Assembly: GCF_001697185.1 (NCBI RefSeq)
Contig: NZ_CP014224.1
Location: 2,046,001 to 2,110,000, forward strand
Source of the DNA: Wenyingzhuangia fucanilytica
Lineage (GTDB): Bacteria; Bacteroidota; Bacteroidia; Flavobacteriales; Flavobacteriaceae
Direction of reading: 5' to 3'
DNA length: 64,000 nt
The notes beneath the pieces were generated by a model. That model worked only from the letters and a program-made list of their open reading frames with translations. It searched no databases and was not told the DNA's origin. Below, in pieces: positions 1 to 64,000 of this stretch. The position numbers and the translations under genes are program-made. Positions within the stretch are counted from its first letter, which is position 1. Every line of letters begins with the position of its first letter.

Positions 1-1430
1 TGACGCATGATATTGTCTAAATCATTGTCGTATTTACGTTTGTCTAACTCTTGATTTTCTTCTAATTGAAAAGGATAATATCTTGCCCCTCTACCAATTA
101 ATTGTGCTTCTGCTACTGTTGTTTTACCAGGTGTACTCCCTTTGGCATCACGAGTATCATATAATCTTACAATATCATACAGGTTTAGGACATCCCAACC
201 CTCGTTTAATTTATCTACTGCAAAAACTGCCCTGTATTCATTACTATTATCTTCAAGACTGTTTATTACTATTTGTTTATCATCTGTATCATTTTTAGAG
301 TTTACAGATATTATTTTATCTTCTGAAAAGTCTTCCTTTATTTCATCTATTAAACCTTGAAGTGAAATATTAAGTTCTTTAAAATATGTTATTGCTTTAT
401 CTAAAATTTCATTATCTAACTTAATTAAGTCTTCTAATTTAGTTACGGTTAAGTTTTTAATTTCATCAATAAAAGCTTTTTCCATTTCTGCACTCTCAAT
501 AGTAGTTTTAGATTTAAACATTACTACTGGTTTTGCTAAAATACCTTTAGATGCAAATATTTTCTTTTTGAATTGACTAATTAACACTGCAACAACAGCA
601 CGTTGTATAGGTTGATAATCTACTTGATTTGTTTGTACTTCTTTAGAATATCCATCTTCTCTAAACTTTGCTAATGAATAATCATATAATAATTTATTAG
701 CATATTTAGAAGCTATACTTGGATGACTTAATTCTAATGTAGCAGTAAACTCCATCATTATATTTTCTGGACTTGCTAATAAAATACGTTCTACTGTGTG
801 TTCCCAACTTGTCAAATTTTCTTTTTCACTAGCTGAGTGCTTCTTTTTGGTTAACGCATTGATATGGTGAGCTTCATCACTTATTAGCACCGTTTTTCTA
901 TCTATAAAATCATCAAAAGTTATACTGTTTTCACGTGGTGCATTAAGTTTTTTATGTAAGCCTTGTATGGTAGAAAATAATATACTAATATCATCTGTAT
1001 TGGTACTTTCAAAACTATCTACTTCTGTAATATTTACATTTACACCCTCTATATTTATTTGTTCTTTAAATAAATACTTAGAGCTATTTGCATTTAAAAA
1101 ATTCTCTTTTGTTTTACGTATAATAGTATCTGTGTTAACAAAGAAAATAAAATTACGATAACCTAGTTTATACAATTCTAAAATAGCACCTGCCATTACC
1201 AATGTTTTACCAGAACCAGTTGCCATATGAAACAACACTTGTGTAGGTTTAGCTCTTAAACGTGGGTTGTTTAAGTAGTAATTGAACGCTGTAAATGCTT
1301 CTATTTGATAAGGTCTAGGAGTAAACTTTAGGTTGTTTTTTATAATTGGTGATAATTCTACAACTAAATCTCCATCTTCTATTTTACTTGCAATACGCTT
1401 GTCTAGTCTTGTTATGCCTTTTTCAATCAT
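1..1430 (-). CDS. res: Type III restriction enzyme Res subunit (partial, C-terminus outside window)
   Basis: Helicase/nuclease subunit of a type III restriction-modification system; with Mod it translocates on DNA and cuts near unmodified sites. Translating back from the ATG at 1430 gives about 476 residues with a superfamily 2 helicase core: Walker A MATGSGKT at about residues 69-76, a DEAH box in VLISDEAHH at about 185, and motif VI QLIGRGARYYPF near residue 440, the form typical of type III Res proteins. The usual C-terminal PD-(D/E)XK nuclease domain would lie beyond base 1, so completeness cannot be judged. The start overlaps the stop of the preceding gene in an ATGA arrangement (4 bp), so it is translated from the mod operon. 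No frameshift is visible in the part present. Confidence 0.9.
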   Translation of the reverse strand, partial: MIEKGITRLDKRIASKIEDGDLVVELSPIIKNNLKFTPRPYQIEAFTAFNYYLNNPRLRAKPTQVLFHMATGSGKTLVMAGAILELYKLGYRNFIFFVNTDTIIRKTKENFLNANSSKYLFKEQINIEGVNVNITEVDSFESTNTDDISILFSTIQGLHKKLNAPRENSITFDDFIDRKTVLISDEAHHINALTKKKHSASEKENLTSWEHTVERILLASPENIMMEFTATLELSHPSIASKYANKLLYDYSLAKFREDGYSKEVQTNQVDYQPIQRAVVAVLISQFKKKIFASKGILAKPVVMFKSKTTIESAEMEKAFIDEIKNLTVTKLEDLIKLDNEILDKAITYFKELNISLQGLIDEIKEDFSEDKIISVNSKNDTDDKQIVINSLEDNSNEYRAVFAVDKLNEGWDVLNLYDIVRLYDTRDAKGSTPGKTTVAEAQLIGRGARYYPFQLEENQELDKRKYDNDLDNIMR

Positions 1431-2089
1431 AGTATCTGGCTTGATATAGGTTTGTAATGTTTTGATAATTCAGTTAAATAATTATCAATTTGGCTAACTG
1501 TACCAAATCTTGTTTTTTCACCTGCTTTAATTATTTTACACTCATTAATAACATCTGTAGTTATAGAACCAACTATTATTAATTTTTTTAGAGATTCTAT
1601 GTTTTTAATATCACTAACGATGTAATATACAAGAATCATAAAATCTTTACCCTCTTTAGAAGCCTGAACAACTGGATACATAAAAACCCAATTTTGATTA
1701 GGTTTTTTTGCCGTATAAGCTGTCTTTACGTCACAATAAAGAGTTTTGTTATTTATTTCAATTTTTATATCCCATTTGTCATAAAAATACTCCTTCACCA
1801 AAGAGCTACTTTCCGAAGAATAATCATTTGACTCAATAATTTCTATAATTCTTTTTATGTCGTGATTCTTTTCCCAACTAGAAACTTTAACGTTATTAAA
1901 ACTATTTAAAAAATAATCTGAAATTACTGCTTCTGTAACATATCCTATAAAAGAATCGTGACCAACTATTGTAAATTTATCAAAATTCATATTTACTTTT
2001 TGTAAATAATCCTTACACTCATTTCTAAATATTTCAAATGCTTTAGCTTTTACAAACAGGTCTTTCGAAAAATTATTAACTTCTATCAT
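1427..2089 (-). CDS. Uncharacterised nuclease-like protein between mod and res
   Basis: A 220-residue protein of no family I recognise, encoded inside a type III restriction-modification operon. It overlaps the end of mod by 14 bp and the start of res by 4 bp, so it is almost certainly co-translated with them. Its middle contains WDIKIE at about residues 107-112, then a short beta-strand ending in CDVKTA at about 119-124. A hydrophobic strand with Asp, then D-V-K, is the usual shape of a PD-(D/E)XK nuclease active site, and an acidic helix (TEAVISDYF, about residue 52) precedes it as in that fold. No signal peptide or membrane segment is seen. A nuclease or DNA-binding accessory role is inference; the coding call itself is secure. 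Confidence 0.8.
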   Translation of the reverse strand: MIEVNNFSKDLFVKAKAFEIFRNECKDYLQKVNMNFDKFTIVGHDSFIGYVTEAVISDYFLNSFNNVKVSSWEKNHDIKRIIEIIESNDYSSESSSLVKEYFYDKWDIKIEINNKTLYCDVKTAYTAKKPNQNWVFMYPVVQASKEGKDFMILVYYIVSDIKNIESLKKLIIVGSITTDVINECKIIKAGEKTRFGTVSQIDNYLTELSKHYKPISSQIL

Positions 2090-3920
2090 AAAAACCTTTA
2101 TTTAAACCTACTATTGTATCGGGAACTTTAAAAGTTGCATCCTCAATTTCACTATAATTTAAGTAAAGTTGATTTTTATCTAAGATCTGAACTAAATAAT
2201 ATTGCATAGTCTCTAATGATGCTGTTTTAAAAGCTTCTAAACGAGAATTAAACATATCCTTATCAAATTGGTAAGAAAGGAATGCCTTGTTTTGCATTTC
2301 TTCCCAAACCATTAAGACATCCTCTTTAGTTTTAGCTTCCTGAATATTATTTATAAAATATTGGTTGTACTGCATTAATTCCGCATATACAAAAGAACCA
2401 CCTCCTTTCCATTGAACATCTTTTGAAATCCCCCCTTGTTCACCTTCAATTACTTTATTAAGTCTTTCTGTTGTAACTGTATTTATATAGTCCATTTGCT
2501 CAACACCTATATACTTACGATTCATTTTATGAGCAACCGATGCGGTTGTACCACTACCTAAAAAGAAATCTAAAACAATATCATTTTCATTAGTAGCTAA
2601 CTCAATAACCCTTTTTATTAATTTTTCAGGTTTAGGATAAGAAAAAATATTTTTATTAAATAATGATTTTAACTCTCGTGTAGCTTCTTGATTAGAACCT
2701 AAATCATCCCACCAGGAATTGGGTACAACTCCATTTTCTTTTTTCTCCGACAAAAAAAGTTTATATCTAGGTTTGCCTTCACCACCTCGAGGAAAAACAA
2801 GTCTATTGTCTTTCTCTAAATTATCATAAGTATCTTTTTTAAACCTCCATTCATCTTCAATAAGTCTACCTGTAGGTGTTTTTATGGTATATTTTGAGCC
2901 TCCGCCATTTGTACAAGGCATTGTAACATATGAACCTCTTGGGTCGTTATCAGGATTTTTATATTTTGACTCATCAATATTAGGTTTTATTTTATTTAAA
3001 AAAGATTGATTTGATTTTGAATAACAAAGAATATAGTCGTGAATAGGTGATATATTCTTACTTAAATTCGCCTGTGATTTTCTTCTTCTGTAGACAATAC
3101 AAGAAATGAAGTTTTCCCTATTAAATATTTCATCCATTACAACCTTTAAATAAGCTTGTTCAGAATCATCACATTGAACAAAAATAACACCATCTTCTTT
3201 TAATAAATCTTTTGCAATTACAAGACGGTTTTTAATAAATGTTAACCAAGCTGAGTGGTTAAAAGAATCATTGTATTTAAAATCATCATTACCTGTATTA
3301 TAAGGTGGATCAATGTATATTAATTTTATTTTACCTCTATGTGTTTTTAATAGAGAAGAGATTACTAACAAATTATTACCTTTTAAGATTAGGTTTTCAT
3401 CTCCTTTAATGTCGGTTACATTATGCACACCATCTTTATCGTATTTTTTGAAGTTGGTAAATGCCTTTGCATCTAATAATCTATCTACATTATCGGGTGC
3501 AAGGGTTTCATTCCAAAATATCTCATTTCTCTTTTGGTCTTCTTTATTTTGCCCTCCTTCTAAAACGCAATCTTTATGAGGCCACACTAATACAACATCA
3601 TTTTTAGCTTTTATAAAATTATCTGTAGAGTCATCATTTATTGCTAATCCTATTTTGTTTTTAAATGCTGTGTAGCTATCTGGTAAGAAAGATTTATTGT
3701 TTACAAACCTTTGAAACTTAATTTTATCGAATACTAATACATTTTCTACTTCTTGGAAAAAGTGTTTTTTAAACGTATCATTTTTGATTAATAGACTTAT
3801 TAGAAATGGCTCTACTTTTAAAGCTGCTTCTATAATCTTATTTTTATTTAATTGATTGTCTACTACTAAGTTATCTTCGTTTTTAAGTAGTTCTATAAGG
3901 TCTTGTTGTAAGTTTTGCAT
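2076..3920 (-). CDS. mod: Type III restriction-modification methyltransferase Mod
   Basis: Adenine-N6 DNA methyltransferase and specificity subunit of the type III system. The catalytic motif DPPY (IYIDPPYNTGND) is near residue 203 and the AdoMet-binding motif (LDFFLGSGTTA) near residue 453. DPPY before FxGxG is the order of beta-class methyltransferases such as Mod; the stretch between them should hold the target recognition domain. Length (614 residues) is normal for the family. It is the first gene of a leftward operon mod, nuclease-like gene, res. No simple-sequence repeat is seen inside the gene, so there is no sign of the phase variation known for some type III mod genes. Confidence 0.95.
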   Translation of the reverse strand: MQNLQQDLIELLKNEDNLVVDNQLNKNKIIEAALKVEPFLISLLIKNDTFKKHFFQEVENVLVFDKIKFQRFVNNKSFLPDSYTAFKNKIGLAINDDSTDNFIKAKNDVVLVWPHKDCVLEGGQNKEDQKRNEIFWNETLAPDNVDRLLDAKAFTNFKKYDKDGVHNVTDIKGDENLILKGNNLLVISSLLKTHRGKIKLIYIDPPYNTGNDDFKYNDSFNHSAWLTFIKNRLVIAKDLLKEDGVIFVQCDDSEQAYLKVVMDEIFNRENFISCIVYRRRKSQANLSKNISPIHDYILCYSKSNQSFLNKIKPNIDESKYKNPDNDPRGSYVTMPCTNGGGSKYTIKTPTGRLIEDEWRFKKDTYDNLEKDNRLVFPRGGEGKPRYKLFLSEKKENGVVPNSWWDDLGSNQEATRELKSLFNKNIFSYPKPEKLIKRVIELATNENDIVLDFFLGSGTTASVAHKMNRKYIGVEQMDYINTVTTERLNKVIEGEQGGISKDVQWKGGGSFVYAELMQYNQYFINNIQEAKTKEDVLMVWEEMQNKAFLSYQFDKDMFNSRLEAFKTASLETMQYYLVQILDKNQLYLNYSEIEDATFKVPDTIVGLNKGFYDRS

Positions 3921-3930
3921 TTTATATTAT

Positions 3931-3945
3931 TGATATTTAATATCA
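3931..3945. promoter_or_regulatory. 15-bp palindrome just upstream of mod
   Basis: TGATATTTAATATCA is a perfect palindrome about its central base, ending 11 bp before the mod start codon. It could be an operator for the restriction-modification operon, but no regulator is encoded nearby and AT-rich DNA throws up such palindromes by chance. Confidence 0.25.
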
Positions 3946-4022
3946 GTTATTTTAAACATATAAAAATATGTTTTGTATTAGGAAGTAAGCAATATATAAT
4001 AATATTTTTTATAATTATTTCG

Positions 4023-4484
4023 TTATGAATTAAATGGTATAATTCTATTAATATCATATTTACTGTAATTGGACCATTTCCCATTATTTTTATGATAATT
4101 ACCTTTTTGTATATGTTCTTGATATAACATATACATGTCATTAATAACTTCTTCTAAGCTTAGATATGCTAAAGATTCTTCTGTAATGATTAAATTATCA
4201 TACTGTTTGTGGAATTCATCTAACCCTACTAAGTTTTCTTTATCATAAATTCTTAGCACAAATTCTTCTTCGGCTTCACAAAATAAAAGCTCTACCATAT
4301 GTGGTAAATTCATGTTTTGAGCTTCTGTTATCAAGTCATTTATTGTAATTAATGGTTTATCTAGACTTATAATTGTTGAAGCACCTACCAAGTATGGTAT
4401 TGTTAAGCCATTGTAATAATCATCATTTTCATAAAATGATTTTAGTACTTGGAACCAAAAAGGATAATTAGTATTCATAAACAT
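4023..4484 (-). CDS. Hypothetical protein, 153 aa
   Basis: I do not recognise this protein. It is acidic (repeated Glu/Asp, for instance EAEEEFVLRIYDKENL near residues 70-85), with no signal peptide, membrane segment or obvious catalytic motif, so it is probably a soluble cytoplasmic protein. It is divergent from umuC and separated from the mod operon by about 100 bp. ATG at 4484 is followed two codons later by another ATG (4478), which may be the real start. Its place in accessory DNA suggests a horizontally acquired gene; an immunity or SMI1/KNR4-like scaffold role is possible from general composition but unproven. Confidence 0.6.
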   Translation of the reverse strand: MFMNTNYPFWFQVLKSFYENDDYYNGLTIPYLVGASTIISLDKPLITINDLITEAQNMNLPHMVELLFCEAEEEFVLRIYDKENLVGLDEFHKQYDNLIITEESLAYLSLEEVINDMYMLYQEHIQKGNYHKNNGKWSNYSKYDINRIIPFNS

Positions 4485-4529
4485 TTATTTTCTCATCATT
4501 CAACTAATATAATCATTCGTTTTATTTTA

Positions 4530-4551
4530 AATTACGGTAATCCTTGTAATT
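4530..4551. promoter_or_regulatory. Inverted repeat upstream of umuC
   Basis: AATTAC (4530-4535) and GTAATT (4546-4551) form 6-bp inverted arms with a 10-bp gap, about 50 bp upstream of the umuC promoter. A second short inverted repeat ACAA-N5-TTGT (4575-4587) touches the -33 element. Either could be the operator through which the genes respond to DNA damage, but I know no confirmed SOS box for this lineage to compare with. Confidence 0.25.
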
Positions 4552-4583
4552 GTGTAGGTACAGCACACTTATCAACAATTTAT

Positions 4584-4612
4584 TTGTATTTGATTGAACT
4601 AGATTAACTTTG
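4584..4612 (+). promoter_or_regulatory. Bacteroidota-type promoter of umuC, leaderless or nearly so
   Basis: TTG at 4584-4586, an 18-bp gap, then TAACTTTG at 4605-4612, matching TTG-N17-23-TAnnTTTG. The umuC ATG lies at 4618, only 5 bp after the -7 element, so transcription should start at or within a base or two of the start codon. Confidence 0.6.
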
Positions 4613-4617
4613 TATTT

Positions 4618-5871
4618 ATGTATGCACTTGTAGATTGTAATAATTTTTATGCGAGTTGTGAACGAGTTTTTAGACCTCATCTCAACGGAAAACCTATTGC
4701 TGTGTTATCAAATAACGATGGTTGTGTGATAGCGCGTAGCAATGAGGCTAAGAAGTTTGTTCCTATGGGAGCTGTAGCTTTTAAGTATAAAGAAATTTTT
4801 AAGCAGTATCAAATTCATGTGTTTTCTAGTAATTATGCTTTGTATGGTGATTTGAGTAATCGTGTTATGAATACCTTACGAACCTTTACTCCAGATATTG
4901 AAATCTATTCTATTGATGAAGCATTTTTAGAGTTTAAAGGTTTTGATCATTATGATTTACAAAGTTATGGTGTAAAAATGAGAGAAACTGTATTGCAGCA
5001 TGTGGGAATTCCAGTTAGCATTGGGTTTGCTAATACGAAGGCACTAAGTAAAATATCAAATAAGATAGCTAAGAAGTTTCCGGAAAGAACCAACGGTTCT
5101 TATGTAATAGATACTGAAGAGAAACGAATTAAAGCATTGAAGTGGACTAAAATAGAAGATGTTTGGGGAATTGGGAGAAAGTTTTCTCAACGTTTACAAG
5201 CTAAAAATATCATGACTGCTTATGACTTTACGCAACTACAAGATTCATGGGTACAAAAAGAGTTTTCTATTGTAGGGTTACGTTTAAAACACGAATTAGA
5301 GGGAAAACCTAGACTGTCTTTAGATGAGGTTAAAAACAAGAAAGCAATTTCAACTACTAGAAGTTTTGACAGGGATATAAGCGATTATTTTAGCTTAAAG
5401 GAGCGAGTAGCCACTTTTGCTTGTTCATGTGCTGAGAAGCTAAGAAAACAAGACAGCAACTGTACTTTGATAATGGTTTTTGTGTTGACCAATTACCATA
5501 AAAAGAACCAGGCACAGTATAGTAGAAATATTACGGTACAATTGCCTTATCCAACCTCATCGAGTATTACGATAAGTCAGTATGCACAAAAGGCTTTAAA
5601 AGCAATTTACAAAGAGGGTTATGCTTATAAAAAAGCAGGAGTAATTGTTATGGGAATTAGGCCAAATAACGAAACACAATTGAATTTGTTTGTGAATGAG
5701 AACCCTAAACACAATCCTTTGATGAAAACTATTGATGATATTAATCGTAAATTAGGAGTACGCAAATTAAAAATTGGTGGTCAAGGTTTAGGACGAACTT
5801 GGAAAATGAAACAAGAGCGATTGAGTCCTAGATTTACGACTCACTGGGATGAGGTTTTAGAAGTTGATTAA
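4618..5871 (+). CDS. umuC: DNA polymerase V catalytic subunit UmuC (Y-family)
   Basis: Error-prone translesion DNA polymerase. The N-terminus [18 protein letters not shown] carries catalytic Asp6, and [11 protein letters not shown] carries Asp100-Glu101, the metal-binding acidic pair of Y-family polymerases. Helix-hairpin-helix (about 160-205) and little-finger regions follow, and the C-terminal [19 protein letters not shown] matches the UmuC tail. At 417 residues it is full length. It is followed after one base by umuD, so the order is umuC-umuD, the reverse of Escherichia coli. Such pairs often sit on mobile elements in Bacteroidota, which fits the accessory setting here. Confidence 0.95.
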
Positions 5872-5872
5872 C

Positions 5873-6325
5873 ATGAAAATAATTAAAGTAGCAAAAGGTT
5901 TAAGTGGTGAGTTAGAAATGGTGCCTTTCAGAATTTCTGAAGATGGTGTTTATGTTCCTTATTATGAAGATGGTGTTCAAGCAGGCTTTCCAAGTCCTGC
6001 TGATGACTTTAAAGAACAAAGACTGAGTTTAGATGCTAAATTATTAAGCAAGCCTAATAGTACATTTATTGTAAGGGTAAAAGGAAACTCAATGTTTGAT
6101 ACTTTACATGTTGGAGATTTATTAATCGTAAGAGCAGACTTAAATTTAGAGGATAATGATATTGGGATTCTATCAGTAAACAACAATGATTTTACTGTGA
6201 AAAGATTAGATAAATCAAGAAACTTACTTGTTGCTGACAATGAAGATTTTCCTAATATTGAGATTAATGAAGATGATGTAATTCAGTGTAGAGGGGTTGT
6301 AAAACACTTGATTAGAGATTTATAA
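5873..6325 (+). CDS. umuD: UmuD-like S24 family autopeptidase
   Basis: Self-cleaving partner of UmuC; the RecA filament triggers cleavage to UmuD'. The ATG at 5873, one base after the umuC stop, gives 150 residues; a TTG nine bases upstream inside umuC is less likely. The predicted cleavage site is Ala37-Gly38 (VQAGFPSPADD), nucleophile Ser73 (KGNSMFDT) and general base Lys110 (FTVKRL), all in the S24/LexA arrangement. There is no N-terminal DNA-binding domain, which separates it from LexA. It is translationally coupled to umuC. Confidence 0.93.
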   Translation: MKIIKVAKGLSGELEMVPFRISEDGVYVPYYEDGVQAGFPSPADDFKEQRLSLDAKLLSKPNSTFIVRVKGNSMFDTLHVGDLLIVRADLNLEDNDIGILSVNNNDFTVKRLDKSRNLLVADNEDFPNIEINEDDVIQCRGVVKHLIRDL

Positions 6326-6328
6326 AAA

Positions 6329-6353
6329 ACCTCCATTAAAAAATAATGGAGGT
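6329..6353 (-). terminator. Perfect hairpin after umuD, T-tract on the minus strand
   Basis: ACCTCCATTA (6329-6338) pairs perfectly with TAATGGAGGT (6344-6353) around a five-A loop. The run of A on the left gives a U-tract only for leftward transcripts, while rightward transcripts would end in A-rich sequence. It may block antisense transcription into umuCD, or act as a weak terminator of umuD. Confidence 0.5.
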
Positions 6354-6437
6354 AAAAAAAACGCTAAAAACATTTAAAACATTTTTAGACAGTTACTAAA
6401 ATAACTAATTATTTTTTAAATTGAAATAAAAAATAGC

Positions 6438-6557
6438 ATGAATGATTTACCTCAATTTAGAAGAACTCAATTTAAGCTTGGTATAATTTGTATGATAATT
6501 ATGTTCGTTATATATGTTATAGAAGAACTCTTAAAATATTTAAATGTGCTTCCATAG
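6438..6557 (+). CDS. Possible 39-residue membrane peptide upstream of SRAP gene
   Basis: A short open frame from ATG at 6438 to TAG at 6555-6557. The peptide starts MNDLPQFRRTQFKLG, then has a strongly hydrophobic stretch (GIICMIIMFVIYVI), then EELLKYLNVLP. Basic residues before a single membrane span and acidic residues after it are what a small inner-membrane protein looks like. It overlaps the first 14 bases of the next gene in another frame, suggesting translational coupling. No homologue is known to me, and chance is not excluded at this length. Confidence 0.4.
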   Translation: MNDLPQFRRTQFKLGIICMIIMFVIYVIEELLKYLNVLP

Positions 6558-7143
6558 TAAACAAACAAAAAAAGCCAAAGAGGTGTCGAATCGATTTGAA
6601 GCTGAAATAGAAGATATAGACAACTTTCCTATATCTGAACATTTTGTAGGTTTTGAATATCCAAAAACACCAATTATTACCAATGAAAATATACAATTGG
6701 TACAAAATGTTTCTTGGGGATTACATCCTCATTGGGCACCAGATGATTGGAACAGGAACTATACTTTAAACGCAAGGATTGAAACCTTAGCAGAAAAACC
6801 ATCTTTTAAAAACATTCAAGATAATAGATGCATTATTATTGTTGATGGTTTTTACGAATGGCAACATTATTACGGTCAGAAAGTAAAATATGAAATAGGA
6901 AACAAAAATGAATTGTTTGCTTTGGCAGGTTTGTATGATGAGCATGATGGTGTAAAATCTTATACAATAATTACAACCGAAGCTCAAGGTATTATGAAAG
7001 AAATACATAATACAAAACTCCGTATGCCTTACGCTTTTACGGAGTTGGATAAAATGCATTCCTGGTTACAAGGTAACCAGGTTGATAATTTTTATGATTT
7101 TACTGCTATTCAGTTAGATGATAAGCAAGGGGTGTTGTTTTAA
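6544..7143 (+). CDS. yedK: SOS response-associated peptidase family protein (SRAP, YedK/HMCES-like)
   Basis: Shields abasic sites in single-stranded DNA by forming a covalent DNA-protein crosslink through its second residue. The start at 6544 puts Cys2 (MCFHSKQ) at the N-terminus after Met removal, which the chemistry requires. Matching active-site residues are Asn76 (LNARIE), Glu105 (DGFYEW) and His155 (EIHNTKLRMP). The 199-residue length is usual. It lies downstream of umuCD in the same direction, fitting a DNA-damage tolerance group, although about 200 bp of AT-rich sequence with a hairpin separates them. Confidence 0.92.
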   Translation: MCFHSKQTKKAKEVSNRFEAEIEDIDNFPISEHFVGFEYPKTPIITNENIQLVQNVSWGLHPHWAPDDWNRNYTLNARIETLAEKPSFKNIQDNRCIIIVDGFYEWQHYYGQKVKYEIGNKNELFALAGLYDEHDGVKSYTIITTEAQGIMKEIHNTKLRMPYAFTELDKMHSWLQGNQVDNFYDFTAIQLDDKQGVLF

Positions 7144-7231
7144 CGTGTTTTAAGCAACTAAATTAGTAAATAATTACCGACCAAGAAAGTCCGCGAGGAT
7201 TTCGTAAGTAAGCAAAAAGCCAGCAATAAAT

Positions 7232-7255
7232 TATATACGGTGTTACCTGCAGGCC
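7232..7255. repeat. Left inverted repeat of a possible gene cassette
   Basis: This 24-bp stretch, containing TTACCTGCAGGCC, is the imperfect reverse complement of 9471-9494 (GGCTTGCAGGTAA at its core, 12 of 13 matching, plus a shared TATAT). The pair brackets the large ATPase gene closely. The preceding sequence (7144-7231) is non-coding; I see no gene in it. Confidence 0.45.
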
Positions 7256-7267
7256 TTAATTCTTATT

Positions 7268-9406
7268 TTATAATTGTGGTTCAATATTATCTTTCGTTAG
7301 TTTTTTAATAAATACATTATTTCTATTTTTTGCTCTCTCAAGAAGCGTAGAATATTTCACAACTTCTGTATAAAGTGAACCGTCCTTTCCTTCGTTGCTA
7401 TAAATTCCAGCTATAGTTTTAGATGGCCTAAATAAATAATCAAAATTATAGGCGTTTTTGAAATCAGCATCATAAGCTCTAACATCATTTGGTTCAATTT
7501 TTTCTCCAATTAGATATCCATAAAAAGTAGTTAGTTTCATTTCTGGAATTGAAAAATTTCTCAAAAGAGTTGCGTAATTATTTATTTGATTTAAGTGGTC
7601 AGAAACACTAACGTCAGGGTTTTTAAATTCAATAATTATACATTTCTCTTCTTGTGGAAATAATAGAATATCAGGTCTTTTATGAAGCCTGTTTTCTCCA
7701 ATAGAAGTTATAAATTGAGTTTCTTCTTCAGATAAATCTTCTCTAATTATATTTTCTCCTTTAAATTTGATATCAGATAACTTGGACTCTGAAATCCCTT
7801 GAAAATATATAAAATCTTCATTTATAATCCACAAATCACTTTTATCAGGTGTTGTTGCGTTTTGTTGAAAAATTAGATTATGTAGTAATGCTTCATCTTT
7901 ATTTCTTGAACCATCATTTTGAATTGATAATTTTCTGTTTAAAATTAAAGAGAATAATTCAAGAATAAGTTTTCTTCTAGCAATATAATGTGTTAAATCA
8001 GCTTTATTTTGTTGTGGAATTACTTTAGCTATTCTTTCAATTTCAGCATCTAGTGTATCTGAATAATTTTCAGAAGTGGTATCTAGATGATTTAGTCTTT
8101 CAATACTACTTTTTAAATTCGAATCTAAATCAGCTTTTTTTCTTGCTTCTGCAGTGTAAAATTTTTCTAATATTTTTTTATCACTATCATTTATAGAAAT
8201 TTCAATTTCTGAATCTTCCGGCAATAAAAACATTTCCTTAAGATTTTTAATGTCTAACTGATGTTTTTCTTGAATTTTTTCTATTTGTGGATATAAATTA
8301 TTGATTGTACCATTTATTTTCGTTTCTAGAAGATCTAGAATTATAACTTCTTCATTAAATATGTTTGGATCATTTGAAAAAATATCATTGTTAGGAATAT
8401 CTATTTCTCCTCTTTCATTTGTGTCTTTGTCATCTAAATAATCACTAGAAACTAAAAAAAGAAAATGACTATTATCAATTACTTCATCTTTAGAAAGAGA
8501 AGATAAATTGACTTCAAAGTTTTCTACTACTTCGTGTTTACTTGTTAGTTTTAAATCATTTTGCTTTAAAAATGATTTATCTAATTTGTATGAGTTTATT
8601 GTAAATGTTTCAAATTTTTCAGTTTCAATGATGCTTTTTGCATCATCAGATAATTTTGAATAATGAACTTTTACATTATCTGTTTTGTCAATTTTTGGAA
8701 TGTCAGATTTTGATATTGTTGATTGACTTTCTTTATCGTTAAATACATAATGTTCTAAAATAATTTCTGGCAAATTATTTTTGTTTAAACAAAAGTATTG
8801 AATGTATCTTTTTAAAAGTGAGTCTTTTAAATTGACATCATTTAAAGTATGATATATATTTCTAGTTTGGTCTAAAAGTCCTTCGAAAGTGAGAGTTGTT
8901 CCAGAAGATTTTGCCTCAATTTCAATATCTTTTTTGTGAAAAATTATAGAGTTTTTTTTAAGATAATCTTCTTTTTTTGAAACATAAAATTCTCTTTTTC
9001 TATATTTTCCACTATTTAAATATATGCTCATTATTTTAGTAGAATCAAAATAATGAGTGTACTGTATTCTTCCAGAGCCAAGGTTTTTAAACCCTTTTGT
9101 AAAATCTTTATATGTATTGAATCTCTTAAATTCTTTATCATCAAAACCAACTCCGTTGTCACTTATTTGAAGTTTAGAAAAAGTAAAACTTTGGTCTGTA
9201 TTTTGAGTTGAATATATTTTTATTTCAATTTTTCCTTTGAAACCTTTGTTTATTTTTTCCTTTATTCGAATTGCTTCAAGTGAATTTGTAAATGCCTCAT
9301 AAACTGGTTGTAACGAAACTTTCGAGCGATTAACATCTCTTATTACTCCTTCATAATAAACTCCATCTCCACTTATGTGTGTGTTATTTTCAAATTTCAT
9401 TTTCAA
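7268..9406 (-). CDS. GHKL (HSP90-like) ATPase with C-terminal PD-(D/E)XK nuclease-like domain
   Basis: Large two-part protein, probably a stand-alone defence or DNA-processing enzyme. The N-terminal part carries the GHKL ATP-binding elements: N-box Glu37 and Asn41 in YEAFTNSLEAI, G1 box ISDNGVGFDD (Asp83, Gly85, Gly87), a glycine turn NLGSGR near 110, and SSGTTLTFEG near 170. A charged, coiled-coil-like middle (about 350-470) follows. Near the C-terminus, RPDILLFPQEEK and IIIEFKNP (about 576-597) form the D...ExK signature of PD-(D/E)XK nucleases, with a preceding helix DEALLHNLIF. No signal peptide or membrane span. It stands alone between inverted repeats, transcribed opposite to the SRAP gene. 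The restricted substrate or trigger cannot be inferred. Confidence 0.8.
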   Translation of the reverse strand: MKMKFENNTHISGDGVYYEGVIRDVNRSKVSLQPVYEAFTNSLEAIRIKEKINKGFKGKIEIKIYSTQNTDQSFTFSKLQISDNGVGFDDKEFKRFNTYKDFTKGFKNLGSGRIQYTHYFDSTKIMSIYLNSGKYRKREFYVSKKEDYLKKNSIIFHKKDIEIEAKSSGTTLTFEGLLDQTRNIYHTLNDVNLKDSLLKRYIQYFCLNKNNLPEIILEHYVFNDKESQSTISKSDIPKIDKTDNVKVHYSKLSDDAKSIIETEKFETFTINSYKLDKSFLKQNDLKLTSKHEVVENFEVNLSSLSKDEVIDNSHFLFLVSSDYLDDKDTNERGEIDIPNNDIFSNDPNIFNEEVIILDLLETKINGTINNLYPQIEKIQEKHQLDIKNLKEMFLLPEDSEIEISINDSDKKILEKFYTAEARKKADLDSNLKSSIERLNHLDTTSENYSDTLDAEIERIAKVIPQQNKADLTHYIARRKLILELFSLILNRKLSIQNDGSRNKDEALLHNLIFQQNATTPDKSDLWIINEDFIYFQGISESKLSDIKFKGENIIREDLSEEETQFITSIGENRLHKRPDILLFPQEEKCIIIEFKNPDVSVSDHLNQINNYATLLRNFSIPEMKLTTFYGYLIGEKIEPNDVRAYDADFKNAYNFDYLFRPSKTIAGIYSNEGKDGSLYTEVVKYSTLLERAKNRNNVFIKKLTKDNIEPQL

Positions 9407-9470
9407 ATCTTAATAGATGATTAAAGTACGTTGATTTTCCTGAATTTTTTATGATTACGAATGTTTTTTT

Positions 9471-9494
9471 GGCTTGCAGGTAATTTGTTATATC
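9471..9494. repeat. Right inverted repeat of a possible gene cassette
   Basis: Contains GGCTTGCAGGTAA followed by TTTGTTATATC, the imperfect reverse complement of 7232-7255. It lies between the ATPase/nuclease gene start and the end of the DnaC-like gene. Confidence 0.45.
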
Positions 9495-9534
9495 AAATCT
9501 AAAAGTAATGATTTATATCAAATATTTCAGGTTA

Positions 9535-10188
9535 TCACAACCTTTTATCCCTACAATTCTTATCAAAAGCCACTAGATTAAAAAGTTGTCTCATACGTGA
9601 ACGAACTCTAGAACCGTAACGTTCATCAATTTCTTCTGCGTTGAGGTTCGTAGTAGCAAATGTTAGTTTTTTGTTTTGGAGGAATAAATCGTACCTGGAG
9701 AGTAATATTTCTCCCATGACATTACAATCTTGTCCAAAGTGTTTTCCATCAGGTTCTACTCCTAAATCATCAAAACAAAAAGAAAAGCTAGAACCGTATT
9801 TTTCTATCACCTCAAAACCTTTGCTATTGAATTGGAACGTTAAAAATCTACTTGGAATGACTTCGTAATTGATAACGTTTGGCGAAATATGTTTTAATAA
9901 TTTCATCCAACTTGTTTTACCACATCCTACGGGTCCAGAAAGTAAAATTCCTTTGTTGGGATCTAGTCCGTATTTTTCACATTTTTTATAATCTCTGATA
10001 AAATACAAGCAAAGCTTGTAAAGTAAAAACATGTCATCTTCGTAGATTTTAAAGTTTTTTCCAAAGGTTAATCTTCCTTTGTAGTTGAGGTAGGCTACAA
10101 TTTTATCAAAATCGTAGTGGATGATGTTGTTTTCTATGGTTCCTAATTCGAATAGGGTTTCTTTTTCGTGTATGATGTGTGGGTGCAT
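9535..10188 (-). CDS. DnaC/IstB-like AAA+ ATPase of an integrative element
   Basis: Resembles the helicase-loader ATPases DnaC and IstB. Walker A GPVGCGKT at residues 85-92, Walker B FCFDDLGVE near 137, sensor 1 TFATTNLN near 178 and an arginine-finger-like GSRVRSRM near 193. At 217 residues it has the ATPase module but no clear partner-binding zinc region. It is the last gene of a leftward group with a winged-helix-like protein, an HTH protein, a RteC-like regulator and an integrase, so it probably serves replication or mobilisation of that element rather than the chromosome. Confidence 0.8.
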   Translation of the reverse strand: MHPHIIHEKETLFELGTIENNIIHYDFDKIVAYLNYKGRLTFGKNFKIYEDDMFLLYKLCLYFIRDYKKCEKYGLDPNKGILLSGPVGCGKTSWMKLLKHISPNVINYEVIPSRFLTFQFNSKGFEVIEKYGSSFSFCFDDLGVEPDGKHFGQDCNVMGEILLSRYDLFLQNKKLTFATTNLNAEEIDERYGSRVRSRMRQLFNLVAFDKNCRDKRL

Positions 10189-10227
10189 AGAGTTGTTTTT
10201 AAATTTTTATTTCACTACGTTCATTTT

Positions 10228-10260
10228 GTCTTGACACAAAACGAACCAAAAAGTCAAGAC
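10228..10260. repeat. Inverted repeat GTCTTGAC...GTCAAGAC in a gene-free stretch
   Basis: Perfect 8-bp arms at 10228-10235 and 10253-10260 with an A-rich 17-bp gap. The whole 10189-10468 interval holds no convincing gene. It resembles the dispersed palindromic sequences I associate with flavobacterial intergenic DNA, but only one copy is in this window. Confidence 0.4.
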
Positions 10261-10468
10261 TTCAAGAACATTTCTAAAATGCTATTCTCATTTTCTAAAG
10301 AAAAAGAACTCACTACTTCCTGAAATAAATTCAGGATTTCGTTCAGACATCTTTTTCTTTTACGAAAATTTCAAATCCATTTTTACGAAATAACCTTGTA
10401 TGTCATTTGTTACAATATTTTCATTTTTTAAAATCGGCCGGAACTTTTATTTTTTGAAAAAAAATTGC

Positions 10469-10957
10469 TCATAATGGTTGGCTATAATCTTTGTCATTTT
10501 CAATTTTTAAATAATCAGAATTTTGATTTTCCTGTTTATAATGTTTATTACGTTTTATATGTTTATTATGTTTATAATAAGATACCAGTGCTTGTCCCAC
10601 ATCTTGTTCCACTACCTGTCCCACATCTTGTCCCACTACTTGTCCATTACTAGTCCAAAAATTGTACATGTTTACTTCGCTACTTTTAAATGGATTTTGA
10701 GAGGGTTTATATTTGATAAATTTCCATTTATTTAAATCACGAATACATTTGTGATAAGTTGTTTTTGAACCAATTTTTGCCATAATCATGACTTCGTTTC
10801 TGTTTACATAAAAAGGAGTTTGAAACCTATTTACATTCCACAATTGAAACAAAGCCATGTATAGACTGATATGTGTTGGATTAAAGCGTTGGTCATCAAT
10901 TGTTTTATCATAAAAAACCTTTAAGTGTTTTATATAATTGACTTCTGACATCATCAT
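10469..10957 (-). CDS. Winged-helix-like element protein with C-terminal GQ.VG repeats
   Basis: A 162-residue protein of the kind found beside DnaC-like ATPases in flavobacterial integrative elements. Residues 1-95 look like a replication-initiator or transcription-regulator winged helix (HISLYMALFQLWN, then NEVMIMAKIGSKTTYHKCIRDLNKWKFIKY). Residues about 108-130 are a tandem repeat of the type GQVVGQDVGQ, encoded by near-identical 12-bp and 24-bp DNA units at about 10582-10646, followed by a Lys/His/Asn-rich tail. Three ATGs in a row at the N-terminus leave the exact start open. Function in element replication is inferred from context only. Confidence 0.7.
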   Translation of the reverse strand: MMMSEVNYIKHLKVFYDKTIDDQRFNPTHISLYMALFQLWNVNRFQTPFYVNRNEVMIMAKIGSKTTYHKCIRDLNKWKFIKYKPSQNPFKSSEVNMYNFWTSNGQVVGQDVGQVVEQDVGQALVSYYKHNKHIKRNKHYKQENQNSDYLKIENDKDYSQPL

Positions 10958-10958
10958 T

Positions 10959-11231
10959 CTAGTGTTTTACTTTATTCTCCTCCATTACTTTCTGAATTTC
11001 TTCAGCATCGTAATAAATAATTCCTCCAATTTTGGTATAAGGTAAAGTTCCATTGATTCGAAGTGTTTGTAATGTTCCTGGACTTACTTGAAGCAGTTCC
11101 ATAATTTCATTAGATTTTAAATACTTCTTGTTTTTGGTTGTTGAATTTGATTCAAGTAGTTTTTTAAAAGCTTCTAATAGTTCAGTTTTAAATTCTCTTA
11201 AATCATCCGTCGTAATAATTGCTGTTGGCAT
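10959..11231 (-). CDS. Excisionase-like helix-turn-helix protein
   Basis: A 90-residue DNA-binding protein with a MerR/excisionase-type HTH: SNEIMELLQVSPGTLQTLRINGTLP (about residues 41-65) followed by the wing YTKIGGIIYYDAEEIQKVM. Proteins of this kind act as recombination directionality factors or regulators in Bacteroidota elements. One base separates it from the next leftward gene, so the two are one operon. A large palindrome lies about 75 bp upstream of its start and may be its operator. Confidence 0.85.
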   Translation of the reverse strand: MPTAIITTDDLREFKTELLEAFKKLLESNSTTKNKKYLKSNEIMELLQVSPGTLQTLRINGTLPYTKIGGIIYYDAEEIQKVMEENKVKH

Positions 11232-11303
11232 AATTTTACAATTTTAATGGTTAACTAATAGTTTGATTTGACTTTCGTTTTCCAAAATTGCAACGCTTTG
11301 ATG

Positions 11304-11342
11304 AATTTTATTCGGTAGTTTTCAGAACTACCGAATAAAATT
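11304..11342. promoter_or_regulatory. Perfect 17-bp inverted repeat upstream of the excisionase-like gene
   Basis: AATTTTATTCGGTAGTT (11304-11320) and AACTACCGAATAAAATT (11326-11342) are exact reverse complements around a 5-bp loop. The core ATTCGGTA recurs as an inverted pair at 11418-11444, next to the RteC-like gene stop. Two related palindromes in one 200-bp intergenic space suggest a protein binding site, or else an RNA hairpin in the leader. Confidence 0.5.
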
Positions 11343-11353
11343 TTAAAAAAATG

Positions 11354-11385
11354 AAAACCTCAACGTTTTCAAGGGTTGAGGTTTT
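11354..11385. terminator. Terminator hairpin between the RteC-like and excisionase-like genes
   Basis: AAAACCTCAAC (11354-11364) pairs with GTTGAGGTTTT (11375-11385), followed by more T on the plus strand and T-rich sequence on the minus strand. It can end the leftward integrase/RteC transcript and separates it from the excisionase operon. Confidence 0.65.
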
Positions 11386-11417
11386 TTTGATATTGTATAA
11401 AGGATGAAAAAAGGTGA

Positions 11418-11444
11418 ATTCGGTAGTTCCAAAAAATACCGAAT
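11418..11444. promoter_or_regulatory. Second ATTCGGTA inverted repeat
   Basis: ATTCGGTA (11418-11425) and TACCGAAT (11437-11444) repeat the core of the 11304-11342 palindrome, ending 2 bp from the RteC-like stop codon. Likely a second site for the same factor, or a recombination-related sequence. Confidence 0.4.
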
Positions 11445-11445
11445 A

Positions 11446-12294
11446 TTAAAAATCATCAACTTCTAATTTTAAAATTAAATTTGAAGATAAGTTTGATAAG
11501 AATTTTGTTTGATTCTCTTGTCTGTTTTTAATCTCTCCAAAAGTTTTATAATAATTCCCAAGGTTGACATTAAATAGTTTGCCAAAAACATCGGTGATTT
11601 CTTTAATTTGAGTATCTCCGCCATTTATAGCCCCTGTTACTTTTAAAGCATATATAAGCTCAACTAAGTCTGTTTTTGAAGCTGTCCAAGTAAAGTTTTC
11701 CGCAATAGAATTGTTATCAATAGTATTATAACATCCTGCCTCGAAATTAGATAAACAATAAAGCTCTTGTTTGAAATAGGTTGAAAGTAATTCATAGGTA
11801 ACTACCTCACATGTCAATAGATCATGTGAGGTTGTAAACTCTGGGTCAGTATCTGCATAATCAGATTGTGAAAATAAAGCTAATTGTTCGTTTCCTCTAA
11901 CAAAATACTTATCATCCAAAGAAGTTTGTTCTTGTTTTATGTACCTGTAAAAGCTTTGATTTCTTTTCTTTTTATTCTCTAATAATCTTAGCTCTTTAAG
12001 AATATACTTCTTTTGTTTTTCAATGGATACAAAGGGTTGTTCTGCCTTATATGACAGCTGAATTTTGAAAAATTTTATCTGTCCACAAATACTAGGTTTT
12101 ATTTTTTTAAAAAACGTAATCTCCTCTTGTGTATTTTCAAATGATAATGTTCTAACATAAATTCTAATTTGATGCAAATGATGTTTTGCTTCTTTAAGTT
12201 TTAGTTTTAATTCCTCTTCTTTTTTAAGGTGCTTACTTTCAATTTTTTTTAATGTGTTTTCGTAATTTTTCACTAAATCTAATATCTTTTTCAT
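11446..12294 (-). CDS. RteC-like regulator of element excision
   Basis: Resembles RteC, the activator of excision genes in the CTnDOT family of Bacteroides conjugative transposons. A coiled-coil-rich N-terminal half (KNYENTLKKIESKHLKKEEEL) is followed by the RteC domain, with FTWTASKTDLVELIYALKVTGAI and a C-terminal NVNLGNYYKTFGEIKNR stretch. I chose ATG at 12294 (MKKILDLV), giving 282 residues; an upstream ATG at 12339 would add 15 residues of unlikely composition. It follows the integrase gene in the same direction by about 115 bp, as expected for an element control module. Confidence 0.8.
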   Translation of the reverse strand: MKKILDLVKNYENTLKKIESKHLKKEEELKLKLKEAKHHLHQIRIYVRTLSFENTQEEITFFKKIKPSICGQIKFFKIQLSYKAEQPFVSIEKQKKYILKELRLLENKKKRNQSFYRYIKQEQTSLDDKYFVRGNEQLALFSQSDYADTDPEFTTSHDLLTCEVVTYELLSTYFKQELYCLSNFEAGCYNTIDNNSIAENFTWTASKTDLVELIYALKVTGAINGGDTQIKEITDVFGKLFNVNLGNYYKTFGEIKNRQENQTKFLSNLSSNLILKLEVDDF

Positions 12295-12410
12295 AGAATT
12301 ATTTAAATTTTTGCATGTGAAAATATTTAAAAACATCACAAATAAAATACTACCTGTGTTTTTACGCAGCTAAAAACAATCAAACAGCTATAAAATACTC
12401 AAGTTGATTA

Positions 12411-13658
12411 TTATGAAACTCTTTGTATATGAGGCTTGTAAGAGAATTTTTCTTTAAGAATATTCATGTCTTCACTTACTTTTTTATCTACAATTTTTGC
12501 GTAAATCTGGGTAGTTGTAAGCTTAGTGTGACCTAACATTTTTGATACCGTTTCTATTGGAATTCCGTTAGATAATGTAACCGTAGTTGCAAAGGTATGA
12601 CGTGCCATGTGAAAGGTTAAGTTTTTAGTAATTCCACATACATCAGCTATTTCTTTTAGGTAGCTATTTAGCTTCTGATTGGAAATAGTTGGTAGTAATA
12701 TATTTGAATGTAAAACACGTAAGTTTTCGGAATATGAATTTATGATGTTTTCAGCAAGTTCTAACAATGGAACTTTTACAGGAGTTCCTGTTTTTTGTCT
12801 TTTGGTTATTATCCAATTGCCTCCATCAATACCTATTACAATGTTATCTGGAGTTAAATTTTTAATATCTATATAAGCTAAACCTGTATAGCAGCTGAAT
12901 AAAAATAGGTCTTTAACCAATTGTAATCTTTCAATTCTTGAATGATAGTTTTGAATACTCTCTAATTCATATTCTGTTAAATATTCTCTTTGTTTCTTTA
13001 TGAAAGTAGGAGAGAACCTAATAAAAGGGTCTTTGTTAATCCATTCCAGTTCAACTGCCATCTTTATCATTTTACGGAGTCTTTGAATGTGTTTCATAAC
13101 TGTATTATTTTCAATTGCATGTTGACCGTTTGTAGGTTGATAATTACGTAAATAGGATTCATAACCTAACAAAAATTGATAATCCAATTGCTTGAGGTAT
13201 AAATCGGTAGTTTTTAGTAGTTCATTTACATATAAAAAAAGATACTTTTGGGAAGTCTTGTAACTACGTAAAGTGTTTTTATGGATTTTTTTCTCAACAA
13301 ATTGATTGTGATATGATACTAAATCTTGTAAAGTTTTATGTTTTTGGTCGGTACCTAAATACCTTGCTTTAACTAATTGTGCAGTAATTAGTTTCTCTTC
13401 AAGTTCTAACTCTCTATAAGCTTTTGCAATTTTAGATTCTTCTTCTTTAAGAAATTGATTTAACATCCTTGCTTCATTAGAATTACCTCTAACTTTAGAT
13501 TTATAATAATCCCAAGAATCGATTTTAATTTTCTTGTTTAAACTAATATTAGCTCTTTTAGAATTAATTGTGATTCTAAAATAAATAATAGCAAAACCAG
13601 GTTCTACATTTTGAGTATACAACCAGGTAAGTAATGAATAAGTGTTTGATGATACCAT
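12411..13658 (-). CDS. Tyrosine recombinase/integrase of an integrative element
   Basis: Site-specific recombinase, 415 residues: N-terminal arm-binding region, SAM-like core-binding domain (about 110-210), and catalytic domain. C-terminal catalytic motifs are HMARHTFA (near 348), LGHTKLTTTQIYAKI with the Tyr nucleophile near 386, and a Lys in ITKRQKTGTPVKVPL near 290. The first catalytic Arg region reads CYTGLAYIDIKNL, so the usual Arg is replaced; this is also the case in the CTnDOT integrase type common in Bacteroidota. It lies about 220 bp from the 3' end of a tRNA-Asp gene, the classic target for such enzymes. Confidence 0.93.
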   Translation of the reverse strand: MVSSNTYSLLTWLYTQNVEPGFAIIYFRITINSKRANISLNKKIKIDSWDYYKSKVRGNSNEARMLNQFLKEEESKIAKAYRELELEEKLITAQLVKARYLGTDQKHKTLQDLVSYHNQFVEKKIHKNTLRSYKTSQKYLFLYVNELLKTTDLYLKQLDYQFLLGYESYLRNYQPTNGQHAIENNTVMKHIQRLRKMIKMAVELEWINKDPFIRFSPTFIKKQREYLTEYELESIQNYHSRIERLQLVKDLFLFSCYTGLAYIDIKNLTPDNIVIGIDGGNWIITKRQKTGTPVKVPLLELAENIINSYSENLRVLHSNILLPTISNQKLNSYLKEIADVCGITKNLTFHMARHTFATTVTLSNGIPIETVSKMLGHTKLTTTQIYAKIVDKKVSEDMNILKEKFSYKPHIQRVS

Positions 13659-13823
13659 AGTAATCGTCTTTTGTGGTGAAACAATAGGACGAAAGTCAAG
13701 TCAAACTAATAGTATCTTTTTAATGTAAAGAGGTTAGTAATTTTAAGCTTTAAATTATACTAACCGAAATACTTACCTAATATATAAAATATTTTGTTTT
13801 GTATTCAAATCAGCATAAATAAA

Positions 13824-13856
13824 AAAACCTTATAAACATAATGTTTATAAGGTTTT
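13824..13856 (-). terminator. Terminator of the tRNA-Asp transcript
   Basis: AAAACCTTATAAACAT (13824-13839) and ATGTTTATAAGGTTTT (13841-13856) are exact reverse complements. Read leftward the hairpin ends in seven T, directly downstream of tRNA-Asp. Confidence 0.8.
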
Positions 13857-13879
13857 GGAAGAGATTAACTTTTCTCTTG

Positions 13880-13953
13880 CGGTCTGGACGGGACTCGAAC
13901 CCGCGACCCCCTGCGTGACAGGCAGGTATTCTAACCAGCTGAACTACCAGACC
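13880..13953 (-). tRNA. tRNA-Asp (anticodon GTC)
   Basis: Cloverleaf of 74 nt read leftward. Acceptor GGTCTGG pairs with CCAGACC and is followed by discriminator G. The anticodon arm CCTGC-CTGTCAC-GCAGG gives anticodon GUC (Asp), and the T arm contains GGTTCGAGTCC. CCA is not encoded. Its 3' end faces the integrase gene, making it the likely integration site, but I saw no second copy of its 3' end within the window. Confidence 0.95.
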
Positions 13954-14073
13954 GTTGCTGTTAGCGGTTGCAAATATACAACTAAATCACAGTTGTGCAA
14001 AGGCTTTACAAGCTTTTTTTTGTTTTTTTTATCATAAAAAACTTAGCTTATTAATTTTCAGAATTTTACGCAT

Positions 14074-14104
14074 AAAAAAAGATTACCAATGGTAATCTTT
14101 TTTT
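14074..14104. terminator. Bidirectional terminator after trxA
   Basis: AAAAAAAGATTACCA (14074-14088) and TGGTAATCTTTTTTT (14090-14104) form a hairpin with A/T tracts on both sides, 20 bp past the trxA stop. Confidence 0.8.
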
Positions 14105-14124
14105 ATATCTATATAGAGAAAGTT

Positions 14125-14442
14125 TTAAATAGCTGCATCAATTTTTGCTGCATATGTAGCCTTTGGAGCTACTCCTACTTGTTTATCCACTACTTCTCCT
14201 CCTTTAAATACTAATACTGTTGGAATGTTACGAACACCATATTTTGCTGCAAATTCTTGGTTTGCATCAACATCTACCTTTCCAACAACAGCTTTTCCTT
14301 CATATTCAGCAGTTAACTCATCAATGATTGGAGCAACCATTCTACATGGTCCACACCATGCAGCCCAAAAATCTACCAAAACTGGCTTATCTGACTGTAA
14401 TACTACTTCTTCAAACGTTGCATCTGTAATTTCTAATGCCAT
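14125..14442 (-). CDS. trxA: Thioredoxin
   Basis: Small cytoplasmic dithiol redox protein that reduces ribonucleotide reductase, peroxiredoxins and other targets. Full length at 105 residues with the active site WCGPC (Cys30, Cys33), the buried Asp24 in VLVDFW, and the cis-proline loop NIPTVLVF near residue 75. No signal peptide, so cytoplasmic. It is a single-gene unit with its own promoter (TTG-N18-TATTTTTG) and terminator. Confidence 0.97.
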   Translation of the reverse strand: MALEITDATFEEVVLQSDKPVLVDFWAAWCGPCRMVAPIIDELTAEYEGKAVVGKVDVDANQEFAAKYGVRNIPTVLVFKGGEVVDKQVGVAPKATYAAKIDAAI

Positions 14443-14484
14443 AATTTTATTTTTTTAATGTTTTACTTTATTCTTTATAGTTAA

Positions 14485-14513
14485 CAAAAATATACAATTA
14501 TTCAACTAATCAA
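14485..14513 (-). promoter_or_regulatory. Promoter of trxA
   Basis: Read leftward: TTG (14513-14511), 18 bp, TATTTTTG (14492-14485), about 43 bp before the trxA ATG. It fits the Bacteroidota TAnnTTTG consensus. Confidence 0.6.
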
Positions 14514-14573
14514 AGTTTTATATAATCGCTTTTGCTTATAGGTCTATCAATCATTTTGATACTTACAAAAATT

Positions 14574-17270
14574 CTATTCTTCTGCCATATTAGGACTCAA
14601 CCAACGTTCTGCTTCTGTATTTGTTAAACCTCTTCTATTTGCAAAATCATGTACTTGTTCTTTGGTTATTTTACCTAAACCAAAATAGCGAGCGTCTTTG
14701 TGTGCAAAATAATGTCCAGAAACCGATGCTGTTGGGAACATTGCTAAGCTATCTGTTAACTCAACCCCAATATTTTCTTTTACATTTAACAAATCCCATA
14801 ATTGTCTTTTCTCTGTATGATCTGGACAAGATGGATATCCTGGTGCAGGACGAATACCTTGATAAGACTCTTTAATCAACTCTTCGTTAGATAAATCCTC
14901 TCCTTTAGCATATCCCCAATCTTGTTTACGAACTTTATCATGTAAATATTCTGCAAAGGCTTCTGCAAATCTATCCGCCAAAGCTTTTACCATAATACTA
15001 TTGTAATCATCTAAGTTTTGCTTGTACTCTTCAGCTTTTTCTTCAACACCAAATCCTGCTGTTACACAAAATGCACCAATATAATCTTCTACACCGCTAT
15101 CTTTTGGAGCAATATAATCAGACAAAGCAATATGTGGTTTTCCTGCTGCTTTTTTAGATTGCTGACGTAAGGTTAGCATGGTCTGAATGGTTTCTGCACG
15201 ATTATTATCTGTATAGATTTCTATATCATCAGCATTCACCGTATTTGCAGGAAACAATCCATAAACCGCTTTGGCTACAAACCATTTTTCTTTTACAATT
15301 GTATCCAACATTGCTTTGGCATCCTTGTACAAATCTTTGGCTTGTTCTCCTACAATTTCATCTTCTAAAATTGCCGGAAATTTACCATGTAACTCCCACG
15401 ATTGAAAGAATGGAGTCCAATCCATAAATGGCAACAACTCTTCTAACGGTAAATTATCGATAACCTGAACCCCTATTTTATTAGGTGCATATACAGTTTC
15501 TGAATTAAAGTCTAACTTATAATTATTAGCTCTAGCTTCTGCTAATGGTAAATACACTTTTTTACGAGCTCGATTTAAAAATCCATCACGAACCTTATCA
15601 TACTCTGCGTATGTTTTATCTTTAAATGCTTGAGAAATCTTTTTATCCTCTCCAATTAACGTACTCGTAACTGGTACAGAACGCGAAGCATCTAATACAT
15701 GAACTACTCCACCATCATACTCAGGAGCTATTTTAACAGCTGTATGTGCTTTAGATGTTGTAGCACCACCAATCAACAATGGAATGGTAAAATTCAATCG
15801 CTTCATTTCTTTGGCAATGTGAACCATTTCATCTAAAGATGGCGTAATTAAACCACTCAATCCAATCACATCAACTTTTTCATCAATAGCTGCTTGCAAT
15901 ATTTTTTCGGGCGGAACCATTACCCCTAAATCTACAATTGCATAATTGTTACAAGCCAACACTACTCCTACAATATTTTTACCAATATCATGAACATCTC
16001 CTTTTACAGTAGCTAATAGCACTTTACCTTGTGGTGGACTGTTTTCATCTTTAGCAGCTTCAATAAACGGCATTAAATGAGCCACCGCTCTTTTCATTAC
16101 ACGAGCTGATTTTACAACTTGTGGCAAGAACATTTTTCCTTCACCAAACAAATCTCCAACAACTCCCATTCCAATCATTAAATGACCTTCTATAACTTCT
16201 AAAGGCTTTTCAACCGTTAAACGAGCTTCTTCAACATCTTCTACAATAAACTGGTCTATTCCTTTTACCAATCCATGGGTAATTCTATCTTGTAAAGGCA
16301 ATTCTCTCCAAGCTAGTTTTTGAGCTTCAGATTTTTTTTCTCCTTTAAAACTTTCTGCAAAATCTAATAATCTTTCGGTAGCATCATCTCTTCTATCTAA
16401 AATTACATCTTCTACATGTTCTAATAAATCTTTAGGAATATCATCGTAAACTTCTAGCATCGCTGGGTTTACAATTCCCATATTCATTCCTTTTTGGATA
16501 GCATAATACAAAAACACAGAATGCATTGCTTCACGCACAGGATTGTTTCCTCTAAATGAGAAAGAAACATTACTAACCCCACCACTTACACTTGCATTTT
16601 CTAAATTGGTACGTACCCAATGAGTAGCCTCAATAAAATCGATAGCATTTCTTCTATGCTCCTCCATTCCCGTTGCTACAGGAAATATATTTAAATCAAA
16701 AATGATATCTTCTGATGGAAAACCACATTCATCAACCATAATTCGGTATGAACGTTCTGCAATTTCTATTCTTCTATCATAAGTATCAGCTTGTCCTTCT
16801 TCATCAAAAGCCATTACAATAACAGCTGCTCCGTACATTTTAAGCTTACGAACTTGTTCTTTAAAGTTCTCTTCACCTTCTTTTAAAGAAATAGAGTTTA
16901 CCACACACTTACCTTGTACCACTTGTAATCCAGCTTCTATGATATCCCACTTAGAGGAATCAATCATAATAGGTACACGAGCAATATCTGGCTCTGCCAT
17001 GATTAAGTTTAAGAAGCGAACCATTGCCTCTTTTCCATCAATCAAACCATCATCCATGTTAATATCAATGATTTGAGCTCCCCCTTCTACCTGATGTAAT
17101 GCTACTGCTAAGGCTTCATCAAATTTTTCTTCTTTGATTAACCTTAAGAACATTTTAGATCCTGCTACATTGGTACGCTCTCCTACATTGATAAAATTCA
17201 TATCCGGTCCTAAAACCAAAGGTTCTAGTCCTGATAACTTCATGTATTTTGTTTGTTTTATTTTGCTCAT
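14574..17270 (-). CDS. metH: Methionine synthase, folate/cobalamin/reactivation part (MetH C-terminal protein)
   Basis: Catalyses methyl transfer from methyltetrahydrofolate through cobalamin to homocysteine, together with the separately encoded homocysteine-binding protein upstream. Domains in order: pterin-binding barrel ([15 protein letters not shown], near 25), cobalamin cap and Rossmann domain with the DVHDIGKN signature near 425 (His427 ligates cobalt), and the AdoMet-dependent reactivation domain with [17 protein letters not shown] near 820. The residues corresponding to the first 330 or so of MetH are absent here and lie in the next gene 60 bp upstream, so the enzyme is split at a natural domain border, as known in other Flavobacteriia. 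Cytoplasmic. Confidence 0.95.
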
Positions 17271-17281
17271 TACTTTCGCTT

Positions 17282-17316
17282 AGTATTGAGTACTGAGTAT
17301 TTAGTACTAAGTCTCA
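17282..17316. repeat. Five degenerate AGTAnTG heptamers between the two metH genes
   Basis: AGTATTG, AGTACTG, AGTATTT, AGTACTA and AGTCTCA follow each other in perfect 7-bp register. The same heptamer pattern occurs as a perfect 10-copy array at 45457-45526. The array fills most of the 60-bp gap between the metH halves. Confidence 0.6.
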
Positions 17317-17330
17317 ATATTATAACTATA

Positions 17331-18341
17331 TTATTTCGTACAAAGTTGCTCTGCAACTTTTCTAGGCTCCGCTTTGGCCGCAATATCTGCAATAGCTTTA
17401 ATATGTGCTGGTGTTGTACCACAACAACCTCCAATAATATTAATTAAATTCTTATCTAAATACCCTTGAATTTGAGAAGCCATTTGTTCAGGAGTTTCAT
17501 CATATTCACCAAACGCATTTGGCAATCCAGCATTTGGATGTGCAGATACTCCATATTGAGTATTACTTGAAATAGCTTCTAAGTGAGGAACCAAAGCATC
17601 TGCTCCTAAAGCACAGTTTAACCCAACACTCAACAAAGGGATATGAGAAACTGAAATTAAAAAAGCTTCAGCAGTTTGACCTGATAAAGTTCTACCCGAA
17701 GCATCGGTAATTGTTCCACTTAACATAATAGGCACATCAATACCTCTTTCTTCTTTAACTTCTTCAATAGCAAATAAAGCTGCTTTTGCATTTAAAGTAT
17801 CAAAAACTGTTTCTACTAACAAGACATCGCAACCTCCATCTAATAAAGCTTCTGTTTGTTGTTTATATGCAATGCGCAATTCATCAAAAGTTACTGCTCT
17901 ATAACCAGGATCATTTACATCTGGTGACATACTTAGCGTTCGGTTTGTTGGCCCTATAGAACCTGCTACAAAACGTGGCTTGTGTGGTTCCTTAGCAGTA
18001 AACTCATTTGCTACTTCTTTGGCTATTTTTGCAGATTCATAGTTTAACTGATATACATAATCTTCCATTTCATAATCTGCCATGGCAATAGTTGTACTAG
18101 AAAATGTATTGGTTTCGGCTATATCTGCTCCCGCTTCAAAATACTTTGCATGTATTTCTTTAATGGCAGTTGGTTGGGTGATAGACAACATATCATTATT
18201 CCCTTTTACAGAAACATGCCAGTCTTTAAACTGTTCTCCTCTATAATCCTCTTCGGTAAATTTGTATTGCTGAATCATGGTACCCATAGCACCATCTAAC
18301 ACTAAAATTCTTTTCTTTATTTCTTCTCTAATATCTGCCAT
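17331..18341 (-). CDS. metH1: Homocysteine S-methyltransferase part of methionine synthase (MetH N-terminal protein)
   Basis: Homocysteine-binding, zinc-dependent barrel of methionine synthase as its own 336-residue protein. It begins with the family motif LDGAMGTMIQQY (near 15-26). The zinc cysteines appear in VGLNCALG (near 241) and GGCCGTTP (near 303). It must work with the downstream gene product to make methionine. The start at 18341 is preceded by a TATATTTG -7 element (18402-18409). I looked for a cobalamin or SAM riboswitch in the short leader and saw none. Confidence 0.95.
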   Translation of the reverse strand: MADIREEIKKRILVLDGAMGTMIQQYKFTEEDYRGEQFKDWHVSVKGNNDMLSITQPTAIKEIHAKYFEAGADIAETNTFSSTTIAMADYEMEDYVYQLNYESAKIAKEVANEFTAKEPHKPRFVAGSIGPTNRTLSMSPDVNDPGYRAVTFDELRIAYKQQTEALLDGGCDVLLVETVFDTLNAKAALFAIEEVKEERGIDVPIMLSGTITDASGRTLSGQTAEAFLISVSHIPLLSVGLNCALGADALVPHLEAISSNTQYGVSAHPNAGLPNAFGEYDETPEQMASQIQGYLDKNLINIIGGCCGTTPAHIKAIADIAAKAEPRKVAEQLCTK

Positions 18342-18401
18342 AATTTTTCTTTGGCTAATGGGTCGGAATTATAGAAAATTCTTACCTATTATTTTGACTC
18401 G

Positions 18402-18409
18402 CAAATATA
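18402..18409 (-). promoter_or_regulatory. -7 element of the metH operon promoter
   Basis: Read leftward TATATTTG, exact TAnnTTTG, 60 bp before the ATG. No good -33 TTG is seen at the usual distance. Confidence 0.45.
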
Positions 18410-18496
18410 AGGTTTATCACTTTAATTAAAGAAAGGTTTAGTTGTTTATCTTAAAAGCAAATACACAAACAAAATCACTATAGTGTTTAAAAGTAA

Positions 18497-18544
18497 AATC
18501 ACTTTATTTAAACATTTATCAAAGTGTGTTTAAATAAAGTGATT
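18497..18544 (-). terminator. Long hairpin downstream of the small barrel protein gene
   Basis: AATCACTTTATTTAAACA (18497-18514) and TGTTTAAATAAAGTGATT (18527-18544) are exact 18-bp inverted arms with a 12-nt loop. Read leftward it is followed by TTTTACTTTT, so it can end the gene stopping at 18564. Confidence 0.65.
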
Positions 18545-18563
18545 CCATTAAAAATGTAGTTTG

Positions 18564-19082
18564 TTACAAAATATAAAACAATCCTACGTAACCGCTAAAA
18601 ATAAAGGGAGTTTTGTCATTATACAAATCTATCAAATCTCCTCTCATCCTATAATTGGATGTTAAATTTAGCCCAAAATTTTGACTAATTAAATACCTTA
18701 ACTCAGCATTTATAGACGTGGTAAAAGCATCAGATTTTTTAGCTAAATCTCTTCTAATATACCCAGCGTCTAATCCAATTAGCCCAATCATATTGTTTAA
18801 CATAGATGAAACTGTAGTTAAGTCCATTTTATAGTTATACAACACACCTGCACTGGTATATTCCATTGCAGAAAACTTTTCAAAATACAATCCTAATTCA
18901 TTATTAGCATTACCTCTTGAGGCTTTAATTAAAAAATTTAAGGCACCTTTTTCACTGTCGGCATAAGGGCCATTAACCAACATAGTTGGATCTAAAGAAA
19001 CTTGAACAATTCCTTCTTTTTGAGCAAACAGTTGTAACGAAGCAACAATCATTACAACCAACAACAACAAACGTATCTTCAT
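18564..19082 (-). CDS. Small outer-membrane beta-barrel-like protein
   Basis: A 172-residue exported protein of unknown role. The signal peptide MKIRLLLLVVMIVASLQLFAQ ends in the flavobacterial A-Q cleavage style. The mature part alternates polar and hydrophobic residues (for example FGLNLTSNYRMRG) and ends in an aromatic strand FIFSGYVGLFYIL, as in small outer-membrane barrels. It is a single-gene unit. Its start region reads GCTATGAAG, complementary for 9 nt (TGCTATGAA) to the 5' block of the small RNA at 24165, which makes it a candidate target. Confidence 0.75.
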   Translation of the reverse strand: MKIRLLLLVVMIVASLQLFAQKEGIVQVSLDPTMLVNGPYADSEKGALNFLIKASRGNANNELGLYFEKFSAMEYTSAGVLYNYKMDLTTVSSMLNNMIGLIGLDAGYIRRDLAKKSDAFTTSINAELRYLISQNFGLNLTSNYRMRGDLIDLYNDKTPFIFSGYVGLFYIL

Positions 19083-19444
19083 AGCATTAAAGATTTGTTC
19101 ATTATTCCACTAATGAAATAATCTATTTTTCTTACATATATACTTTATTTAAATAATGAAATAATGAGGTTAATTAATAGGTTAATAAGTATACCTTAAT
19201 ATAGGTAAAATAATTCCCCCATTAAAAAACAGCTGTAAACAAACGCCACCACACCTACAAGAAACAACTATAAACCAATAGATTAACTCATAAAACTATT
19301 TGTTATTTTTAATTATATAAACAATAAACAGTAATATTTTATTTGCAATAAACTATCATTAAACACAAAAACGGGATAGATTTAAATTAACAAATGTTAA
19401 ATACTAGAAGATAAACAGGAAATAATAATTTATAAAAACTTAAA
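19083..19444. other. 362-bp intergenic stretch with no gene seen
   Basis: AT-rich, stops in all frames. It should hold the promoter of the small barrel protein gene and the end of the GH3-fusion transcript. I found no convincing hairpin with T-tract, RNA gene or repeat. Confidence 0.5.
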
Positions 19445-22381
19445 CTATTGTATTATAGCCTGTTGGATTAACTGCTGAATTTTAGTTCTAATATCCTTTT
19501 GACCAAGTAAATTATTATCCATACTTGGATAGGTTCTATTAGAAATAAATACATATATCAATCCTGATTCAGGATCCGCCCAGGCAAAAGTACCTGTGAA
19601 CCCACTGTGACCAAAACTTTTATCAGAAACGCAGTTGCAAGTATTAAGAACTTTAGGGTCAAAAGATGGTTTATCTAAAATTAAAGCCCTTCTGTTATCT
19701 CTATTAATAAAATATGATTTGTTGAAGTTATCAAATGTATTTGATTTGAAAAATTTACGATTTCCATAAACACCTTTGTTTAAATATAACTGCATCATTT
19801 TAGCTACATCGTTGGCATTTCCAAAAAGCCCTGCATTTCCTGTAACACCTCCAAACATTGCCGCTGCCATATCATGAACATTTCCTTTCAATTTTTGATA
19901 CCTATAATATTGATCATCCTCTGATGGAACTATACTATCTTTATGATATTTATTTAACGGAGTATACAGCAACTTATCAGCCCCTAAATAATTGGTGAAA
20001 TTTTCAGCTAACAACACATCCATAGTCTTGTGGTAATGATTTTCTAATACTTTTTTAAATAGCAAAAAAGGCAAACCACTATACTTATAATCTCTTTTAT
20101 CTCTTAGAGGCGTTATTTTAATTTCTTGATAAATACTATCTATATATTCATTTTTTAAAAACAAACTATCTGCAATTTTAACATCATAACCATTGCCTTT
20201 AACTTTAGTGTACCATTTTTTCATGGGTTGATGAGAAACACTATCTAAAGTTTTTAAATAAAAAGGAAGCCAAGCTTTTAATCCAGACTGATGCGCAAAC
20301 ATATCTATTACTAACAAATCACCTAGAGGACTGTCTTTATACATGGGCAACAAATCTCCTAAAGTATCATCTAAATGATAGACACCATCTTCAAAAGCCT
20401 TTAAATACAAGGGAAATGCTCCTAGTATTTTGGTTAACGATGCCAAGTCGTACATAGAGTTGTTATTTACTTTTTGTTTTTTTTCATAAGTATAATAACC
20501 ATACGATTTTTCAAAAACAACCTTATTGTTTTTTGCTACCAAAACTTGTAATCCCGGAGACATTTTATCAGAAATCACATATTCTGCAATAGAATCAATT
20601 TTTGATAATTTAACGCTATCCATCCCCTCCTCTTCTGGAGTTCCATATTGCAACCTGTTGATGGATTTAGTAACTACTCCACTCCCAACACTAAATTGTT
20701 TAGATACAGAAACTGGTAATTTTCCTAAAAAAGGAAGAGCCCCAAATATCTGTTGTGCAGCTACAGATTGAAATACCGAATTGTTTTGATAAGCAACAAT
20801 AACATTTGATATATTATTAAAACCATTTAGTTTTAGCAAAGCATAAGGACTTGCAAAAACTGTTAAAATTACCTTTTTGTGTTTTGCTATCTGATTGATT
20901 AAATAGATATCAGATTTAGAAATTTCATATGATTTCCATGGAGTCGCATCAGATTTATGCACACCTATAACAACAGTATTATACTTTTCTAATTTATTTT
21001 TATAGTTTGATTGATTTACCCCCTTTACAACTGAAACCGATTTGTATTTATCAATTGTTTTAACAAATTCACTACTACTTTCATCTCCAAGAGAAATAGA
21101 AGCTATACTCAAAGTATCTAATCTAGTTAAAGGCAAAAAATCATCATTATTTTTTACCAAAGTAATAGCGTTTTCTGCTATTTTTTTAAATAACAAATCA
21201 TCCTTTTGGGTATGTATTCTTTGTTGAAGATTAGCCGTTTTCAATAATTCTAAATTATTTAAGCCCGTCCAATATTTAGCTTGTAAAACCTTTACAACAG
21301 AACTATCTAATCTAGTTTCAGACACCAAACCATCATTAATCGCTTTACGAATAGTAGCTATTCCTTTTTCAACATCTACAGGAATTAACAACATATCATT
21401 ACCGGCTCTTAAAGCTTCTAAAGCCACACTATCAGCAGGCATATAATTTGCAACCCCTTTCATATTTAAAGCATCAGTAAAAACCAATCCTTTAAAACCT
21501 ATTTTGTTTTTTAATAAATCTGTAATTACTCTTTTTGAAATTGAAGTAGGCCTACCTTTTTCCGTTTTTAAAGCAGGAACATCTAAATGAGCCACCATTA
21601 CACTAGCTAAATTTGACTTTGCCAATTGTTTGTACGGATACATCTCAATGCTATCCAATCTATTGATATCAAAATTCACGACAGGCAGTGTCTTATGAGA
21701 ATCTGCTGCTGTATCACCATGACCAGGAAAATGTTTGGCATTTGCTAAAACACCTACGCTCTGCATTCCTTTAATAAATGCTATAGATTTTTGAGTTACA
21801 TTTTCTCTATCTTCTCCAAAAGAACGGTTCCCTATAATTGGATTTTTAGGATTTGTATTGATGTCTACCACTGGTGCAAAATTGATATGAACCCCAACTT
21901 CTTTACAATGAATCCCTATTTGCTTTCCTACTTGATATATCAGTGAATCGTTTTGAACAGCTCCTAAAGTCATGTTCCAAGGAAATGCAAATGATGGTTT
22001 GATACGCATAGACAATCCCCACTCTCCATCAAAACCAACTAGTAAAGGAACTTTACTTTTAGACTGATAATCGTTATACAGATTAACTTGTTTCTCAGGA
22101 CTTCCTTGCATAAAAATTAATCCACCTACATGATACTGCTCAATTAAATCAGTAATTTCTTTCTTATGCAAATCGTCTTTATTGGAATATGCTTGTACCA
22201 TAAACAGTTGACCTATTTTTTCATCTAAAGTCATTTTAGACAACAAGGTATCTACCCAAACTTTTTGAGCAAAACTATCTTTAGCCACTAAAGGTTCATC
22301 AACAGTTATACTTGTTTCATTTGAGTTTTGAGCAAATAAAGTCAGACCAAATGAAACAAATAGTAGAAAAGTATATTTCAT
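19445..22381 (-). CDS. Beta-N-acetylglucosaminidase (GH3, NagZ-like) fused to a beta-lactamase-family serine hydrolase
   Basis: Two-enzyme fusion, 978 residues, probably acting on peptidoglycan fragments in the periplasm. The signal peptide is MKYTFLLFVSFGLTLFAQ. Residues about 40-400 are GH3: the NagZ-type His/Asp loop KHFPGHGDTAADSH (near 219) and nucleophile Asp in FTDALNMKG (near 302), which mark N-acetylglucosaminidases. A GH3 C-terminal-like domain follows. Residues about 600-970 are a class C beta-lactamase/penicillin-binding-like hydrolase: SxxK as SLTK (near 645), YSG (near 766) and HSGFTGT (near 925). Similar fusions occur across Bacteroidota. It is last of a leftward group with the two genes to its right. 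Confidence 0.9.
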   Translation of the reverse strand: MKYTFLLFVSFGLTLFAQNSNETSITVDEPLVAKDSFAQKVWVDTLLSKMTLDEKIGQLFMVQAYSNKDDLHKKEITDLIEQYHVGGLIFMQGSPEKQVNLYNDYQSKSKVPLLVGFDGEWGLSMRIKPSFAFPWNMTLGAVQNDSLIYQVGKQIGIHCKEVGVHINFAPVVDINTNPKNPIIGNRSFGEDRENVTQKSIAFIKGMQSVGVLANAKHFPGHGDTAADSHKTLPVVNFDINRLDSIEMYPYKQLAKSNLASVMVAHLDVPALKTEKGRPTSISKRVITDLLKNKIGFKGLVFTDALNMKGVANYMPADSVALEALRAGNDMLLIPVDVEKGIATIRKAINDGLVSETRLDSSVVKVLQAKYWTGLNNLELLKTANLQQRIHTQKDDLLFKKIAENAITLVKNNDDFLPLTRLDTLSIASISLGDESSSEFVKTIDKYKSVSVVKGVNQSNYKNKLEKYNTVVIGVHKSDATPWKSYEISKSDIYLINQIAKHKKVILTVFASPYALLKLNGFNNISNVIVAYQNNSVFQSVAAQQIFGALPFLGKLPVSVSKQFSVGSGVVTKSINRLQYGTPEEEGMDSVKLSKIDSIAEYVISDKMSPGLQVLVAKNNKVVFEKSYGYYTYEKKQKVNNNSMYDLASLTKILGAFPLYLKAFEDGVYHLDDTLGDLLPMYKDSPLGDLLVIDMFAHQSGLKAWLPFYLKTLDSVSHQPMKKWYTKVKGNGYDVKIADSLFLKNEYIDSIYQEIKITPLRDKRDYKYSGLPFLLFKKVLENHYHKTMDVLLAENFTNYLGADKLLYTPLNKYHKDSIVPSEDDQYYRYQKLKGNVHDMAAAMFGGVTGNAGLFGNANDVAKMMQLYLNKGVYGNRKFFKSNTFDNFNKSYFINRDNRRALILDKPSFDPKVLNTCNCVSDKSFGHSGFTGTFAWADPESGLIYVFISNRTYPSMDNNLLGQKDIRTKIQQLIQQAIIQ

Positions 22382-22393
22382 AAAAGTGATTAT

Positions 22394-22879
22394 CTAATTA
22401 AAAAAGCGAGCATGCCAACTTTGTTTTGCAGGCACTTCCCACATAGTATTAACTCCTTTAATAGAGTTTACCATATTATTGAATACTATGGTATCTGCAT
22501 TTACTATACCAGATTTTGCTAAATGCGTAAAATCTGACATAGGCACAACTTTTATCTCATCACTTTCTTTATAAGCAATCGCCAATTTATTAAGCATATC
22601 TACCTTTAATTGTACTTGAATTTGCTGTACTAATTTTACAGAAGCATCTATAGAACACCCAGACACTTCTACAAAATCTTGATCTACTGCAATAATTAAA
22701 AATTGATCATACAAAATAGTAAAGCTACCACGAACATTTTCTCCATGTCTAGTCCATTGCTCTACAAAATCAGTAGTCATTTTATTAATTTTCTCTATTT
22801 CTTTCTCTTTAAACTTTCTATTTGATTGATATACCCAAACACGAGAAGTTTCTGGTAAAGTTTGATATGGAACGTACAT
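22394..22879 (-). CDS. Conserved hypothetical protein, 161 aa
   Basis: I recognise this only as a protein conserved in Flavobacteriia, often labelled ABC transporter ATPase in databases; it has no Walker motif, so that label is unsupported. It starts MYVPYQTLPETSRVWVYQSNRKF and includes a central VDQDFVEVSGCSIDASVKLVQQI. It is soluble, with no signal peptide. It lies 2 bp after the DnaQ-like exonuclease gene and 12 bp before the GH3 fusion, so all three are probably co-transcribed. Confidence 0.8.
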   Translation of the reverse strand: MYVPYQTLPETSRVWVYQSNRKFKEKEIEKINKMTTDFVEQWTRHGENVRGSFTILYDQFLIIAVDQDFVEVSGCSIDASVKLVQQIQVQLKVDMLNKLAIAYKESDEIKVVPMSDFTHLAKSGIVNADTIVFNNMVNSIKGVNTMWEVPAKQSWHARFFN

Positions 22880-22881
22880 AA

Positions 22882-23658
22882 TTATTTTAATTTATTGTTT
22901 AAAGATTTTAGTCTAATATTGGTTAAAACCTTTTTAGTGTATAACGGAAAATCCGCATTCATAATCCAATTATAATAGCCTGGATTCTCAGCTAAAACCT
23001 CTAACACTGTTCTATTCTTATATTTTCCGAATGTAAAAATCTCTACATCATCATCATTAAACTGAATAAAACCTGCAAAATCTGCTCTTTTTTGATGAGA
23101 GGAATAACTACTTAATTCATTTACAGTTGTACCTATGTCGTCGTATTTTTCTATTTGAGCTAACAAAATTTCATAAGTAGCATTGGTATCTGCTTCGGCA
23201 GAGTGCGCCCCTTCTAAGTCTTTTCCACAATAAAATTGATATCCCGCACTTAATGTTCTTTGTTCCTTTTTATGGAAAATTGTTTGAACATCAACAAATT
23301 TTATATTTGTTAAATCAAAATCTACTTCTGCTCTTAACATTTCTTCAGCCAATAATGGAATATCAAATCTATTTGAATTAAACCCTGCTAAATCACATCC
23401 TTTAATCAACTCATAAACCTTAGGAGCTAATTCTTTAAAAGTAGGCTCGTTTGCTACTTTTTCATTTGTAATTCCATGAACCTCAGAAGCCCCTTTTGGT
23501 ATCTCTACTTCAGGGTTCACCAACCAAGTTTTACTTTCTTTATTTCCATTAGGAAACACTTTAAGTATTGAGATTTCTACTATTCTATCTGATGCTATAT
23601 TAACACCTGTTGTTTCCAAATCAAAAACAACAATTGGTCTATTTAGTTCTAAATTCAT
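22882..23658 (-). CDS. DnaQ-like 3'-5' exonuclease (DEDDh)
   Basis: Nuclease of the DnaQ/RNase T superfamily, possibly proofreading epsilon or a repair exonuclease. ExoI motif VFDLETTG (Asp13, Glu15), ExoII-type GFNSNRFDIPLLAEEM near 95, and ExoIII HSAEADT near 150 with the DEDDh His. Residues from about 185 form a small extra domain (EIFTFGKYKNRTVLEVLAENPGYYNWI), a segment found in flavobacterial exonucleases of this type. First gene of a probable three-gene leftward operon, divergent from the cyclotransferase-like gene. Confidence 0.92.
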   Translation of the reverse strand: MNLELNRPIVVFDLETTGVNIASDRIVEISILKVFPNGNKESKTWLVNPEVEIPKGASEVHGITNEKVANEPTFKELAPKVYELIKGCDLAGFNSNRFDIPLLAEEMLRAEVDFDLTNIKFVDVQTIFHKKEQRTLSAGYQFYCGKDLEGAHSAEADTNATYEILLAQIEKYDDIGTTVNELSSYSSHQKRADFAGFIQFNDDDVEIFTFGKYKNRTVLEVLAENPGYYNWIMNADFPLYTKKVLTNIRLKSLNNKLK

Positions 23659-23743
23659 GTGATTATTATAAGGTAAGTAAATTTAAAAAAATCAATGAAA
23701 AGACTTAAATTTATAGACACTAATTCCTAAATTGTTTTAACTC

Positions 23744-24055
23744 ATGTACAAACTCTTTACTTACGGTACATTACAAGATGAAACTGTGCAACAAATGCTT
23801 TTTAATAAAAAAATAAAAGGTATTCCCGATTCAATTATTGGGTTTGATAAAAAAGAAATAAATCTAGAAGGAAATATTTACCCAATACTAATCAAAAACC
23901 AAAAATCATTAGAAAAAATAAAAGGAACATGTTACAATTTATCTGAATCTGACATTCTTATTTGTGATGAATACGAGGGATGTGAATACAAAAGAATTAC
24001 AACTAAATTAACCTCTGGAATTAAAGCTTGGGTTTATATCTCTTCCAAAGAATAA
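23744..24055 (+). CDS. Gamma-glutamylcyclotransferase-like (GGCT/AIG2) protein
   Basis: Small 103-residue member of the GGCT/AIG2 fold. The opening MYKLFTYGTLQDE contains the YGTL substrate-binding loop near residue 7, and CDEYEGCEY near 75 carries the acidic residue expected for catalysis. The exact substrate (gamma-glutamyl amine or peptide) cannot be told. It is followed after only 14 bp by the first 21-bp-periodic repeat of the small RNA locus. Confidence 0.88.
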   Translation: MYKLFTYGTLQDETVQQMLFNKKIKGIPDSIIGFDKKEINLEGNIYPILIKNQKSLEKIKGTCYNLSESDILICDEYEGCEYKRITTKLTSGIKAWVYISSKE

Positions 24056-24068
24056 AACACACAAAAAC

Positions 24069-24122
24069 ACCGTTAAACGATAAAAAACACCCATTCAACG
24101 ACACAAAACAACCATTCACCGA
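24069..24122 (+). promoter_or_regulatory. Three direct repeats with 21-bp period (LytTR-type sites) upstream of small RNA A
   Basis: ACCGTTAAACGA (24069), CCCATTCAACGA (24090) and ACCATTCACCGA (24111) start exactly 21 bp apart. Nine-base direct repeats separated by 12 bp are the known geometry of LytTR-domain response regulators (AgrA, ComE, AlgR type), and the ACCGTT core fits. The third repeat begins 41 bp before the -7 element, suitable for an activator at the -33 region. No LytTR gene is in this window. Confidence 0.7.
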
Positions 24123-24151
24123 AAAACAAGAAGCATAAAACACAATAGATG

Positions 24152-24159
24152 TACATTTG
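24152..24159 (+). promoter_or_regulatory. -7 element of small RNA A
   Basis: TACATTTG matches TAnnTTTG exactly, six bases before the conserved RNA 5' block. No strong -33 TTG is present, consistent with activator dependence. Confidence 0.6.
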
Positions 24160-24164
24160 AAATA

Positions 24165-24335
24165 CAACAACTTTTTCATAGCAATCGCTTTATATTTTGA
24201 GATATATAAAGAGAGAAAAGGGTTTAGTTGAAACATAGCAACAAATTCTTCAACTAAACAAACAGTTACTTAACTGTAACAAAAACTCAAATGTATTACA
24301 TACATTAAGCCTCAGATTTTTCTGAGGCTTTTTTT
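24165..24335 (+). ncRNA. Putative structured small RNA A of a tandem pair
   Basis: No reading frame, but clear RNA architecture of about 170 nt. The 5' block CAACAACTTTTTCATAGC (24165-24182) is identical in RNA B. Hairpin 1 has arms CTTTATAT/ATATAAAG (24188-24195, 24204-24211). Hairpin 2 has arms GTTTAGTTG/CAACTAAAC (24222-24230, 24251-24259), with a 20-nt loop that carries a second CATAGCAAC. A short ACAGTTA/TAACTGT hairpin and an intrinsic terminator (24307-24335) follow. Hairpins 1 and 2 differ from RNA B by paired substitutions, which argues for a conserved fold. I know of no named family with this form. Confidence 0.7.
24307..24335 (+). terminator. Intrinsic terminator of small RNA A
   Basis: AAGCCTCAGA (24307-24316) pairs with TCTGAGGCTT (24321-24330) around TTTT and runs into T7, a textbook intrinsic terminator. 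Confidence 0.9.
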
Positions 24336-24380
24336 ATCCCTAAAACTTTTAACCTAAATTCAACTAAACCTAAAAAAAAC

Positions 24381-24413
24381 ACCATTCATCGACATTAATC
24401 AACCAATGAACGA
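24381..24413 (+). promoter_or_regulatory. Two direct repeats with 21-bp period upstream of small RNA B
   Basis: ACCATTCATCGA (24381) and ACCAATGAACGA (24402) start 21 bp apart and match the repeats at 24069-24122. The second begins 42 bp before the -7 element, against 41 bp in unit A. A very degenerate third site may lie at 24360. Confidence 0.65.
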
Positions 24414-24443
24414 ATACATTAAAATAAAACTTAACAACAGTCG

Positions 24444-24451
24444 TAATTTAG
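24444..24451 (+). promoter_or_regulatory. -7 element of small RNA B
   Basis: TAATTTAG matches TAnnTTTG in all but one fixed base and sits at the same place relative to the 21-bp repeats and the RNA 5' block as in unit A. Confidence 0.5.
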
Positions 24452-24454
24452 CAG

Positions 24455-24597
24455 CAACAACTTTTTCATAGCGATACTTCTAAGTAGGTTTGAATATTTA
24501 GAAGATTAATGTTTAGTTATTCTCATAGCAAACAATTACTTAACTAAACAAACTATTTCAAACGCAAAAGCCCTTTACTTTCGTAAAGGGCTTTTAA
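24455..24597 (+). ncRNA. Putative structured small RNA B of a tandem pair
   Basis: About 140 nt. It opens with the same 18-nt block as RNA A (24455-24472). Hairpin 1 is CTTCTAA/TTAGAAG (24477-24483, 24498-24504), same place but different bases from RNA A. Hairpin 2 is GTTTAGTTA/TAACTAAAC (24511-24519, 24541-24549), where the last pair is A-T instead of G-C, and its loop again carries CATAGCAAAC. It ends in a terminator at 24566-24595. It lacks the third small hairpin of RNA A. The pair looks like an old tandem duplication. Confidence 0.7.
24566..24597. terminator. Terminator of small RNA B, shared with prfA
   Basis: AAAAGCCCTTTAC (24566-24578) pairs with GTAAAGGGCTTTT (24583-24595). T-runs exist in both directions, so it can also end the leftward prfA transcript, whose stop is about 20 bp away. 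Confidence 0.85.
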
Positions 24598-24615
24598 ATT
24601 TATATATTATGAGAA

Positions 24616-25695
24616 TTAAATATTTGCTTCTCCTAATTCTTTTAACTTTTCGGTATTCTCAGTCAACTTTAATTCATCAATAATTTTATGGATATCACCA
24701 TCAATAATTTTTGACAAATCATATAGCGTTAAACCAATTCTATGTTCAGTTACACGACCTTGTGGATAGTTATAGGTTCTAATCTTTGCTGATCTATCTC
24801 CAGAACTTACCATTGTTTTTCTTTGAGCAGCATCAGCTTCTAATTTTTTTGCCAATTCCATTTCATAAATACGAGAACGCAACACCTTCATGGCCTTATC
24901 CTTATTCTTATGCTGAGATTTTTGATCCTGACATTGTGCTACAATTCCTGTAGGAATGTGAGTTAAACGTACGGCTGAATACGTAGTGTTTACCGATTGC
25001 CCCCCAGGTCCTGAAGAACAGAAATAATCTACACGTACATCTGCATTGTTAATTTGCACATCAAACTCTTCTGCTTCTGGTAAAACCATTACAGTTGCTG
25101 CCGAAGTATGTACACGTCCTTGTGTTTCAGTTTGTGGCACACGTTGTACACGGTGTACTCCAGACTCAAACTTTAAGTCTCCATAAACATCATCACCAGT
25201 TACACTAAAAATAACTTCTTTAAATCCTCCTGAAGTTCCTTCAGCTATATCTTCAACCTCTGTTTTCCAACCTCTAGAGGCTGCATACTTAGTATACATT
25301 CTGTACAAATCTCCTGCAAAAATACTTGCTTCATCACCACCCGTACCTGCTCTAATTTCTACAATAACATTTTTAGCATCTTCTGGATCCTTTGGAATCA
25401 ACATAAATTTTATTTCCTCTTCTAACTGAGGAATTCTTTCAGTTCCTTCTTCCAACTCCATTTTTGCCATCTCTACCATTTCAGCATCAGACCCATCGGC
25501 TATAATTTCTTTGGCTTCAGTTATATTAGAAAGTAAATTTTCATATTCATTTCCTTTCTCTACGACTTTACTTAAGTCTTTATATTCTTTATTAAGTTTA
25601 GCGTAACGTTTTTGATCAGAAATAATATCTGGTTGAATAATCAAATCTGACACTTCATCAAAACGTTGCTTAACAATTCTTAACTTTTCTAACAT
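24616..25695 (-). CDS. prfA: Peptide chain release factor 1
   Basis: Reads UAA and UAG stop codons and triggers peptide release on the ribosome. The catalytic GGQ loop is in [14 protein letters not shown] near residue 232. Flanking RF signatures are [22 protein letters not shown] and [18 protein letters not shown]. Full length at 359 residues, start [15 protein letters not shown] at 25695. A TAATTTTG -7 element read leftward lies at 25716-25723, about 20 bp before the ATG. Confidence 0.96.
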
Positions 25696-25785
25696 GTTAC
25701 ATTTTTTGTAGAACGCAAAATTACAATTTAAAATTGAAATGCCGAAGTTTATTCACACACGTAAAGCAAGGAAAAGCATAAAAAA

Positions 25786-25813
25786 AAATCCCAAGACAAA
25801 AGTCTTGGGATTT
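25786..25813 (-). terminator. Intrinsic terminator of the DUF4293 gene
   Basis: AAATCCCAAGAC and GTCTTGGGATTT pair perfectly around four A; read leftward the hairpin runs into nine T. Confidence 0.9.
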
Positions 25814-25843
25814 AGTCGCACTAAATAAACTAAGATGTTAAGC

Positions 25844-26278
25844 TTATCGTAATCTATCTACAGATTTTACGAGATCTTCATCCTTCCTAATTGCCTTGTT
25901 CGCCATGACTAGCAAAACAATATTAACAATCGGAAAATAAATCCCAATACCTTTCTCAGAGATTTGAGTCTCTCCAGATAATGTTAGAGATAAATACATC
26001 AATACACTTAATAAATAGAAGTTGATCAGAATATTTAATCTGTTTACAACAAATTGATTTTGTCTTTTTTTATAGCTAAAAACAGCTACTAAAGACATCA
26101 ATGCTGATAATACAAAAAACACTCCTACTGATTTTACAAGAACTGAGTTATACATAATAGTGTTTGTTAAAAACAAGCTAACACCATCATTTAGAGTAAA
26201 AAAAGAAAAAAAATTAGTCAATACTCCTGTAATAACAAATACAGATAACAAATATAATGTTTGAATTCTTTGAATCAT
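25844..26278 (-). CDS. DUF4293 family membrane protein
   Basis: A 144-residue inner-membrane protein with four predicted spans (TLYLLSVFVITGVLTNFF, SVGVFFVLSALMSLVAVF, ILINFYLLSVLMYLSLTL, IYFPIVNIVLLVMANKAI) and a basic end IRKDEDLVKSVDRLR. The opening MIQRIQTLYLL is typical of the DUF4293 family conserved in Bacteroidota; function unknown. Divergent from rho and alone in its transcript, a common neighbourhood for this family. Confidence 0.88.
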   Translation of the reverse strand: MIQRIQTLYLLSVFVITGVLTNFFSFFTLNDGVSLFLTNTIMYNSVLVKSVGVFFVLSALMSLVAVFSYKKRQNQFVVNRLNILINFYLLSVLMYLSLTLSGETQISEKGIGIYFPIVNIVLLVMANKAIRKDEDLVKSVDRLR

Positions 26279-26332
26279 ACTCTCTTTAAATAACGATTAC
26301 AAATTTACATTTTCTTTTTATTTATAAAGACT

Positions 26333-26361
26333 TTGTCTGCTAAAAAAAAAAGCTATATTTG
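26333..26361 (+). promoter_or_regulatory. Promoter of rho with a long leader
   Basis: TTG (26333-26335), 18 bp, TATATTTG (26354-26361). The start codon is at 26495, so the 5' leader would be about 125 nt, long enough for autoregulation by Rho as known in other bacteria. Confidence 0.65.
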
Positions 26362-26494
26362 TCTTACATAATTAAACATTTATAACAGAAACACTTACCT
26401 GTTATATTATTTCAATTTTAAAACAAACAATTTTCTCTTAAATACTATCTATTCCCATTTTAAGAGATTTTAATATTCATTATATACATTTTAA

Positions 26495-28144
26495 ATGTTC
26501 GAAATTTCTCAATTAAAAGCAAAAACTCTTGCGGATTTACAAGAAATTGCAAAAACAATTGGATTAAAAAAAACAAGCCAACTAAAAAAGTTGGATTTGA
26601 TTTACAAAATTCTAGATGAGCAAGCTGCTCACGAAGCTGCCAAGCAAGTCAATACTCAAAAACAAGCTGAAGAAAACAAACCAACTCCTGTTAAAAAAGC
26701 TAGAGTAGCTAGAAAACCTAAATCAACTCCTGTAACAACTCAAGAAACAGCTACAGAAGAAATAGTAGAAGAAAAAGAAGTTGTAAAAACAAAGGAAAGA
26801 AAACCTAGAGCTACAGAGAAAACTCAAGAAAAAAATCAAGAGAAACCTCAAAAGGCTCCAAGGAATAACCACAAAAACAACGAGGGTAAAAACACTGAGA
26901 ACAAAGGAAATAATAATCCTAACCAGCCTCAAAACAACAACCCTAACAATCCTCCTAGAAACAATAAAAACAACCCTAGAAACAACAAAAACAACAAAGG
27001 TAAAAGTCTTAAAGACCCTAACTATGAGTTTGATGGTATTATAGAAAGTGAAGGAGTGTTAGAAATGATGCCAGATGGATATGGATTTTTAAGATCTTCT
27101 GACTACAACTACCTATCTTCTCCAGATGATGTTTATGTATCTCAATCTCAAATAAAATTATTTGGATTAAAAACAGGAGATACCGTAAAAGGAAATGTTA
27201 GACCTCCAAAAGAGGGAGAAAAATACTTTCCATTAATTAGGGTTTCAAAAATTAATGGATTATCACCTAAAGAAGTTAGAGATCGTGTTTCTTTTGAACA
27301 CCTAACTCCCCTTTTCCCAGATGAAAAATTTAATTTATCTGGAGGTAGAAGCTCATTATCTACAAGAATTATGGATTTATTTGCCCCTATTGGAAAAGGG
27401 CAACGTGGTATGATTGTAGCTCAACCAAAAACAGGTAAAACAATGTTATTAAAAGACATTGCTAATGCCATTGCCTCTAATCACCCTGAGGTCTATCAAT
27501 TAATTTTATTGATTGATGAAAGACCTGAAGAAGTTACAGACATGCAACGTAGTGTTCGTGGTGAAGTTGTTGCTTCTACTTTTGATGAACCAGCAGACAA
27601 ACACGTTAAAGTAGCTAATATTGTTTTAGAAAAAGCAAAACGCTTAGTAGAATGTGGACATGATGTTGTGATTCTTTTAGATTCTATTACTCGTTTAGCA
27701 AGAGCATACAACACTGTAGCACCTGCATCTGGTAAAATACTATCTGGAGGTATTGACGCTAATGCTTTACACAAGCCTAAACGTTTCTTTGGAGCTGCGC
27801 GTAATATAGAAGGTGGTGGTTCTTTAACCATTATTGCTACAGCATTAACAGAAACAGGTTCTAAAATGGACGAAGTAATTTTTGAAGAATTCAAAGGTAC
27901 TGGTAACATGGAACTACAACTAGAAAGAAACATTGCTAACAGACGTATCTACCCTGCTATTGATTTAATTAAATCTAGTACACGTAGAGATGATTTACTA
28001 TTAGATGAAAAAACAGTACAGCGTATGTGGGTGTTAAGAAAATATCTTGCAGACATGAATCCTGTAGAAGCTATGGAGTTTATCAAGGACAGAATTAAAT
28101 CCTCTAGAAACAATGAGGAATTTTTAATCTCTATGAACGGATAA
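26495..28144 (+). CDS. rho: Transcription termination factor Rho with disordered insertion
   Basis: Hexameric RNA helicase that ends transcripts. N-terminal helix domain ([21 protein letters not shown], truncated here), then a low-complexity stretch at about residues 50-175 rich in Lys, Glu, Asn, Pro and Gln, which is far from the compact E. coli form. The cold-shock-like RNA-binding domain follows ([13 protein letters not shown], near 192). The ATPase has Walker [13 protein letters not shown] (near 310), LIDERPEEV (near 340) and [13 protein letters not shown] (near 392). At 549 residues it is longer than the usual 420. Similar insertions in Bacteroides Rho have been linked to phase separation. 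Confidence 0.96.
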
Positions 28145-28163
28145 CACAACTTTACATAGACAT

Positions 28164-28205
28164 AACAAAACAGCCTAAAAGCACCAGCTTTTAGGCTGTT
28201 TTGTT
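28164..28205 (+). terminator. Intrinsic terminator of rho
   Basis: AACAAAACAGCCTAAAAGC (28164-28182) pairs perfectly with 28187-28205 around ACCA; the arms are 19 bp. The 28206-28315 stretch beyond it holds only the next gene's promoter region (TAAGTTTG at 28275-28282). Confidence 0.85.
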
Positions 28206-28315
28206 TTACTAGACATAATCTAAACAAGCATCATATTCATAAGCAATAGTTTATCAAAGTCATAAAATGAAAGTTAAGTTTGTTCTTATTATTACTAACA
28301 TTAAACACTTTTATT

Positions 28316-29047
28316 ATGAAAAAAATTACTCAAATCTTATTATTATTTACTTGTGCAATTTCATTTGCTCAAATAGTGCCACCAACCTACTCTTGGTCTA
28401 ACAAAGCTGACTATGAAATTAACGGAGAAGTTACCTTTAAACCTGGTGATATGATTTCTGTTGAAATTACCTATACATTAGGTTCTACTGATGGAAATGC
28501 CGACACATTTAACTTTGTACTTATTTCATTACAAGATGAGGCGGAAGCTAACAAGGGCGCATTAGATTCTGGTTGGTCAAACACACCTGTAGAAGGGACA
28601 ACAAGTAAATTTCCTGGCCCAGGAACAGGAGGAGTTACCACTGCAAGTATAACAATCCCAGAAAGTATTGCTTTATCTTCATCAACTACAGATTTAACTT
28701 ATAGATTATTAAACTACATGGCTTATAACAAAGGTGGTGGTAGCGAAATAACCTATGGAGGACCTAATGCTGGTGACCCAACCATCGTATATATTAGAAC
28801 CCAAGAAGAAATAAACTCTCTTTCTACAAAAAGCATTAACAAGTCAAAATTAACAACTGCTCACTACGATGCTAATAATGATGTTATTGTATTTGACAAC
28901 AACATTAAAGGAGCTTTTAAAATCTATGATATTCTAGGAAGAACTGCTTCTGCAGGAAATATTGAAAACACCATAGATGTTTCTTCATTAATTTCTGGAA
29001 TTTATATTCTAACAACAGAACAAGGAGTATTAAAATTTGTAAAATAA
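28316..29047 (+). CDS. Secreted protein with type IX secretion (T9SS type A) sorting domain
   Basis: Exported by Sec then across the outer membrane by the type IX system. I chose the ATG at 28316 (MKKITQILLLFTCAISFAQ, a clean signal peptide); an upstream ATG at 28280 would spoil it. The mature part (about 243 residues in all) is beta-rich with no recognised catalytic motif. The last 70 residues, with FKIYDILGRTASAGN, IDVSSLISGIYILTT and a final VLKFVK, are a standard T9SS type A C-terminal signal. Its start region TTATGAAAAA matches the complement of the small RNA 5' block over ATGAAAAA. Confidence 0.88.
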   Translation: MKKITQILLLFTCAISFAQIVPPTYSWSNKADYEINGEVTFKPGDMISVEITYTLGSTDGNADTFNFVLISLQDEAEANKGALDSGWSNTPVEGTTSKFPGPGTGGVTTASITIPESIALSSSTTDLTYRLLNYMAYNKGGGSEITYGGPNAGDPTIVYIRTQEEINSLSTKSINKSKLTTAHYDANNDVIVFDNNIKGAFKIYDILGRTASAGNIENTIDVSSLISGIYILTTEQGVLKFVK

Positions 29048-29094
29048 GCCATACCTAAGAAAAGATTATTTTATTATTAATACCACTCCCTATA

Positions 29095-29122
29095 AAAACC
29101 TCACTAAAATTAGTGAGGTTTT
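29095..29122 (+). terminator. Terminator of the T9SS protein gene
   Basis: AAAACCTCACTAA (29095-29107) pairs with TTAGTGAGGTTTT (29110-29122), followed by ATTTGTTT. Confidence 0.75.
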
Positions 29123-29472
29123 ATTTGTTTAAACTTAATCTATAGAATCTTAATTAAGCTTGTAAATAAGTTTTATTTAAAATCTCAACAGAATTTTTAC
29201 AATCCTAAAATTAAGACCTAGATTAAAATATTACTCACAAATCACATAGTATTAAAATCACAATAATATATACTGAATCTAAATAAGCTAACACTCTACA
29301 TAACAGAAGATTAATATAAAATACTTTAAAGTATTCATTCTTAGATATTTTGTACTCATAAAAATAAGTACACTATTTTTATCACATCATCAGTATTTAT
29401 ACCTAAAAAAGAAAATATTCACAATAAAACAACAACATTCAATTAACAAAGTTATGTAACTACGAGTATAGT
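29123..29472. other. 350-bp gene-free stretch upstream of gltB
   Basis: AT-rich, no open frame of note. It contains a perfect 14-bp palindrome ATACTTTAAAGTAT (29321-29334) and a loose TGTACT/AGTACA inverted pair near 29350-29375; either could be a regulatory site of gltBD, which is commonly nitrogen-regulated. Confidence 0.3.
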
Positions 29473-29502
29473 TTGTTATTCATTAATATTTACGTAATTT
29501 TG
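29473..29502 (+). promoter_or_regulatory. Promoter of gltBD
   Basis: TTG (29473-29475), 19 bp, TAATTTTG (29495-29502): the best promoter match in the window. The ATG follows 21 bp later, so the leader is only about 15 nt. Confidence 0.75.
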
Positions 29503-29523
29503 TCGCCTATATTTATTTAAAAT

Positions 29524-32500
29524 ATGATACAGAAACAAGGACTATACTTACCAGAATTTGAACATGAAAACTGTGGAGCAGGTTTTATTTGTAACCTTAA
29601 GGGTGAAAAAACCAACCAAATTATTCATGATGCATTAGAAATTTTAGTGAAATTAGAACACCGTGGAGGTGTTAGTGCTGACGGGAAAACCGGAGATGGT
29701 GCTGGATTATTAATTGACATCCCTCACGATTACTTTAAAAGAGTTTGTGATTTTGAAATTCCTGAACAACGTGAATACGCTGTCGGAATGGTATTCTTAC
29801 CAAAGAACACCAATCAACACAAATTTTGTAAAGAAGTTTTTGAAAAAGAAATCACTAATCAAGGCTTAACCGTTTTAGGATGGAGAGAGGTTCCTGTAGA
29901 TTCTTCTCAGTTAGGGGAAATTGCATTAGCATCTGAACCAAACATTGAGCAAATATTTGTTGCTCAAGGTGACTTAGAAGAAAATATTTTTAGAGCTAAA
30001 TTATATGCTGCACGTAAAATTACGGAACATGCAATTCGTAACTCTAAAATGTCTGAAGCAAGCTATTTCTACTTGCCTTCTTTATCAAACACGACTCTTA
30101 TCTATAAAGGTATTATTATGCCAGAAGATATCGGTCCTTACTATACAGATTTACAACAACCTGATTTAGTAACAAGATTAGCATTGGTACACCAACGTTT
30201 CTCTACCAACACAATGCCTGCATGGGAGTTGGCTCAACCATTTAGATTCTTATGTCAAAATGGGGAAATCAACACCTTAAGAGGTAACGTGTCAAGAATG
30301 CGTGTACGTGAAGAGATCATGAAATCTGATGTTTTCGATGCTGCAACAATGGAAAAATTATTCCCAATTATCTTACCAGGTAAGTCGGATTCTGCTTCTA
30401 TGGATATGTCTGTTGAGTTATTAACTTTAACAGGACGTTCATTACCAGAAGTAATGATGATGACTATTCCTGAAGCTTGGGAAAAGCACGCAACTATGTC
30501 TGAAGACAGAAAGGCGTTTTATGAATACAACTCATGTATTATGGAGCCTTGGGATGGTCCTGCCTCAGTTCCTTTTACTGATGGTGACTATGTAGGTGCT
30601 TTATTAGACCGTAACGGTTTAAGACCTTCTCGTTATACTGTAACTAAGAGTGGAAAATTAATCATGTCATCTGAAGTTGGTGTGGTTGATATTGCTCCAG
30701 AAGATGTGGTAAGCCACGGACGTTTAGAGCCAGGTAAGATGTTCTTAGTAGATATGAACAAAGGTAGAATCATCGATGATGAGGAAATCAAAGACAAAAT
30801 TTGTTCTGAGAGACCTTATAAAGAATGGTTAAACAAAAATAGCTTAAGATTAAAAGACGTTCCTAATGAAAATAAAGCTTGTCCTTTAGAAACATTAGAC
30901 TTAAAAACTCGTCAAAGATTATACAACTATACTATTGAGGATATTCAAGAAGTAATTGTACCAATGGCACAAGAAGGTAAAGAAGCCTTAGGTTCTATGG
31001 GTATTGATACTCCTATTGCAGTTTTATCTGACAGACCTCAATTGTTACCAAACTACTTTAAGCAATTATTTGCTCAGGTAACCAACCCACCTTTGGATGG
31101 TATCCGTGAAGAAGTAGTAACAGACATTAGTTTAGCATTAGGTAATGACAAAAACATTTTTGATATTACTCCAGAGCAATGTCATAAATTAAGAATCCAA
31201 AACCCTGTAATCTCTAATAATGATTTAGAGAAAATCAGAAATATAAACATCGATGGTTTCAAAGCAGAAACTATTGAAATGTTATATACTAAGGTTAAAG
31301 GAATGAATGGTTTAGAAGATGGTTTAGAAGAAATCATCACTAAAATCTCTAAGGCAGTTGATAACGGAGTTAATATCATTATCTTATCTGATAGAGGTGC
31401 TTCTAAAGACAAAGCTCCAATTCCTGCTTTATTAGCTTGTTCTTATGTACACCATCAAATGAACCGTTTACGTAAGCGTTCTTATTTTGATATTGTAATA
31501 GAATCTGCTGAGCCACGTGAACCACATCATTTTGCTACTTTATTTGGATATGGTGCTTCTGCAATTAACCCTTACATGGTAAACGAAATTATCCGTTTAC
31601 AGGTTAAAGAAGGATTTATCAAATTAGATGAGCAAAAAGCTGTAGATAACTTTAACAAAGCTATTGGTAAAGGAATCTTAAAAGTAATGAACAAAATTGG
31701 TATCTCTACATTACATTCTTATAGAGGTTCTCAAATTTTTGAAATTGTTGGTTTCAACTCAGAATTCGTTAACAAATACTTCCCTTACACTGCTTCAAGA
31801 ATTGAAGGTATTGGATTATACGAAATTGAAAAAGAAATTAACGAAAGATATAAATATGCATATCCAGATACTTACATCGACAAACGTTTAGGATTAAACA
31901 TTGGAGGTGATTATAGATGGAGACGTAACGGAGAAAGACACATTTTTAACCCTACTACTGTTGCAAAATTACAACAAGCAGTACGTTTAAATGATCAAGC
32001 TTCTTACGATGTATATAAAACTGCGATTAACGAACAAGCTAAAAACTTGTTAACTATCCGTGGATTGTTTGAGTTTAACAACTTTGACCCAATTCCATTA
32101 GATGAAGTTGAACCATGGACAGAAATTGTAAAACGTTTTAAAACGGGTGCAATGTCTTACGGATCTATTTCTCGTGAAGCGCATGAAAACTTAGCTATCG
32201 CTATGAACCGTTTAGGTGCTAAATCTAACTCAGGTGAAGGTGGTGAAGATAGAAGACGTTTTCAACCAGATGCAAATGGAGACAACAAAAACTCTGCTAT
32301 TAAGCAAGTTGCTTCAGGACGTTTTGGTGTAACATCTCACTATTTAAGTTCTGCTAAAGAAATTCAAATTAAAATGGCTCAGGGTGCTAAGCCAGGAGAA
32401 GGTGGACAGTTACCAGGTACTAAAGTATTACCTTGGATTGCTGACGCTCGTAACTCAACTCCTTTCGTAGGATTGATTTCTCCTCCTCCACACCACGATA

Positions 32501-34035
32501 TTTATTCGATTGAGGATTTAGCTCAGTTAATTTACGATTTAAAGAATGCTAACCGTGAGGCTAGAATTAACGTAAAATTAGTATCAGAAGTAGGTGTTGG
32601 AACTATTGCTGCCGGAGTTGCTAAAGCAAAAGCAGATGTAGTATTAATTTCTGGATATGATGGTGGTACTGGAGCTTCTCCATTAACCTCTTTAAAGCAC
32701 GCTGGTTTACCTTGGGAACTTGGTTTAGCAGAAGCACAACAAACATTAGTATTAAACAACTTACGTTCTCGTATTGTTGTTGAATGTGATGGTCAGTTAA
32801 AAACTGGACGTGATGTTGCTATCGCTGCTTTATTAGGAGCTGAAGAATTTGGTTTTGCAACTGCACCATTAGTAGCTTCAGGATGTATTATGATGCGTAA
32901 GTGTCACTTAAATACTTGTCCTGTAGGTATTGCTACTCAAGATAAAGAATTACGTAAAAACTTTAAGGGTACTCCTGAACACGTAATTAACTTCTTCTAC
33001 TATGTAGCTAACGAATTAAGAGAGATTATGGCTCAATTAGGATTCCGTACTATGGATGAAATGGTTGGTCAAACTCAAAAAATAAATGCTAATAATGCTA
33101 TTGAGCATTACAAAGCAAAAGGATTAGATTTATCTGCAATTTTACATCAACCTGCTGGTTACAGTAACTTACCTGTTAAGAATTCTGAACCACAAGATCA
33201 TAATTTAGATAATGTAATTGACTTTACTATTTTAAAAGATGCTCACGCTGCTATCTTTAGAAAAGAAGTAACCAATTTATCTTATCCTATTCACAACACA
33301 GACCGTTCTGTAGGTGCTATTGTATCTAACGAAATTTCTAAAATTTACGGTCACTTAGGTTTACCAGAAGATACTTTAAACTTAAACTTTACTGGTTCTG
33401 CTGGACAAAGTTTAGGAGTATTTGGAGCTCATGGTATTACTTATACAGTTGAAGGTAACACAAATGATTACTTAGGTAAAGGATTATCTGGTGGTAAGAT
33501 TATAGTGAAAAAACCTGCTAATGCTGACTTTGTTGCTGAAGATAATATTATAGTTGGTAACGTTTGTTTATTTGGAGCTGTTCAAGGACAAGCTTTTATT
33601 AATGGTATTGCTGGTGAACGTTTTGCAGTTCGTAACTCTGGAGCTACTGCTGTTGTAGAAGGTGTAGGAGATCACGGATGTGAATACATGACTGGTGGTA
33701 GAATTGTAGTTCTTGGAAAAACAGGACGTAACTTTGCTGCAGGAATGTCTGGAGGTTATGCATTTGTTTTAGATGAAGAAGGAAAATTCACTAACGGATT
33801 ATGTAACGAAGAAACAATTGATTTTGATCCAATTACTGCTGAAGATGCAGCTGAATTAAAAGGATTAATTGAAAAGCACGTAGCTTATACTGATAGTAAT
33901 AGAGGTAAACAAATTTTAGCAAACTGGGATAATTACTTAGCTAAATTTGTAAAGGTTATGCCTAAAGAATACAAAGTAGCTTTAGAGCGTATTGCAAATG
34001 AAGAACCAATGTTTGAAGAATTAACAGTATCATAA
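29524..34035 (+). CDS. gltB: Glutamate synthase, large (alpha) subunit
   Basis: Converts glutamine and 2-oxoglutarate to two glutamates with GltD. The N-terminal amidotransferase nucleophile is Cys17 ([14 protein letters not shown]), so the first 16 residues are a propeptide to be removed. Central and FMN-binding synthase domains follow ([17 protein letters not shown], then [14 protein letters not shown]). The [3Fe-4S] cysteines are in [15 protein letters not shown] near 1120. The C-terminal GXGXG beta-helix domain begins near 1250. Full length at 1503 residues and one base from gltD. Confidence 0.98.
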
Positions 34036-34036
34036 T

Positions 34037-35503
34037 ATGGGAAAAGTAACTGGATTTAAAGAATTCGAAAGAAAAGACGAATCGTACAAGGCTGTAGAAG
34101 AGCGTGTACATAATTATAATGAATTTACAGTCCCATTAACTGAGGCTGAAATTACTGAGCAAGGTTCACGTTGTATGGACTGTGGTATTCCTTTCTGTCA
34201 TAGTGGTTGTCCATTAGGAAACTTAATTCCTGATTTTAACCACATGGTACATCAAGGTGAATGGCAAAAAGCCTCTTTAATATTACACTCAACAAACAAC
34301 TTCCCTGAGTTTACAGGACGTTTATGTCCTGCTCCATGTGAGAAAGCTTGTGTATTAGGTATTATTGAAGATCCTATTTCTATTGAAAACATAGAAAAGA
34401 ATATTGTAGAGCGTGCTTTTAAAGAAGGATGGATTAAACCGCAACCACCTAAAAACAGAACAGGAAAAACTGTAGCTGTTGTAGGTTCTGGACCTGCTGG
34501 TTTGGCTGCTGCTCAACAATTAAACAGAGCTGGACATACAGTAACTGTTTTTGAAAGAGATGATGAAGTTGGAGGATTGTTACGTTACGGTATTCCAAAC
34601 TTTAAAATGGAAAAAGGAATTATTGACCGTCGTGTAGCTATTTTAGAAGCTGAAGGAATTACTTTTAAAGTAAATGCAAACGTAGGTGTAAATGTTTCTG
34701 TTGAAGAATTAAAAGCTTTTGATGCCATTACATTATGTGGTGGAGCAACTCAAAGACGTTCTTTACCTACTCCAGGTATTGATGCTGATGGTGTTGTACA
34801 AGCAATGGATTTCTTAACTCAACAAACTAAAGTTGTATTTGGAAAAGAAGTTAAAGATCAAGTTTTAGCTACTGATAAAAATGTAATTGTTATTGGTGGT
34901 GGAGATACAGGTTCTGACTGTGTAGGTACTTCTAACCGTCAAGGAGCTAAATCTGTGGCTAATTTTGAAATTATGCCTAAGCCTCCTGGACATAGATCAC
35001 CAACTACTCCATGGCCTTATTGGCCTTTACAGTTAAAAACATCTACTTCTCACAAAGAAGGATGTGATAGAAACTGGTTAATCAACACTAAAGAATTCAT
35101 CAAAGATGAAAACGGAAAATTAACAGCTTTAAAAACTGTTAATGTTGAATGGAAAATGGTTCCTGGACAAAGACCTCAATTGATAGAAATTGAAGGTTCT
35201 GAAAAAATTTGGCCTTGTGATTTAGCATTATTAGCCTTAGGATTTACAGGTCCAGAAGCTACTATTGCTGAGCAATTAGGAATTGAGACAGATGCTCGTT
35301 CTAATTATAAAGCTGAATACGGAAGCTACCAAACAAATATTCCAAATGTATTTGCTGCAGGAGATATGCGTAGAGGACAATCATTAATTGTTTGGGCAAT
35401 TTCTGAAGGTCGTGAAGCAGCTAGACAAGTAGATATTTTCTTAATGGGTAAATCTGATTTACCTTCTAAAGATATTGCAGGAGATTTAGTTGGAGTTCAA
35501 TAA
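34037..35503 (+). CDS. gltD: Glutamate synthase, small (beta) subunit
   Basis: NADPH-dehydrogenase subunit that feeds electrons through FAD and [4Fe-4S] clusters to GltB. The N-terminal cysteines are in RCMDCGIPFCHSGCPLGN (near 45-60) with more in CPAPCEKACVLG near 95. The FAD-binding GxGxxG is VVGSGPAGLAAA near 149 and the NADPH-binding site VIGGGDTGSDCVG near 288. Full length at 488 residues. It starts one base after the gltB stop and is followed by a strong terminator. Confidence 0.97.
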   Translation: MGKVTGFKEFERKDESYKAVEERVHNYNEFTVPLTEAEITEQGSRCMDCGIPFCHSGCPLGNLIPDFNHMVHQGEWQKASLILHSTNNFPEFTGRLCPAPCEKACVLGIIEDPISIENIEKNIVERAFKEGWIKPQPPKNRTGKTVAVVGSGPAGLAAAQQLNRAGHTVTVFERDDEVGGLLRYGIPNFKMEKGIIDRRVAILEAEGITFKVNANVGVNVSVEELKAFDAITLCGGATQRRSLPTPGIDADGVVQAMDFLTQQTKVVFGKEVKDQVLATDKNVIVIGGGDTGSDCVGTSNRQGAKSVANFEIMPKPPGHRSPTTPWPYWPLQLKTSTSHKEGCDRNWLINTKEFIKDENGKLTALKTVNVEWKMVPGQRPQLIEIEGSEKIWPCDLALLALGFTGPEATIAEQLGIETDARSNYKAEYGSYQTNIPNVFAAGDMRRGQSLIVWAISEGREAARQVDIFLMGKSDLPSKDIAGDLVGVQ

Positions 35504-35524
35504 TATTGAACCTCAGAATAAAAC

Positions 35525-35559
35525 AAAAAGGCTTTTACATTTATTGTAAAAGCCTTTTT
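35525..35559. terminator. Terminator after gltD
   Basis: AAAAAGGCTTTTACA (35525-35539) pairs with TGTAAAAGCCTTTTT (35545-35559) and runs into T. It also faces the end of the leftward gene at 35570 and may serve both. Confidence 0.85.
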
Positions 35560-35569
35560 TTATATAGTA

Positions 35570-37498
35570 TTAATACTCTCTTGTCATTTTATAAAAATCA
35601 AGATAAAGAGTTTTATCATTAAACTCAATTTTTAAATTTTCTGGTTTTCTATTAGATTTTATATAAGGTGCATCAAAACGAGAATAATTGGTATTGATGA
35701 TTTTTGAATTTATCATAAAATCAGATTTATAATTTAATTGATATTTTTTACCCTTTGAAGAATATATCAACGCTAATTTTTCTTTGTTAAACGCTATTTT
35801 ATTGTTTTTTATGCGTTGTACAAACTGAGTAAAGGAACCATCTTGACTTTTTGATCCAGCTTCTGTAATCCAAAATACTTTTTGTCCTTTTTGAATAATA
35901 TCATCAGTTGTACTTTCTCTATACTCTAAATTGTTATCCCCTATCAATGCACAATAGGTATCTCCTTTTTTTCCGAATATATAATTTTTATGTAGTTCAA
36001 CTTCATCAAACTTTTCGTTAGGAAAATAAGCATGTGTGTATTTTAATAAATCGTACTCTATAATTCCTTTTTTATTAGGGATATTATAAATTGAAAGGTT
36101 GATATTTTCATCTTGAACTGAATGAGGTAAGTGACCATAACCTACCCAGTAATTAGGAGAATGTATTTTAACACCTTTTTCAACCGCAGGGTGTGAATGA
36201 TATATAGCAAAATGATTGTTAATGTTCATCCCAAAAACATGATGTTGATCTGCATAATTTCCTGGATGATAATTTTGTACTGTATACAAAGAATAATCTT
36301 TGGTTTTATAGGTATATGTATTTCCGTTTTGAATTGCGGTTCCGTTAAATTGAGGATTGATTAGTTTTATTGCTAATGGCTCAAGGTGTAAATAATTTAA
36401 TAAGGAAAAATCAAGTTGTTTAAAATCTCCTAAAAAGCTATTGCTAAACATTTTGTTTTTACGAATGTGATATAATGAATTTCTTATTACTTCTGGATTT
36501 ACAAAAGCCTCCATTCCCCACTGCATCATTAAACTAGAAGTTGTTTTATTATTAAAACCTTCTCTATTGAGTTCAGATATATTAAGACCGTTACTTTGTT
36601 TGATAACTACGTTGGAACTATCTCTAGCTATTTCTTTTAAAACAGGAGGCAAATCGTAATTTTTGGTTTGCATTAGGCCGTACACAATATTTGCATTAAT
36701 TTCTTTGCCATTGCCCCAATAATATTCAGTAAGTCCTACAAGGTTCCTAGGTCCCTTTCGGTTGTTTTCATAAGCCCTTCCACTAGTAGAAACAAACATT
36801 AAATTTGTGCTTTGTGTAGCAACATCATAAAAAAGTAAGTCTAGAATAATTTTACATTTTTCAGTAATTTCTTTGTCATCAGCATAATCTATTAAATTTA
36901 CCAAAGCCGCAATATCTTCTTTGTAATACACCTCAGAATAAAACTCTGTAAAACCATAATTCCAACGCATTTGTAACCAATCTAGAATACGGGTTTTGGC
37001 TTTTTTCATGTGCTCAGAACCCGATAACTTACTATTCGGAAAGAAGTTATTGTAATATTTTTTTCCTATTAAATATTCAGCTGAAGCAAATAATATTTGA
37101 TGATTCTCGCTCCAATAACACATTGAATTTTCACCAGGTTCATCTAACCAATATCGAAAATTAAGGAGTGTTTTTTTTATTTTATCTTGATGACTTAAAG
37201 GTATTTTATTTTCATACTCATAAATAATCCTAATGAGGTTTACCAACTTAAAATCTGCACAATCATATTCGTTTTTAATATATTTTAAAGTTCCATCTAG
37301 TCTATTCCAATCAATATTGGAGGTTCCTTGAGTTAAATCCCAATACACTTTGGTTTCATCTGTTTTAAAGGCTTTTTTAGGTTTAACAGGATGAATTTTA
37401 TATTTAGAAATACGAACAATGTCAACTACTGTTATTATTAATAAAATAATGATAAAGAAACCTAATAATTTATATATCAAATTTACTTTACGCATCAT
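35570..37498 (-). CDS. Membrane-anchored (alpha/alpha)-toroid-like protein, possible polysaccharide lyase
   Basis: A 642-residue protein I cannot place in a named family. A single N-terminal span (LLGFFIIILLIITVVDIV, residues 11-28) anchors it in the inner membrane or acts as an uncleaved signal. The first 300 residues are helical with MCYWSENHQILFASAEYLIG (near 118-138) and YSEVYYKEDIAALVNL (near 183), the style of (alpha/alpha) toroid lyases. The rest is beta-rich with histidines YADQHHVFGMNINNHFAIYHSHP near 415-437. The order toroid then beta-sandwich recalls heparinase- and alginate-lyase-like enzymes. It shares an operon with a GH43 gene (21-bp gap). Function is inferred only. Confidence 0.65.
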   Translation of the reverse strand: MMRKVNLIYKLLGFFIIILLIITVVDIVRISKYKIHPVKPKKAFKTDETKVYWDLTQGTSNIDWNRLDGTLKYIKNEYDCADFKLVNLIRIIYEYENKIPLSHQDKIKKTLLNFRYWLDEPGENSMCYWSENHQILFASAEYLIGKKYYNNFFPNSKLSGSEHMKKAKTRILDWLQMRWNYGFTEFYSEVYYKEDIAALVNLIDYADDKEITEKCKIILDLLFYDVATQSTNLMFVSTSGRAYENNRKGPRNLVGLTEYYWGNGKEINANIVYGLMQTKNYDLPPVLKEIARDSSNVVIKQSNGLNISELNREGFNNKTTSSLMMQWGMEAFVNPEVIRNSLYHIRKNKMFSNSFLGDFKQLDFSLLNYLHLEPLAIKLINPQFNGTAIQNGNTYTYKTKDYSLYTVQNYHPGNYADQHHVFGMNINNHFAIYHSHPAVEKGVKIHSPNYWVGYGHLPHSVQDENINLSIYNIPNKKGIIEYDLLKYTHAYFPNEKFDEVELHKNYIFGKKGDTYCALIGDNNLEYRESTTDDIIQKGQKVFWITEAGSKSQDGSFTQFVQRIKNNKIAFNKEKLALIYSSKGKKYQLNYKSDFMINSKIINTNYSRFDAPYIKSNRKPENLKIEFNDKTLYLDFYKMTREY

Positions 37499-37519
37499 AT
37501 TTTATGGATCTAAATGAAA

Positions 37520-38458
37520 TTATTTAGTTGGTATTACTTGTTGGATGGTTCCATCATCGTTATAATACAATTTATCAAAACATATAGATCTACGATATGT
37601 ATGAGGACTTTCTTCGTGCCCCCAACCAAACTTTTTTTCTACGTTAGGATTGTTTTTATAGTATAAATCAGAATTATGGTAAAACATATACCATTGCCCT
37701 TTGTACTCTACGATGGAATGATGGTTTGTACCACTATTCATTTTTTCTAGAATAACTCCTTTATATTCAAAAGGCCCTAGTGGATTATCGGCCATACAAT
37801 ATTTTATTTCACCGCTAGTACCAACATAAGACAAATAATACTTTCCGTTGTATTTATGCATCCACGAAGCTTCAAAAAAATCATCAGTTCCTTCTAATAA
37901 ATGAACTTTACCATCGTAGGAAATCATATCTTTATTTAGTTTGATAGCGTTTACAACCAATTGTCCCATGTACAAATAAGCTTGACCATCATCATCTATA
38001 AACACTCCTGGGTCTATAAAGTCTCTATTACAAACTACTCCTTTGGTATCCATTGAAATTAATGGCTTTCCTAACGGATCTACAAACGGACCTATAGGAG
38101 ATTCGCTTACAGCAACACCAATATGAAATTGATCGGTTGGAAAATAGAAATAATATTTATTATTAACTTTTATACAATCTGGAGCCCAAGCATATTTTTT
38201 TGCCCACTTAACATCTTTAATATCTAAAGCAACACCATGATCTGTCCAATTTACCATATCGGTAGTTGAAAAAACGTGCCAATCTACCATATCAAACCAT
38301 TCTGCTTTGTCTGGATCATGAGAAGGATATACATATAACGTATCATTAAATACTCTAGCAGATGGATCTGCAGTATACATATGTGTTATAAAAGGATTTT
38401 GAGCAAAAGAAATGTTCCCAACAATTAGTATTAAAAGAATAGAACCAAAGTATTTCAT
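37520..38458 (-). CDS. Glycoside hydrolase family 43 protein
   Basis: Exported beta-xylosidase or alpha-L-arabinofuranosidase-type enzyme. A signal peptide MKYFGSILLILIVGNISFAQ precedes a five-bladed beta-propeller. The catalytic triad candidates are Asp in YTADPSARVF (near 30), Asp in RDFIDPGVFIDDDG (near 149) and Glu in FFEASWMHKYNG (near 198), and GTNHHSIVEYKGQWYMFYH near 245 is typical of the family. Length 312 is normal. It is followed by the toroid-like gene in one operon, suggesting joint degradation of an algal or plant polysaccharide. Confidence 0.92.
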   Translation of the reverse strand: MKYFGSILLILIVGNISFAQNPFITHMYTADPSARVFNDTLYVYPSHDPDKAEWFDMVDWHVFSTTDMVNWTDHGVALDIKDVKWAKKYAWAPDCIKVNNKYYFYFPTDQFHIGVAVSESPIGPFVDPLGKPLISMDTKGVVCNRDFIDPGVFIDDDGQAYLYMGQLVVNAIKLNKDMISYDGKVHLLEGTDDFFEASWMHKYNGKYYLSYVGTSGEIKYCMADNPLGPFEYKGVILEKMNSGTNHHSIVEYKGQWYMFYHNSDLYYKNNPNVEKKFGWGHEESPHTYRRSICFDKLYYNDDGTIQQVIPTK

Positions 38459-38780
38459 GTATTTAAATTTAATTTACAATTAACATAGTTGGGGCATGGG
38501 GTAATTCAGTATGAATAAATGAACTTTATAGATGCAAAACTTTTTAAAACTAAAGTATGTAATAGCTTGTTTGGCAAAATGATGCAACTTAGTAAATATA
38601 GAAAAACTTTTAGTAAAAACTACCACCAGTATTTAGAGGTGAATAAGTAAATAACATTTAAACTTTTATCAAGCAACCATTGAGTTATGATAAAGAAAAG
38701 CCATAAATTTAACATGTTAATTTTTTAGTGCTATTAAAATATCTTACTAAAAAAATTACCCATAAACACTATATCTTTAC
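38459..38780. other. 322-bp divergent intergenic region
   Basis: No gene seen. It includes the 12-bp palindrome TTAACATGTTAA (within about 38707-38720) and a weak -7 element TATCTTTA just before the ModA start (38771-38778), which would make that transcript leaderless or nearly so. No clear promoter for the GH43 operon was found. Confidence 0.35.
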
Positions 38781-39560
38781 ATGACTCTTAGATTAATTCT
38801 TCACAGGCTATCCTTTGTTATTTTTATGTTATTCATTGCTTGTAACTCAAAAAAAAGCTCTGATAAAAAAGATGAGATTGTAATAGCTACAGCAGCAAAC
38901 ATGCAATTTTCCATGAAAGAAATTACCACTGCTTTTGAAAAAGAAACAAATATTAAATGTAGCCTTGTTATTAGTTCATCTGGGAAATTGACTGCCCAAA
39001 TTAAAGAGGGTGCTCCTTATGATGTTTTTGTATCGGCTAACATGAAGTATCCAGAAGAAATTTACAACTCTGGTTTTGCCCATACATCTCCTAAAATATA
39101 TGCTTTTGGAAAATTGGCTTTATGGTCTTTGAACAAACAGATAAAACCCAATTTAACTCTTTTAAAAGATGATCGTATTAAACATATTGCACTAGCAAAT
39201 CCTGATACTGCCCCTTATGGTTTTGCAAGCGTAGAAGTTATGAAAAAATTAGACATTTATAATGAAGTTAAAAACAAATTGGTTTATGGGGAAAGTATTT
39301 CTCAAACCAATCAATTTATAACGCTCCAATCTGTAGAAATAGGCTTTACGGCCATGTCTGTAGTTTTGTCGTCTGCAATGAAAGAAAAAGGAAATTGGAT
39401 AGAAATAGATAAATCTCTTTACACTCCTATTAAACAAGGGGTGGTTGTGATTAAAAACAAAAACATTATAAATCCATCAGCAATAAAATTTTATGATTTT
39501 TTATTTACTGATAAAGCCCAAATAATTTTAAAAAATTATGGATATGATGTTCATCAATAG
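38781..39560 (+). CDS. modA: Molybdate-binding-like lipoprotein (ModA family)
   Basis: Periplasmic solute-binding lipoprotein of ABC transporter type. A hydrophobic leader ends in the lipobox LFIACNS (Cys21). The binding-site segments match ModA: ATAANMQFSMKEI near 37, ISSSGKLTAQIKEGAPYDVFVSAN near 63, and ANPDTAPYGFASVEVM near 135. At 259 residues it is normal. There is no modB or modC in the vicinity, so it is an orphan here; the permease may be elsewhere, or the ligand could be another oxyanion. The first ATG (38781) is used; an internal ATG at 38826 would also keep the lipobox. Confidence 0.82.
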   Translation: MTLRLILHRLSFVIFMLFIACNSKKSSDKKDEIVIATAANMQFSMKEITTAFEKETNIKCSLVISSSGKLTAQIKEGAPYDVFVSANMKYPEEIYNSGFAHTSPKIYAFGKLALWSLNKQIKPNLTLLKDDRIKHIALANPDTAPYGFASVEVMKKLDIYNEVKNKLVYGESISQTNQFITLQSVEIGFTAMSVVLSSAMKEKGNWIEIDKSLYTPIKQGVVVIKNKNIINPSAIKFYDFLFTDKAQIILKNYGYDVHQ

Positions 39561-39567
39561 GTCTTTA

Positions 39568-40632
39568 TTATTGATCGTTAGGTAAACTCCCCTCTCCTAA
39601 AGTTCCGTTTCTAAACCAAACCTCTGCATAACATCCATTAGCATATTGTTTGGCAATATCTCCATCGTAAGTTTCTGCTCCAGTACTCCAAACTATATTT
39701 TTTTCAGGATCTTTTCCATTGGTTTGGTTATAGGCTCCTTGCTTAAAAATTTGTAGTTGATTTGCATAAGCGTTTTCCTGTTCAACACCATCTCTACCAA
39801 TTGCGGCATATAGACTATGTATTTGTTCTGGAATATCTGATTTTTTAGAGAAATCAGATTTTATTAAGCTCTTTTTAAACTTTACAGTTTTGTGTCCTTT
39901 GCTTGTAAAAGTAAGATACATGATTCCTTGATAGACATTAACTTCGTAACTAAACTCCTCTCCTATTTTAATACCATCACTTGGTTCTTTCGGATAAGAA
40001 TTAGGACTAGTACCAACTACAGAAATATCATTTCCCCACACTGCTGATGAATAATCCCATCTTTTAGAATTTGAACCTTCGGTATTGATTTCATAATTCC
40101 AAAAAACAGACCCTTTGGTATGCCCCGGAAATTTTTTATAGAATATCTTTAAAGGCTCGTTTTCATGACCTTCCATTCCATGAATTTGTCCAACTACAAC
40201 TGAATATGAGGCAGCAACTCTAGCATCTCCCGAAGTAGAAACATGCATCACTTTTAAAGTACCTGTTAGCTTTCCTCCTGTTTCGGTTTTCCAAAGTTTT
40301 TTTTGACCTAATTCAGTTCTTGTATTACTAGAAGTTTTAGAAGTAATTCCTGAATTTGGAGTTTTATAAACTACCCAATCAGTAGCACCATCATTTGCCA
40401 CATAAAAAAAATCTTTATGTTCAAAATTTGTTAATTCTTCACTTCTGGTTCCATCTCCACAAAGTAATTTCCACTCATCCATAAATGGAATAACATCACT
40501 AGGATAACTAGCTGCTTTTACCTTTTTTTGATTTGATTCTTTTTTAGAATTGGCACAATTACTTAGTAACAACAAACAGCAAAATGATGCTAATAATTGT
40601 ACTAATATTTTGTTTTTTCTTTCTATCATCAT
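39568..40632 (-). CDS. Alginate lyase lipoprotein (polysaccharide lyase family 7)
   Basis: Depolymerises alginate by beta-elimination. Lipoprotein signal with lipobox LLLLSNC (Cys26) anchors it, probably on the outer membrane. The three PL7 signatures are present: NTRTELGQ near 103, the QIHG tetrad in VVVGQIHGMEG near 148 (QIH type, usually preferring guluronate-containing blocks), and YANQLQIFKQGAYNQTNG near 293. It has a C-terminal extension of about 45 residues (NIVWSTGAETYDG onward) of unknown use. It stands alone, convergent with the ModA gene. Confidence 0.93.
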   Translation of the reverse strand: MMIERKNKILVQLLASFCCLLLLSNCANSKKESNQKKVKAASYPSDVIPFMDEWKLLCGDGTRSEELTNFEHKDFFYVANDGATDWVVYKTPNSGITSKTSSNTRTELGQKKLWKTETGGKLTGTLKVMHVSTSGDARVAASYSVVVGQIHGMEGHENEPLKIFYKKFPGHTKGSVFWNYEINTEGSNSKRWDYSSAVWGNDISVVGTSPNSYPKEPSDGIKIGEEFSYEVNVYQGIMYLTFTSKGHKTVKFKKSLIKSDFSKKSDIPEQIHSLYAAIGRDGVEQENAYANQLQIFKQGAYNQTNGKDPEKNIVWSTGAETYDGDIAKQYANGCYAEVWFRNGTLGEGSLPNDQ

Positions 40633-40670
40633 TTAATTAAAAAATTAGTACAATTATTTACAATTAACGT

Positions 40671-42875
40671 CTAGTTAGCCACTTCGCTAATAAACTTAAT
40701 TCTCATTAATCTTAATTCTTCATCATCGTAATCACCATCAAACTCATCTAGGGCACTTTTAATATCATCACTTTCTGCTTCCATAAAGTAATCATATATT
40801 TCCTCTTGCTGATCCTCGTCTAAAATATCTTCTAAATAATAGTCAATATTTAATTTAGTTCCAGAATAAACAATTGATTCAATTTCTTTTATCAATTCAG
40901 ACATTTCAATTCCTTTAGCACGAGCAATGTCCTCTAAAGGTAATTTACGGTCGGTGTTTTGAATGATATATAATTTTAACCCAGACTTTTCTCCAGTAGT
41001 TTTTACCACCAAATCATCAGGTTTATCAATATTGTTTTCTTCAACGTATTTAGCAATCAATGCAATAAACTCAGCTCCAAACTTTTTAGCTTTACCATCA
41101 CCTACTCCATGTATATTAGACAACTCCTCTATGGTAGTAGGATATTTTAGTGTCATATCCTCTAATGATGGATCTTGAAAAATAGCATAAGGAGGAATTC
41201 CTTTTTTCTTTCCAACATCTTTTCGCAAAGATTTTAACAAGCCCATTAATTGCTCATCGGTAGTCATAGCAGCCTTGTTCTTTGCATTGGCTATGATGAT
41301 AGACTTATCATTTTCATCAACATAAATATGGTCTTCGGTCATCATAAAAGAAGTAGGATTTTTAATAAAATCTAGTCCTTCTTTGGTAATTTTAACCACT
41401 CCATATTGCTCAATTTCTTTACGCAAATAACCTGCAACTAAAGTTTGTCTTATTAAAGCTGTCCAATACTCATTGCTCTTATCTTTTCCTATTCCAAAGA
41501 AATCTCTTTCATTGGTTTTATGAGATATTAACATTGCATTGGCTTTTCCCATTAGGGTAGCCACTAAATCTTTTGCTTTATATTTTTCCTTAGAACCTTT
41601 AACTACTTTTAATAGTTTTACTACACAGTCGGTAGCTTCGGTTTTCTTTTTAGGATTTTTGGTATTATCATCCATTTTGGCACCTAATCCGTTTACAGGA
41701 TCGAACTCTTCTCCAAAATAATGTAATAAATATTGTCTTCTACTTATTGAAGTTTCGGCATAACCAACTACTTCTTGTAATAATGCATGACCAAGTTCTT
41801 GTTCTGAAACGGGTTTATTAGCCATGAATTTTTCTAATTTTTCTATGTCTTTGTAGGCATAAAAAGCCAAACAATATCCCTCACCATCATCACGACCAGC
41901 TCTACCTGTTTCTTGATAATAGCTTTCTAAACTTTTAGGAATATCATGGTGAATTACAAAACGAACATCTGGCTTGTCTATCCCCATTCCAAAAGCAATG
42001 GTAGCCACAATTACATCAACATCTTCCATTAAAAACATGTCTTGATGTTTGGCTCTAGTCTTAGCGTCTAAACCTGCATGATAAGGCAATGCAGAAATTC
42101 CATTTACCTGTAATGTTTGTGCTATTTCTTCAACCTTTTTTCTACTCAAACAATAAATAACTCCAGACTTACCTGATCTCTGTTTAATAAAACGGATGAT
42201 ATCTGTAACTACTTCTTTGGTTTTAGGCTTTACTTCATAAAACAAATTAGGACGGTTAAACGATGCCTTAAAAGTATTGGCATTATTCATTCCTAAAGTT
42301 TTAATAATATCTTCTTGAACTTTAGGGGTGGCTGTAGCGGTTAAACCAATAATAGGCACATTCCCAATTCTTTCAATAATTTTTCTAAGATTTCTGTACT
42401 CAGGTCTAAAATCATGTCCCCATTCAGAGATACAGTGAGCTTCATCAATAGCAAAAAAAGATATGTTTTGTTCTTTTAAAAAATCTACATATTCATCTTT
42501 AGTTAAAGATTCTGGAGCTACATATAAAAGCTTAGTAATTCCATTTTCTATGTCAGATTTAACCCTAGTTATTTCTGTTTTGTTTAAAGAAGAGTTTAAC
42601 ACATGTGCTACTCCTTGATGTTCCGAAATACCTCTAATAGCATCTACTTGATTTTTCATCAATGCAATTAAAGGGGAAACTACAATTGCAGTCCCTTCTT
42701 TCATTAGTGCTGGGAGTTGATAACAAAGTGATTTTCCTCCCCCTGTTGGCATAATTACAAAAGTGTCATTTCCTTCTGCAATACTCCTAACTACACCTTC
42801 CTGTAAACCCTTAAATTTGTTGAAGCCAAAATACTTTTTTAGCGGCCCGTACAAATCAATTTTATCTTGATTCAT
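40671..42875 (-). CDS. recQ: ATP-dependent DNA helicase RecQ
   Basis: 3'-5' DNA helicase of recombination and replication repair. Walker A MPTGGGKSLCYQ near 42, DEAH box FFAIDEAHCISEWGHDFRP near 140, and motif VI YYQETGRAGRDD near 320. A zinc-binding RQC region and winged helix follow to about 520, then an HRDC-like domain (IFQDPSLEDMTLKYPTTIEELSNI near 572). A further acidic C-terminal extension (DDIKSALDEFDGDYDDEELRLMR) makes it 734 residues, somewhat longer than E. coli RecQ, as in other Bacteroidota. Divergent from kdsD. Confidence 0.96.
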   Translation of the reverse strand: MNQDKIDLYGPLKKYFGFNKFKGLQEGVVRSIAEGNDTFVIMPTGGGKSLCYQLPALMKEGTAIVVSPLIALMKNQVDAIRGISEHQGVAHVLNSSLNKTEITRVKSDIENGITKLLYVAPESLTKDEYVDFLKEQNISFFAIDEAHCISEWGHDFRPEYRNLRKIIERIGNVPIIGLTATATPKVQEDIIKTLGMNNANTFKASFNRPNLFYEVKPKTKEVVTDIIRFIKQRSGKSGVIYCLSRKKVEEIAQTLQVNGISALPYHAGLDAKTRAKHQDMFLMEDVDVIVATIAFGMGIDKPDVRFVIHHDIPKSLESYYQETGRAGRDDGEGYCLAFYAYKDIEKLEKFMANKPVSEQELGHALLQEVVGYAETSISRRQYLLHYFGEEFDPVNGLGAKMDDNTKNPKKKTEATDCVVKLLKVVKGSKEKYKAKDLVATLMGKANAMLISHKTNERDFFGIGKDKSNEYWTALIRQTLVAGYLRKEIEQYGVVKITKEGLDFIKNPTSFMMTEDHIYVDENDKSIIIANAKNKAAMTTDEQLMGLLKSLRKDVGKKKGIPPYAIFQDPSLEDMTLKYPTTIEELSNIHGVGDGKAKKFGAEFIALIAKYVEENNIDKPDDLVVKTTGEKSGLKLYIIQNTDRKLPLEDIARAKGIEMSELIKEIESIVYSGTKLNIDYYLEDILDEDQQEEIYDYFMEAESDDIKSALDEFDGDYDDEELRLMRIKFISEVAN

Positions 42876-42898
42876 AATAATAGTATGCTAATTTTAAA

Positions 42899-42906
42899 TA
42901 CATTTG
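42899..42906 (+). promoter_or_regulatory. -7 element of the kdsD-tatC-lptB operon
   Basis: TACATTTG, exact TAnnTTTG, 39 bp before the TTG start of kdsD. Confidence 0.5.
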
Positions 42907-42945
42907 CAATTAAAGATATAACTTTTTAAGTAAAAAATTACAGCC

Positions 42946-43908
42946 TTGAATAACGATATACTTTCAATTGCCAAGAAAACTATTGACCTTGAAAGCAATG
43001 CAATTGCTAATTTAGCCAAATTAATTGATTCAAATTTTGAAAATGCAATAAAATGTATTCTTAAAACAAAAGGTAGAGTGATTATTACCGGAATTGGTAA
43101 GAGTGCTGCTATTGCTACCAAAATTGTTGCAACACTTAATTCTACCGGAACTCCTTCTATTTTTATGCATGCTGCAGATGCTATTCATGGAGATTTAGGA
43201 ATTATTCAACAAGATGATGTTGTAATCTGCATTTCTAAAAGCGGTAATACTCCCGAAATAAAAGTATTAATTCCATTAATTAAAAGAAACAACAATCCTA
43301 TTATTGCCATTACGGGTAATGTAGATTCTTTTTTGGGTACTCAAGCAACTTATACCTTAAATGCTTATGTTGAAAAAGAAGCTTGCCCTAATAATTTGGC
43401 ACCTACCACAAGTACAACGGCACAATTAGTGATGGGTGATGCTATAGCGGTTTGCTTATTGGAATTAAATCAATTTACAAGTAAAGATTTTGCAAAATAT
43501 CATCCTGGAGGTGCTTTAGGAAAACGCTTGTATTTACGAGTGAGAGACTTGGTTGAAAAAAACGAGATTCCACAAGTAAACGCAGATACCAATATTAAAG
43601 AAACCTTGTTAGAAATTTCTAATAAACGTTTAGGAGCTACGGCTGTTTTAGATAACAATAAATTAGTTGGTTTTATTACCGATGGAGATATAAGACGTAT
43701 GTTAAACAAAAATGATGACTTTATCAATCTTACTGCTAAAGACATCATGTCTGTTTCTCCAAAAATTATAGATATTGATGCCATGGCTATAGAAGCTATG
43801 CAAACTATGGAAAACAATAATATATCTCAATTAATTGCTGTTGATAACAATGGAAATTACAAAGGAATTATACATATTCACGATTTAATTAAAGAAGGTA
43901 TTTTTTAG
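42946..43908 (+). CDS. kdsD: Arabinose-5-phosphate isomerase (KdsD/KpsF family)
   Basis: Isomerises ribulose-5-phosphate to arabinose-5-phosphate, the first step towards Kdo of lipopolysaccharide. An SIS domain comes first (ITGIGKSAAIATKIVATLNSTG near 46, CISKSGNTPEIKVLIPL near 97), then two CBS domains (about 205-320). The start is TTG at 42946: no in-frame ATG fits, and the N-terminus MNNDILSIAKKTIDLE matches the family. It heads an operon with tatC and lptB, which tie it to envelope building. Confidence 0.94.
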   Translation: MNNDILSIAKKTIDLESNAIANLAKLIDSNFENAIKCILKTKGRVIITGIGKSAAIATKIVATLNSTGTPSIFMHAADAIHGDLGIIQQDDVVICISKSGNTPEIKVLIPLIKRNNNPIIAITGNVDSFLGTQATYTLNAYVEKEACPNNLAPTTSTTAQLVMGDAIAVCLLELNQFTSKDFAKYHPGGALGKRLYLRVRDLVEKNEIPQVNADTNIKETLLEISNKRLGATAVLDNNKLVGFITDGDIRRMLNKNDDFINLTAKDIMSVSPKIIDIDAMAIEAMQTMENNNISQLIAVDNNGNYKGIIHIHDLIKEGIF

Positions 43909-43911
43909 AAT

Positions 43912-44715
43912 ATGGGAGCAGAAAAAGAAATGTCCTTTTTAGATCATCTTGAAGAATTAAGATGGCATTTAGTAAGATCTACCATTTGTATTATGGCTGT
44001 AGCCATTGTACTTTTTATCTATCAAAGAACCGTTTATAATGAGTTCTTATTAGCACATTTAAGTCCAGACTTTATTACTTATCGATGGTTTTGTGAGGCA
44101 TTTGCAAGTGTAGGAATGGAAAGTGATTTTTGTAATATTACTTTTAATGCCAAGCTACAAAGTTTATCGCCAACCAATCAGTTGATGAATGCTATGTGGT
44201 CTAGTTTTATTTTAGGACTTATTATTTCTTTCCCTTATATTATCTGGGAAATGATGAGATTCATCACTCCTGGATTAACAGAAAAAGAACAAAAAAAGAG
44301 CAAAGGATTTATTGTAGTTGCAACTATTTTATTAATTCTAGGATTACTTTTTAGCTACTATATTATAGTACCTATGTCTGTATATTTCTTTTATAATTAT
44401 CAAATTACAGAAACCATTGTAAACAATTTTCAGTTTGATAGTTATATAACCTTAATCACCAATACTCTTTTAGGAGTTTCTGTGGTTTTTGAACTTCCGT
44501 TAGTGGTATATTTCTTAACCAAGTTTGGATTAATCACCCCTGATTTCCTAAAAAAATACAGAAAACACGCTTTGGTAGTCGTTTTAATAGTTTCTGCTAT
44601 TATTACTCCTCCAGATATTACAAGTCAGATTATTGTAGCCATTCCTGTATTGATTTTATACGAAGTAAGTATAGTGGTATCTAGATTTTTGGTTAAAAAA
44701 CAAGATAAAGCATGA
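43912..44715 (+). CDS. tatC: Sec-independent protein translocase TatC
   Basis: Multi-spanning receptor of the twin-arginine export pathway. The opening [19 protein letters not shown] is the canonical TatC N-terminus, and six hydrophobic spans follow (for example [24 protein letters not shown], then [23 protein letters not shown]). 267 residues, full length. Starts 3 bp after kdsD and overlaps lptB by 4 bp. Confidence 0.96.
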
Positions 44716-45461
44716 TTTTAAGAGCCGATAATATTCAGAAAGTCTACGGAAGTAGAAAAGTGGTAAAAGGAATTTCTTTACAAGTTGAGCAAGGAGAAAT
44801 TATTGGTTTATTAGGTCCTAACGGAGCTGGTAAAACAACTTCTTTTTATATGATTGTAGGGATGGTAAAACCAAACGAAGGTCATATATATTTAGATGAT
44901 AAAGAAATTACCAATTACGCCATGTACAAGCGTGCACAACACGGAATTGGTTATTTGGCACAAGAAGCTTCTATTTTTAGAAAATTAACGGTTGAAGAAA
45001 ATATTTTATCTGTATTACAATTTACTGATAGAACCAAAGCAGAACAAAAACAAAAACTAGAGGAACTGATAGAGGAATTTAGTTTGGGACATGTAAGAAC
45101 CAACAGAGGAGACTTACTTTCTGGAGGGGAAAGACGTAGAACAGAAATTGCTCGTTGCTTAGCATCGGATCCAAAATTTATTTTGTTAGACGAACCTTTT
45201 GCAGGAGTTGACCCTATTGCAGTAGAAGACATTCAATCTATTGTAGCTACTTTAAAAGACAAAAACATTGGTATTTTAATTACCGACCACGATGTACAAG
45301 CTACTTTGGCTATTACAGATAAAACTTACTTAATGTATCAAGGAGGGATTTTAAAAAGTGGAACTCCTCAAGAACTTGCCGATGATGAAATGGTAAGACG
45401 TGTTTATTTAGGTGAAAGTTTTATTTTAAAAGAAAACAAGTTTAAGAAAAAGGTTGAGTAG
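44712..45461 (+). CDS. lptB: LPS export ABC transporter ATPase LptB
   Basis: Energy-providing subunit of the Lpt machine that moves lipopolysaccharide to the outer membrane. Walker [11 protein letters not shown] near 37, signature [17 protein letters not shown] near 137, Walker [16 protein letters not shown] near 158, and [19 protein letters not shown] near 82, all LptB-like. 249 residues. It overlaps tatC by ATGA. The stop codon TAG lies inside the first unit of a perfect 10-copy heptamer repeat, so repeat slippage would leave the protein unchanged as long as one unit remains. Confidence 0.95.
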
Positions 45462-45526
45462 TGAGTAGTGAGTAGTGAGTAGTGAGTAGTGAGTAGTGAG
45501 TAGTGAGTAGTGAGTAGTGAGTAGTG
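45457..45526. repeat. Perfect tandem array of ten AGTAGTG heptamers
   Basis: Ten uninterrupted copies of AGTAGTG, beginning at the lptB stop codon and extending into the convergent lptB/pssA gap. Such perfection implies recent expansion or ongoing slippage, hence a likely variable-number locus. It is the perfect form of the degenerate AGTAnTG heptamers at 17282-17316. Confidence 0.95.
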
Positions 45527-45594
45527 AAAATACTAATCTCAAAACAAACTACATAAATACTTTATACTATTTCACCACCTAAAAAGTTTAGAAC

Positions 45595-46326
45595 TTACTT
45601 ATTTCTACTATTGCTTATCATAGATAAAGCTAAATATGTTAAAATAATCATTGGTAATGCAGCTAGTTTAAGTATTACAATTAATACTAAAGACAAGATT
45701 AAAAAAGTATATTTTAATTTGTTTTCTGCAAATCCAAAAGATTTAAATTTTAATGCAAATAACTCAATTTTTGCATTTAACATATAACAGCTTAACACTG
45801 TAATTAATATTAATAAGTATTCGTTTTCTAATACATAACTTATATAGTGATACTCCTCATAAATTTGCATTAAAGGCAAAGACAAAATAAACAAGGTATT
45901 TGCTGGTGTAGGCAATCCTATAAAATTTTCTTTTTGATTAACATCAATATTAAAATTTGCTAACCTGTAACAGGAAGCCATCGTAATGGTAAAACCTAAA
46001 AGAGCTAAGTAAGGAAAGTTTTCAAATCCATCAGTAAAACTCAAAGGTTCTTTACTGCTTGCTTTTAACAACATTTGTGACATTACAATTCCTGGCACTA
46101 CTCCACTCGTCACCATATCTGCCAAAGAATCTAATTGAGTTCCTAATTCACTTTGAACACGTAATAATCTAGCTACAAAACCATCAAAAAAATCAAATAA
46201 AATACCTAGCATAACAAACAATACTGCAAATTGTATTTGATTGTTGATTGCATATACTATAGCTAAACAACCAGAGAGTAAATTAAGAAGGGTTAAAAAG
46301 TTAGGTAAAAACTTTATCAATTTCAT
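45595..46326 (-). CDS. pssA: CDP-diacylglycerol-serine O-phosphatidyltransferase
   Basis: Makes phosphatidylserine, precursor of phosphatidylethanolamine. The CDP-alcohol phosphatidyltransferase signature D-x2-DG-x2-AR-x8-G-x3-D-x3-D is complete in DFFDGFVARLLRVQSELGTQ followed by LDSLADM (about 45-71). Several membrane spans follow. 243 residues. Convergent with lptB; divergent from the PorV-like gene. Confidence 0.93.
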   Translation of the reverse strand: MKLIKFLPNFLTLLNLLSGCLAIVYAINNQIQFAVLFVMLGILFDFFDGFVARLLRVQSELGTQLDSLADMVTSGVVPGIVMSQMLLKASSKEPLSFTDGFENFPYLALLGFTITMASCYRLANFNIDVNQKENFIGLPTPANTLFILSLPLMQIYEEYHYISYVLENEYLLILITVLSCYMLNAKIELFALKFKSFGFAENKLKYTFLILSLVLIVILKLAALPMIILTYLALSMISNSRNK

Positions 46327-46352
46327 AAAAATGGATTTTCAAATAATCAATA

Positions 46353-46360
46353 CAAAGCTA
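46353..46360 (-). promoter_or_regulatory. -7 element of pssA
   Basis: TAGCTTTG read leftward, exact TAnnTTTG, about 27 bp before the pssA ATG. Confidence 0.45.
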
Positions 46361-46430
46361 ATCATAGTTTTGTTTATGTGAATATAATTAAGTTAATTTA
46401 AATTTCATATCTAAACTAAAATTGAAACAA

Positions 46431-46438
46431 TATATTTG
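46431..46438 (+). promoter_or_regulatory. -7 element of the PorV-like gene
   Basis: TATATTTG, exact TAnnTTTG, 38 bp before the TTG start. Confidence 0.5.
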
Positions 46439-46476
46439 TAAAAAATATAGTAAACCAAAAACAAACAAATTCTCTT

Positions 46477-47583
46477 TTGAAGAAATATTTATTATTAATT
46501 GTAATACTTACTACCTCTATAGTTTCGCATGCACAACTTGTGCGTAGTTACTCCAATGAATTTTTAAACATTGGTGTTGGGGCTAGAGCTATGGCTATGG
46601 GAAAATCGGTCTCTTCTTTTGTGAATGGAGTTGAAGCGGGTTATTGGAATCCTGCTGGAGTTATTACAGTACAAGATTTGGAACTTACTGGTATGCACAA
46701 TTCTTTATTTTCTGGAATTGGTTCTTACGACTATTTTGCAGCGGCACTTCCAATAGAAAGAGATGATTTAGCTTTTAGTGTTTCTGTAATACGTTTGGGA
46801 GTAGATAATATTTTAAACACCACCAACTTAATAGACAGCAACGGAAATATAAACTATAATAATATTAGCACTTTTTCTAGTAATGATATTTCTGCCATTT
46901 TAAGTATTGCAAAACATTTACCCAAACTACATTTAAACGTTGGAGTAAACGGAAAAATTATTAGAAGAAATATAGGTAATTTTGCCATTGGTCATGGATT
47001 TGGATTTGACATTGGTGCCCAGTATCAAGTCAAAAACCTTAAAATAGGTTTAATGCTTCGTGATATTACCACCACTTTTACTGCTTGGACAGTTAAAGAT
47101 GCTATTTTTAATGATATTGCCAATGCACAAACAGGAGCTGATGGTAAAAACCAAGAAAAGCCTGAACAATATGAAATAACGCTTCCTAAATTTCAATTTG
47201 GATTGTCTTATTTCACTCAATTAAATCCAAAATATTCTTTATTAACTGCCGTTGACATCATTGGTAGATTTACACAAACAAACGATATTGTATCTACTAA
47301 TTTTGTTAGTTTCACCCCTAGTTTGGGTCTTGAGTTAGGTTATAAAGGATATTCTTTTTTTAGAGCTGGGATTGGAAATATTCAAAAAGAAATTGATTTT
47401 GACAGCACTCCAGATACTAATTCTGATAATCCAACATCTATTAGTTTTGAACCTAATATTGGAATAGGATTTAAGTATAAAAGTATATATATAGATTATG
47501 CACTAACCAATGTAGGTGCTAGCTCAGGAGTTAATTATTCTAATGTATTTTCTCTAAAAATAGAGATTAATGAATTCAGATAA
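46477..47583 (+). CDS. PorV/PorQ-family outer membrane beta-barrel protein
   Basis: Outer-membrane barrel of the family that includes the type IX secretion factors PorV and PorQ. Signal peptide MKKYLLLIVILTTSIVSHAQ, then the family opening EFLNIGVGARAMAMGKS and VEAGYWNPAGV (about 30-63), then alternating strands to the end. 368 residues. The start codon is TTG at 46477, chosen because it begins the signal peptide and no ATG fits. Whether it is PorV, PorQ or a paralogue cannot be settled here. Its stop overlaps the next start by one base. Confidence 0.87.
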   Translation: MKKYLLLIVILTTSIVSHAQLVRSYSNEFLNIGVGARAMAMGKSVSSFVNGVEAGYWNPAGVITVQDLELTGMHNSLFSGIGSYDYFAAALPIERDDLAFSVSVIRLGVDNILNTTNLIDSNGNINYNNISTFSSNDISAILSIAKHLPKLHLNVGVNGKIIRRNIGNFAIGHGFGFDIGAQYQVKNLKIGLMLRDITTTFTAWTVKDAIFNDIANAQTGADGKNQEKPEQYEITLPKFQFGLSYFTQLNPKYSLLTAVDIIGRFTQTNDIVSTNFVSFTPSLGLELGYKGYSFFRAGIGNIQKEIDFDSTPDTNSDNPTSISFEPNIGIGFKYKSIYIDYALTNVGASSGVNYSNVFSLKIEINEFR

Positions 47584-48719
47584 TGAAGTATATATATTTA
47601 TTAATATTTTCATTCACCATCACCCTTTTTGCACAACAAAAAACTGAATTATCAGACCAAGCAGAAGTGAGTATTTTAACTTGTGCTCCTGGACAAAATG
47701 AATTATATGCAGCTTTTGGTCATAGTGCCATTAGAGTAAAAGATCCTGTTCATCAATTGGACAGAGTTTACAACTATGGAACTTTTGATTTTAACAAACC
47801 AAACTTTTATCTAAACTTTTGTAGAGGATTACTACTTTACCAAGTAAGTAGTTATAATTTCAAGTATTTTCCTTATGAATACTACAAAGAAAAAAGATGG
47901 ATAAAAGCTCAAACCTTAAATTTTACTAAAGCAGAAAATCAACAAATATTTGATTATTTAGAGTGGAATGTGCTTCCTCAAAACAAAGATTATCAGTACG
48001 ATTTTTTTTATGATAACTGCGCCACTAAAATGCATGAGGTAATAGAAAAAAGTATAGGTAAAATTGATTTTGATTACAGCGATTTCCCAAAAGATTTAAC
48101 TCATAGAAATTTAATCCATCAATATTTAGCTAAAAATTCATGGTCTAAATTTGGAATTGATTTGGCATTAGGTGCTGTTATAGATAAAAAAGCTACTTTA
48201 AAACAATATATGTTCTTGCCTGATTTTATTTATTTAGGATTAAAGGACAGTAAAATCAACGGAAAAAAAATAATTGATAAAGAAAGTTTTATTCTTCCTG
48301 ATTATAAATTAGACAAGCCTAAAACCAACTTTTTACTTAGTCCTTTGTTTTTATCTTTACTCTTAATTTTTATTACATATTATTTAAGAATCTTTAATAA
48401 AAACACTAAAATTTGGTTTAACAGCTTAGCAATTACTTTTGGAGTATTAGGTATCGTAATCTTTAGTTTGTGGTTTTTAACCGAACACAGTACAACCAAA
48501 ATGAATATGAATTTATTATGGGCAAACCCTGTATTACTTGCTTATCCGTTCCTTAAAGGGCTGTGGAAAAAAAGAATCTGTTATTTAGGTCTCCTATTTT
48601 TAAGCGGCTTTTTATTAGTAGCCGTTTTAGGATTTCAACAATTTGATTTAAGTTTTTATATACTTGCCAGTTGTTTGGTTCCTATATACTTAAAACCTTT
48701 ATTGACCTTTAAAATATAA
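47583..48719 (+). CDS. DUF4105 membrane protein (possible lipoprotein N-acyltransferase Lnb)
   Basis: Signal peptide (ending TLFAQQ), a periplasmic papain-like DUF4105 domain, then about five C-terminal membrane spans (from FLLSPLFLSLLLIFITYYL, residue 253). Conserved candidate catalytic residues are His in YAAFGHSAIRV near 47 and Cys in FYDNCATKMHE near 146. A DUF4105 protein has been reported to be the lipoprotein N-acyltransferase of Bacteroides; whether this gene is the orthologue is inference. It overlaps the PorV-like gene by a base and converges with the polysaccharide operon, overlapping its last gene by 21 bp. Confidence 0.85.
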   Translation: MKYIYLLIFSFTITLFAQQKTELSDQAEVSILTCAPGQNELYAAFGHSAIRVKDPVHQLDRVYNYGTFDFNKPNFYLNFCRGLLLYQVSSYNFKYFPYEYYKEKRWIKAQTLNFTKAENQQIFDYLEWNVLPQNKDYQYDFFYDNCATKMHEVIEKSIGKIDFDYSDFPKDLTHRNLIHQYLAKNSWSKFGIDLALGAVIDKKATLKQYMFLPDFIYLGLKDSKINGKKIIDKESFILPDYKLDKPKTNFLLSPLFLSLLLIFITYYLRIFNKNTKIWFNSLAITFGVLGIVIFSLWFLTEHSTTKMNMNLLWANPVLLAYPFLKGLWKKRICYLGLLFLSGFLLVAVLGFQQFDLSFYILASCLVPIYLKPLLTFKI

Positions 48720-50084
48720 AACCGTATTCATGGTTTTAATAACTATTTTAAAATCTATAAAAAGTCCTCTTTTTTTAATGTAATACAAATCGTATCTAAG
48801 TTTCTTTTTTTGTTCTTCAATAGAAGAAGCATAAGGATACATTACTTGAGCCCATCCTGTTAAACCTGGTTTAATTACGTGTCTAATCGCATATAAAGGT
48901 ATTTGCTTTTCTAATTCGCTTACAAACTCAGGACGTTCTGGTCTTGGACCAATTAAACTCATATCTCCTTTTAAAACATTCCAAAACTGAGGAATTTCAT
49001 CAATTCTTGTTTTTCTTAAAAACTTACCAAACTTAGTTATTCTAGCATCGTTTTTAACTGCCCACTGTGCCCCATTTTTTTCTGCAGACATCACCATAGA
49101 TCTAAACTTTACTATTTTAAAAGCTCTTCCTTTGGCTCCTACTCTTTCTTGCGTATAAAAAAGCCCCCCTCTGCTTGCTAATAAGTTTCCTATTAAAACA
49201 AAAGGAATCAATAACATCATAAAAAATAAGCCTATAAGTCCTGCTAACACATCTAACACCCTCATAAAAAACAAGTATAATCTGTTGTGATGGTTTTCAC
49301 TAAAATTAAAATACTTATAAAAATGTTGAGTTAAATTCTTTTCGGGTACACAAAAAGTAACCCTTTCTATATAGTCTTCGTAACTTAAAATGTTAATTCC
49401 TTGTTCAAAATAATAAGCTAATTTTTGATTTAAATTGTATTCATCTTCTTTAGAAAAACCTTTTAAAGAAACTATTAGTTCTTTGATGTCATTTTTTTCT
49501 ATAATCTCATTAATATCGGTTGTTTTTATATCTAAAAAACCATCTGAATTAGCTAATTTATTTTCGCTTACATAGCCATACATTGCATTGTCTTTAGAAT
49601 GATGGCTTACGTGATAAATTAAGTCTTTTAACATATTATCATCACCACAAATCAGCAAAACATATTTATAAAATTGTTTTTTAGCTACGGTAAAAATGTA
49701 AATGTTTCTCCAAATAAAAACTGAAAAGAAAATACAAAGCAAAAAAATTAAAATATCAATTCTATTTGCTGGTAAAACAGGAGTTAAAAAAGGAGTGTAT
49801 AAATAGGTTACGCCACAAGTAATGGTAACAGCAAATAAGTTTCTAACCGTTTTAAATCTACTAGCTGTATCTACTAAATTATACATTTCAAAAACCTGAG
49901 CGGCTATTAAATAGTACGCCAATAAAGTAATTGTATTTTTAGAAAAAGGTGCGTAAAGTATATTGATATACTTAAAATTTAAAAATTGATTACATAAAAC
50001 CAACCCTAAACCTAAAGCTAATACATCTATAATTCTTAGCAGAACAATTCTTTCTGATACGTATAATTTTGTATTCGGAATCAT
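48699..50084 (-). CDS. Polyprenyl-phosphate sugar-1-phosphate transferase (WcaJ/WbaP-like)
   Basis: Starts polysaccharide assembly by loading a sugar phosphate onto undecaprenyl phosphate. N-terminal region with four membrane spans and a CoA-binding-like cytoplasmic domain, one further span near 285, then the catalytic domain with KIVKFRSMVMSAE near 325, RKTRIDEIPQFWNVLKGDMS near 360, GPRPERPEF near 381 and PGLTGWAQVMYPYAS near 408. 461 residues, the long form. It is the last gene of the leftward operon, and its end overlaps the convergent DUF4105 gene by 21 bp. Confidence 0.94.
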   Translation of the reverse strand: MIPNTKLYVSERIVLLRIIDVLALGLGLVLCNQFLNFKYINILYAPFSKNTITLLAYYLIAAQVFEMYNLVDTASRFKTVRNLFAVTITCGVTYLYTPFLTPVLPANRIDILIFLLCIFFSVFIWRNIYIFTVAKKQFYKYVLLICGDDNMLKDLIYHVSHHSKDNAMYGYVSENKLANSDGFLDIKTTDINEIIEKNDIKELIVSLKGFSKEDEYNLNQKLAYYFEQGINILSYEDYIERVTFCVPEKNLTQHFYKYFNFSENHHNRLYLFFMRVLDVLAGLIGLFFMMLLIPFVLIGNLLASRGGLFYTQERVGAKGRAFKIVKFRSMVMSAEKNGAQWAVKNDARITKFGKFLRKTRIDEIPQFWNVLKGDMSLIGPRPERPEFVSELEKQIPLYAIRHVIKPGLTGWAQVMYPYASSIEEQKKKLRYDLYYIKKRGLFIDFKIVIKTMNTVLYFKGQ

Positions 50085-50114
50085 ATTAAAATCTTATAAA
50101 ACAAAGGTAGTAAA

Positions 50115-50861
50115 CTACCTGTTTTTTATTTTTAAACAAATGTTACACATTACCCAAAAGGTAGCGCTAAAAAAACTTTTTTTCTCTACTTCTCTATAAA
50201 GTTTCCAATTCCATTTTATCATTTCTGTTTTTTTAGCTGACATTGAAAAATTTCTAAGTCTATAAGTAGCTAAAATCTCTTGTAAACCATAAGCAAAATC
50301 AATCTTTTTTAAAATACTTAACCACAAGGCATAGTCTTGTCTTTTTCTAATATTAGGCATGTAAACCTTTCCTATTTTCTCTTGATTATAAATAGCAGTT
50401 AAACAACCAATTTTATTAGATGACAACATATTTCTATAATTCAATTTCTGATGAGCTTTTACCACTTCATTTAACAACTCACCAGACTCATTCATTCTTT
50501 GATAAGATGTAAAACTAAGAGCATAATTATTCTCCACCATAAAACTAATTTGTTTTTCTAATTTATATGGCAACCAAACATCATCACTATCTAAAAAAGC
50601 AATAAAAGTCCCTTTAGCCTCTTTAATTGAATTATTTCTAGCAACTGCAGCTCCAGAATTATTTATTTTAAACAATTTAATTCTATTGTCTTTACTAATA
50701 AAATCTTCAATAATTTTAATAGAATGATCTGTAGAACCATCATCGGTTATCAACATTTCCCAATGCTCATAAGTTTGATTCTGAACACTTTTAATTGTTT
50801 CAGCAATAAAACTTTCTGAGTTATAGCAAGGAGTAATAATAGAAACTAAGGCGTTTTTCAT
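50115..50861 (-). CDS. Glycosyltransferase family 2
   Basis: Inverting GT-A transferase. The opening SIITPCYNSESFIAETIKSV and TDDGSTDHS (near 41) bind the sugar nucleotide, FLDSDDVWLPYKLEKQ near 91 carries the metal-binding acidic motif, and KRQDYALWLSILKKIDFAYG near 178 is the acceptor-side acidic region seen in O-antigen transferases. 248 residues. One-base overlap with the CapK-like gene upstream. Confidence 0.9.
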   Translation of the reverse strand: MKNALVSIITPCYNSESFIAETIKSVQNQTYEHWEMLITDDGSTDHSIKIIEDFISKDNRIKLFKINNSGAAVARNNSIKEAKGTFIAFLDSDDVWLPYKLEKQISFMVENNYALSFTSYQRMNESGELLNEVVKAHQKLNYRNMLSSNKIGCLTAIYNQEKIGKVYMPNIRKRQDYALWLSILKKIDFAYGLQEILATYRLRNFSMSAKKTEMIKWNWKLYREVEKKSFFSATFWVMCNICLKIKNR

Positions 50862-52150
50862 TATTCGTTGATATTAGAAATAAAACTTTTAAACTTTCCT
50901 TGAGTGGATTGCAATGATACATTAACCATTATTTCAACCGCTACATCATTGCTAAAATACTTTTTTATCTCTTCTTTTAGTAAATTGATTTTATGGTCGT
51001 CCATAGATTGCTCAATACAAAACTCTAACAAACCTTTTTTATTTTGAATTACTTGATAGTTTAACTTTAAACCATTGTTTTTAACCAAGTTTTTAAAAAT
51101 ATAATAAAAATATAAACTAGGGTAAATTTCTTTATATCCGTAGACATTAGATCCTACTCTACCCGTAACTTCTTTTAAAATTCTATGTTTTTTTCCACAA
51201 GTACAAAGCTCTTCTTTTGGAGCTAATTGTATATAATCTCCTAATTGATATCTAATTACAGGAAAAGATTTCATTTGTAAATTGGTCACTAAAATTTCAT
51301 CATTTACCTCTTCTACCAACACCCCTTCCATGTTGATGTGCATTTTCCCTTTAGGACATTCAAAAGCTATAATTCCAGACTCCGTAGCCCCATATTCACT
51401 AATTATTTTTAAACCAAAAGCCTTTTGCACTTCTTCTTGATAAGTATCAAATATCTTTTCAGAGGTTCCTTTTATCATTTTTAAACCTTTAGGCTTTGCT
51501 AAACTTCTTTCATTAATCAGCTTTGCTGTTTGGAACAACATAGATGAATATCCGTGAATATATTTTGCGTTTTTTAATTTAGAAACAAACTGCTCAAAAG
51601 ATTTTTTTTCATAACTGAATATTCTAAATCTGTGCTGTAAAAAATCTAAAATTTTGGTTTTAACTTTTTCCTTAAAAGAAAAATTAAATCCCCAAAAATA
51701 ACCGTTTTTATCCCATGGGTTTACATTATACCAGGAGTATCCTCTAAAAATTGCAGCCCTATTAAAAGAATCTGCCTCTTCATTTCTGTTAAATACTAAC
51801 GATTCTCCGGAACTACCAGATGTAGTGGCTTTGATTAGTTTTTTAAAATCATATTGGGTATGAATTTCTTGAGTATGATCCAATAATGTTCTTTTAGTGA
51901 TTACAGGAACTTTATCAATATCTTTTAGTGATTTTACATCGGCTACAGAAAATTGATGATCTTTAAAATGCTTTTTATAAAACGGAGAATGATCATTGGC
52001 AAATTGCAATAATTCTTTCAACCTCTTTAATTGATACGCTTCTAAATCTTCTAAAGACCACGATTCACTTTGTTTTAAAAAAGAAAACCATGAATTAATT
52101 GAAGGATTCCTCAATTGTTGTCCTAACTTAAATATCAACTTATAAAACAT
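50861..52150 (-). CDS. CapK/PaaK-like adenylate-forming enzyme
   Basis: Member of the phenylacetate-CoA ligase/coenzyme F390 synthetase family that recurs in capsule clusters (CapK). The ATP-binding loop TTSGSSGESLVFNRN is near 110-124, EYGATESGIIAFECP near 246, and the Cys-rich CTCGKKHRILKEVTGR near 318-333. 429 residues. It may activate an acyl or amino acid group added to the polysaccharide; the actual substrate is not predictable. Abuts the glycosyltransferase genes on both sides. Confidence 0.88.
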   Translation of the reverse strand: MFYKLIFKLGQQLRNPSINSWFSFLKQSESWSLEDLEAYQLKRLKELLQFANDHSPFYKKHFKDHQFSVADVKSLKDIDKVPVITKRTLLDHTQEIHTQYDFKKLIKATTSGSSGESLVFNRNEEADSFNRAAIFRGYSWYNVNPWDKNGYFWGFNFSFKEKVKTKILDFLQHRFRIFSYEKKSFEQFVSKLKNAKYIHGYSSMLFQTAKLINERSLAKPKGLKMIKGTSEKIFDTYQEEVQKAFGLKIISEYGATESGIIAFECPKGKMHINMEGVLVEEVNDEILVTNLQMKSFPVIRYQLGDYIQLAPKEELCTCGKKHRILKEVTGRVGSNVYGYKEIYPSLYFYYIFKNLVKNNGLKLNYQVIQNKKGLLEFCIEQSMDDHKINLLKEEIKKYFSNDVAVEIMVNVSLQSTQGKFKSFISNINE

Positions 52151-53161
52151 TTACACTAAAATTTTAAACCATTGATATTTTACTACTTCCCAATCCATCA
52201 TTTCTACCTTTTTCCTACCTTTTACAGAAAAATGATTTGCTATTTTTTTATCGTTTAACAAAGTTATAATAGCATTTTTCATTTCTATAATATTATTAGG
52301 TTCCACTAAAAACCCATCTTCTTTATCTTTTATCAAATAAGGAATTCCACCTACATTAGTAGATACAATTGGCAAACCTAAAGCCATTGTTTCTATAATA
52401 CTTACTGGAGTATTATCAATATTTGTTGTATTGATAAACACATCATAATCTTTAGATATTTTATGCCATTCTTGTTTTGGTAAAACGCCAGTAATCACAA
52501 CACTATTTTCTATATTTAATTCTTTTAACCTTGTTTTTACTTTATTTAAAGTACCATCTCTATCTGGCCCTACCATACATAATGTAGCTTTAGGATATGT
52601 ATTTTTTAATTCAAACAACACCTCTATAGCCATTACAGGATTATAAATCTCTGCAAAAGCTCTAACATACAACAAATTGGGTGATAGCACCTCTCTTTCT
52701 TTAAATAGATATTCTGAAATATGAATGGTATTTGGAATTAAAACACTTTCATAATCGTGTTTTTTAAATACTGTTTGTAAAAAAGCCGATGGAGAAATAT
52801 TTACATAGGCATTATTAAAAATTTTAGCACATAATTTAGGACTATTAATCAACCTCTTTGGTAAATTTCCTCCATGTAAAATCGGAATATATTTTGTTTT
52901 AAAAACCCTAGAAAGTTGAGATGTAACAAGAGCGTAATAAAAAGCCGAAGTACTAAAAACATCTATCAAAATATAGTCAACTTTTTTAGCGTGAATCATC
53001 ACTGCCAAAATCATATCTAACAATCTTAAAATTTGATTTTTTTTAGAAGAGGAACTAATCACCTCAAAACCTTCATTTATTAAATTTTGTTTTAAGGTTG
53101 CATAAGCACTGTGATATTTTGATTGACCAGATAAGTCATTACCTATATATAATACTCTCAT
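52151..53161 (-). CDS. Glycosyltransferase family 4
   Basis: Retaining GT-B transferase of the polysaccharide operon. The opening MRVLYIGNDLSGQSKYHSAY and C-terminal NTTNIDNTPVSIIETMALGLPIVSTNVGG (near 245-275, with the E-x7-E type acidic motif) define it. ILHGGNLP near 93 is the acceptor side. 336 residues, 4-bp overlap with the polymerase gene. Confidence 0.9.
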   Translation of the reverse strand: MRVLYIGNDLSGQSKYHSAYATLKQNLINEGFEVISSSSKKNQILRLLDMILAVMIHAKKVDYILIDVFSTSAFYYALVTSQLSRVFKTKYIPILHGGNLPKRLINSPKLCAKIFNNAYVNISPSAFLQTVFKKHDYESVLIPNTIHISEYLFKEREVLSPNLLYVRAFAEIYNPVMAIEVLFELKNTYPKATLCMVGPDRDGTLNKVKTRLKELNIENSVVITGVLPKQEWHKISKDYDVFINTTNIDNTPVSIIETMALGLPIVSTNVGGIPYLIKDKEDGFLVEPNNIIEMKNAIITLLNDKKIANHFSVKGRKKVEMMDWEVVKYQWFKILV

Positions 53162-54504
53162 ATGCCAGAAGTTGCTAATTCTTCATCATACTCTTCGTCT
53201 TCGTAAAAATTAATCAAACTCAAACCATAAATAAACCCCGGAAAAGCAATTCGCATGGCTGAATGATTAATCGTTAAAAACCAAAGTGTTGCAAAAGCAA
53301 TAATAAACCCTTTATATAAAATACCTTGTTTAAAAAAGTTTAAAGTAGATGCGTAAAAAAGTAATAATAAAGAAAACAAACCAATAAGACCATGTTCTTC
53401 TAGTAGTCTACTCATTTCATTGTGAGAAGCTCCTGTGATATGTCCATCATACTCTTCTTGTCTTAAATATTTACCAGAACCTACCCCAATACCAAAAACA
53501 GGATTCTCCATAAAAGTTTCTAATTGTTCCTCAAAAATATCTAACCTTCCAGATGAAATATCTTGTTTTTGTTCACCCAAAGAATTTTTACCTAAATATC
53601 TATTCTCTAACATTCCTCCAGTAACATTGGTACTATACACCCAAATGGTTATTAAAAAAAGTAGCATAATACCTAGATATTTTAGTAAAAAAACAAGTTT
53701 TCCTCTAGCCACTAAATAAAATAGAGATAATACAAAAAAAGCCATAAATCCTGTTAAAATACCACCTCTAGAAAAAGTTAACAAACCTCTATAAATTAAA
53801 TAAAACAACAGGAAAACATCTACATAAATAGATCCTGTAATTTTTCCTTTTAACAATAACAAAGTGGCTAATAAAAAAATTCCAAAACCTAAAGCTGTTG
53901 CTACTTGATTGGGACCAAACCCTCCTGAAGCTTCAAAATTTGCCGTAGAACCAAAGGTAATTTCTTTAAGACTTGGCGTTCTAAAATACAACAAGGTTAA
54001 CATAGACATAATAGGTAATAAAGTAAAAAACAAGACCTCTTTAAACCTATTGTATTCTATTGTTCTATTATAAAAATACATTGCCGAAACCCCTAAAGAA
54101 ATAGGACCACTTAAATTAAAAATCACCGCTTTTCTTAAGGAGGCATCTGCTGGAATATCAGAAAAAGCAACCCCTACTAATAATAATAAAATATACAGCC
54201 AAAACACCACAGGAACACCTCTAGAATGTTTTTCTACCACCATTCCTGTAAACAGGAAAAGAATTGTTATATACTTAATCATTTCCCATGAAATGGTCCC
54301 TCCTGTCATTCTTAACAAAACCTCAGCACTAACAAAATAAGCCGTCCATAGAAAAGCTTCATTATTTTTATTTTTACTAGAAACAATGTCTATCAAAGCA
54401 TAGATCATAACCAAAACAGCTACCACTTTTGGAATTATAGACACCGTTAGCAGAAACCCTGCTAATAAGTGTAAAATAACCAACAAAAGTCTGTTCTTTA
54501 ACAT
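53158..54504 (-). CDS. O-antigen polymerase/ligase-family membrane protein (Wzy-like)
   Basis: Around ten membrane spans and a periplasmic loop before PVFGIGVGSGKYLRQ and GASHNEMSRLLEEHGLIGLFSLLLLF (about 335-385), the signature of the Wzy_C/O-antigen ligase family. In a cluster with an initiating transferase it is probably the repeat-unit polymerase. 448 residues; overlaps genes on both sides by a few bases. Confidence 0.88.
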   Translation of the reverse strand: MLKNRLLLVILHLLAGFLLTVSIIPKVVAVLVMIYALIDIVSSKNKNNEAFLWTAYFVSAEVLLRMTGGTISWEMIKYITILFLFTGMVVEKHSRGVPVVFWLYILLLLVGVAFSDIPADASLRKAVIFNLSGPISLGVSAMYFYNRTIEYNRFKEVLFFTLLPIMSMLTLLYFRTPSLKEITFGSTANFEASGGFGPNQVATALGFGIFLLATLLLLKGKITGSIYVDVFLLFYLIYRGLLTFSRGGILTGFMAFFVLSLFYLVARGKLVFLLKYLGIMLLFLITIWVYSTNVTGGMLENRYLGKNSLGEQKQDISSGRLDIFEEQLETFMENPVFGIGVGSGKYLRQEEYDGHITGASHNEMSRLLEEHGLIGLFSLLLLFYASTLNFFKQGILYKGFIIAFATLWFLTINHSAMRIAFPGFIYGLSLINFYEDEEYDEELATSGI

Positions 54505-55574
54505 GCTTGATATATTTTTATCAATGAAGATAAATACGAATTCTCCGAATAATGATCAAAAATATGCTTTTGAAACTGTTCAGCCTTTAATTCTCTTAAA
54601 TTTTCATCTTCAATATACTTTATAATGGCATTTGACAACTCCTCAGAGTTTTCTTTTGGAACTACAAAACCATAATCATTTACTACTTTTTCACAATCCC
54701 CAACATTAGTAACTACCACAGGTAAACCAGCCAAACCATACTCTAATAACGATACTGGTAATCCTTCTGAATTAGAAGACAGTACCCCAATATTAGATTG
54801 ACTTAAAATGTATTTGATATCTAAACATGCACCGTAGAAAAAAACATCCTTTTCAAGACTTTCATTTTTAATAATCGTTTCAATTTGTTTATTGTAAACA
54901 TCATTATGCTGTTTTCCAACCAAATGTAAAGTCCATTCAGGATATTTGTTTTTAACAATAGTAAAAGCTTGTAATAAATTAAAATGATCTTTTTGATGCC
55001 TAAAAGCTGCTACACAAACAATTCTTTTTCCTTCAACACCATTTAAATGAGTTTTATTAGATGTTATATTTAGAGTAGCAAAATTGGCTAAAAAAAGTAC
55101 CTTTTTACAAAACAATTGTTTTTTAGCCCATTGAACTAAAACATCGTTTACAGAAATAATATTTGTAAAAAAAATGGAACCTAATTTTAACGCTAATGAT
55201 TTTCTTTCCTCAATGCGCTCTGCTTTTCCATAATGATCGTGCCAAACAATTTTTATTTTTGGCAACATGCACTTTACCAAAACAGCCATAAAAAACGAAG
55301 ATGAATGTGCGTGAACAATCTTGATATTATTTTTTTTGATGTAATTTTTTAATATAACCAATGCTTTTACATCTATCACACCTTTTTTAGCTAAAAAAAC
55401 ATATCCTATTTCTTTGCTAATTTTTTCTTTTAATAAACCTTCTGCTCTAGTTACGCATAAGTGAGCCCTCACGTTATGTTTATGCAGACCATTTGCAATA
55501 TTCACCGCCATCATTTCGGCTCCTCCAACCGCTAGAGAATCTATTATATGAATTACATTTAATGGCTTATGCAT
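54498..55574 (-). CDS. Glycosyltransferase family 4
   Basis: GT-B transferase, 358 residues. The N-terminus NVIHIIDSLAVGGAEMMAVNIANGL is the typical acceptor-side loop, IVHAHSSSFFMAVLV is near 88, and GVLSSNSEGLPVSLLEYGLAGLPVVVTNVGDCEKVV near 270-305 is the donor-binding acidic motif. 8-bp overlap with the gene upstream. Confidence 0.92.
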   Translation of the reverse strand: MHKPLNVIHIIDSLAVGGAEMMAVNIANGLHKHNVRAHLCVTRAEGLLKEKISKEIGYVFLAKKGVIDVKALVILKNYIKKNNIKIVHAHSSSFFMAVLVKCMLPKIKIVWHDHYGKAERIEERKSLALKLGSIFFTNIISVNDVLVQWAKKQLFCKKVLFLANFATLNITSNKTHLNGVEGKRIVCVAAFRHQKDHFNLLQAFTIVKNKYPEWTLHLVGKQHNDVYNKQIETIIKNESLEKDVFFYGACLDIKYILSQSNIGVLSSNSEGLPVSLLEYGLAGLPVVVTNVGDCEKVVNDYGFVVPKENSEELSNAIIKYIEDENLRELKAEQFQKHIFDHYSENSYLSSLIKIYQAC

Positions 55575-56685
55575 GCAATAATTTTTCTATTTCTTTATCA
55601 AACTTATCAAGTGTGTACTCTCTAGACCAAACTTTAGCATTAGTTACTTGTAATTGATATAATTCCTCATTTAAAATATATTCTTCTACCCCCTCAACAA
55701 TATTTTCTATAGAAGATGTAACAACTTTTCCTCTAGTATTATTACCCAACATATATGGGATACATGATACTTTTGAACTAATTGGCAAACAAGACCAAAA
55801 CATGGCTTCTGCTACTACTTTTGGCCACCCTTCGGATTTTGATATAAAAATAAGAAAATGAGATGCTTGAAATGCTTTTTTCACCTCATCTTTATCAACA
55901 TTTCCGTGTAAAACAATATGGTTTTCTAATTGATTTGACGAAATATAACTTTCTAATTGATTTCTCATTACACCATCTCCATACATATCTAAACGAATAT
56001 TATATCCTTTTTTGATGAGTTTATGCGCTGCTTGTACACTTAACAATGGTTGTTTTCCTATGGTTAAACCACCTACAAAAATTAGATTAATTTCTTTGTT
56101 TAAATCTTTTTCTTCTATTTCCTCAATTTCAGACTCATAATAACTTGCCGTAAAAAAAGGTAAAATGTTTTTTGATTGATTTGGCCAATCTCCATAAACC
56201 AAAACTTTTATTTTTTTAGTTAAAAAAGAATTCCCTAATAGCCATTTCTGAAATTTATAGGTAACAGGTTGTTTACTTTGAGGATCCCAATTCCCTGCAT
56301 ATTTTGCAGTTTTTTGTTTTGATGGAAAAAATATTTGAACCAAGCACCCTAACAAACCAATGTTCCCAGGGCAACGTAAATGAATGTGATCTACTTGTTT
56401 CATCACCTTATAAATCATCCAACATATTTTAGGAATTACTAAAAGTGATTTGATCAAGTTTTTAAAAGAAGTAATATCAAAATTAGGAATGCTTACTACT
56501 TTTATTTTAGGATGATGATATGCAATTTCAATCCTTTCGATTTCATCATTTGATATTGGGGCTACAATAATGATTTCATCCACATATTTCGCCCACAAAT
56601 TCATTTCACGAACATAAGGCTCATAAGCATAAATTTGTCCGTCTTTAACTTTATGAACTGCATGAGTTATAATTCCGAAAATCAT
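55567..56685 (-). CDS. Glycosyltransferase family 4-like
   Basis: GT-B transferase, 372 residues. The N-terminal domain is less typical (GIITHAVHKVKDGQIYAYEPYVREM) but HIHLRCPGNIGLLG near 98 and KYAGNWDPQS near 129 fit. The donor site HFLIFISKSEGWPKVVAEAMFWSCLPISSKVSCIP near 270-305 is clear. 4-bp and 8-bp overlaps with neighbours. Confidence 0.88.
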   Translation of the reverse strand: MIFGIITHAVHKVKDGQIYAYEPYVREMNLWAKYVDEIIIVAPISNDEIERIEIAYHHPKIKVVSIPNFDITSFKNLIKSLLVIPKICWMIYKVMKQVDHIHLRCPGNIGLLGCLVQIFFPSKQKTAKYAGNWDPQSKQPVTYKFQKWLLGNSFLTKKIKVLVYGDWPNQSKNILPFFTASYYESEIEEIEEKDLNKEINLIFVGGLTIGKQPLLSVQAAHKLIKKGYNIRLDMYGDGVMRNQLESYISSNQLENHIVLHGNVDKDEVKKAFQASHFLIFISKSEGWPKVVAEAMFWSCLPISSKVSCIPYMLGNNTRGKVVTSSIENIVEGVEEYILNEELYQLQVTNAKVWSREYTLDKFDKEIEKLLHA

Positions 56686-57695
56686 CTTAGCACTTTGGGT
56701 TTGTTAAAAATCAATGATAATAATCCATAAGCTCTACCTAAAAACTCTGTAAGTGCTTCTGTTCTTTTTTTAGTGGTAAAAATATTTACAGCCCTTAAAA
56801 ACATCAATACCAAAGCAATAGTATTCCATTTTAAACGAGCTATTATTTTGGGATTTTTATATTTTACTCTCCAAACATACCAACCATTCCTTGTAACCAT
56901 TTTACCATACTTAAACTGATTTGGTCTTCCCGCCACATCGTGATGATGTTCTAGTCTTGCTGCGGTATTTATATAAATCTTTCCTTTTTTAGCCAATCTT
57001 AAAGAAAAATCGGCATCTTCATAAAGTCCATATCCTTCAAAGTATTTAGAAAACATCAATTCCTTAAATACTTCTTTTCTATATGAAGCAACTCCCCCCA
57101 TGATTTGCTCAACAGGATATACTTTATCACTTGGTGGTAAAAAACTAACGGAACGTCCATTAGAAAATTTAGGCATCCAACCTGGTGGTGTATTATCTAA
57201 CAAGCCTAGTTTTTTTCTTAGTATGAACCTAGAACCTTCTTTTCTAACCCATCCATCATAATAAAATTCATTTGCATTAGCTTCATCCGCCAACTTCCAA
57301 TCAACCTCATTCGTAATATAACCTCCTACTGCCAATGCTTCGGGATAAGTTTCGTAGGTACCTATTAAATATTTAAAATAATCTTGTTCTAGTAAAACAT
57401 CATCATCTAAAAAACAAACAAAATCAATATGATCTCTCACACGTTCAATTCCAAAATTACGCTGTTTGGTTAAGCCTCTTTGTGCTGAATTTACTTTGTA
57501 ATAAGTTAAATTATCAAAAAGATTGACCTCTAACATTTCTTTGGTTAAATTATCTGTAGAGCCATCAATAATTAAAATTTCGTTAGGATATAAACTTTGC
57601 AATTCAACCGTTTTTAACAGCTTTAACAAAGCTGTTGGTCTCATGTAAGTACAAATAATTAGGCTAAAATTCATATGCTTATTTATATCTAACAC
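56682..57695 (-). CDS. Glycosyltransferase family 2
   Basis: GT-A transferase, 337 residues. SLIICTYMRPTALLKLLKTVE near 10, IIDGSTDNLTKE near 42, FVCFLDDDVLLEQDYFKYLI near 90 (DDD metal site), and EGYGLYEDADFSLRLAKKG near 222 (ED acceptor motif). The C-terminal FNKPKVLR tail is short. Overlaps the next upstream gene by 17 bp. Confidence 0.92.
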   Translation of the reverse strand: MLDINKHMNFSLIICTYMRPTALLKLLKTVELQSLYPNEILIIDGSTDNLTKEMLEVNLFDNLTYYKVNSAQRGLTKQRNFGIERVRDHIDFVCFLDDDVLLEQDYFKYLIGTYETYPEALAVGGYITNEVDWKLADEANANEFYYDGWVRKEGSRFILRKKLGLLDNTPPGWMPKFSNGRSVSFLPPSDKVYPVEQIMGGVASYRKEVFKELMFSKYFEGYGLYEDADFSLRLAKKGKIYINTAARLEHHHDVAGRPNQFKYGKMVTRNGWYVWRVKYKNPKIIARLKWNTIALVLMFLRAVNIFTTKKRTEALTEFLGRAYGLLSLIFNKPKVLR

Positions 57696-59214
57696 CTAAG
57701 TTAATTAATGCCTTTGCATATTGCAAGGACTTTGAAAATTGCAATTGTTTATATGGTAATTGTAGAATTCTAATCGGTAACTTTTTAGGATCGTTTTTAA
57801 ATAAAAACAAAAAGAAGTGCTTAGTTCTCCACTCCCTTACTTGCTGTGGTGTAAAATGTTTTAAAACACCGTAAGTAATGGTTGGACTAGGTTTTGGTAC
57901 AATATTTTTTACTGGTTTATTTAGCTCCCAAGGTTGAATTTTTCGGTTTTTTCCTTTCTTTTTGGCTTCACTTCCCCACCATCTGTATCCACCTTGTGGT
58001 GGTTTTAAATGCAAATTAGGAGAGTAAGGATTGTGCAATAAAACCTCACCTTCTTTTAAAATAGACAGTCCAAAATCTGCATCTTCACCGTAACCTCCAT
58101 CAAAGTTTACATCATTACCAATTAATTTTTGAACAACATCTCTACGTACACAAGAATTAGCATTACTAAAAATAGACGATACACCAACTTTCCATATTTT
58201 ATCTTCAATTTTCGCTAATCTGTTTTTTAAATCAGATAAATCTTGATGAATATTTTCTGCCATAATATCTAAACCATTACAAGCTGCTGTATTATAGGTT
58301 TGTAGCAATCTTATATGGTTTTCAACAAAATCTGGTAACACTCTCACGTCATCATCTGCAAAAATAATATATTCACCTGTACATAAATCTATGGCTTCGT
58401 TTCTAGCTCTACAACTTCCTTTACTTGTTTGCCATTTTACAATCACATCAAAAGGAAAATCTTCATTTCTATAAAACTTATCATCTCTTTCTTCTTCTGG
58501 TGTGGCATCAACAATTACCGCTTCTTTAATTAAATAAGATTGGTTTTTATGATCTTCTAACAAAAGTTGGGTATAGGCTTGTCTTCTCATGGTAGGAATC
58601 ACCAAACTTACTGTTGGCTTTCCTTCAATAGGATTTAAAGCTTTTGGTTTGATGGTTTTATCAACATATTTTACAGCTTTTTTCTTTGCTTGAATATATG
58701 CCTTAAATTCTGATGGAAATTTAAAAATTCCTTTTCTCAACATCATATAAAATGGATGTTGTCTTTTAAAATTCTTAAAAAAGAAAGTATATCTATCTTG
58801 TGTTGAAATTTGAATATTATTTTCTTCTGATGGAAATAAACCTTTTATATTTAAAGGAATTCCCGCTTGATTTCTCAACAAATTATATCCAAAATCTAAA
58901 CCAGACATGATGTTAGATTCATATTGTAAATCTAAACCATTGATTTGGTTCCAAACAGTTTCTCTAACCACAAAAGCATTGACATTGATTCGCCAACAAA
59001 CACAATTATCTTGATTCTTTATATCATTTAAAAACCACCAATACACTGCAGTTTGATACATTAAATCTTGAAAACAATTGTTATATCCTTGATCTAACGA
59101 ACTATGCCAAACATCTCCCGCTCTATTTGCCAATTCATCTAACATTGATAAATTGGGTTCTCCACAATATAACAGCACCTCATTTTTTGAAGTTATATAT
59201 TTTTTTAACTGCAT
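57679..59214 (-). CDS. Glycosyltransferase family 2 with an incomplete extra N-terminal GT2-like half
   Basis: The C-terminal 320 residues are a complete GT2 domain: PTVSLVIPTMRRQAYTQLLL near 205, CTGEYIIFADDDVRVLPDF near 283 and DGGYGEDADFGLSILKEGE near 375. The N-terminal 180 residues resemble only the back half of another GT2 domain (NAFVVRETVWNQINGLDLQYESN near 75, then SGLDFGYNLLRNQAG), without the nucleotide-binding front half. The ORF begins just 1 bp after the upstream gene, so no lost piece is obvious. 511 residues. Confidence 0.88.
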   Translation of the reverse strand: MQLKKYITSKNEVLLYCGEPNLSMLDELANRAGDVWHSSLDQGYNNCFQDLMYQTAVYWWFLNDIKNQDNCVCWRINVNAFVVRETVWNQINGLDLQYESNIMSGLDFGYNLLRNQAGIPLNIKGLFPSEENNIQISTQDRYTFFFKNFKRQHPFYMMLRKGIFKFPSEFKAYIQAKKKAVKYVDKTIKPKALNPIEGKPTVSLVIPTMRRQAYTQLLLEDHKNQSYLIKEAVIVDATPEEERDDKFYRNEDFPFDVIVKWQTSKGSCRARNEAIDLCTGEYIIFADDDVRVLPDFVENHIRLLQTYNTAACNGLDIMAENIHQDLSDLKNRLAKIEDKIWKVGVSSIFSNANSCVRRDVVQKLIGNDVNFDGGYGEDADFGLSILKEGEVLLHNPYSPNLHLKPPQGGYRWWGSEAKKKGKNRKIQPWELNKPVKNIVPKPSPTITYGVLKHFTPQQVREWRTKHFFLFLFKNDPKKLPIRILQLPYKQLQFSKSLQYAKALINLGVRYK

Positions 59215-59215
59215 T

Positions 59216-60355
59216 TTATTTTGTTATTGACTTATATAATGCAATGTTTTTTTCTATTGATTGCTTTATATCAAATTCATTTATAATTCTCTGTCTGGCC
59301 ATTCTTACCATTTGGGTTGTTTCTACCTCATTATTTAACAAAGCTAAAACTTTGGTAGTAAATTCCTTTGTCTTTTCTGGATTTACAGTGTATCCTGTTT
59401 CTCCGTCAATCATCAACTCTTCTGCCCAACCAATATTAGAAGTCACTAACTTTTTTTCTAAAGCCATGGCTTCTAACCAAGTCATAGGGAAAGCTTCGGC
59501 AAAACTAGGTAATAATACCACCTCTGCTTGTTGAATGTATGTGATTACTTCTTTATAGGGTACTGCATTTATATAAGTAGTTCTTTTTAGTGCTTTTTCT
59601 GATAAAATCTCTTGTATCATTCCCAGCGTTGAAACTTTAGAAAAAACATCTTTATTGTCTTTTCCTAATAAAGTTAAAGTTACCTCATCATCTTTTTCTA
59701 CTAATTTATTAAACATTTTTGCAATTTCTAACACTCCTTTTTTACGCACTAGTGTTCCAAAGTACAACAATGTTTTAGGTTTGATATTTTGATGATTAGG
59801 AGTAAAAGCCTCTATATCTATTGCATTATAAATAACTTTAATTTCTTTATTTATATTAAATAATTGCTTTGTTTTTTGAGATACAAACTCACTCACCCCA
59901 ACTATTTTGTCTGCTCCATTTAAGGCCTTTTTTTCAAAAAACTTATTCTTTGGTTTTACTTTTCTCTGTTCTAAATCACAAAAATAAGTATCCGATCCGT
60001 GTAAACGAATCACTAAAGGACATTTAAACTTCATGAATGCAGTAAAACCTGTCCACTCTGGAGCTTCAATCACCTCTACTTGATTGTTTACAATTACTTT
60101 ATTTACATACTGATTAAAATATCTTCTATTGGTAAACCAAGTAATTCCTTTAACAGCTTTCTTTTTTACCAAATGAATTTCTACTCCATTTTCTACAAAT
60201 ACTTGCTCTTTTGGCTGACTGTGAGCAAACACTGTTATTTTGTGATTAGTGCTCGCTAATTGTTCAGCCAAACTTTTAGTAAAAGTTCCTATACCACCAA
60301 TACTAGCTTTAAAGTTTTTTGTAGGATATTCTGGTGTGATAAAAGCTATATGCAT
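59216..60355 (-). CDS. Glycosyltransferase family 4
   Basis: GT-B transferase, 379 residues. Glycine loop MHIAFITPEYPTKNFKASIGGIGTFTKSLAEQL at the start, EVIEAPEWTGF near 96, LVIRLHGSDTYF near 115 and VLLPSFAEAFPMTWLEAMALEKKLVTSNIGWAEEL near 290-325. 10-bp overlap with the next upstream gene. Confidence 0.93.
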   Translation of the reverse strand: MHIAFITPEYPTKNFKASIGGIGTFTKSLAEQLASTNHKITVFAHSQPKEQVFVENGVEIHLVKKKAVKGITWFTNRRYFNQYVNKVIVNNQVEVIEAPEWTGFTAFMKFKCPLVIRLHGSDTYFCDLEQRKVKPKNKFFEKKALNGADKIVGVSEFVSQKTKQLFNINKEIKVIYNAIDIEAFTPNHQNIKPKTLLYFGTLVRKKGVLEIAKMFNKLVEKDDEVTLTLLGKDNKDVFSKVSTLGMIQEILSEKALKRTTYINAVPYKEVITYIQQAEVVLLPSFAEAFPMTWLEAMALEKKLVTSNIGWAEELMIDGETGYTVNPEKTKEFTTKVLALLNNEVETTQMVRMARQRIINEFDIKQSIEKNIALYKSITK

Positions 60356-61419
60356 GGGAGTAGTTTTATGTGTTCTGAAACCATTTTCTCTAAGTAATAT
60401 TCTTCTTCAATAAGATTAGAAGTTTCTTCTTTTATAGTTTTTTTATCACTAATAATCCCTTCTAGAATAATCCCCAATGCTTTACTATCTCCTGGTTCAT
60501 AAACAAAACCGTTAACTCCGTTGGTAAGCACCTCTAAATTCCCTCCTACTGTGGTGGTGATTACAGGTACATTAGCTGATAAACTTTCCAATATAGATAA
60601 ACTAAAACACTCCATATAGGTAGGTTGAATCATATAGGCATATTCACAGAACAATTCATTTAAGTTCGCTGAACTTCCCCTAAAAAACACATTTTTTTCT
60701 AACTGATATTCTTTACTAAGTTTTTTTAATGTTTCTTCATAAGGGCCTTCTCCATATATATCAACAACCACATTTTTTAATATCGCATTATCAATTAAAC
60801 TCAATGCTTTTAATAAATCTTGAATTCCTTTAGAAGCCCTTAAATGAGATGCAACTATAAATTTATTTTTATTTGGTTGAATTCTCTTAGCAAAAACATT
60901 AGTATCTATTCCATTATAAACTACCTGAGTTTTCTTCTTTAAAAAAATTCCATAATCATTTAAAATATGATTTACCGTGTATTGAGAAACACCTATAAAC
61001 TGATGAATATATTTAGCGTATAGAAAACCAGCTATTCTCTTTTTAATTCTTTTTTTAAAAGAAAACCCTTCCAATGGTCTTGGATTATGATCCACTGCTA
61101 TCATATTAGCTTTAGGATATAATTGATGACATTCTTTATAAAAAGAAGTACATAATTCTGTAAAATGAGTAACAACAGTATTGTATGCTTTCTGTTCAGA
61201 AACATTTTTAGTTAAAAACAATTGCTCTACTGATCCTCCATTTGCACTATAAATATTCATTCCTTTATAAAAATCAAACGGAGTATAATTTGTAAAATAC
61301 CAATCTACTTCCACCTCCTTTTCCATCAATTTTTGATTATATAATTGATAAAAGCGATCCATTCCTCCAATTCTATCGGGACGAAGCACATAATTACAAA
61401 CAACAGCTATTTTTTTCAT
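60346..61419 (-). CDS. Glycosyltransferase family 4
   Basis: GT-B transferase, 357 residues. MIAVDHNPRPLEGFSFKKRIKKR near 105, FIGVSQYTVNHILNDYG near 138, VVYNGIDTNVF near 162 and IQPTYMECFSLSILESLSANVPVITTTVGGNLEVL near 265-300 are standard GT4 features. It directly abuts the epimerase gene (stop and start in adjacent positions). Confidence 0.93.
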   Translation of the reverse strand: MKKIAVVCNYVLRPDRIGGMDRFYQLYNQKLMEKEVEVDWYFTNYTPFDFYKGMNIYSANGGSVEQLFLTKNVSEQKAYNTVVTHFTELCTSFYKECHQLYPKANMIAVDHNPRPLEGFSFKKRIKKRIAGFLYAKYIHQFIGVSQYTVNHILNDYGIFLKKKTQVVYNGIDTNVFAKRIQPNKNKFIVASHLRASKGIQDLLKALSLIDNAILKNVVVDIYGEGPYEETLKKLSKEYQLEKNVFFRGSSANLNELFCEYAYMIQPTYMECFSLSILESLSANVPVITTTVGGNLEVLTNGVNGFVYEPGDSKALGIILEGIISDKKTIKEETSNLIEEEYYLEKMVSEHIKLLPCI

Positions 61420-62529
61420 TTATAATTCTTTTAAAATAGTAGCTATTTGTTTAGAGGTAGTTCCATCACCATAAGGATTTTTATTTCCAATCATTGTTTT
61501 GTAAACTTTTTCATCATCTAACAAAAGAAAAGCTTCTTTGATGATTTTATCTTTATTGGTTCCAACCAATTTTACAGTTCCTTCTTCTACAGCTTCTTGT
61601 CTTTCGGTAACATCTCTGGTTACCAAAACAGGCTTTTTTAAAGAAGGTGCTTCTTCTTGCACGCCACCACTATCTGTAATAATCAAATAAGATTGATTTA
61701 ACAACCATATAAAAGCTTCATAATCCAATGGAGCTATTAATAATATATTTGAATGATTCCCTAAAGTATCATATACCGCTTTTTGTACATTCGGATTTAA
61801 ATGAACTGGATATATTAACTGAACATCTTCTCTATCTGCTAATTGTTTTAAAGCAGCACAAAACTCATAAAATTTCTCCCCAAAATTTTCTCGTCTATGT
61901 CCGGTAACAACAATTAATTTTTTATCTGTCTGAATAAACTCTTTTATACTCTGAATGTCGTTTCTAGATTCATTTACATGCTGAATTCCCCATAACAAAG
62001 CATCAATTACTGTATTTCCAGTAATGTATACAGTATCTTTCTTACAGCTTTCATTTAATAAGTTTTGAGCAGATTGTTTTGTTGGAGCAAAATGTACATC
62101 TGCCAAACGACCTGTAATTTGTCTATTGATTTCTTCTGGAAAAGGAGCAAATTTATTATAAGTTCTTAAGCCTGCTTCTACATGTCCAACTTTAATTCCT
62201 CTATGGAAAGATGCCAAAGCTACCATACTACTGGTAGAAGTATCTCCATGAACTAATACCAAGTCTGGTTCAAAATTTACCAAAACATCATCAATAGCAG
62301 TTAATATTCTAGCACTTAATTGATTTAATGTTTGATTGGCTTTCATTAAATCCAAATCATAGTCTGGAGTAATTTTAAAAAAATCTAACACCTGATCTAA
62401 CATTTCTCTATGTTGAGCCGTAACACAAACCTTTGTGTTAAATTCACCATGTTGATATAGTTCCTTCACCAAAGGAGCCATTTTTATAGCCTCTGGTCTA
62501 GTTCCAAATACTATTAATATTTTTTTCAT
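61420..62529 (-). CDS. wecB: UDP-N-acetylglucosamine 2-epimerase (non-hydrolysing)
   Basis: Interconverts UDP-GlcNAc and UDP-ManNAc, supplying ManNAc-type residues for the polysaccharide. KKILIVFGTRPEAIKMAPLV at the start, VHGDTSTSSMVALASFHRGIKVGHVEAGLRTYN near 93-125, FPEEINRQITGRLADVHFAPT near 131, VTGHRRENFGE near 208, and ITDSGGVQEEAPSLKKPVLVTRDVTERQEAVE near 286-318. Full length at 369 residues. 4-bp overlap with the upstream gene. Confidence 0.96.
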   Translation of the reverse strand: MKKILIVFGTRPEAIKMAPLVKELYQHGEFNTKVCVTAQHREMLDQVLDFFKITPDYDLDLMKANQTLNQLSARILTAIDDVLVNFEPDLVLVHGDTSTSSMVALASFHRGIKVGHVEAGLRTYNKFAPFPEEINRQITGRLADVHFAPTKQSAQNLLNESCKKDTVYITGNTVIDALLWGIQHVNESRNDIQSIKEFIQTDKKLIVVTGHRRENFGEKFYEFCAALKQLADREDVQLIYPVHLNPNVQKAVYDTLGNHSNILLIAPLDYEAFIWLLNQSYLIITDSGGVQEEAPSLKKPVLVTRDVTERQEAVEEGTVKLVGTNKDKIIKEAFLLLDDEKVYKTMIGNKNPYGDGTTSKQIATILKEL

Positions 62530-63920
62530 ATCAACTCTTTTAGTGCTTTTACAATTCTTTGACTTGTCCCTTCTAATGGAGCACCTATTTGAATATCTAG
62601 AATATGCTTTCTCTCTTTATCAAACTCTGATGGATTAGATAATGAATTATTTATTGCCCATACAAAGTCATCATCTTTGTTCACTACGATTACTGCTTTT
62701 GATTTTACAACTTTATCGAAATGAACGTAGTTTAAATATTTTTGATCATCATACATACCATTTTCTTTGTTCCCATAAACAGCATTAATAACTGGTTTGT
62801 TAAATAACATGAAGTCTAGAGACATGGTTGAACACATATTGATATTTACATCTGTATATTTTAATAAACCTTTTAAAGTTTTTAAATCCTCTACACTAGG
62901 AACTCTTTGTGACCATGTTTCAGTATGATTTGCTCTCGTTAATTCCCAATTAGGAAAATTCCAAACAATATTATTATACTTCTTTTGTATCTCAACAAAA
63001 CGTGATTCATCTTCTGCAGGAGATGTTCTAACTATAAAGTTTACATCTTTTATTTTTTCATTAGTGATAAACTGTCCGATTTTTTCTATATAAAAAGGAT
63101 CTAGTTTACTAGTTGATACATCTCCACAACTATAATAAACTGTCTTTTTATTGATATCTAAACCAAGTTTATCAAATAATTCTTCTTTTGAGATATCATA
63201 TTTCTCCATGACATAGGGTTCAAACTGTGGAGTTCCTACAATGTGAATGTTTTCTTTGATTGTGCTTGGATAAAAATATGCTAGTTCTTGTTTCATTAAG
63301 TCACTCCAAACCATATATCCATCAAACTCCCCTAACATTCTTCCTTTAGATGCCAAGTTATCCCAACTAAAGATAAAACTTGCTGTTTTAATTTTTAATT
63401 CTTTTGATGCAGCTAGTAATGGTGCTAAATTACAAGGCCTTTGATGGGTGAAAAACAAAATATGAGGCTTATCTTTCTCTAAAATATTTATATATTTTTT
63501 ATAAGTGTTTTCATTTTTAAAACTTTTAAATTGAAGTCTCTCATAAAATCTTATATTCTTTTCTGAATAAAAAATATTTGTAATACAATAAGCTAACTTT
63601 ATTAAAAGTTGTCTTTTATTTTTTGCTTTGGTAACTTTTCCGTTATTATAACTCGTTTTAATTCCAAAAAAAGAAATATGCTTACGCATATGAGCTACTT
63701 CTTTTAACTTTCTAAAAAACCAAGAAAAAACTGACTCTCTATATATATCTAATTCATAAAAAGTAACTTTTTCTAATATTTCTTTACTATAAATTCTTCT
63801 TATCAATCCTGAATAGATAATAACCTCGTCATATTCTTTTATAGCTTCATGAATAAATTCACTCATTATAAAATTTCTATAACCTACTCCATCTGCAATT
63901 ACAATTCCTACCTTACTCAT
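62526..63920 (-). CDS. GT-B-like surface polysaccharide protein, function unknown
   Basis: A 464-residue soluble protein of glycosyltransferase/UDP-epimerase-like GT-B shape. KVGIVIADGVGYRNFIM opens a Rossmann-like domain, KPHILFFTHQRPCNLAPLLAASKEL near 163 and SFIFSWDNLASKGRMLGEFDGYMVWSDLMKQEL near 190-222 are in the style of CDP-glycerol or lipid-A-disaccharide-type transferases, and VNINMCSTMSLDFMLFNKPVINAVYG near 365-390 resembles a donor site. No catalytic motif certain enough to name a reaction. 8-bp overlap with the gene upstream and 4-bp with wecB. Confidence 0.8.
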   Translation of the reverse strand: MSKVGIVIADGVGYRNFIMSEFIHEAIKEYDEVIIYSGLIRRIYSKEILEKVTFYELDIYRESVFSWFFRKLKEVAHMRKHISFFGIKTSYNNGKVTKAKNKRQLLIKLAYCITNIFYSEKNIRFYERLQFKSFKNENTYKKYINILEKDKPHILFFTHQRPCNLAPLLAASKELKIKTASFIFSWDNLASKGRMLGEFDGYMVWSDLMKQELAYFYPSTIKENIHIVGTPQFEPYVMEKYDISKEELFDKLGLDINKKTVYYSCGDVSTSKLDPFYIEKIGQFITNEKIKDVNFIVRTSPAEDESRFVEIQKKYNNIVWNFPNWELTRANHTETWSQRVPSVEDLKTLKGLLKYTDVNINMCSTMSLDFMLFNKPVINAVYGNKENGMYDDQKYLNYVHFDKVVKSKAVIVVNKDDDFVWAINNSLSNPSEFDKERKHILDIQIGAPLEGTSQRIVKALKELI

Positions 63921-64000
63921 TTAATAAATTGATTAATTTATTCAACACAAACCTTTCTGTTTTCTCTATAGACTCATAAGTATTCCCTCCAATATGAGGA
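63913..64000 (-). CDS. C-terminal end of a D-2-hydroxyacid dehydrogenase (partial)
   Basis: Only the last 28 codons lie in the window, beginning PHIGGNTYESIEKTERFVLN and ending NLLNE before TAA at 63913-63915. PHIGGNT with the catalytic-region His is the conserved end of NAD-dependent 2-hydroxyacid dehydrogenases (phosphoglycerate dehydrogenase-like). In polysaccharide clusters such enzymes make unusual sugar-acid or ether precursors. It overlaps the next gene by 8 bp. Confidence 0.75.
   Translation of the reverse strand, partial: PHIGGNTYESIEKTERFVLNKLINLLNE

Follow-up and report, generated by a model that had tools for sequence, protein, structure and literature searches.

What do the two adjoining units at positions 24069-24597 of this Wenyingzhuangia fucanilytica DNA encode, and what might their products do? 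An earlier note on the window (the whole stretch of 64,000 nucleotides that was analysed) had taken them for a tandem pair of homologous, structured small RNA genes with no known family. Both units lie on the plus strand. In each, 21-bp-period repeats and a -7 box precede an 18-nt start block, which is followed by two hairpins and a terminator. The features, with the two neighboring genes, are as follows.

23744-24055, plus strand: GGACT (AIG2-like) gene (Pfam PF06094), which adjoins unit A also in W. marina and W. gilva
24071-24122, plus strand: three putative LytTR-type half-sites of unit A with a 21-bp period (scores 7, 9 and 9 of 9)
24152-24159, plus strand: unit A -7 box TACATTTG (exact TAnnTTTG)
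24163-24336, plus strand: unit A small RNA with inferred start (orthologues L066 and L067)
24165-24185, plus strand: unit A 5' block CAACAACTTTTTCATAGCAAT, which holds the shared word
24185-24214, plus strand: unit A hairpin 1 (from the fold)
24222-24259, plus strand: unit A hairpin 2 (from the fold), with CATAGCAA in its loop (24234-24241)
about 24307-24336, plus strand: unit A intrinsic terminator (terminator search)
24383-24413, plus strand: two putative LytTR-type half-sites of unit B, 21 bp apart (scores 9 and 7 of 9)
24444-24451, plus strand: unit B -7 box TAATTTAG (one base off TAnnTTTG)
24453-24596, plus strand: unit B small RNA with inferred start (orthologues L068 and L069)
24455-24472, plus strand: unit B 5' block CAACAACTTTTTCATAGC (repeat finder)
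24477-24504, plus strand: unit B hairpin 1 (from the fold)
24511-24549, plus strand: unit B hairpin 2 (from the fold), with CATAGCAA in its loop (24524-24531)
about 24566-24596, plus strand: unit B intrinsic terminator (terminator search)
24616-25695, minus strand: peptide chain release factor 1 gene (Pfam PF03462/PF00472), which adjoins unit B also in W. marina and W. gilva

Structure and conservation of units A and B

Direct reading and a repeat finder place the 18-nt block CAACAACTTTTTCATAGC in both unit A (24165-24182) and unit B (24455-24472), and both units hold their parts in the common order that the earlier note had described. The hairpin-2 arms that it had listed are also seen in both units. 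Its report of a repeated loop stands, with CATAGCAA in both hairpin-2 loops, and is extended by a second occurrence in unit A, inside the 5' block (24177), where unit B has CATAGCGA. None of 200 shuffles folded as well as unit A or unit B (z -8.15 and -6.44, respectively), and the two unit terminators, placed by the search at 24307-24330 and 24566-24595, are two of three terminator-like sites found, against 0.2 expected. The flavobacterial sigma-A consensus is described as TAnnTTTG (PMC9723704). A 12-nt perfect inverted repeat (24221-24232 and 24359-24370; GGTTTAGTTGAA/TTCAACTAAACC) joins unit A hairpin 2 to the spacer before unit B.

A BLAST search of 99 genomes with the whole region gave matches longer than 200 bases outside the own genome in G001 and G003 (W. 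marina and W. gilva) only; the remaining weak matches listed are short and often have a terminator-like position. Plasmid records contained no match to 24060-24600. All six orthologous copies, two from each of the three species, keep ACTTTTTCATAGC, two hairpins and a terminator, although the 18-nt block is not fully kept in the unit B copies of W. marina and W. gilva. Among pairs 1 to 9 of hairpin 2, three are changed on both sides (A-T/G-C, T-A/A-T and G-C/A-T) and a single cell, in W. marina unit A, is unpaired. Homologues with conserved stems, which the earlier note had proposed to look for, are thus present in two related genomes, and the paired changes and the fold scores bear out its view of a selected structure. 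In W. marina and W. gilva, unit A follows the GGACT gene and unit B lies beside the release factor 1 gene, on different contigs. Homology and structure therefore hold for all three species, whereas the tandem arrangement is found only in the species of the window.

G002 and G006 carry another RNA-like stretch between an exonuclease gene and the release factor gene; here CATAGCAA occurs twice, once unpaired and once for the most part within the terminator loop. In G004 the GGACT and release factor genes have only a terminator between them, and G005 is rearranged there; CATAGC was not found in the release-factor or GGACT loci of either genome.

A word shared with a compact RNA of Flavobacteriaceae

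The 5' block of the units contains CUUUUUCAUAGC, a short word that reappears, usually as UUUUUCAUAGCAAUUUU, in a compact RNA described below. According to sequence and fold, the 5' end of each unit bears UUUUUCAUAGC(A/G)A, and CAUAGCAA recurs in the hairpin-2 loop. In the fold of unit A, CUUUUUC of the 5' block pairs with downstream GAGAAAAG, so that the word is partly paired; in unit B it is unpaired except for its last bases. Beyond the two units, CTTTTTCATAGC recurs at conserved noncoding sites in Wenyingzhuangia. Searches for TTTTTCATAGCAANTTT with at most one mismatch returned 150 matches versus 44 for the reversed control in 37 Flavobacteriaceae genomes, and 28 versus 21 in 23 genomes of other families. 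We inspected 52 word sites in 50 loci, which had been picked mostly as exact matches. By eye, 43 of these sites are hairpin-word-terminator RNAs, and the remaining nine are antisense to gene starts or within coding sequence. A similar noncoding stretch, with CTTTTTCATAGCA after a U-tailed hairpin, is seen in L178 (about 760-870, G000), L181 and L185 and is possibly another RNA.

The compact RNA, of about 75 nt, consists of a hairpin, the unpaired word and a terminator, and is spread across Flavobacteriaceae. A covariance search gave 49 matches, of which four with E values of 0.12-0.73 were dropped. We aligned 39 copies, 36 of them distinct, in which 99.0% of 626 cells are paired and 16 of 18 pairs show changes on both sides. 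Covariation is 0.726, versus 0.09-0.17 (at most 0.168) with partners slid, in an alignment fitted to the covariance model, which favours structure. This alignment (A8) draws on 34 of 49 sources and leaves out the second-locus copies L219, L220, L222, L237 and L238, plus L223. Because the copies were first found by the word, its invariance among them stems partly from selection. Of 395 genomes in the order, at least 45 have a match to the model (CM R2), and 44 of these 45 are Flavobacteriaceae; the count is a lower bound, as scoring was limited to 12 candidates in each genome under strict filters. Copies number up to eight (G263) and seven (G131), dispersed in the genome, and stand in tandem in G008, G009, G022, G031 and G146. 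In 38 of the 44 copies examined, the 70 nt upstream of the word include a loose -7 pattern (TAnnTTTG/A). As the unpaired center of a compact, multicopy RNA, the word is probably the working part.

One compact CAUAGC RNA (L175:1475-1546; G000:C1 about 1034629-1034700), with a -7 box and terminator, has RNase P RNA on one side and, by eye, a DnaJ-like gene on the other; a compact RNA is likewise followed by RNase P elsewhere in Wenyingzhuangia (several genomes) and in G031. A second Wenyingzhuangia copy (L220:1477-1547; also L219, L222, L237, L238, L189 and L173) is preceded by an HD-type gene (by eye) and followed by a convergent gene. It is without a -7 box, and in some genomes TTGTAAG...CGAC is visible by eye, which by comparison with the consensus is a possible ECF-type promoter. 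In G263 and G131 (L311, L318), a compact copy is preceded by TTGGCAT...ATGC, unlike most other copies; this may be a sigma-54-type promoter, again by eye against the consensus.

Neither RNA type falls into a known family at the gathering cut-offs of Rfam release 15 (4227 families). Scanning the window with cmscan yielded tRNA only and nothing at the units. In a permissive scan of 24000-24660, the best score was 26.2 bits versus a cut-off of 55, and the csRNA model (RF02379) reached 22.3 bits versus 57 on the units' region. Ten compact-RNA loci gave nothing except RNase P, in three loci, and the best permissive score for one compact RNA was 15.5 bits versus 44. Text searches of the literature for TTTTTCATAGCA returned unrelated papers only, and no multicopy Flavobacteriaceae sRNA or Wenyingzhuangia small RNA was found. 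Units A and B are real, structured RNA genes, uncatalogued as judged by these Rfam and literature searches. The statement that they belong to no known family holds for Rfam; the companion statement, that no named RNA has such a layout, needs the amendment that their word is shared with a multicopy RNA found across Flavobacteriaceae.

LytTR-type repeats and an H-NOX/FIST locus

LytTR sites are direct repeats of about 21-bp period. FIST proteins can sense nitric oxide (NO). The sites of AgrA are likewise described as direct repeats. We searched for the repeat pattern of the units (CATTCANCGA, period 21, up to three mismatches) and obtained seven matches in the own genome versus two for the control. 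Three are at the units, and the other four lie within 17 kb (2.855-2.872 Mb). Two of these four are upstream of an operon at 2.866-2.872 Mb, on opposite strands, and one each is upstream of a flippase gene and a glycosyltransferase gene. By Pfam, the operon encodes a response regulator, H-NOX (PF07700), a PAS kinase, FIST (PF08495/PF10442), a kinase, Hpt (below cut-off) and a LytTR response regulator, one of four LytTR genes in the genome. The predicted sites upstream of the units, direct repeats about two helical turns apart, are thus common to the own operon of a LytTR regulator, whose gene content includes H-NOX and FIST. The repeats look like LytTR response-regulator sites, and the units are probably switched on by a pathway with likely NO sensors.

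The distribution of matches in related genomes was also surveyed. In G000, G001 and G003, 17 of 18 pattern matches fall outside open frames of at least 200 codons, and two half-sites that precede the W. marina and W. gilva copies of unit A fit the pattern perfectly. In G002, G004, G005 and G006, six of seven matches are inside such frames; the exception lies at the release factor RNA in G006. The operon is preceded by half-sites with a spacing of 21 or 22 bp in G001, G003, G004 and G005 as well, yet G004 and G005, with operon and half-sites, are the genomes whose release-factor and GGACT loci gave no CATAGC. G002 and G006 have the related RNA at the release factor gene; the neighborhood of their LytTR orthologue has only Hpt, and no sites were found near that orthologue.

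A second genus offers a further, less regular case. G008 has an orthologue of the regulator (64% identity) in an operon for a response regulator, H-NOX, a histidine kinase, Hpt and LytTR, with three half-sites 21 bp apart upstream; FIST was not seen in this operon. The same genome carries at least three compact RNAs in tandem, each preceded by half-sites, which are spaced by 21 bp before the first and third and by 24 bp before the second. Since chance alone gives about 1.2 half-sites scoring 6 or more in every 130 nt of a single strand (estimated in the window), no single one of the weaker sites in G008, G004 and G005 carries much weight, and the link between LytTR and RNA in G008 is suggestive rather than proof. 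The array-bearing genomes G009, G022 and G031 have no close regulator (at most 39% identity).

Sites of this kind are also seen at protein-coding genes. At L031:1509-1540 (G008), half-sites 21 bp apart are followed by a TAATTTAG box and a 70-aa ORF, possibly a protein-coding member of the regulon. Two further pattern matches in G001 (L102, L106) lie upstream of genes with signal-peptide-like starts, so that the regulon may include secreted proteins.

Candidate function and known counterparts

On balance, and with moderate confidence drawn from sequence comparison, we read units A and B as LytTR-activated genes for trans-acting sRNAs whose word would pair with mRNA start regions and block translation. 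A LytTR regulator, most likely that of the H-NOX/FIST/Hpt locus at 2.866-2.872 Mb, would bind the 21-bp direct repeats and activate each unit from its own -7 promoter. Each RNA would expose the word at its 5' end and in the hairpin-2 loop and stop at the intrinsic terminator. The RNAs could then pair with start regions, perhaps mostly of mRNAs for secreted proteins beginning MKK, while extra copies with other promoters might let several signals feed one common set of mRNAs.

The complement of the word, AAAAUUGCUAUGAAAAA, is a start codon in an A-rich context; the word itself is an anti-AUG with U-rich flanks. Bacteroidetes mRNAs are described as having no classical Shine-Dalgarno sequences and favoring A before the start (PMC7366714), which makes pairing with mRNA starts probable. 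By analogy with the start-region action of FopS/GibS, csRNAs and LhrC (below), an antisense block of translation would be the likeliest outcome. The idea originated with an exact 18-mer present in 33 stretches of genome contigs, two of them Wenyingzhuangia unit A. Ten of the other 31, from Bacteroidota/Balneolales, were inspected by eye, and seven are antisense to a gene start. The fit of the word to start codons is weak: in 92 kb, the starts of 66 ORFs with a length of 150 aa or more score 5.70 of 15, versus 4.57 for any ATG, yet 62 of 1,000 scrambled words do equally well.

Individual complementary starts were also noted. In G002, a small signal-peptide-like gene just after the LytTR regulator begins GCTATGAAAAAGTTGTT (L275:9094-9110), which complements the window's 5' block exactly over 17 nt, with one change in G006 (L274, reverse strand, 8715-8731). 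A lipoprotein-like gene in G001 (L156:1501), whose start TCGCTATGAAAAAGTT is for the most part complementary to a 5' block of the unit B type, is a candidate target.

Alternatively, the word might bind an RRM- or Hfq-type protein, which the RNAs would titrate as CsrB/RsmX do CsrA/RsmA. We regard such a decoy as possible but on the unlikely side. Near-perfect complements of the word (GCTATGAAAAAGT, at most one mismatch) are not enriched in G000, G001 and G003 (53, units included, versus 50 for the control), which speaks against pairing with mRNAs and in favor of a decoy. The word is also rigid, in part by selection, and is exposed repeatedly per molecule, in the 5' block and hairpin loop of A and B and in the unpaired stretch and most of the terminator loop in G002 and G006. 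Each compact RNA, however, exposes one word and would make a poor sponge, and U-rich flanks around an anti-AUG suit pairing equally.

It is rather unlikely that units A and B acquired the word by chance or convergence and form a separate, LytTR-linked family unrelated to the compact RNA. Their architecture does differ: the compact-RNA model (CM R1, hairpin-word-terminator) had no match in the window at E values up to 1 and only a partial one in W. gilva unit A (24 bits, E 0.12), so kinship rests on the word while the layout is not shared. W. gilva unit A, however, contains the full 17-nt word TTTTTCATAGCAATTTT exactly. LytTR-like half-sites also precede compact-type RNAs in G008, so that the two RNA types may be linked by a regulator besides the word. 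We read A and B as apparent relatives that have the active part in common but lie outside the compact family.

A non-regulatory role, either as promoter-terminator cassettes or as leaders and terminators insulating the neighboring genes, would explain the strong terminators of the compact copies and the position of some between convergent genes or upstream of rnpB. This is improbable, given that most copies have their own promoters, that they are both dispersed and tandem, and that the word is fixed and unpaired while the stems vary freely. A small secreted protein (MKKLL...) on the minus strand, with 7-residue repeats derived from the 21-bp repeats, is very improbable: a 71-aa ORF does overlap unit A, but promoter and terminator are on the plus strand, and the ORF was rejected because only 8-21 codons run from the ATG in unit B and the W. 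marina and W. gilva copies.

To our knowledge, few trans-acting sRNAs have been studied in Bacteroidota. If the antisense reading of the units is correct, Flavobacteriaceae would gain a testable post-transcriptional hub with a defined signal, built on a covarying multicopy RNA and its LytTR-linked relatives. Tentatively, one anti-start word would be issued from many copies under different promoters, so that signals including NO (through H-NOX/FIST-Hpt-LytTR) might converge on mRNAs for surface and secreted proteins, with A and B as the NO-pathway copies carrying two exposed words each.

Paralogous, two-component-controlled sRNAs with an exposed common motif are already known as a kind; judged by our Rfam and literature searches, the present family appears to be new, as does its likely NO-linked LytTR control. 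The compact layout of hairpin, unpaired word and terminator resembles that of csRNAs, LhrC and FopS. The csRNAs of streptococci are described (PMC3091779) as several paralogous sRNAs under one two-component system, CiaRH, with two stem-loops, an unpaired region between them and CAU as a potential anti-AUG in 53 of 61. They belong to another phylum, and their unpaired regions add an anti-Shine-Dalgarno part where the Flavobacteriaceae RNAs have U-rich flanks; the window units, with a Flavobacteriaceae host and LytTR-type sites instead of CiaR control, are not csRNAs. LhrC of Listeria (PMC4132741) is likewise multicopy and two-component-controlled (LisRK), but its described motif is UCCC, it binds lapB over the Shine-Dalgarno sequence, and its sequence is unrelated to the window units. 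Rfp18 of Flavobacterium psychrophilum (PMC9723704), compared here by its description, is a structured, genus-conserved Flavobacteriaceae sRNA that affects protease mRNAs and has its pairing region in the third stem-loop. FopS and GibS of Bacteroides (PMC11697453, PMC7366714), also compared by description, come from Bacteroidaceae, and the accounts compared make no mention of LytTR control. They share the phylum of the window units, and FopS is described as a family of 14 paralogues that have a single-stranded seed at the 5' end together with a terminator and that bind close to the start codons of susC-like mRNAs.
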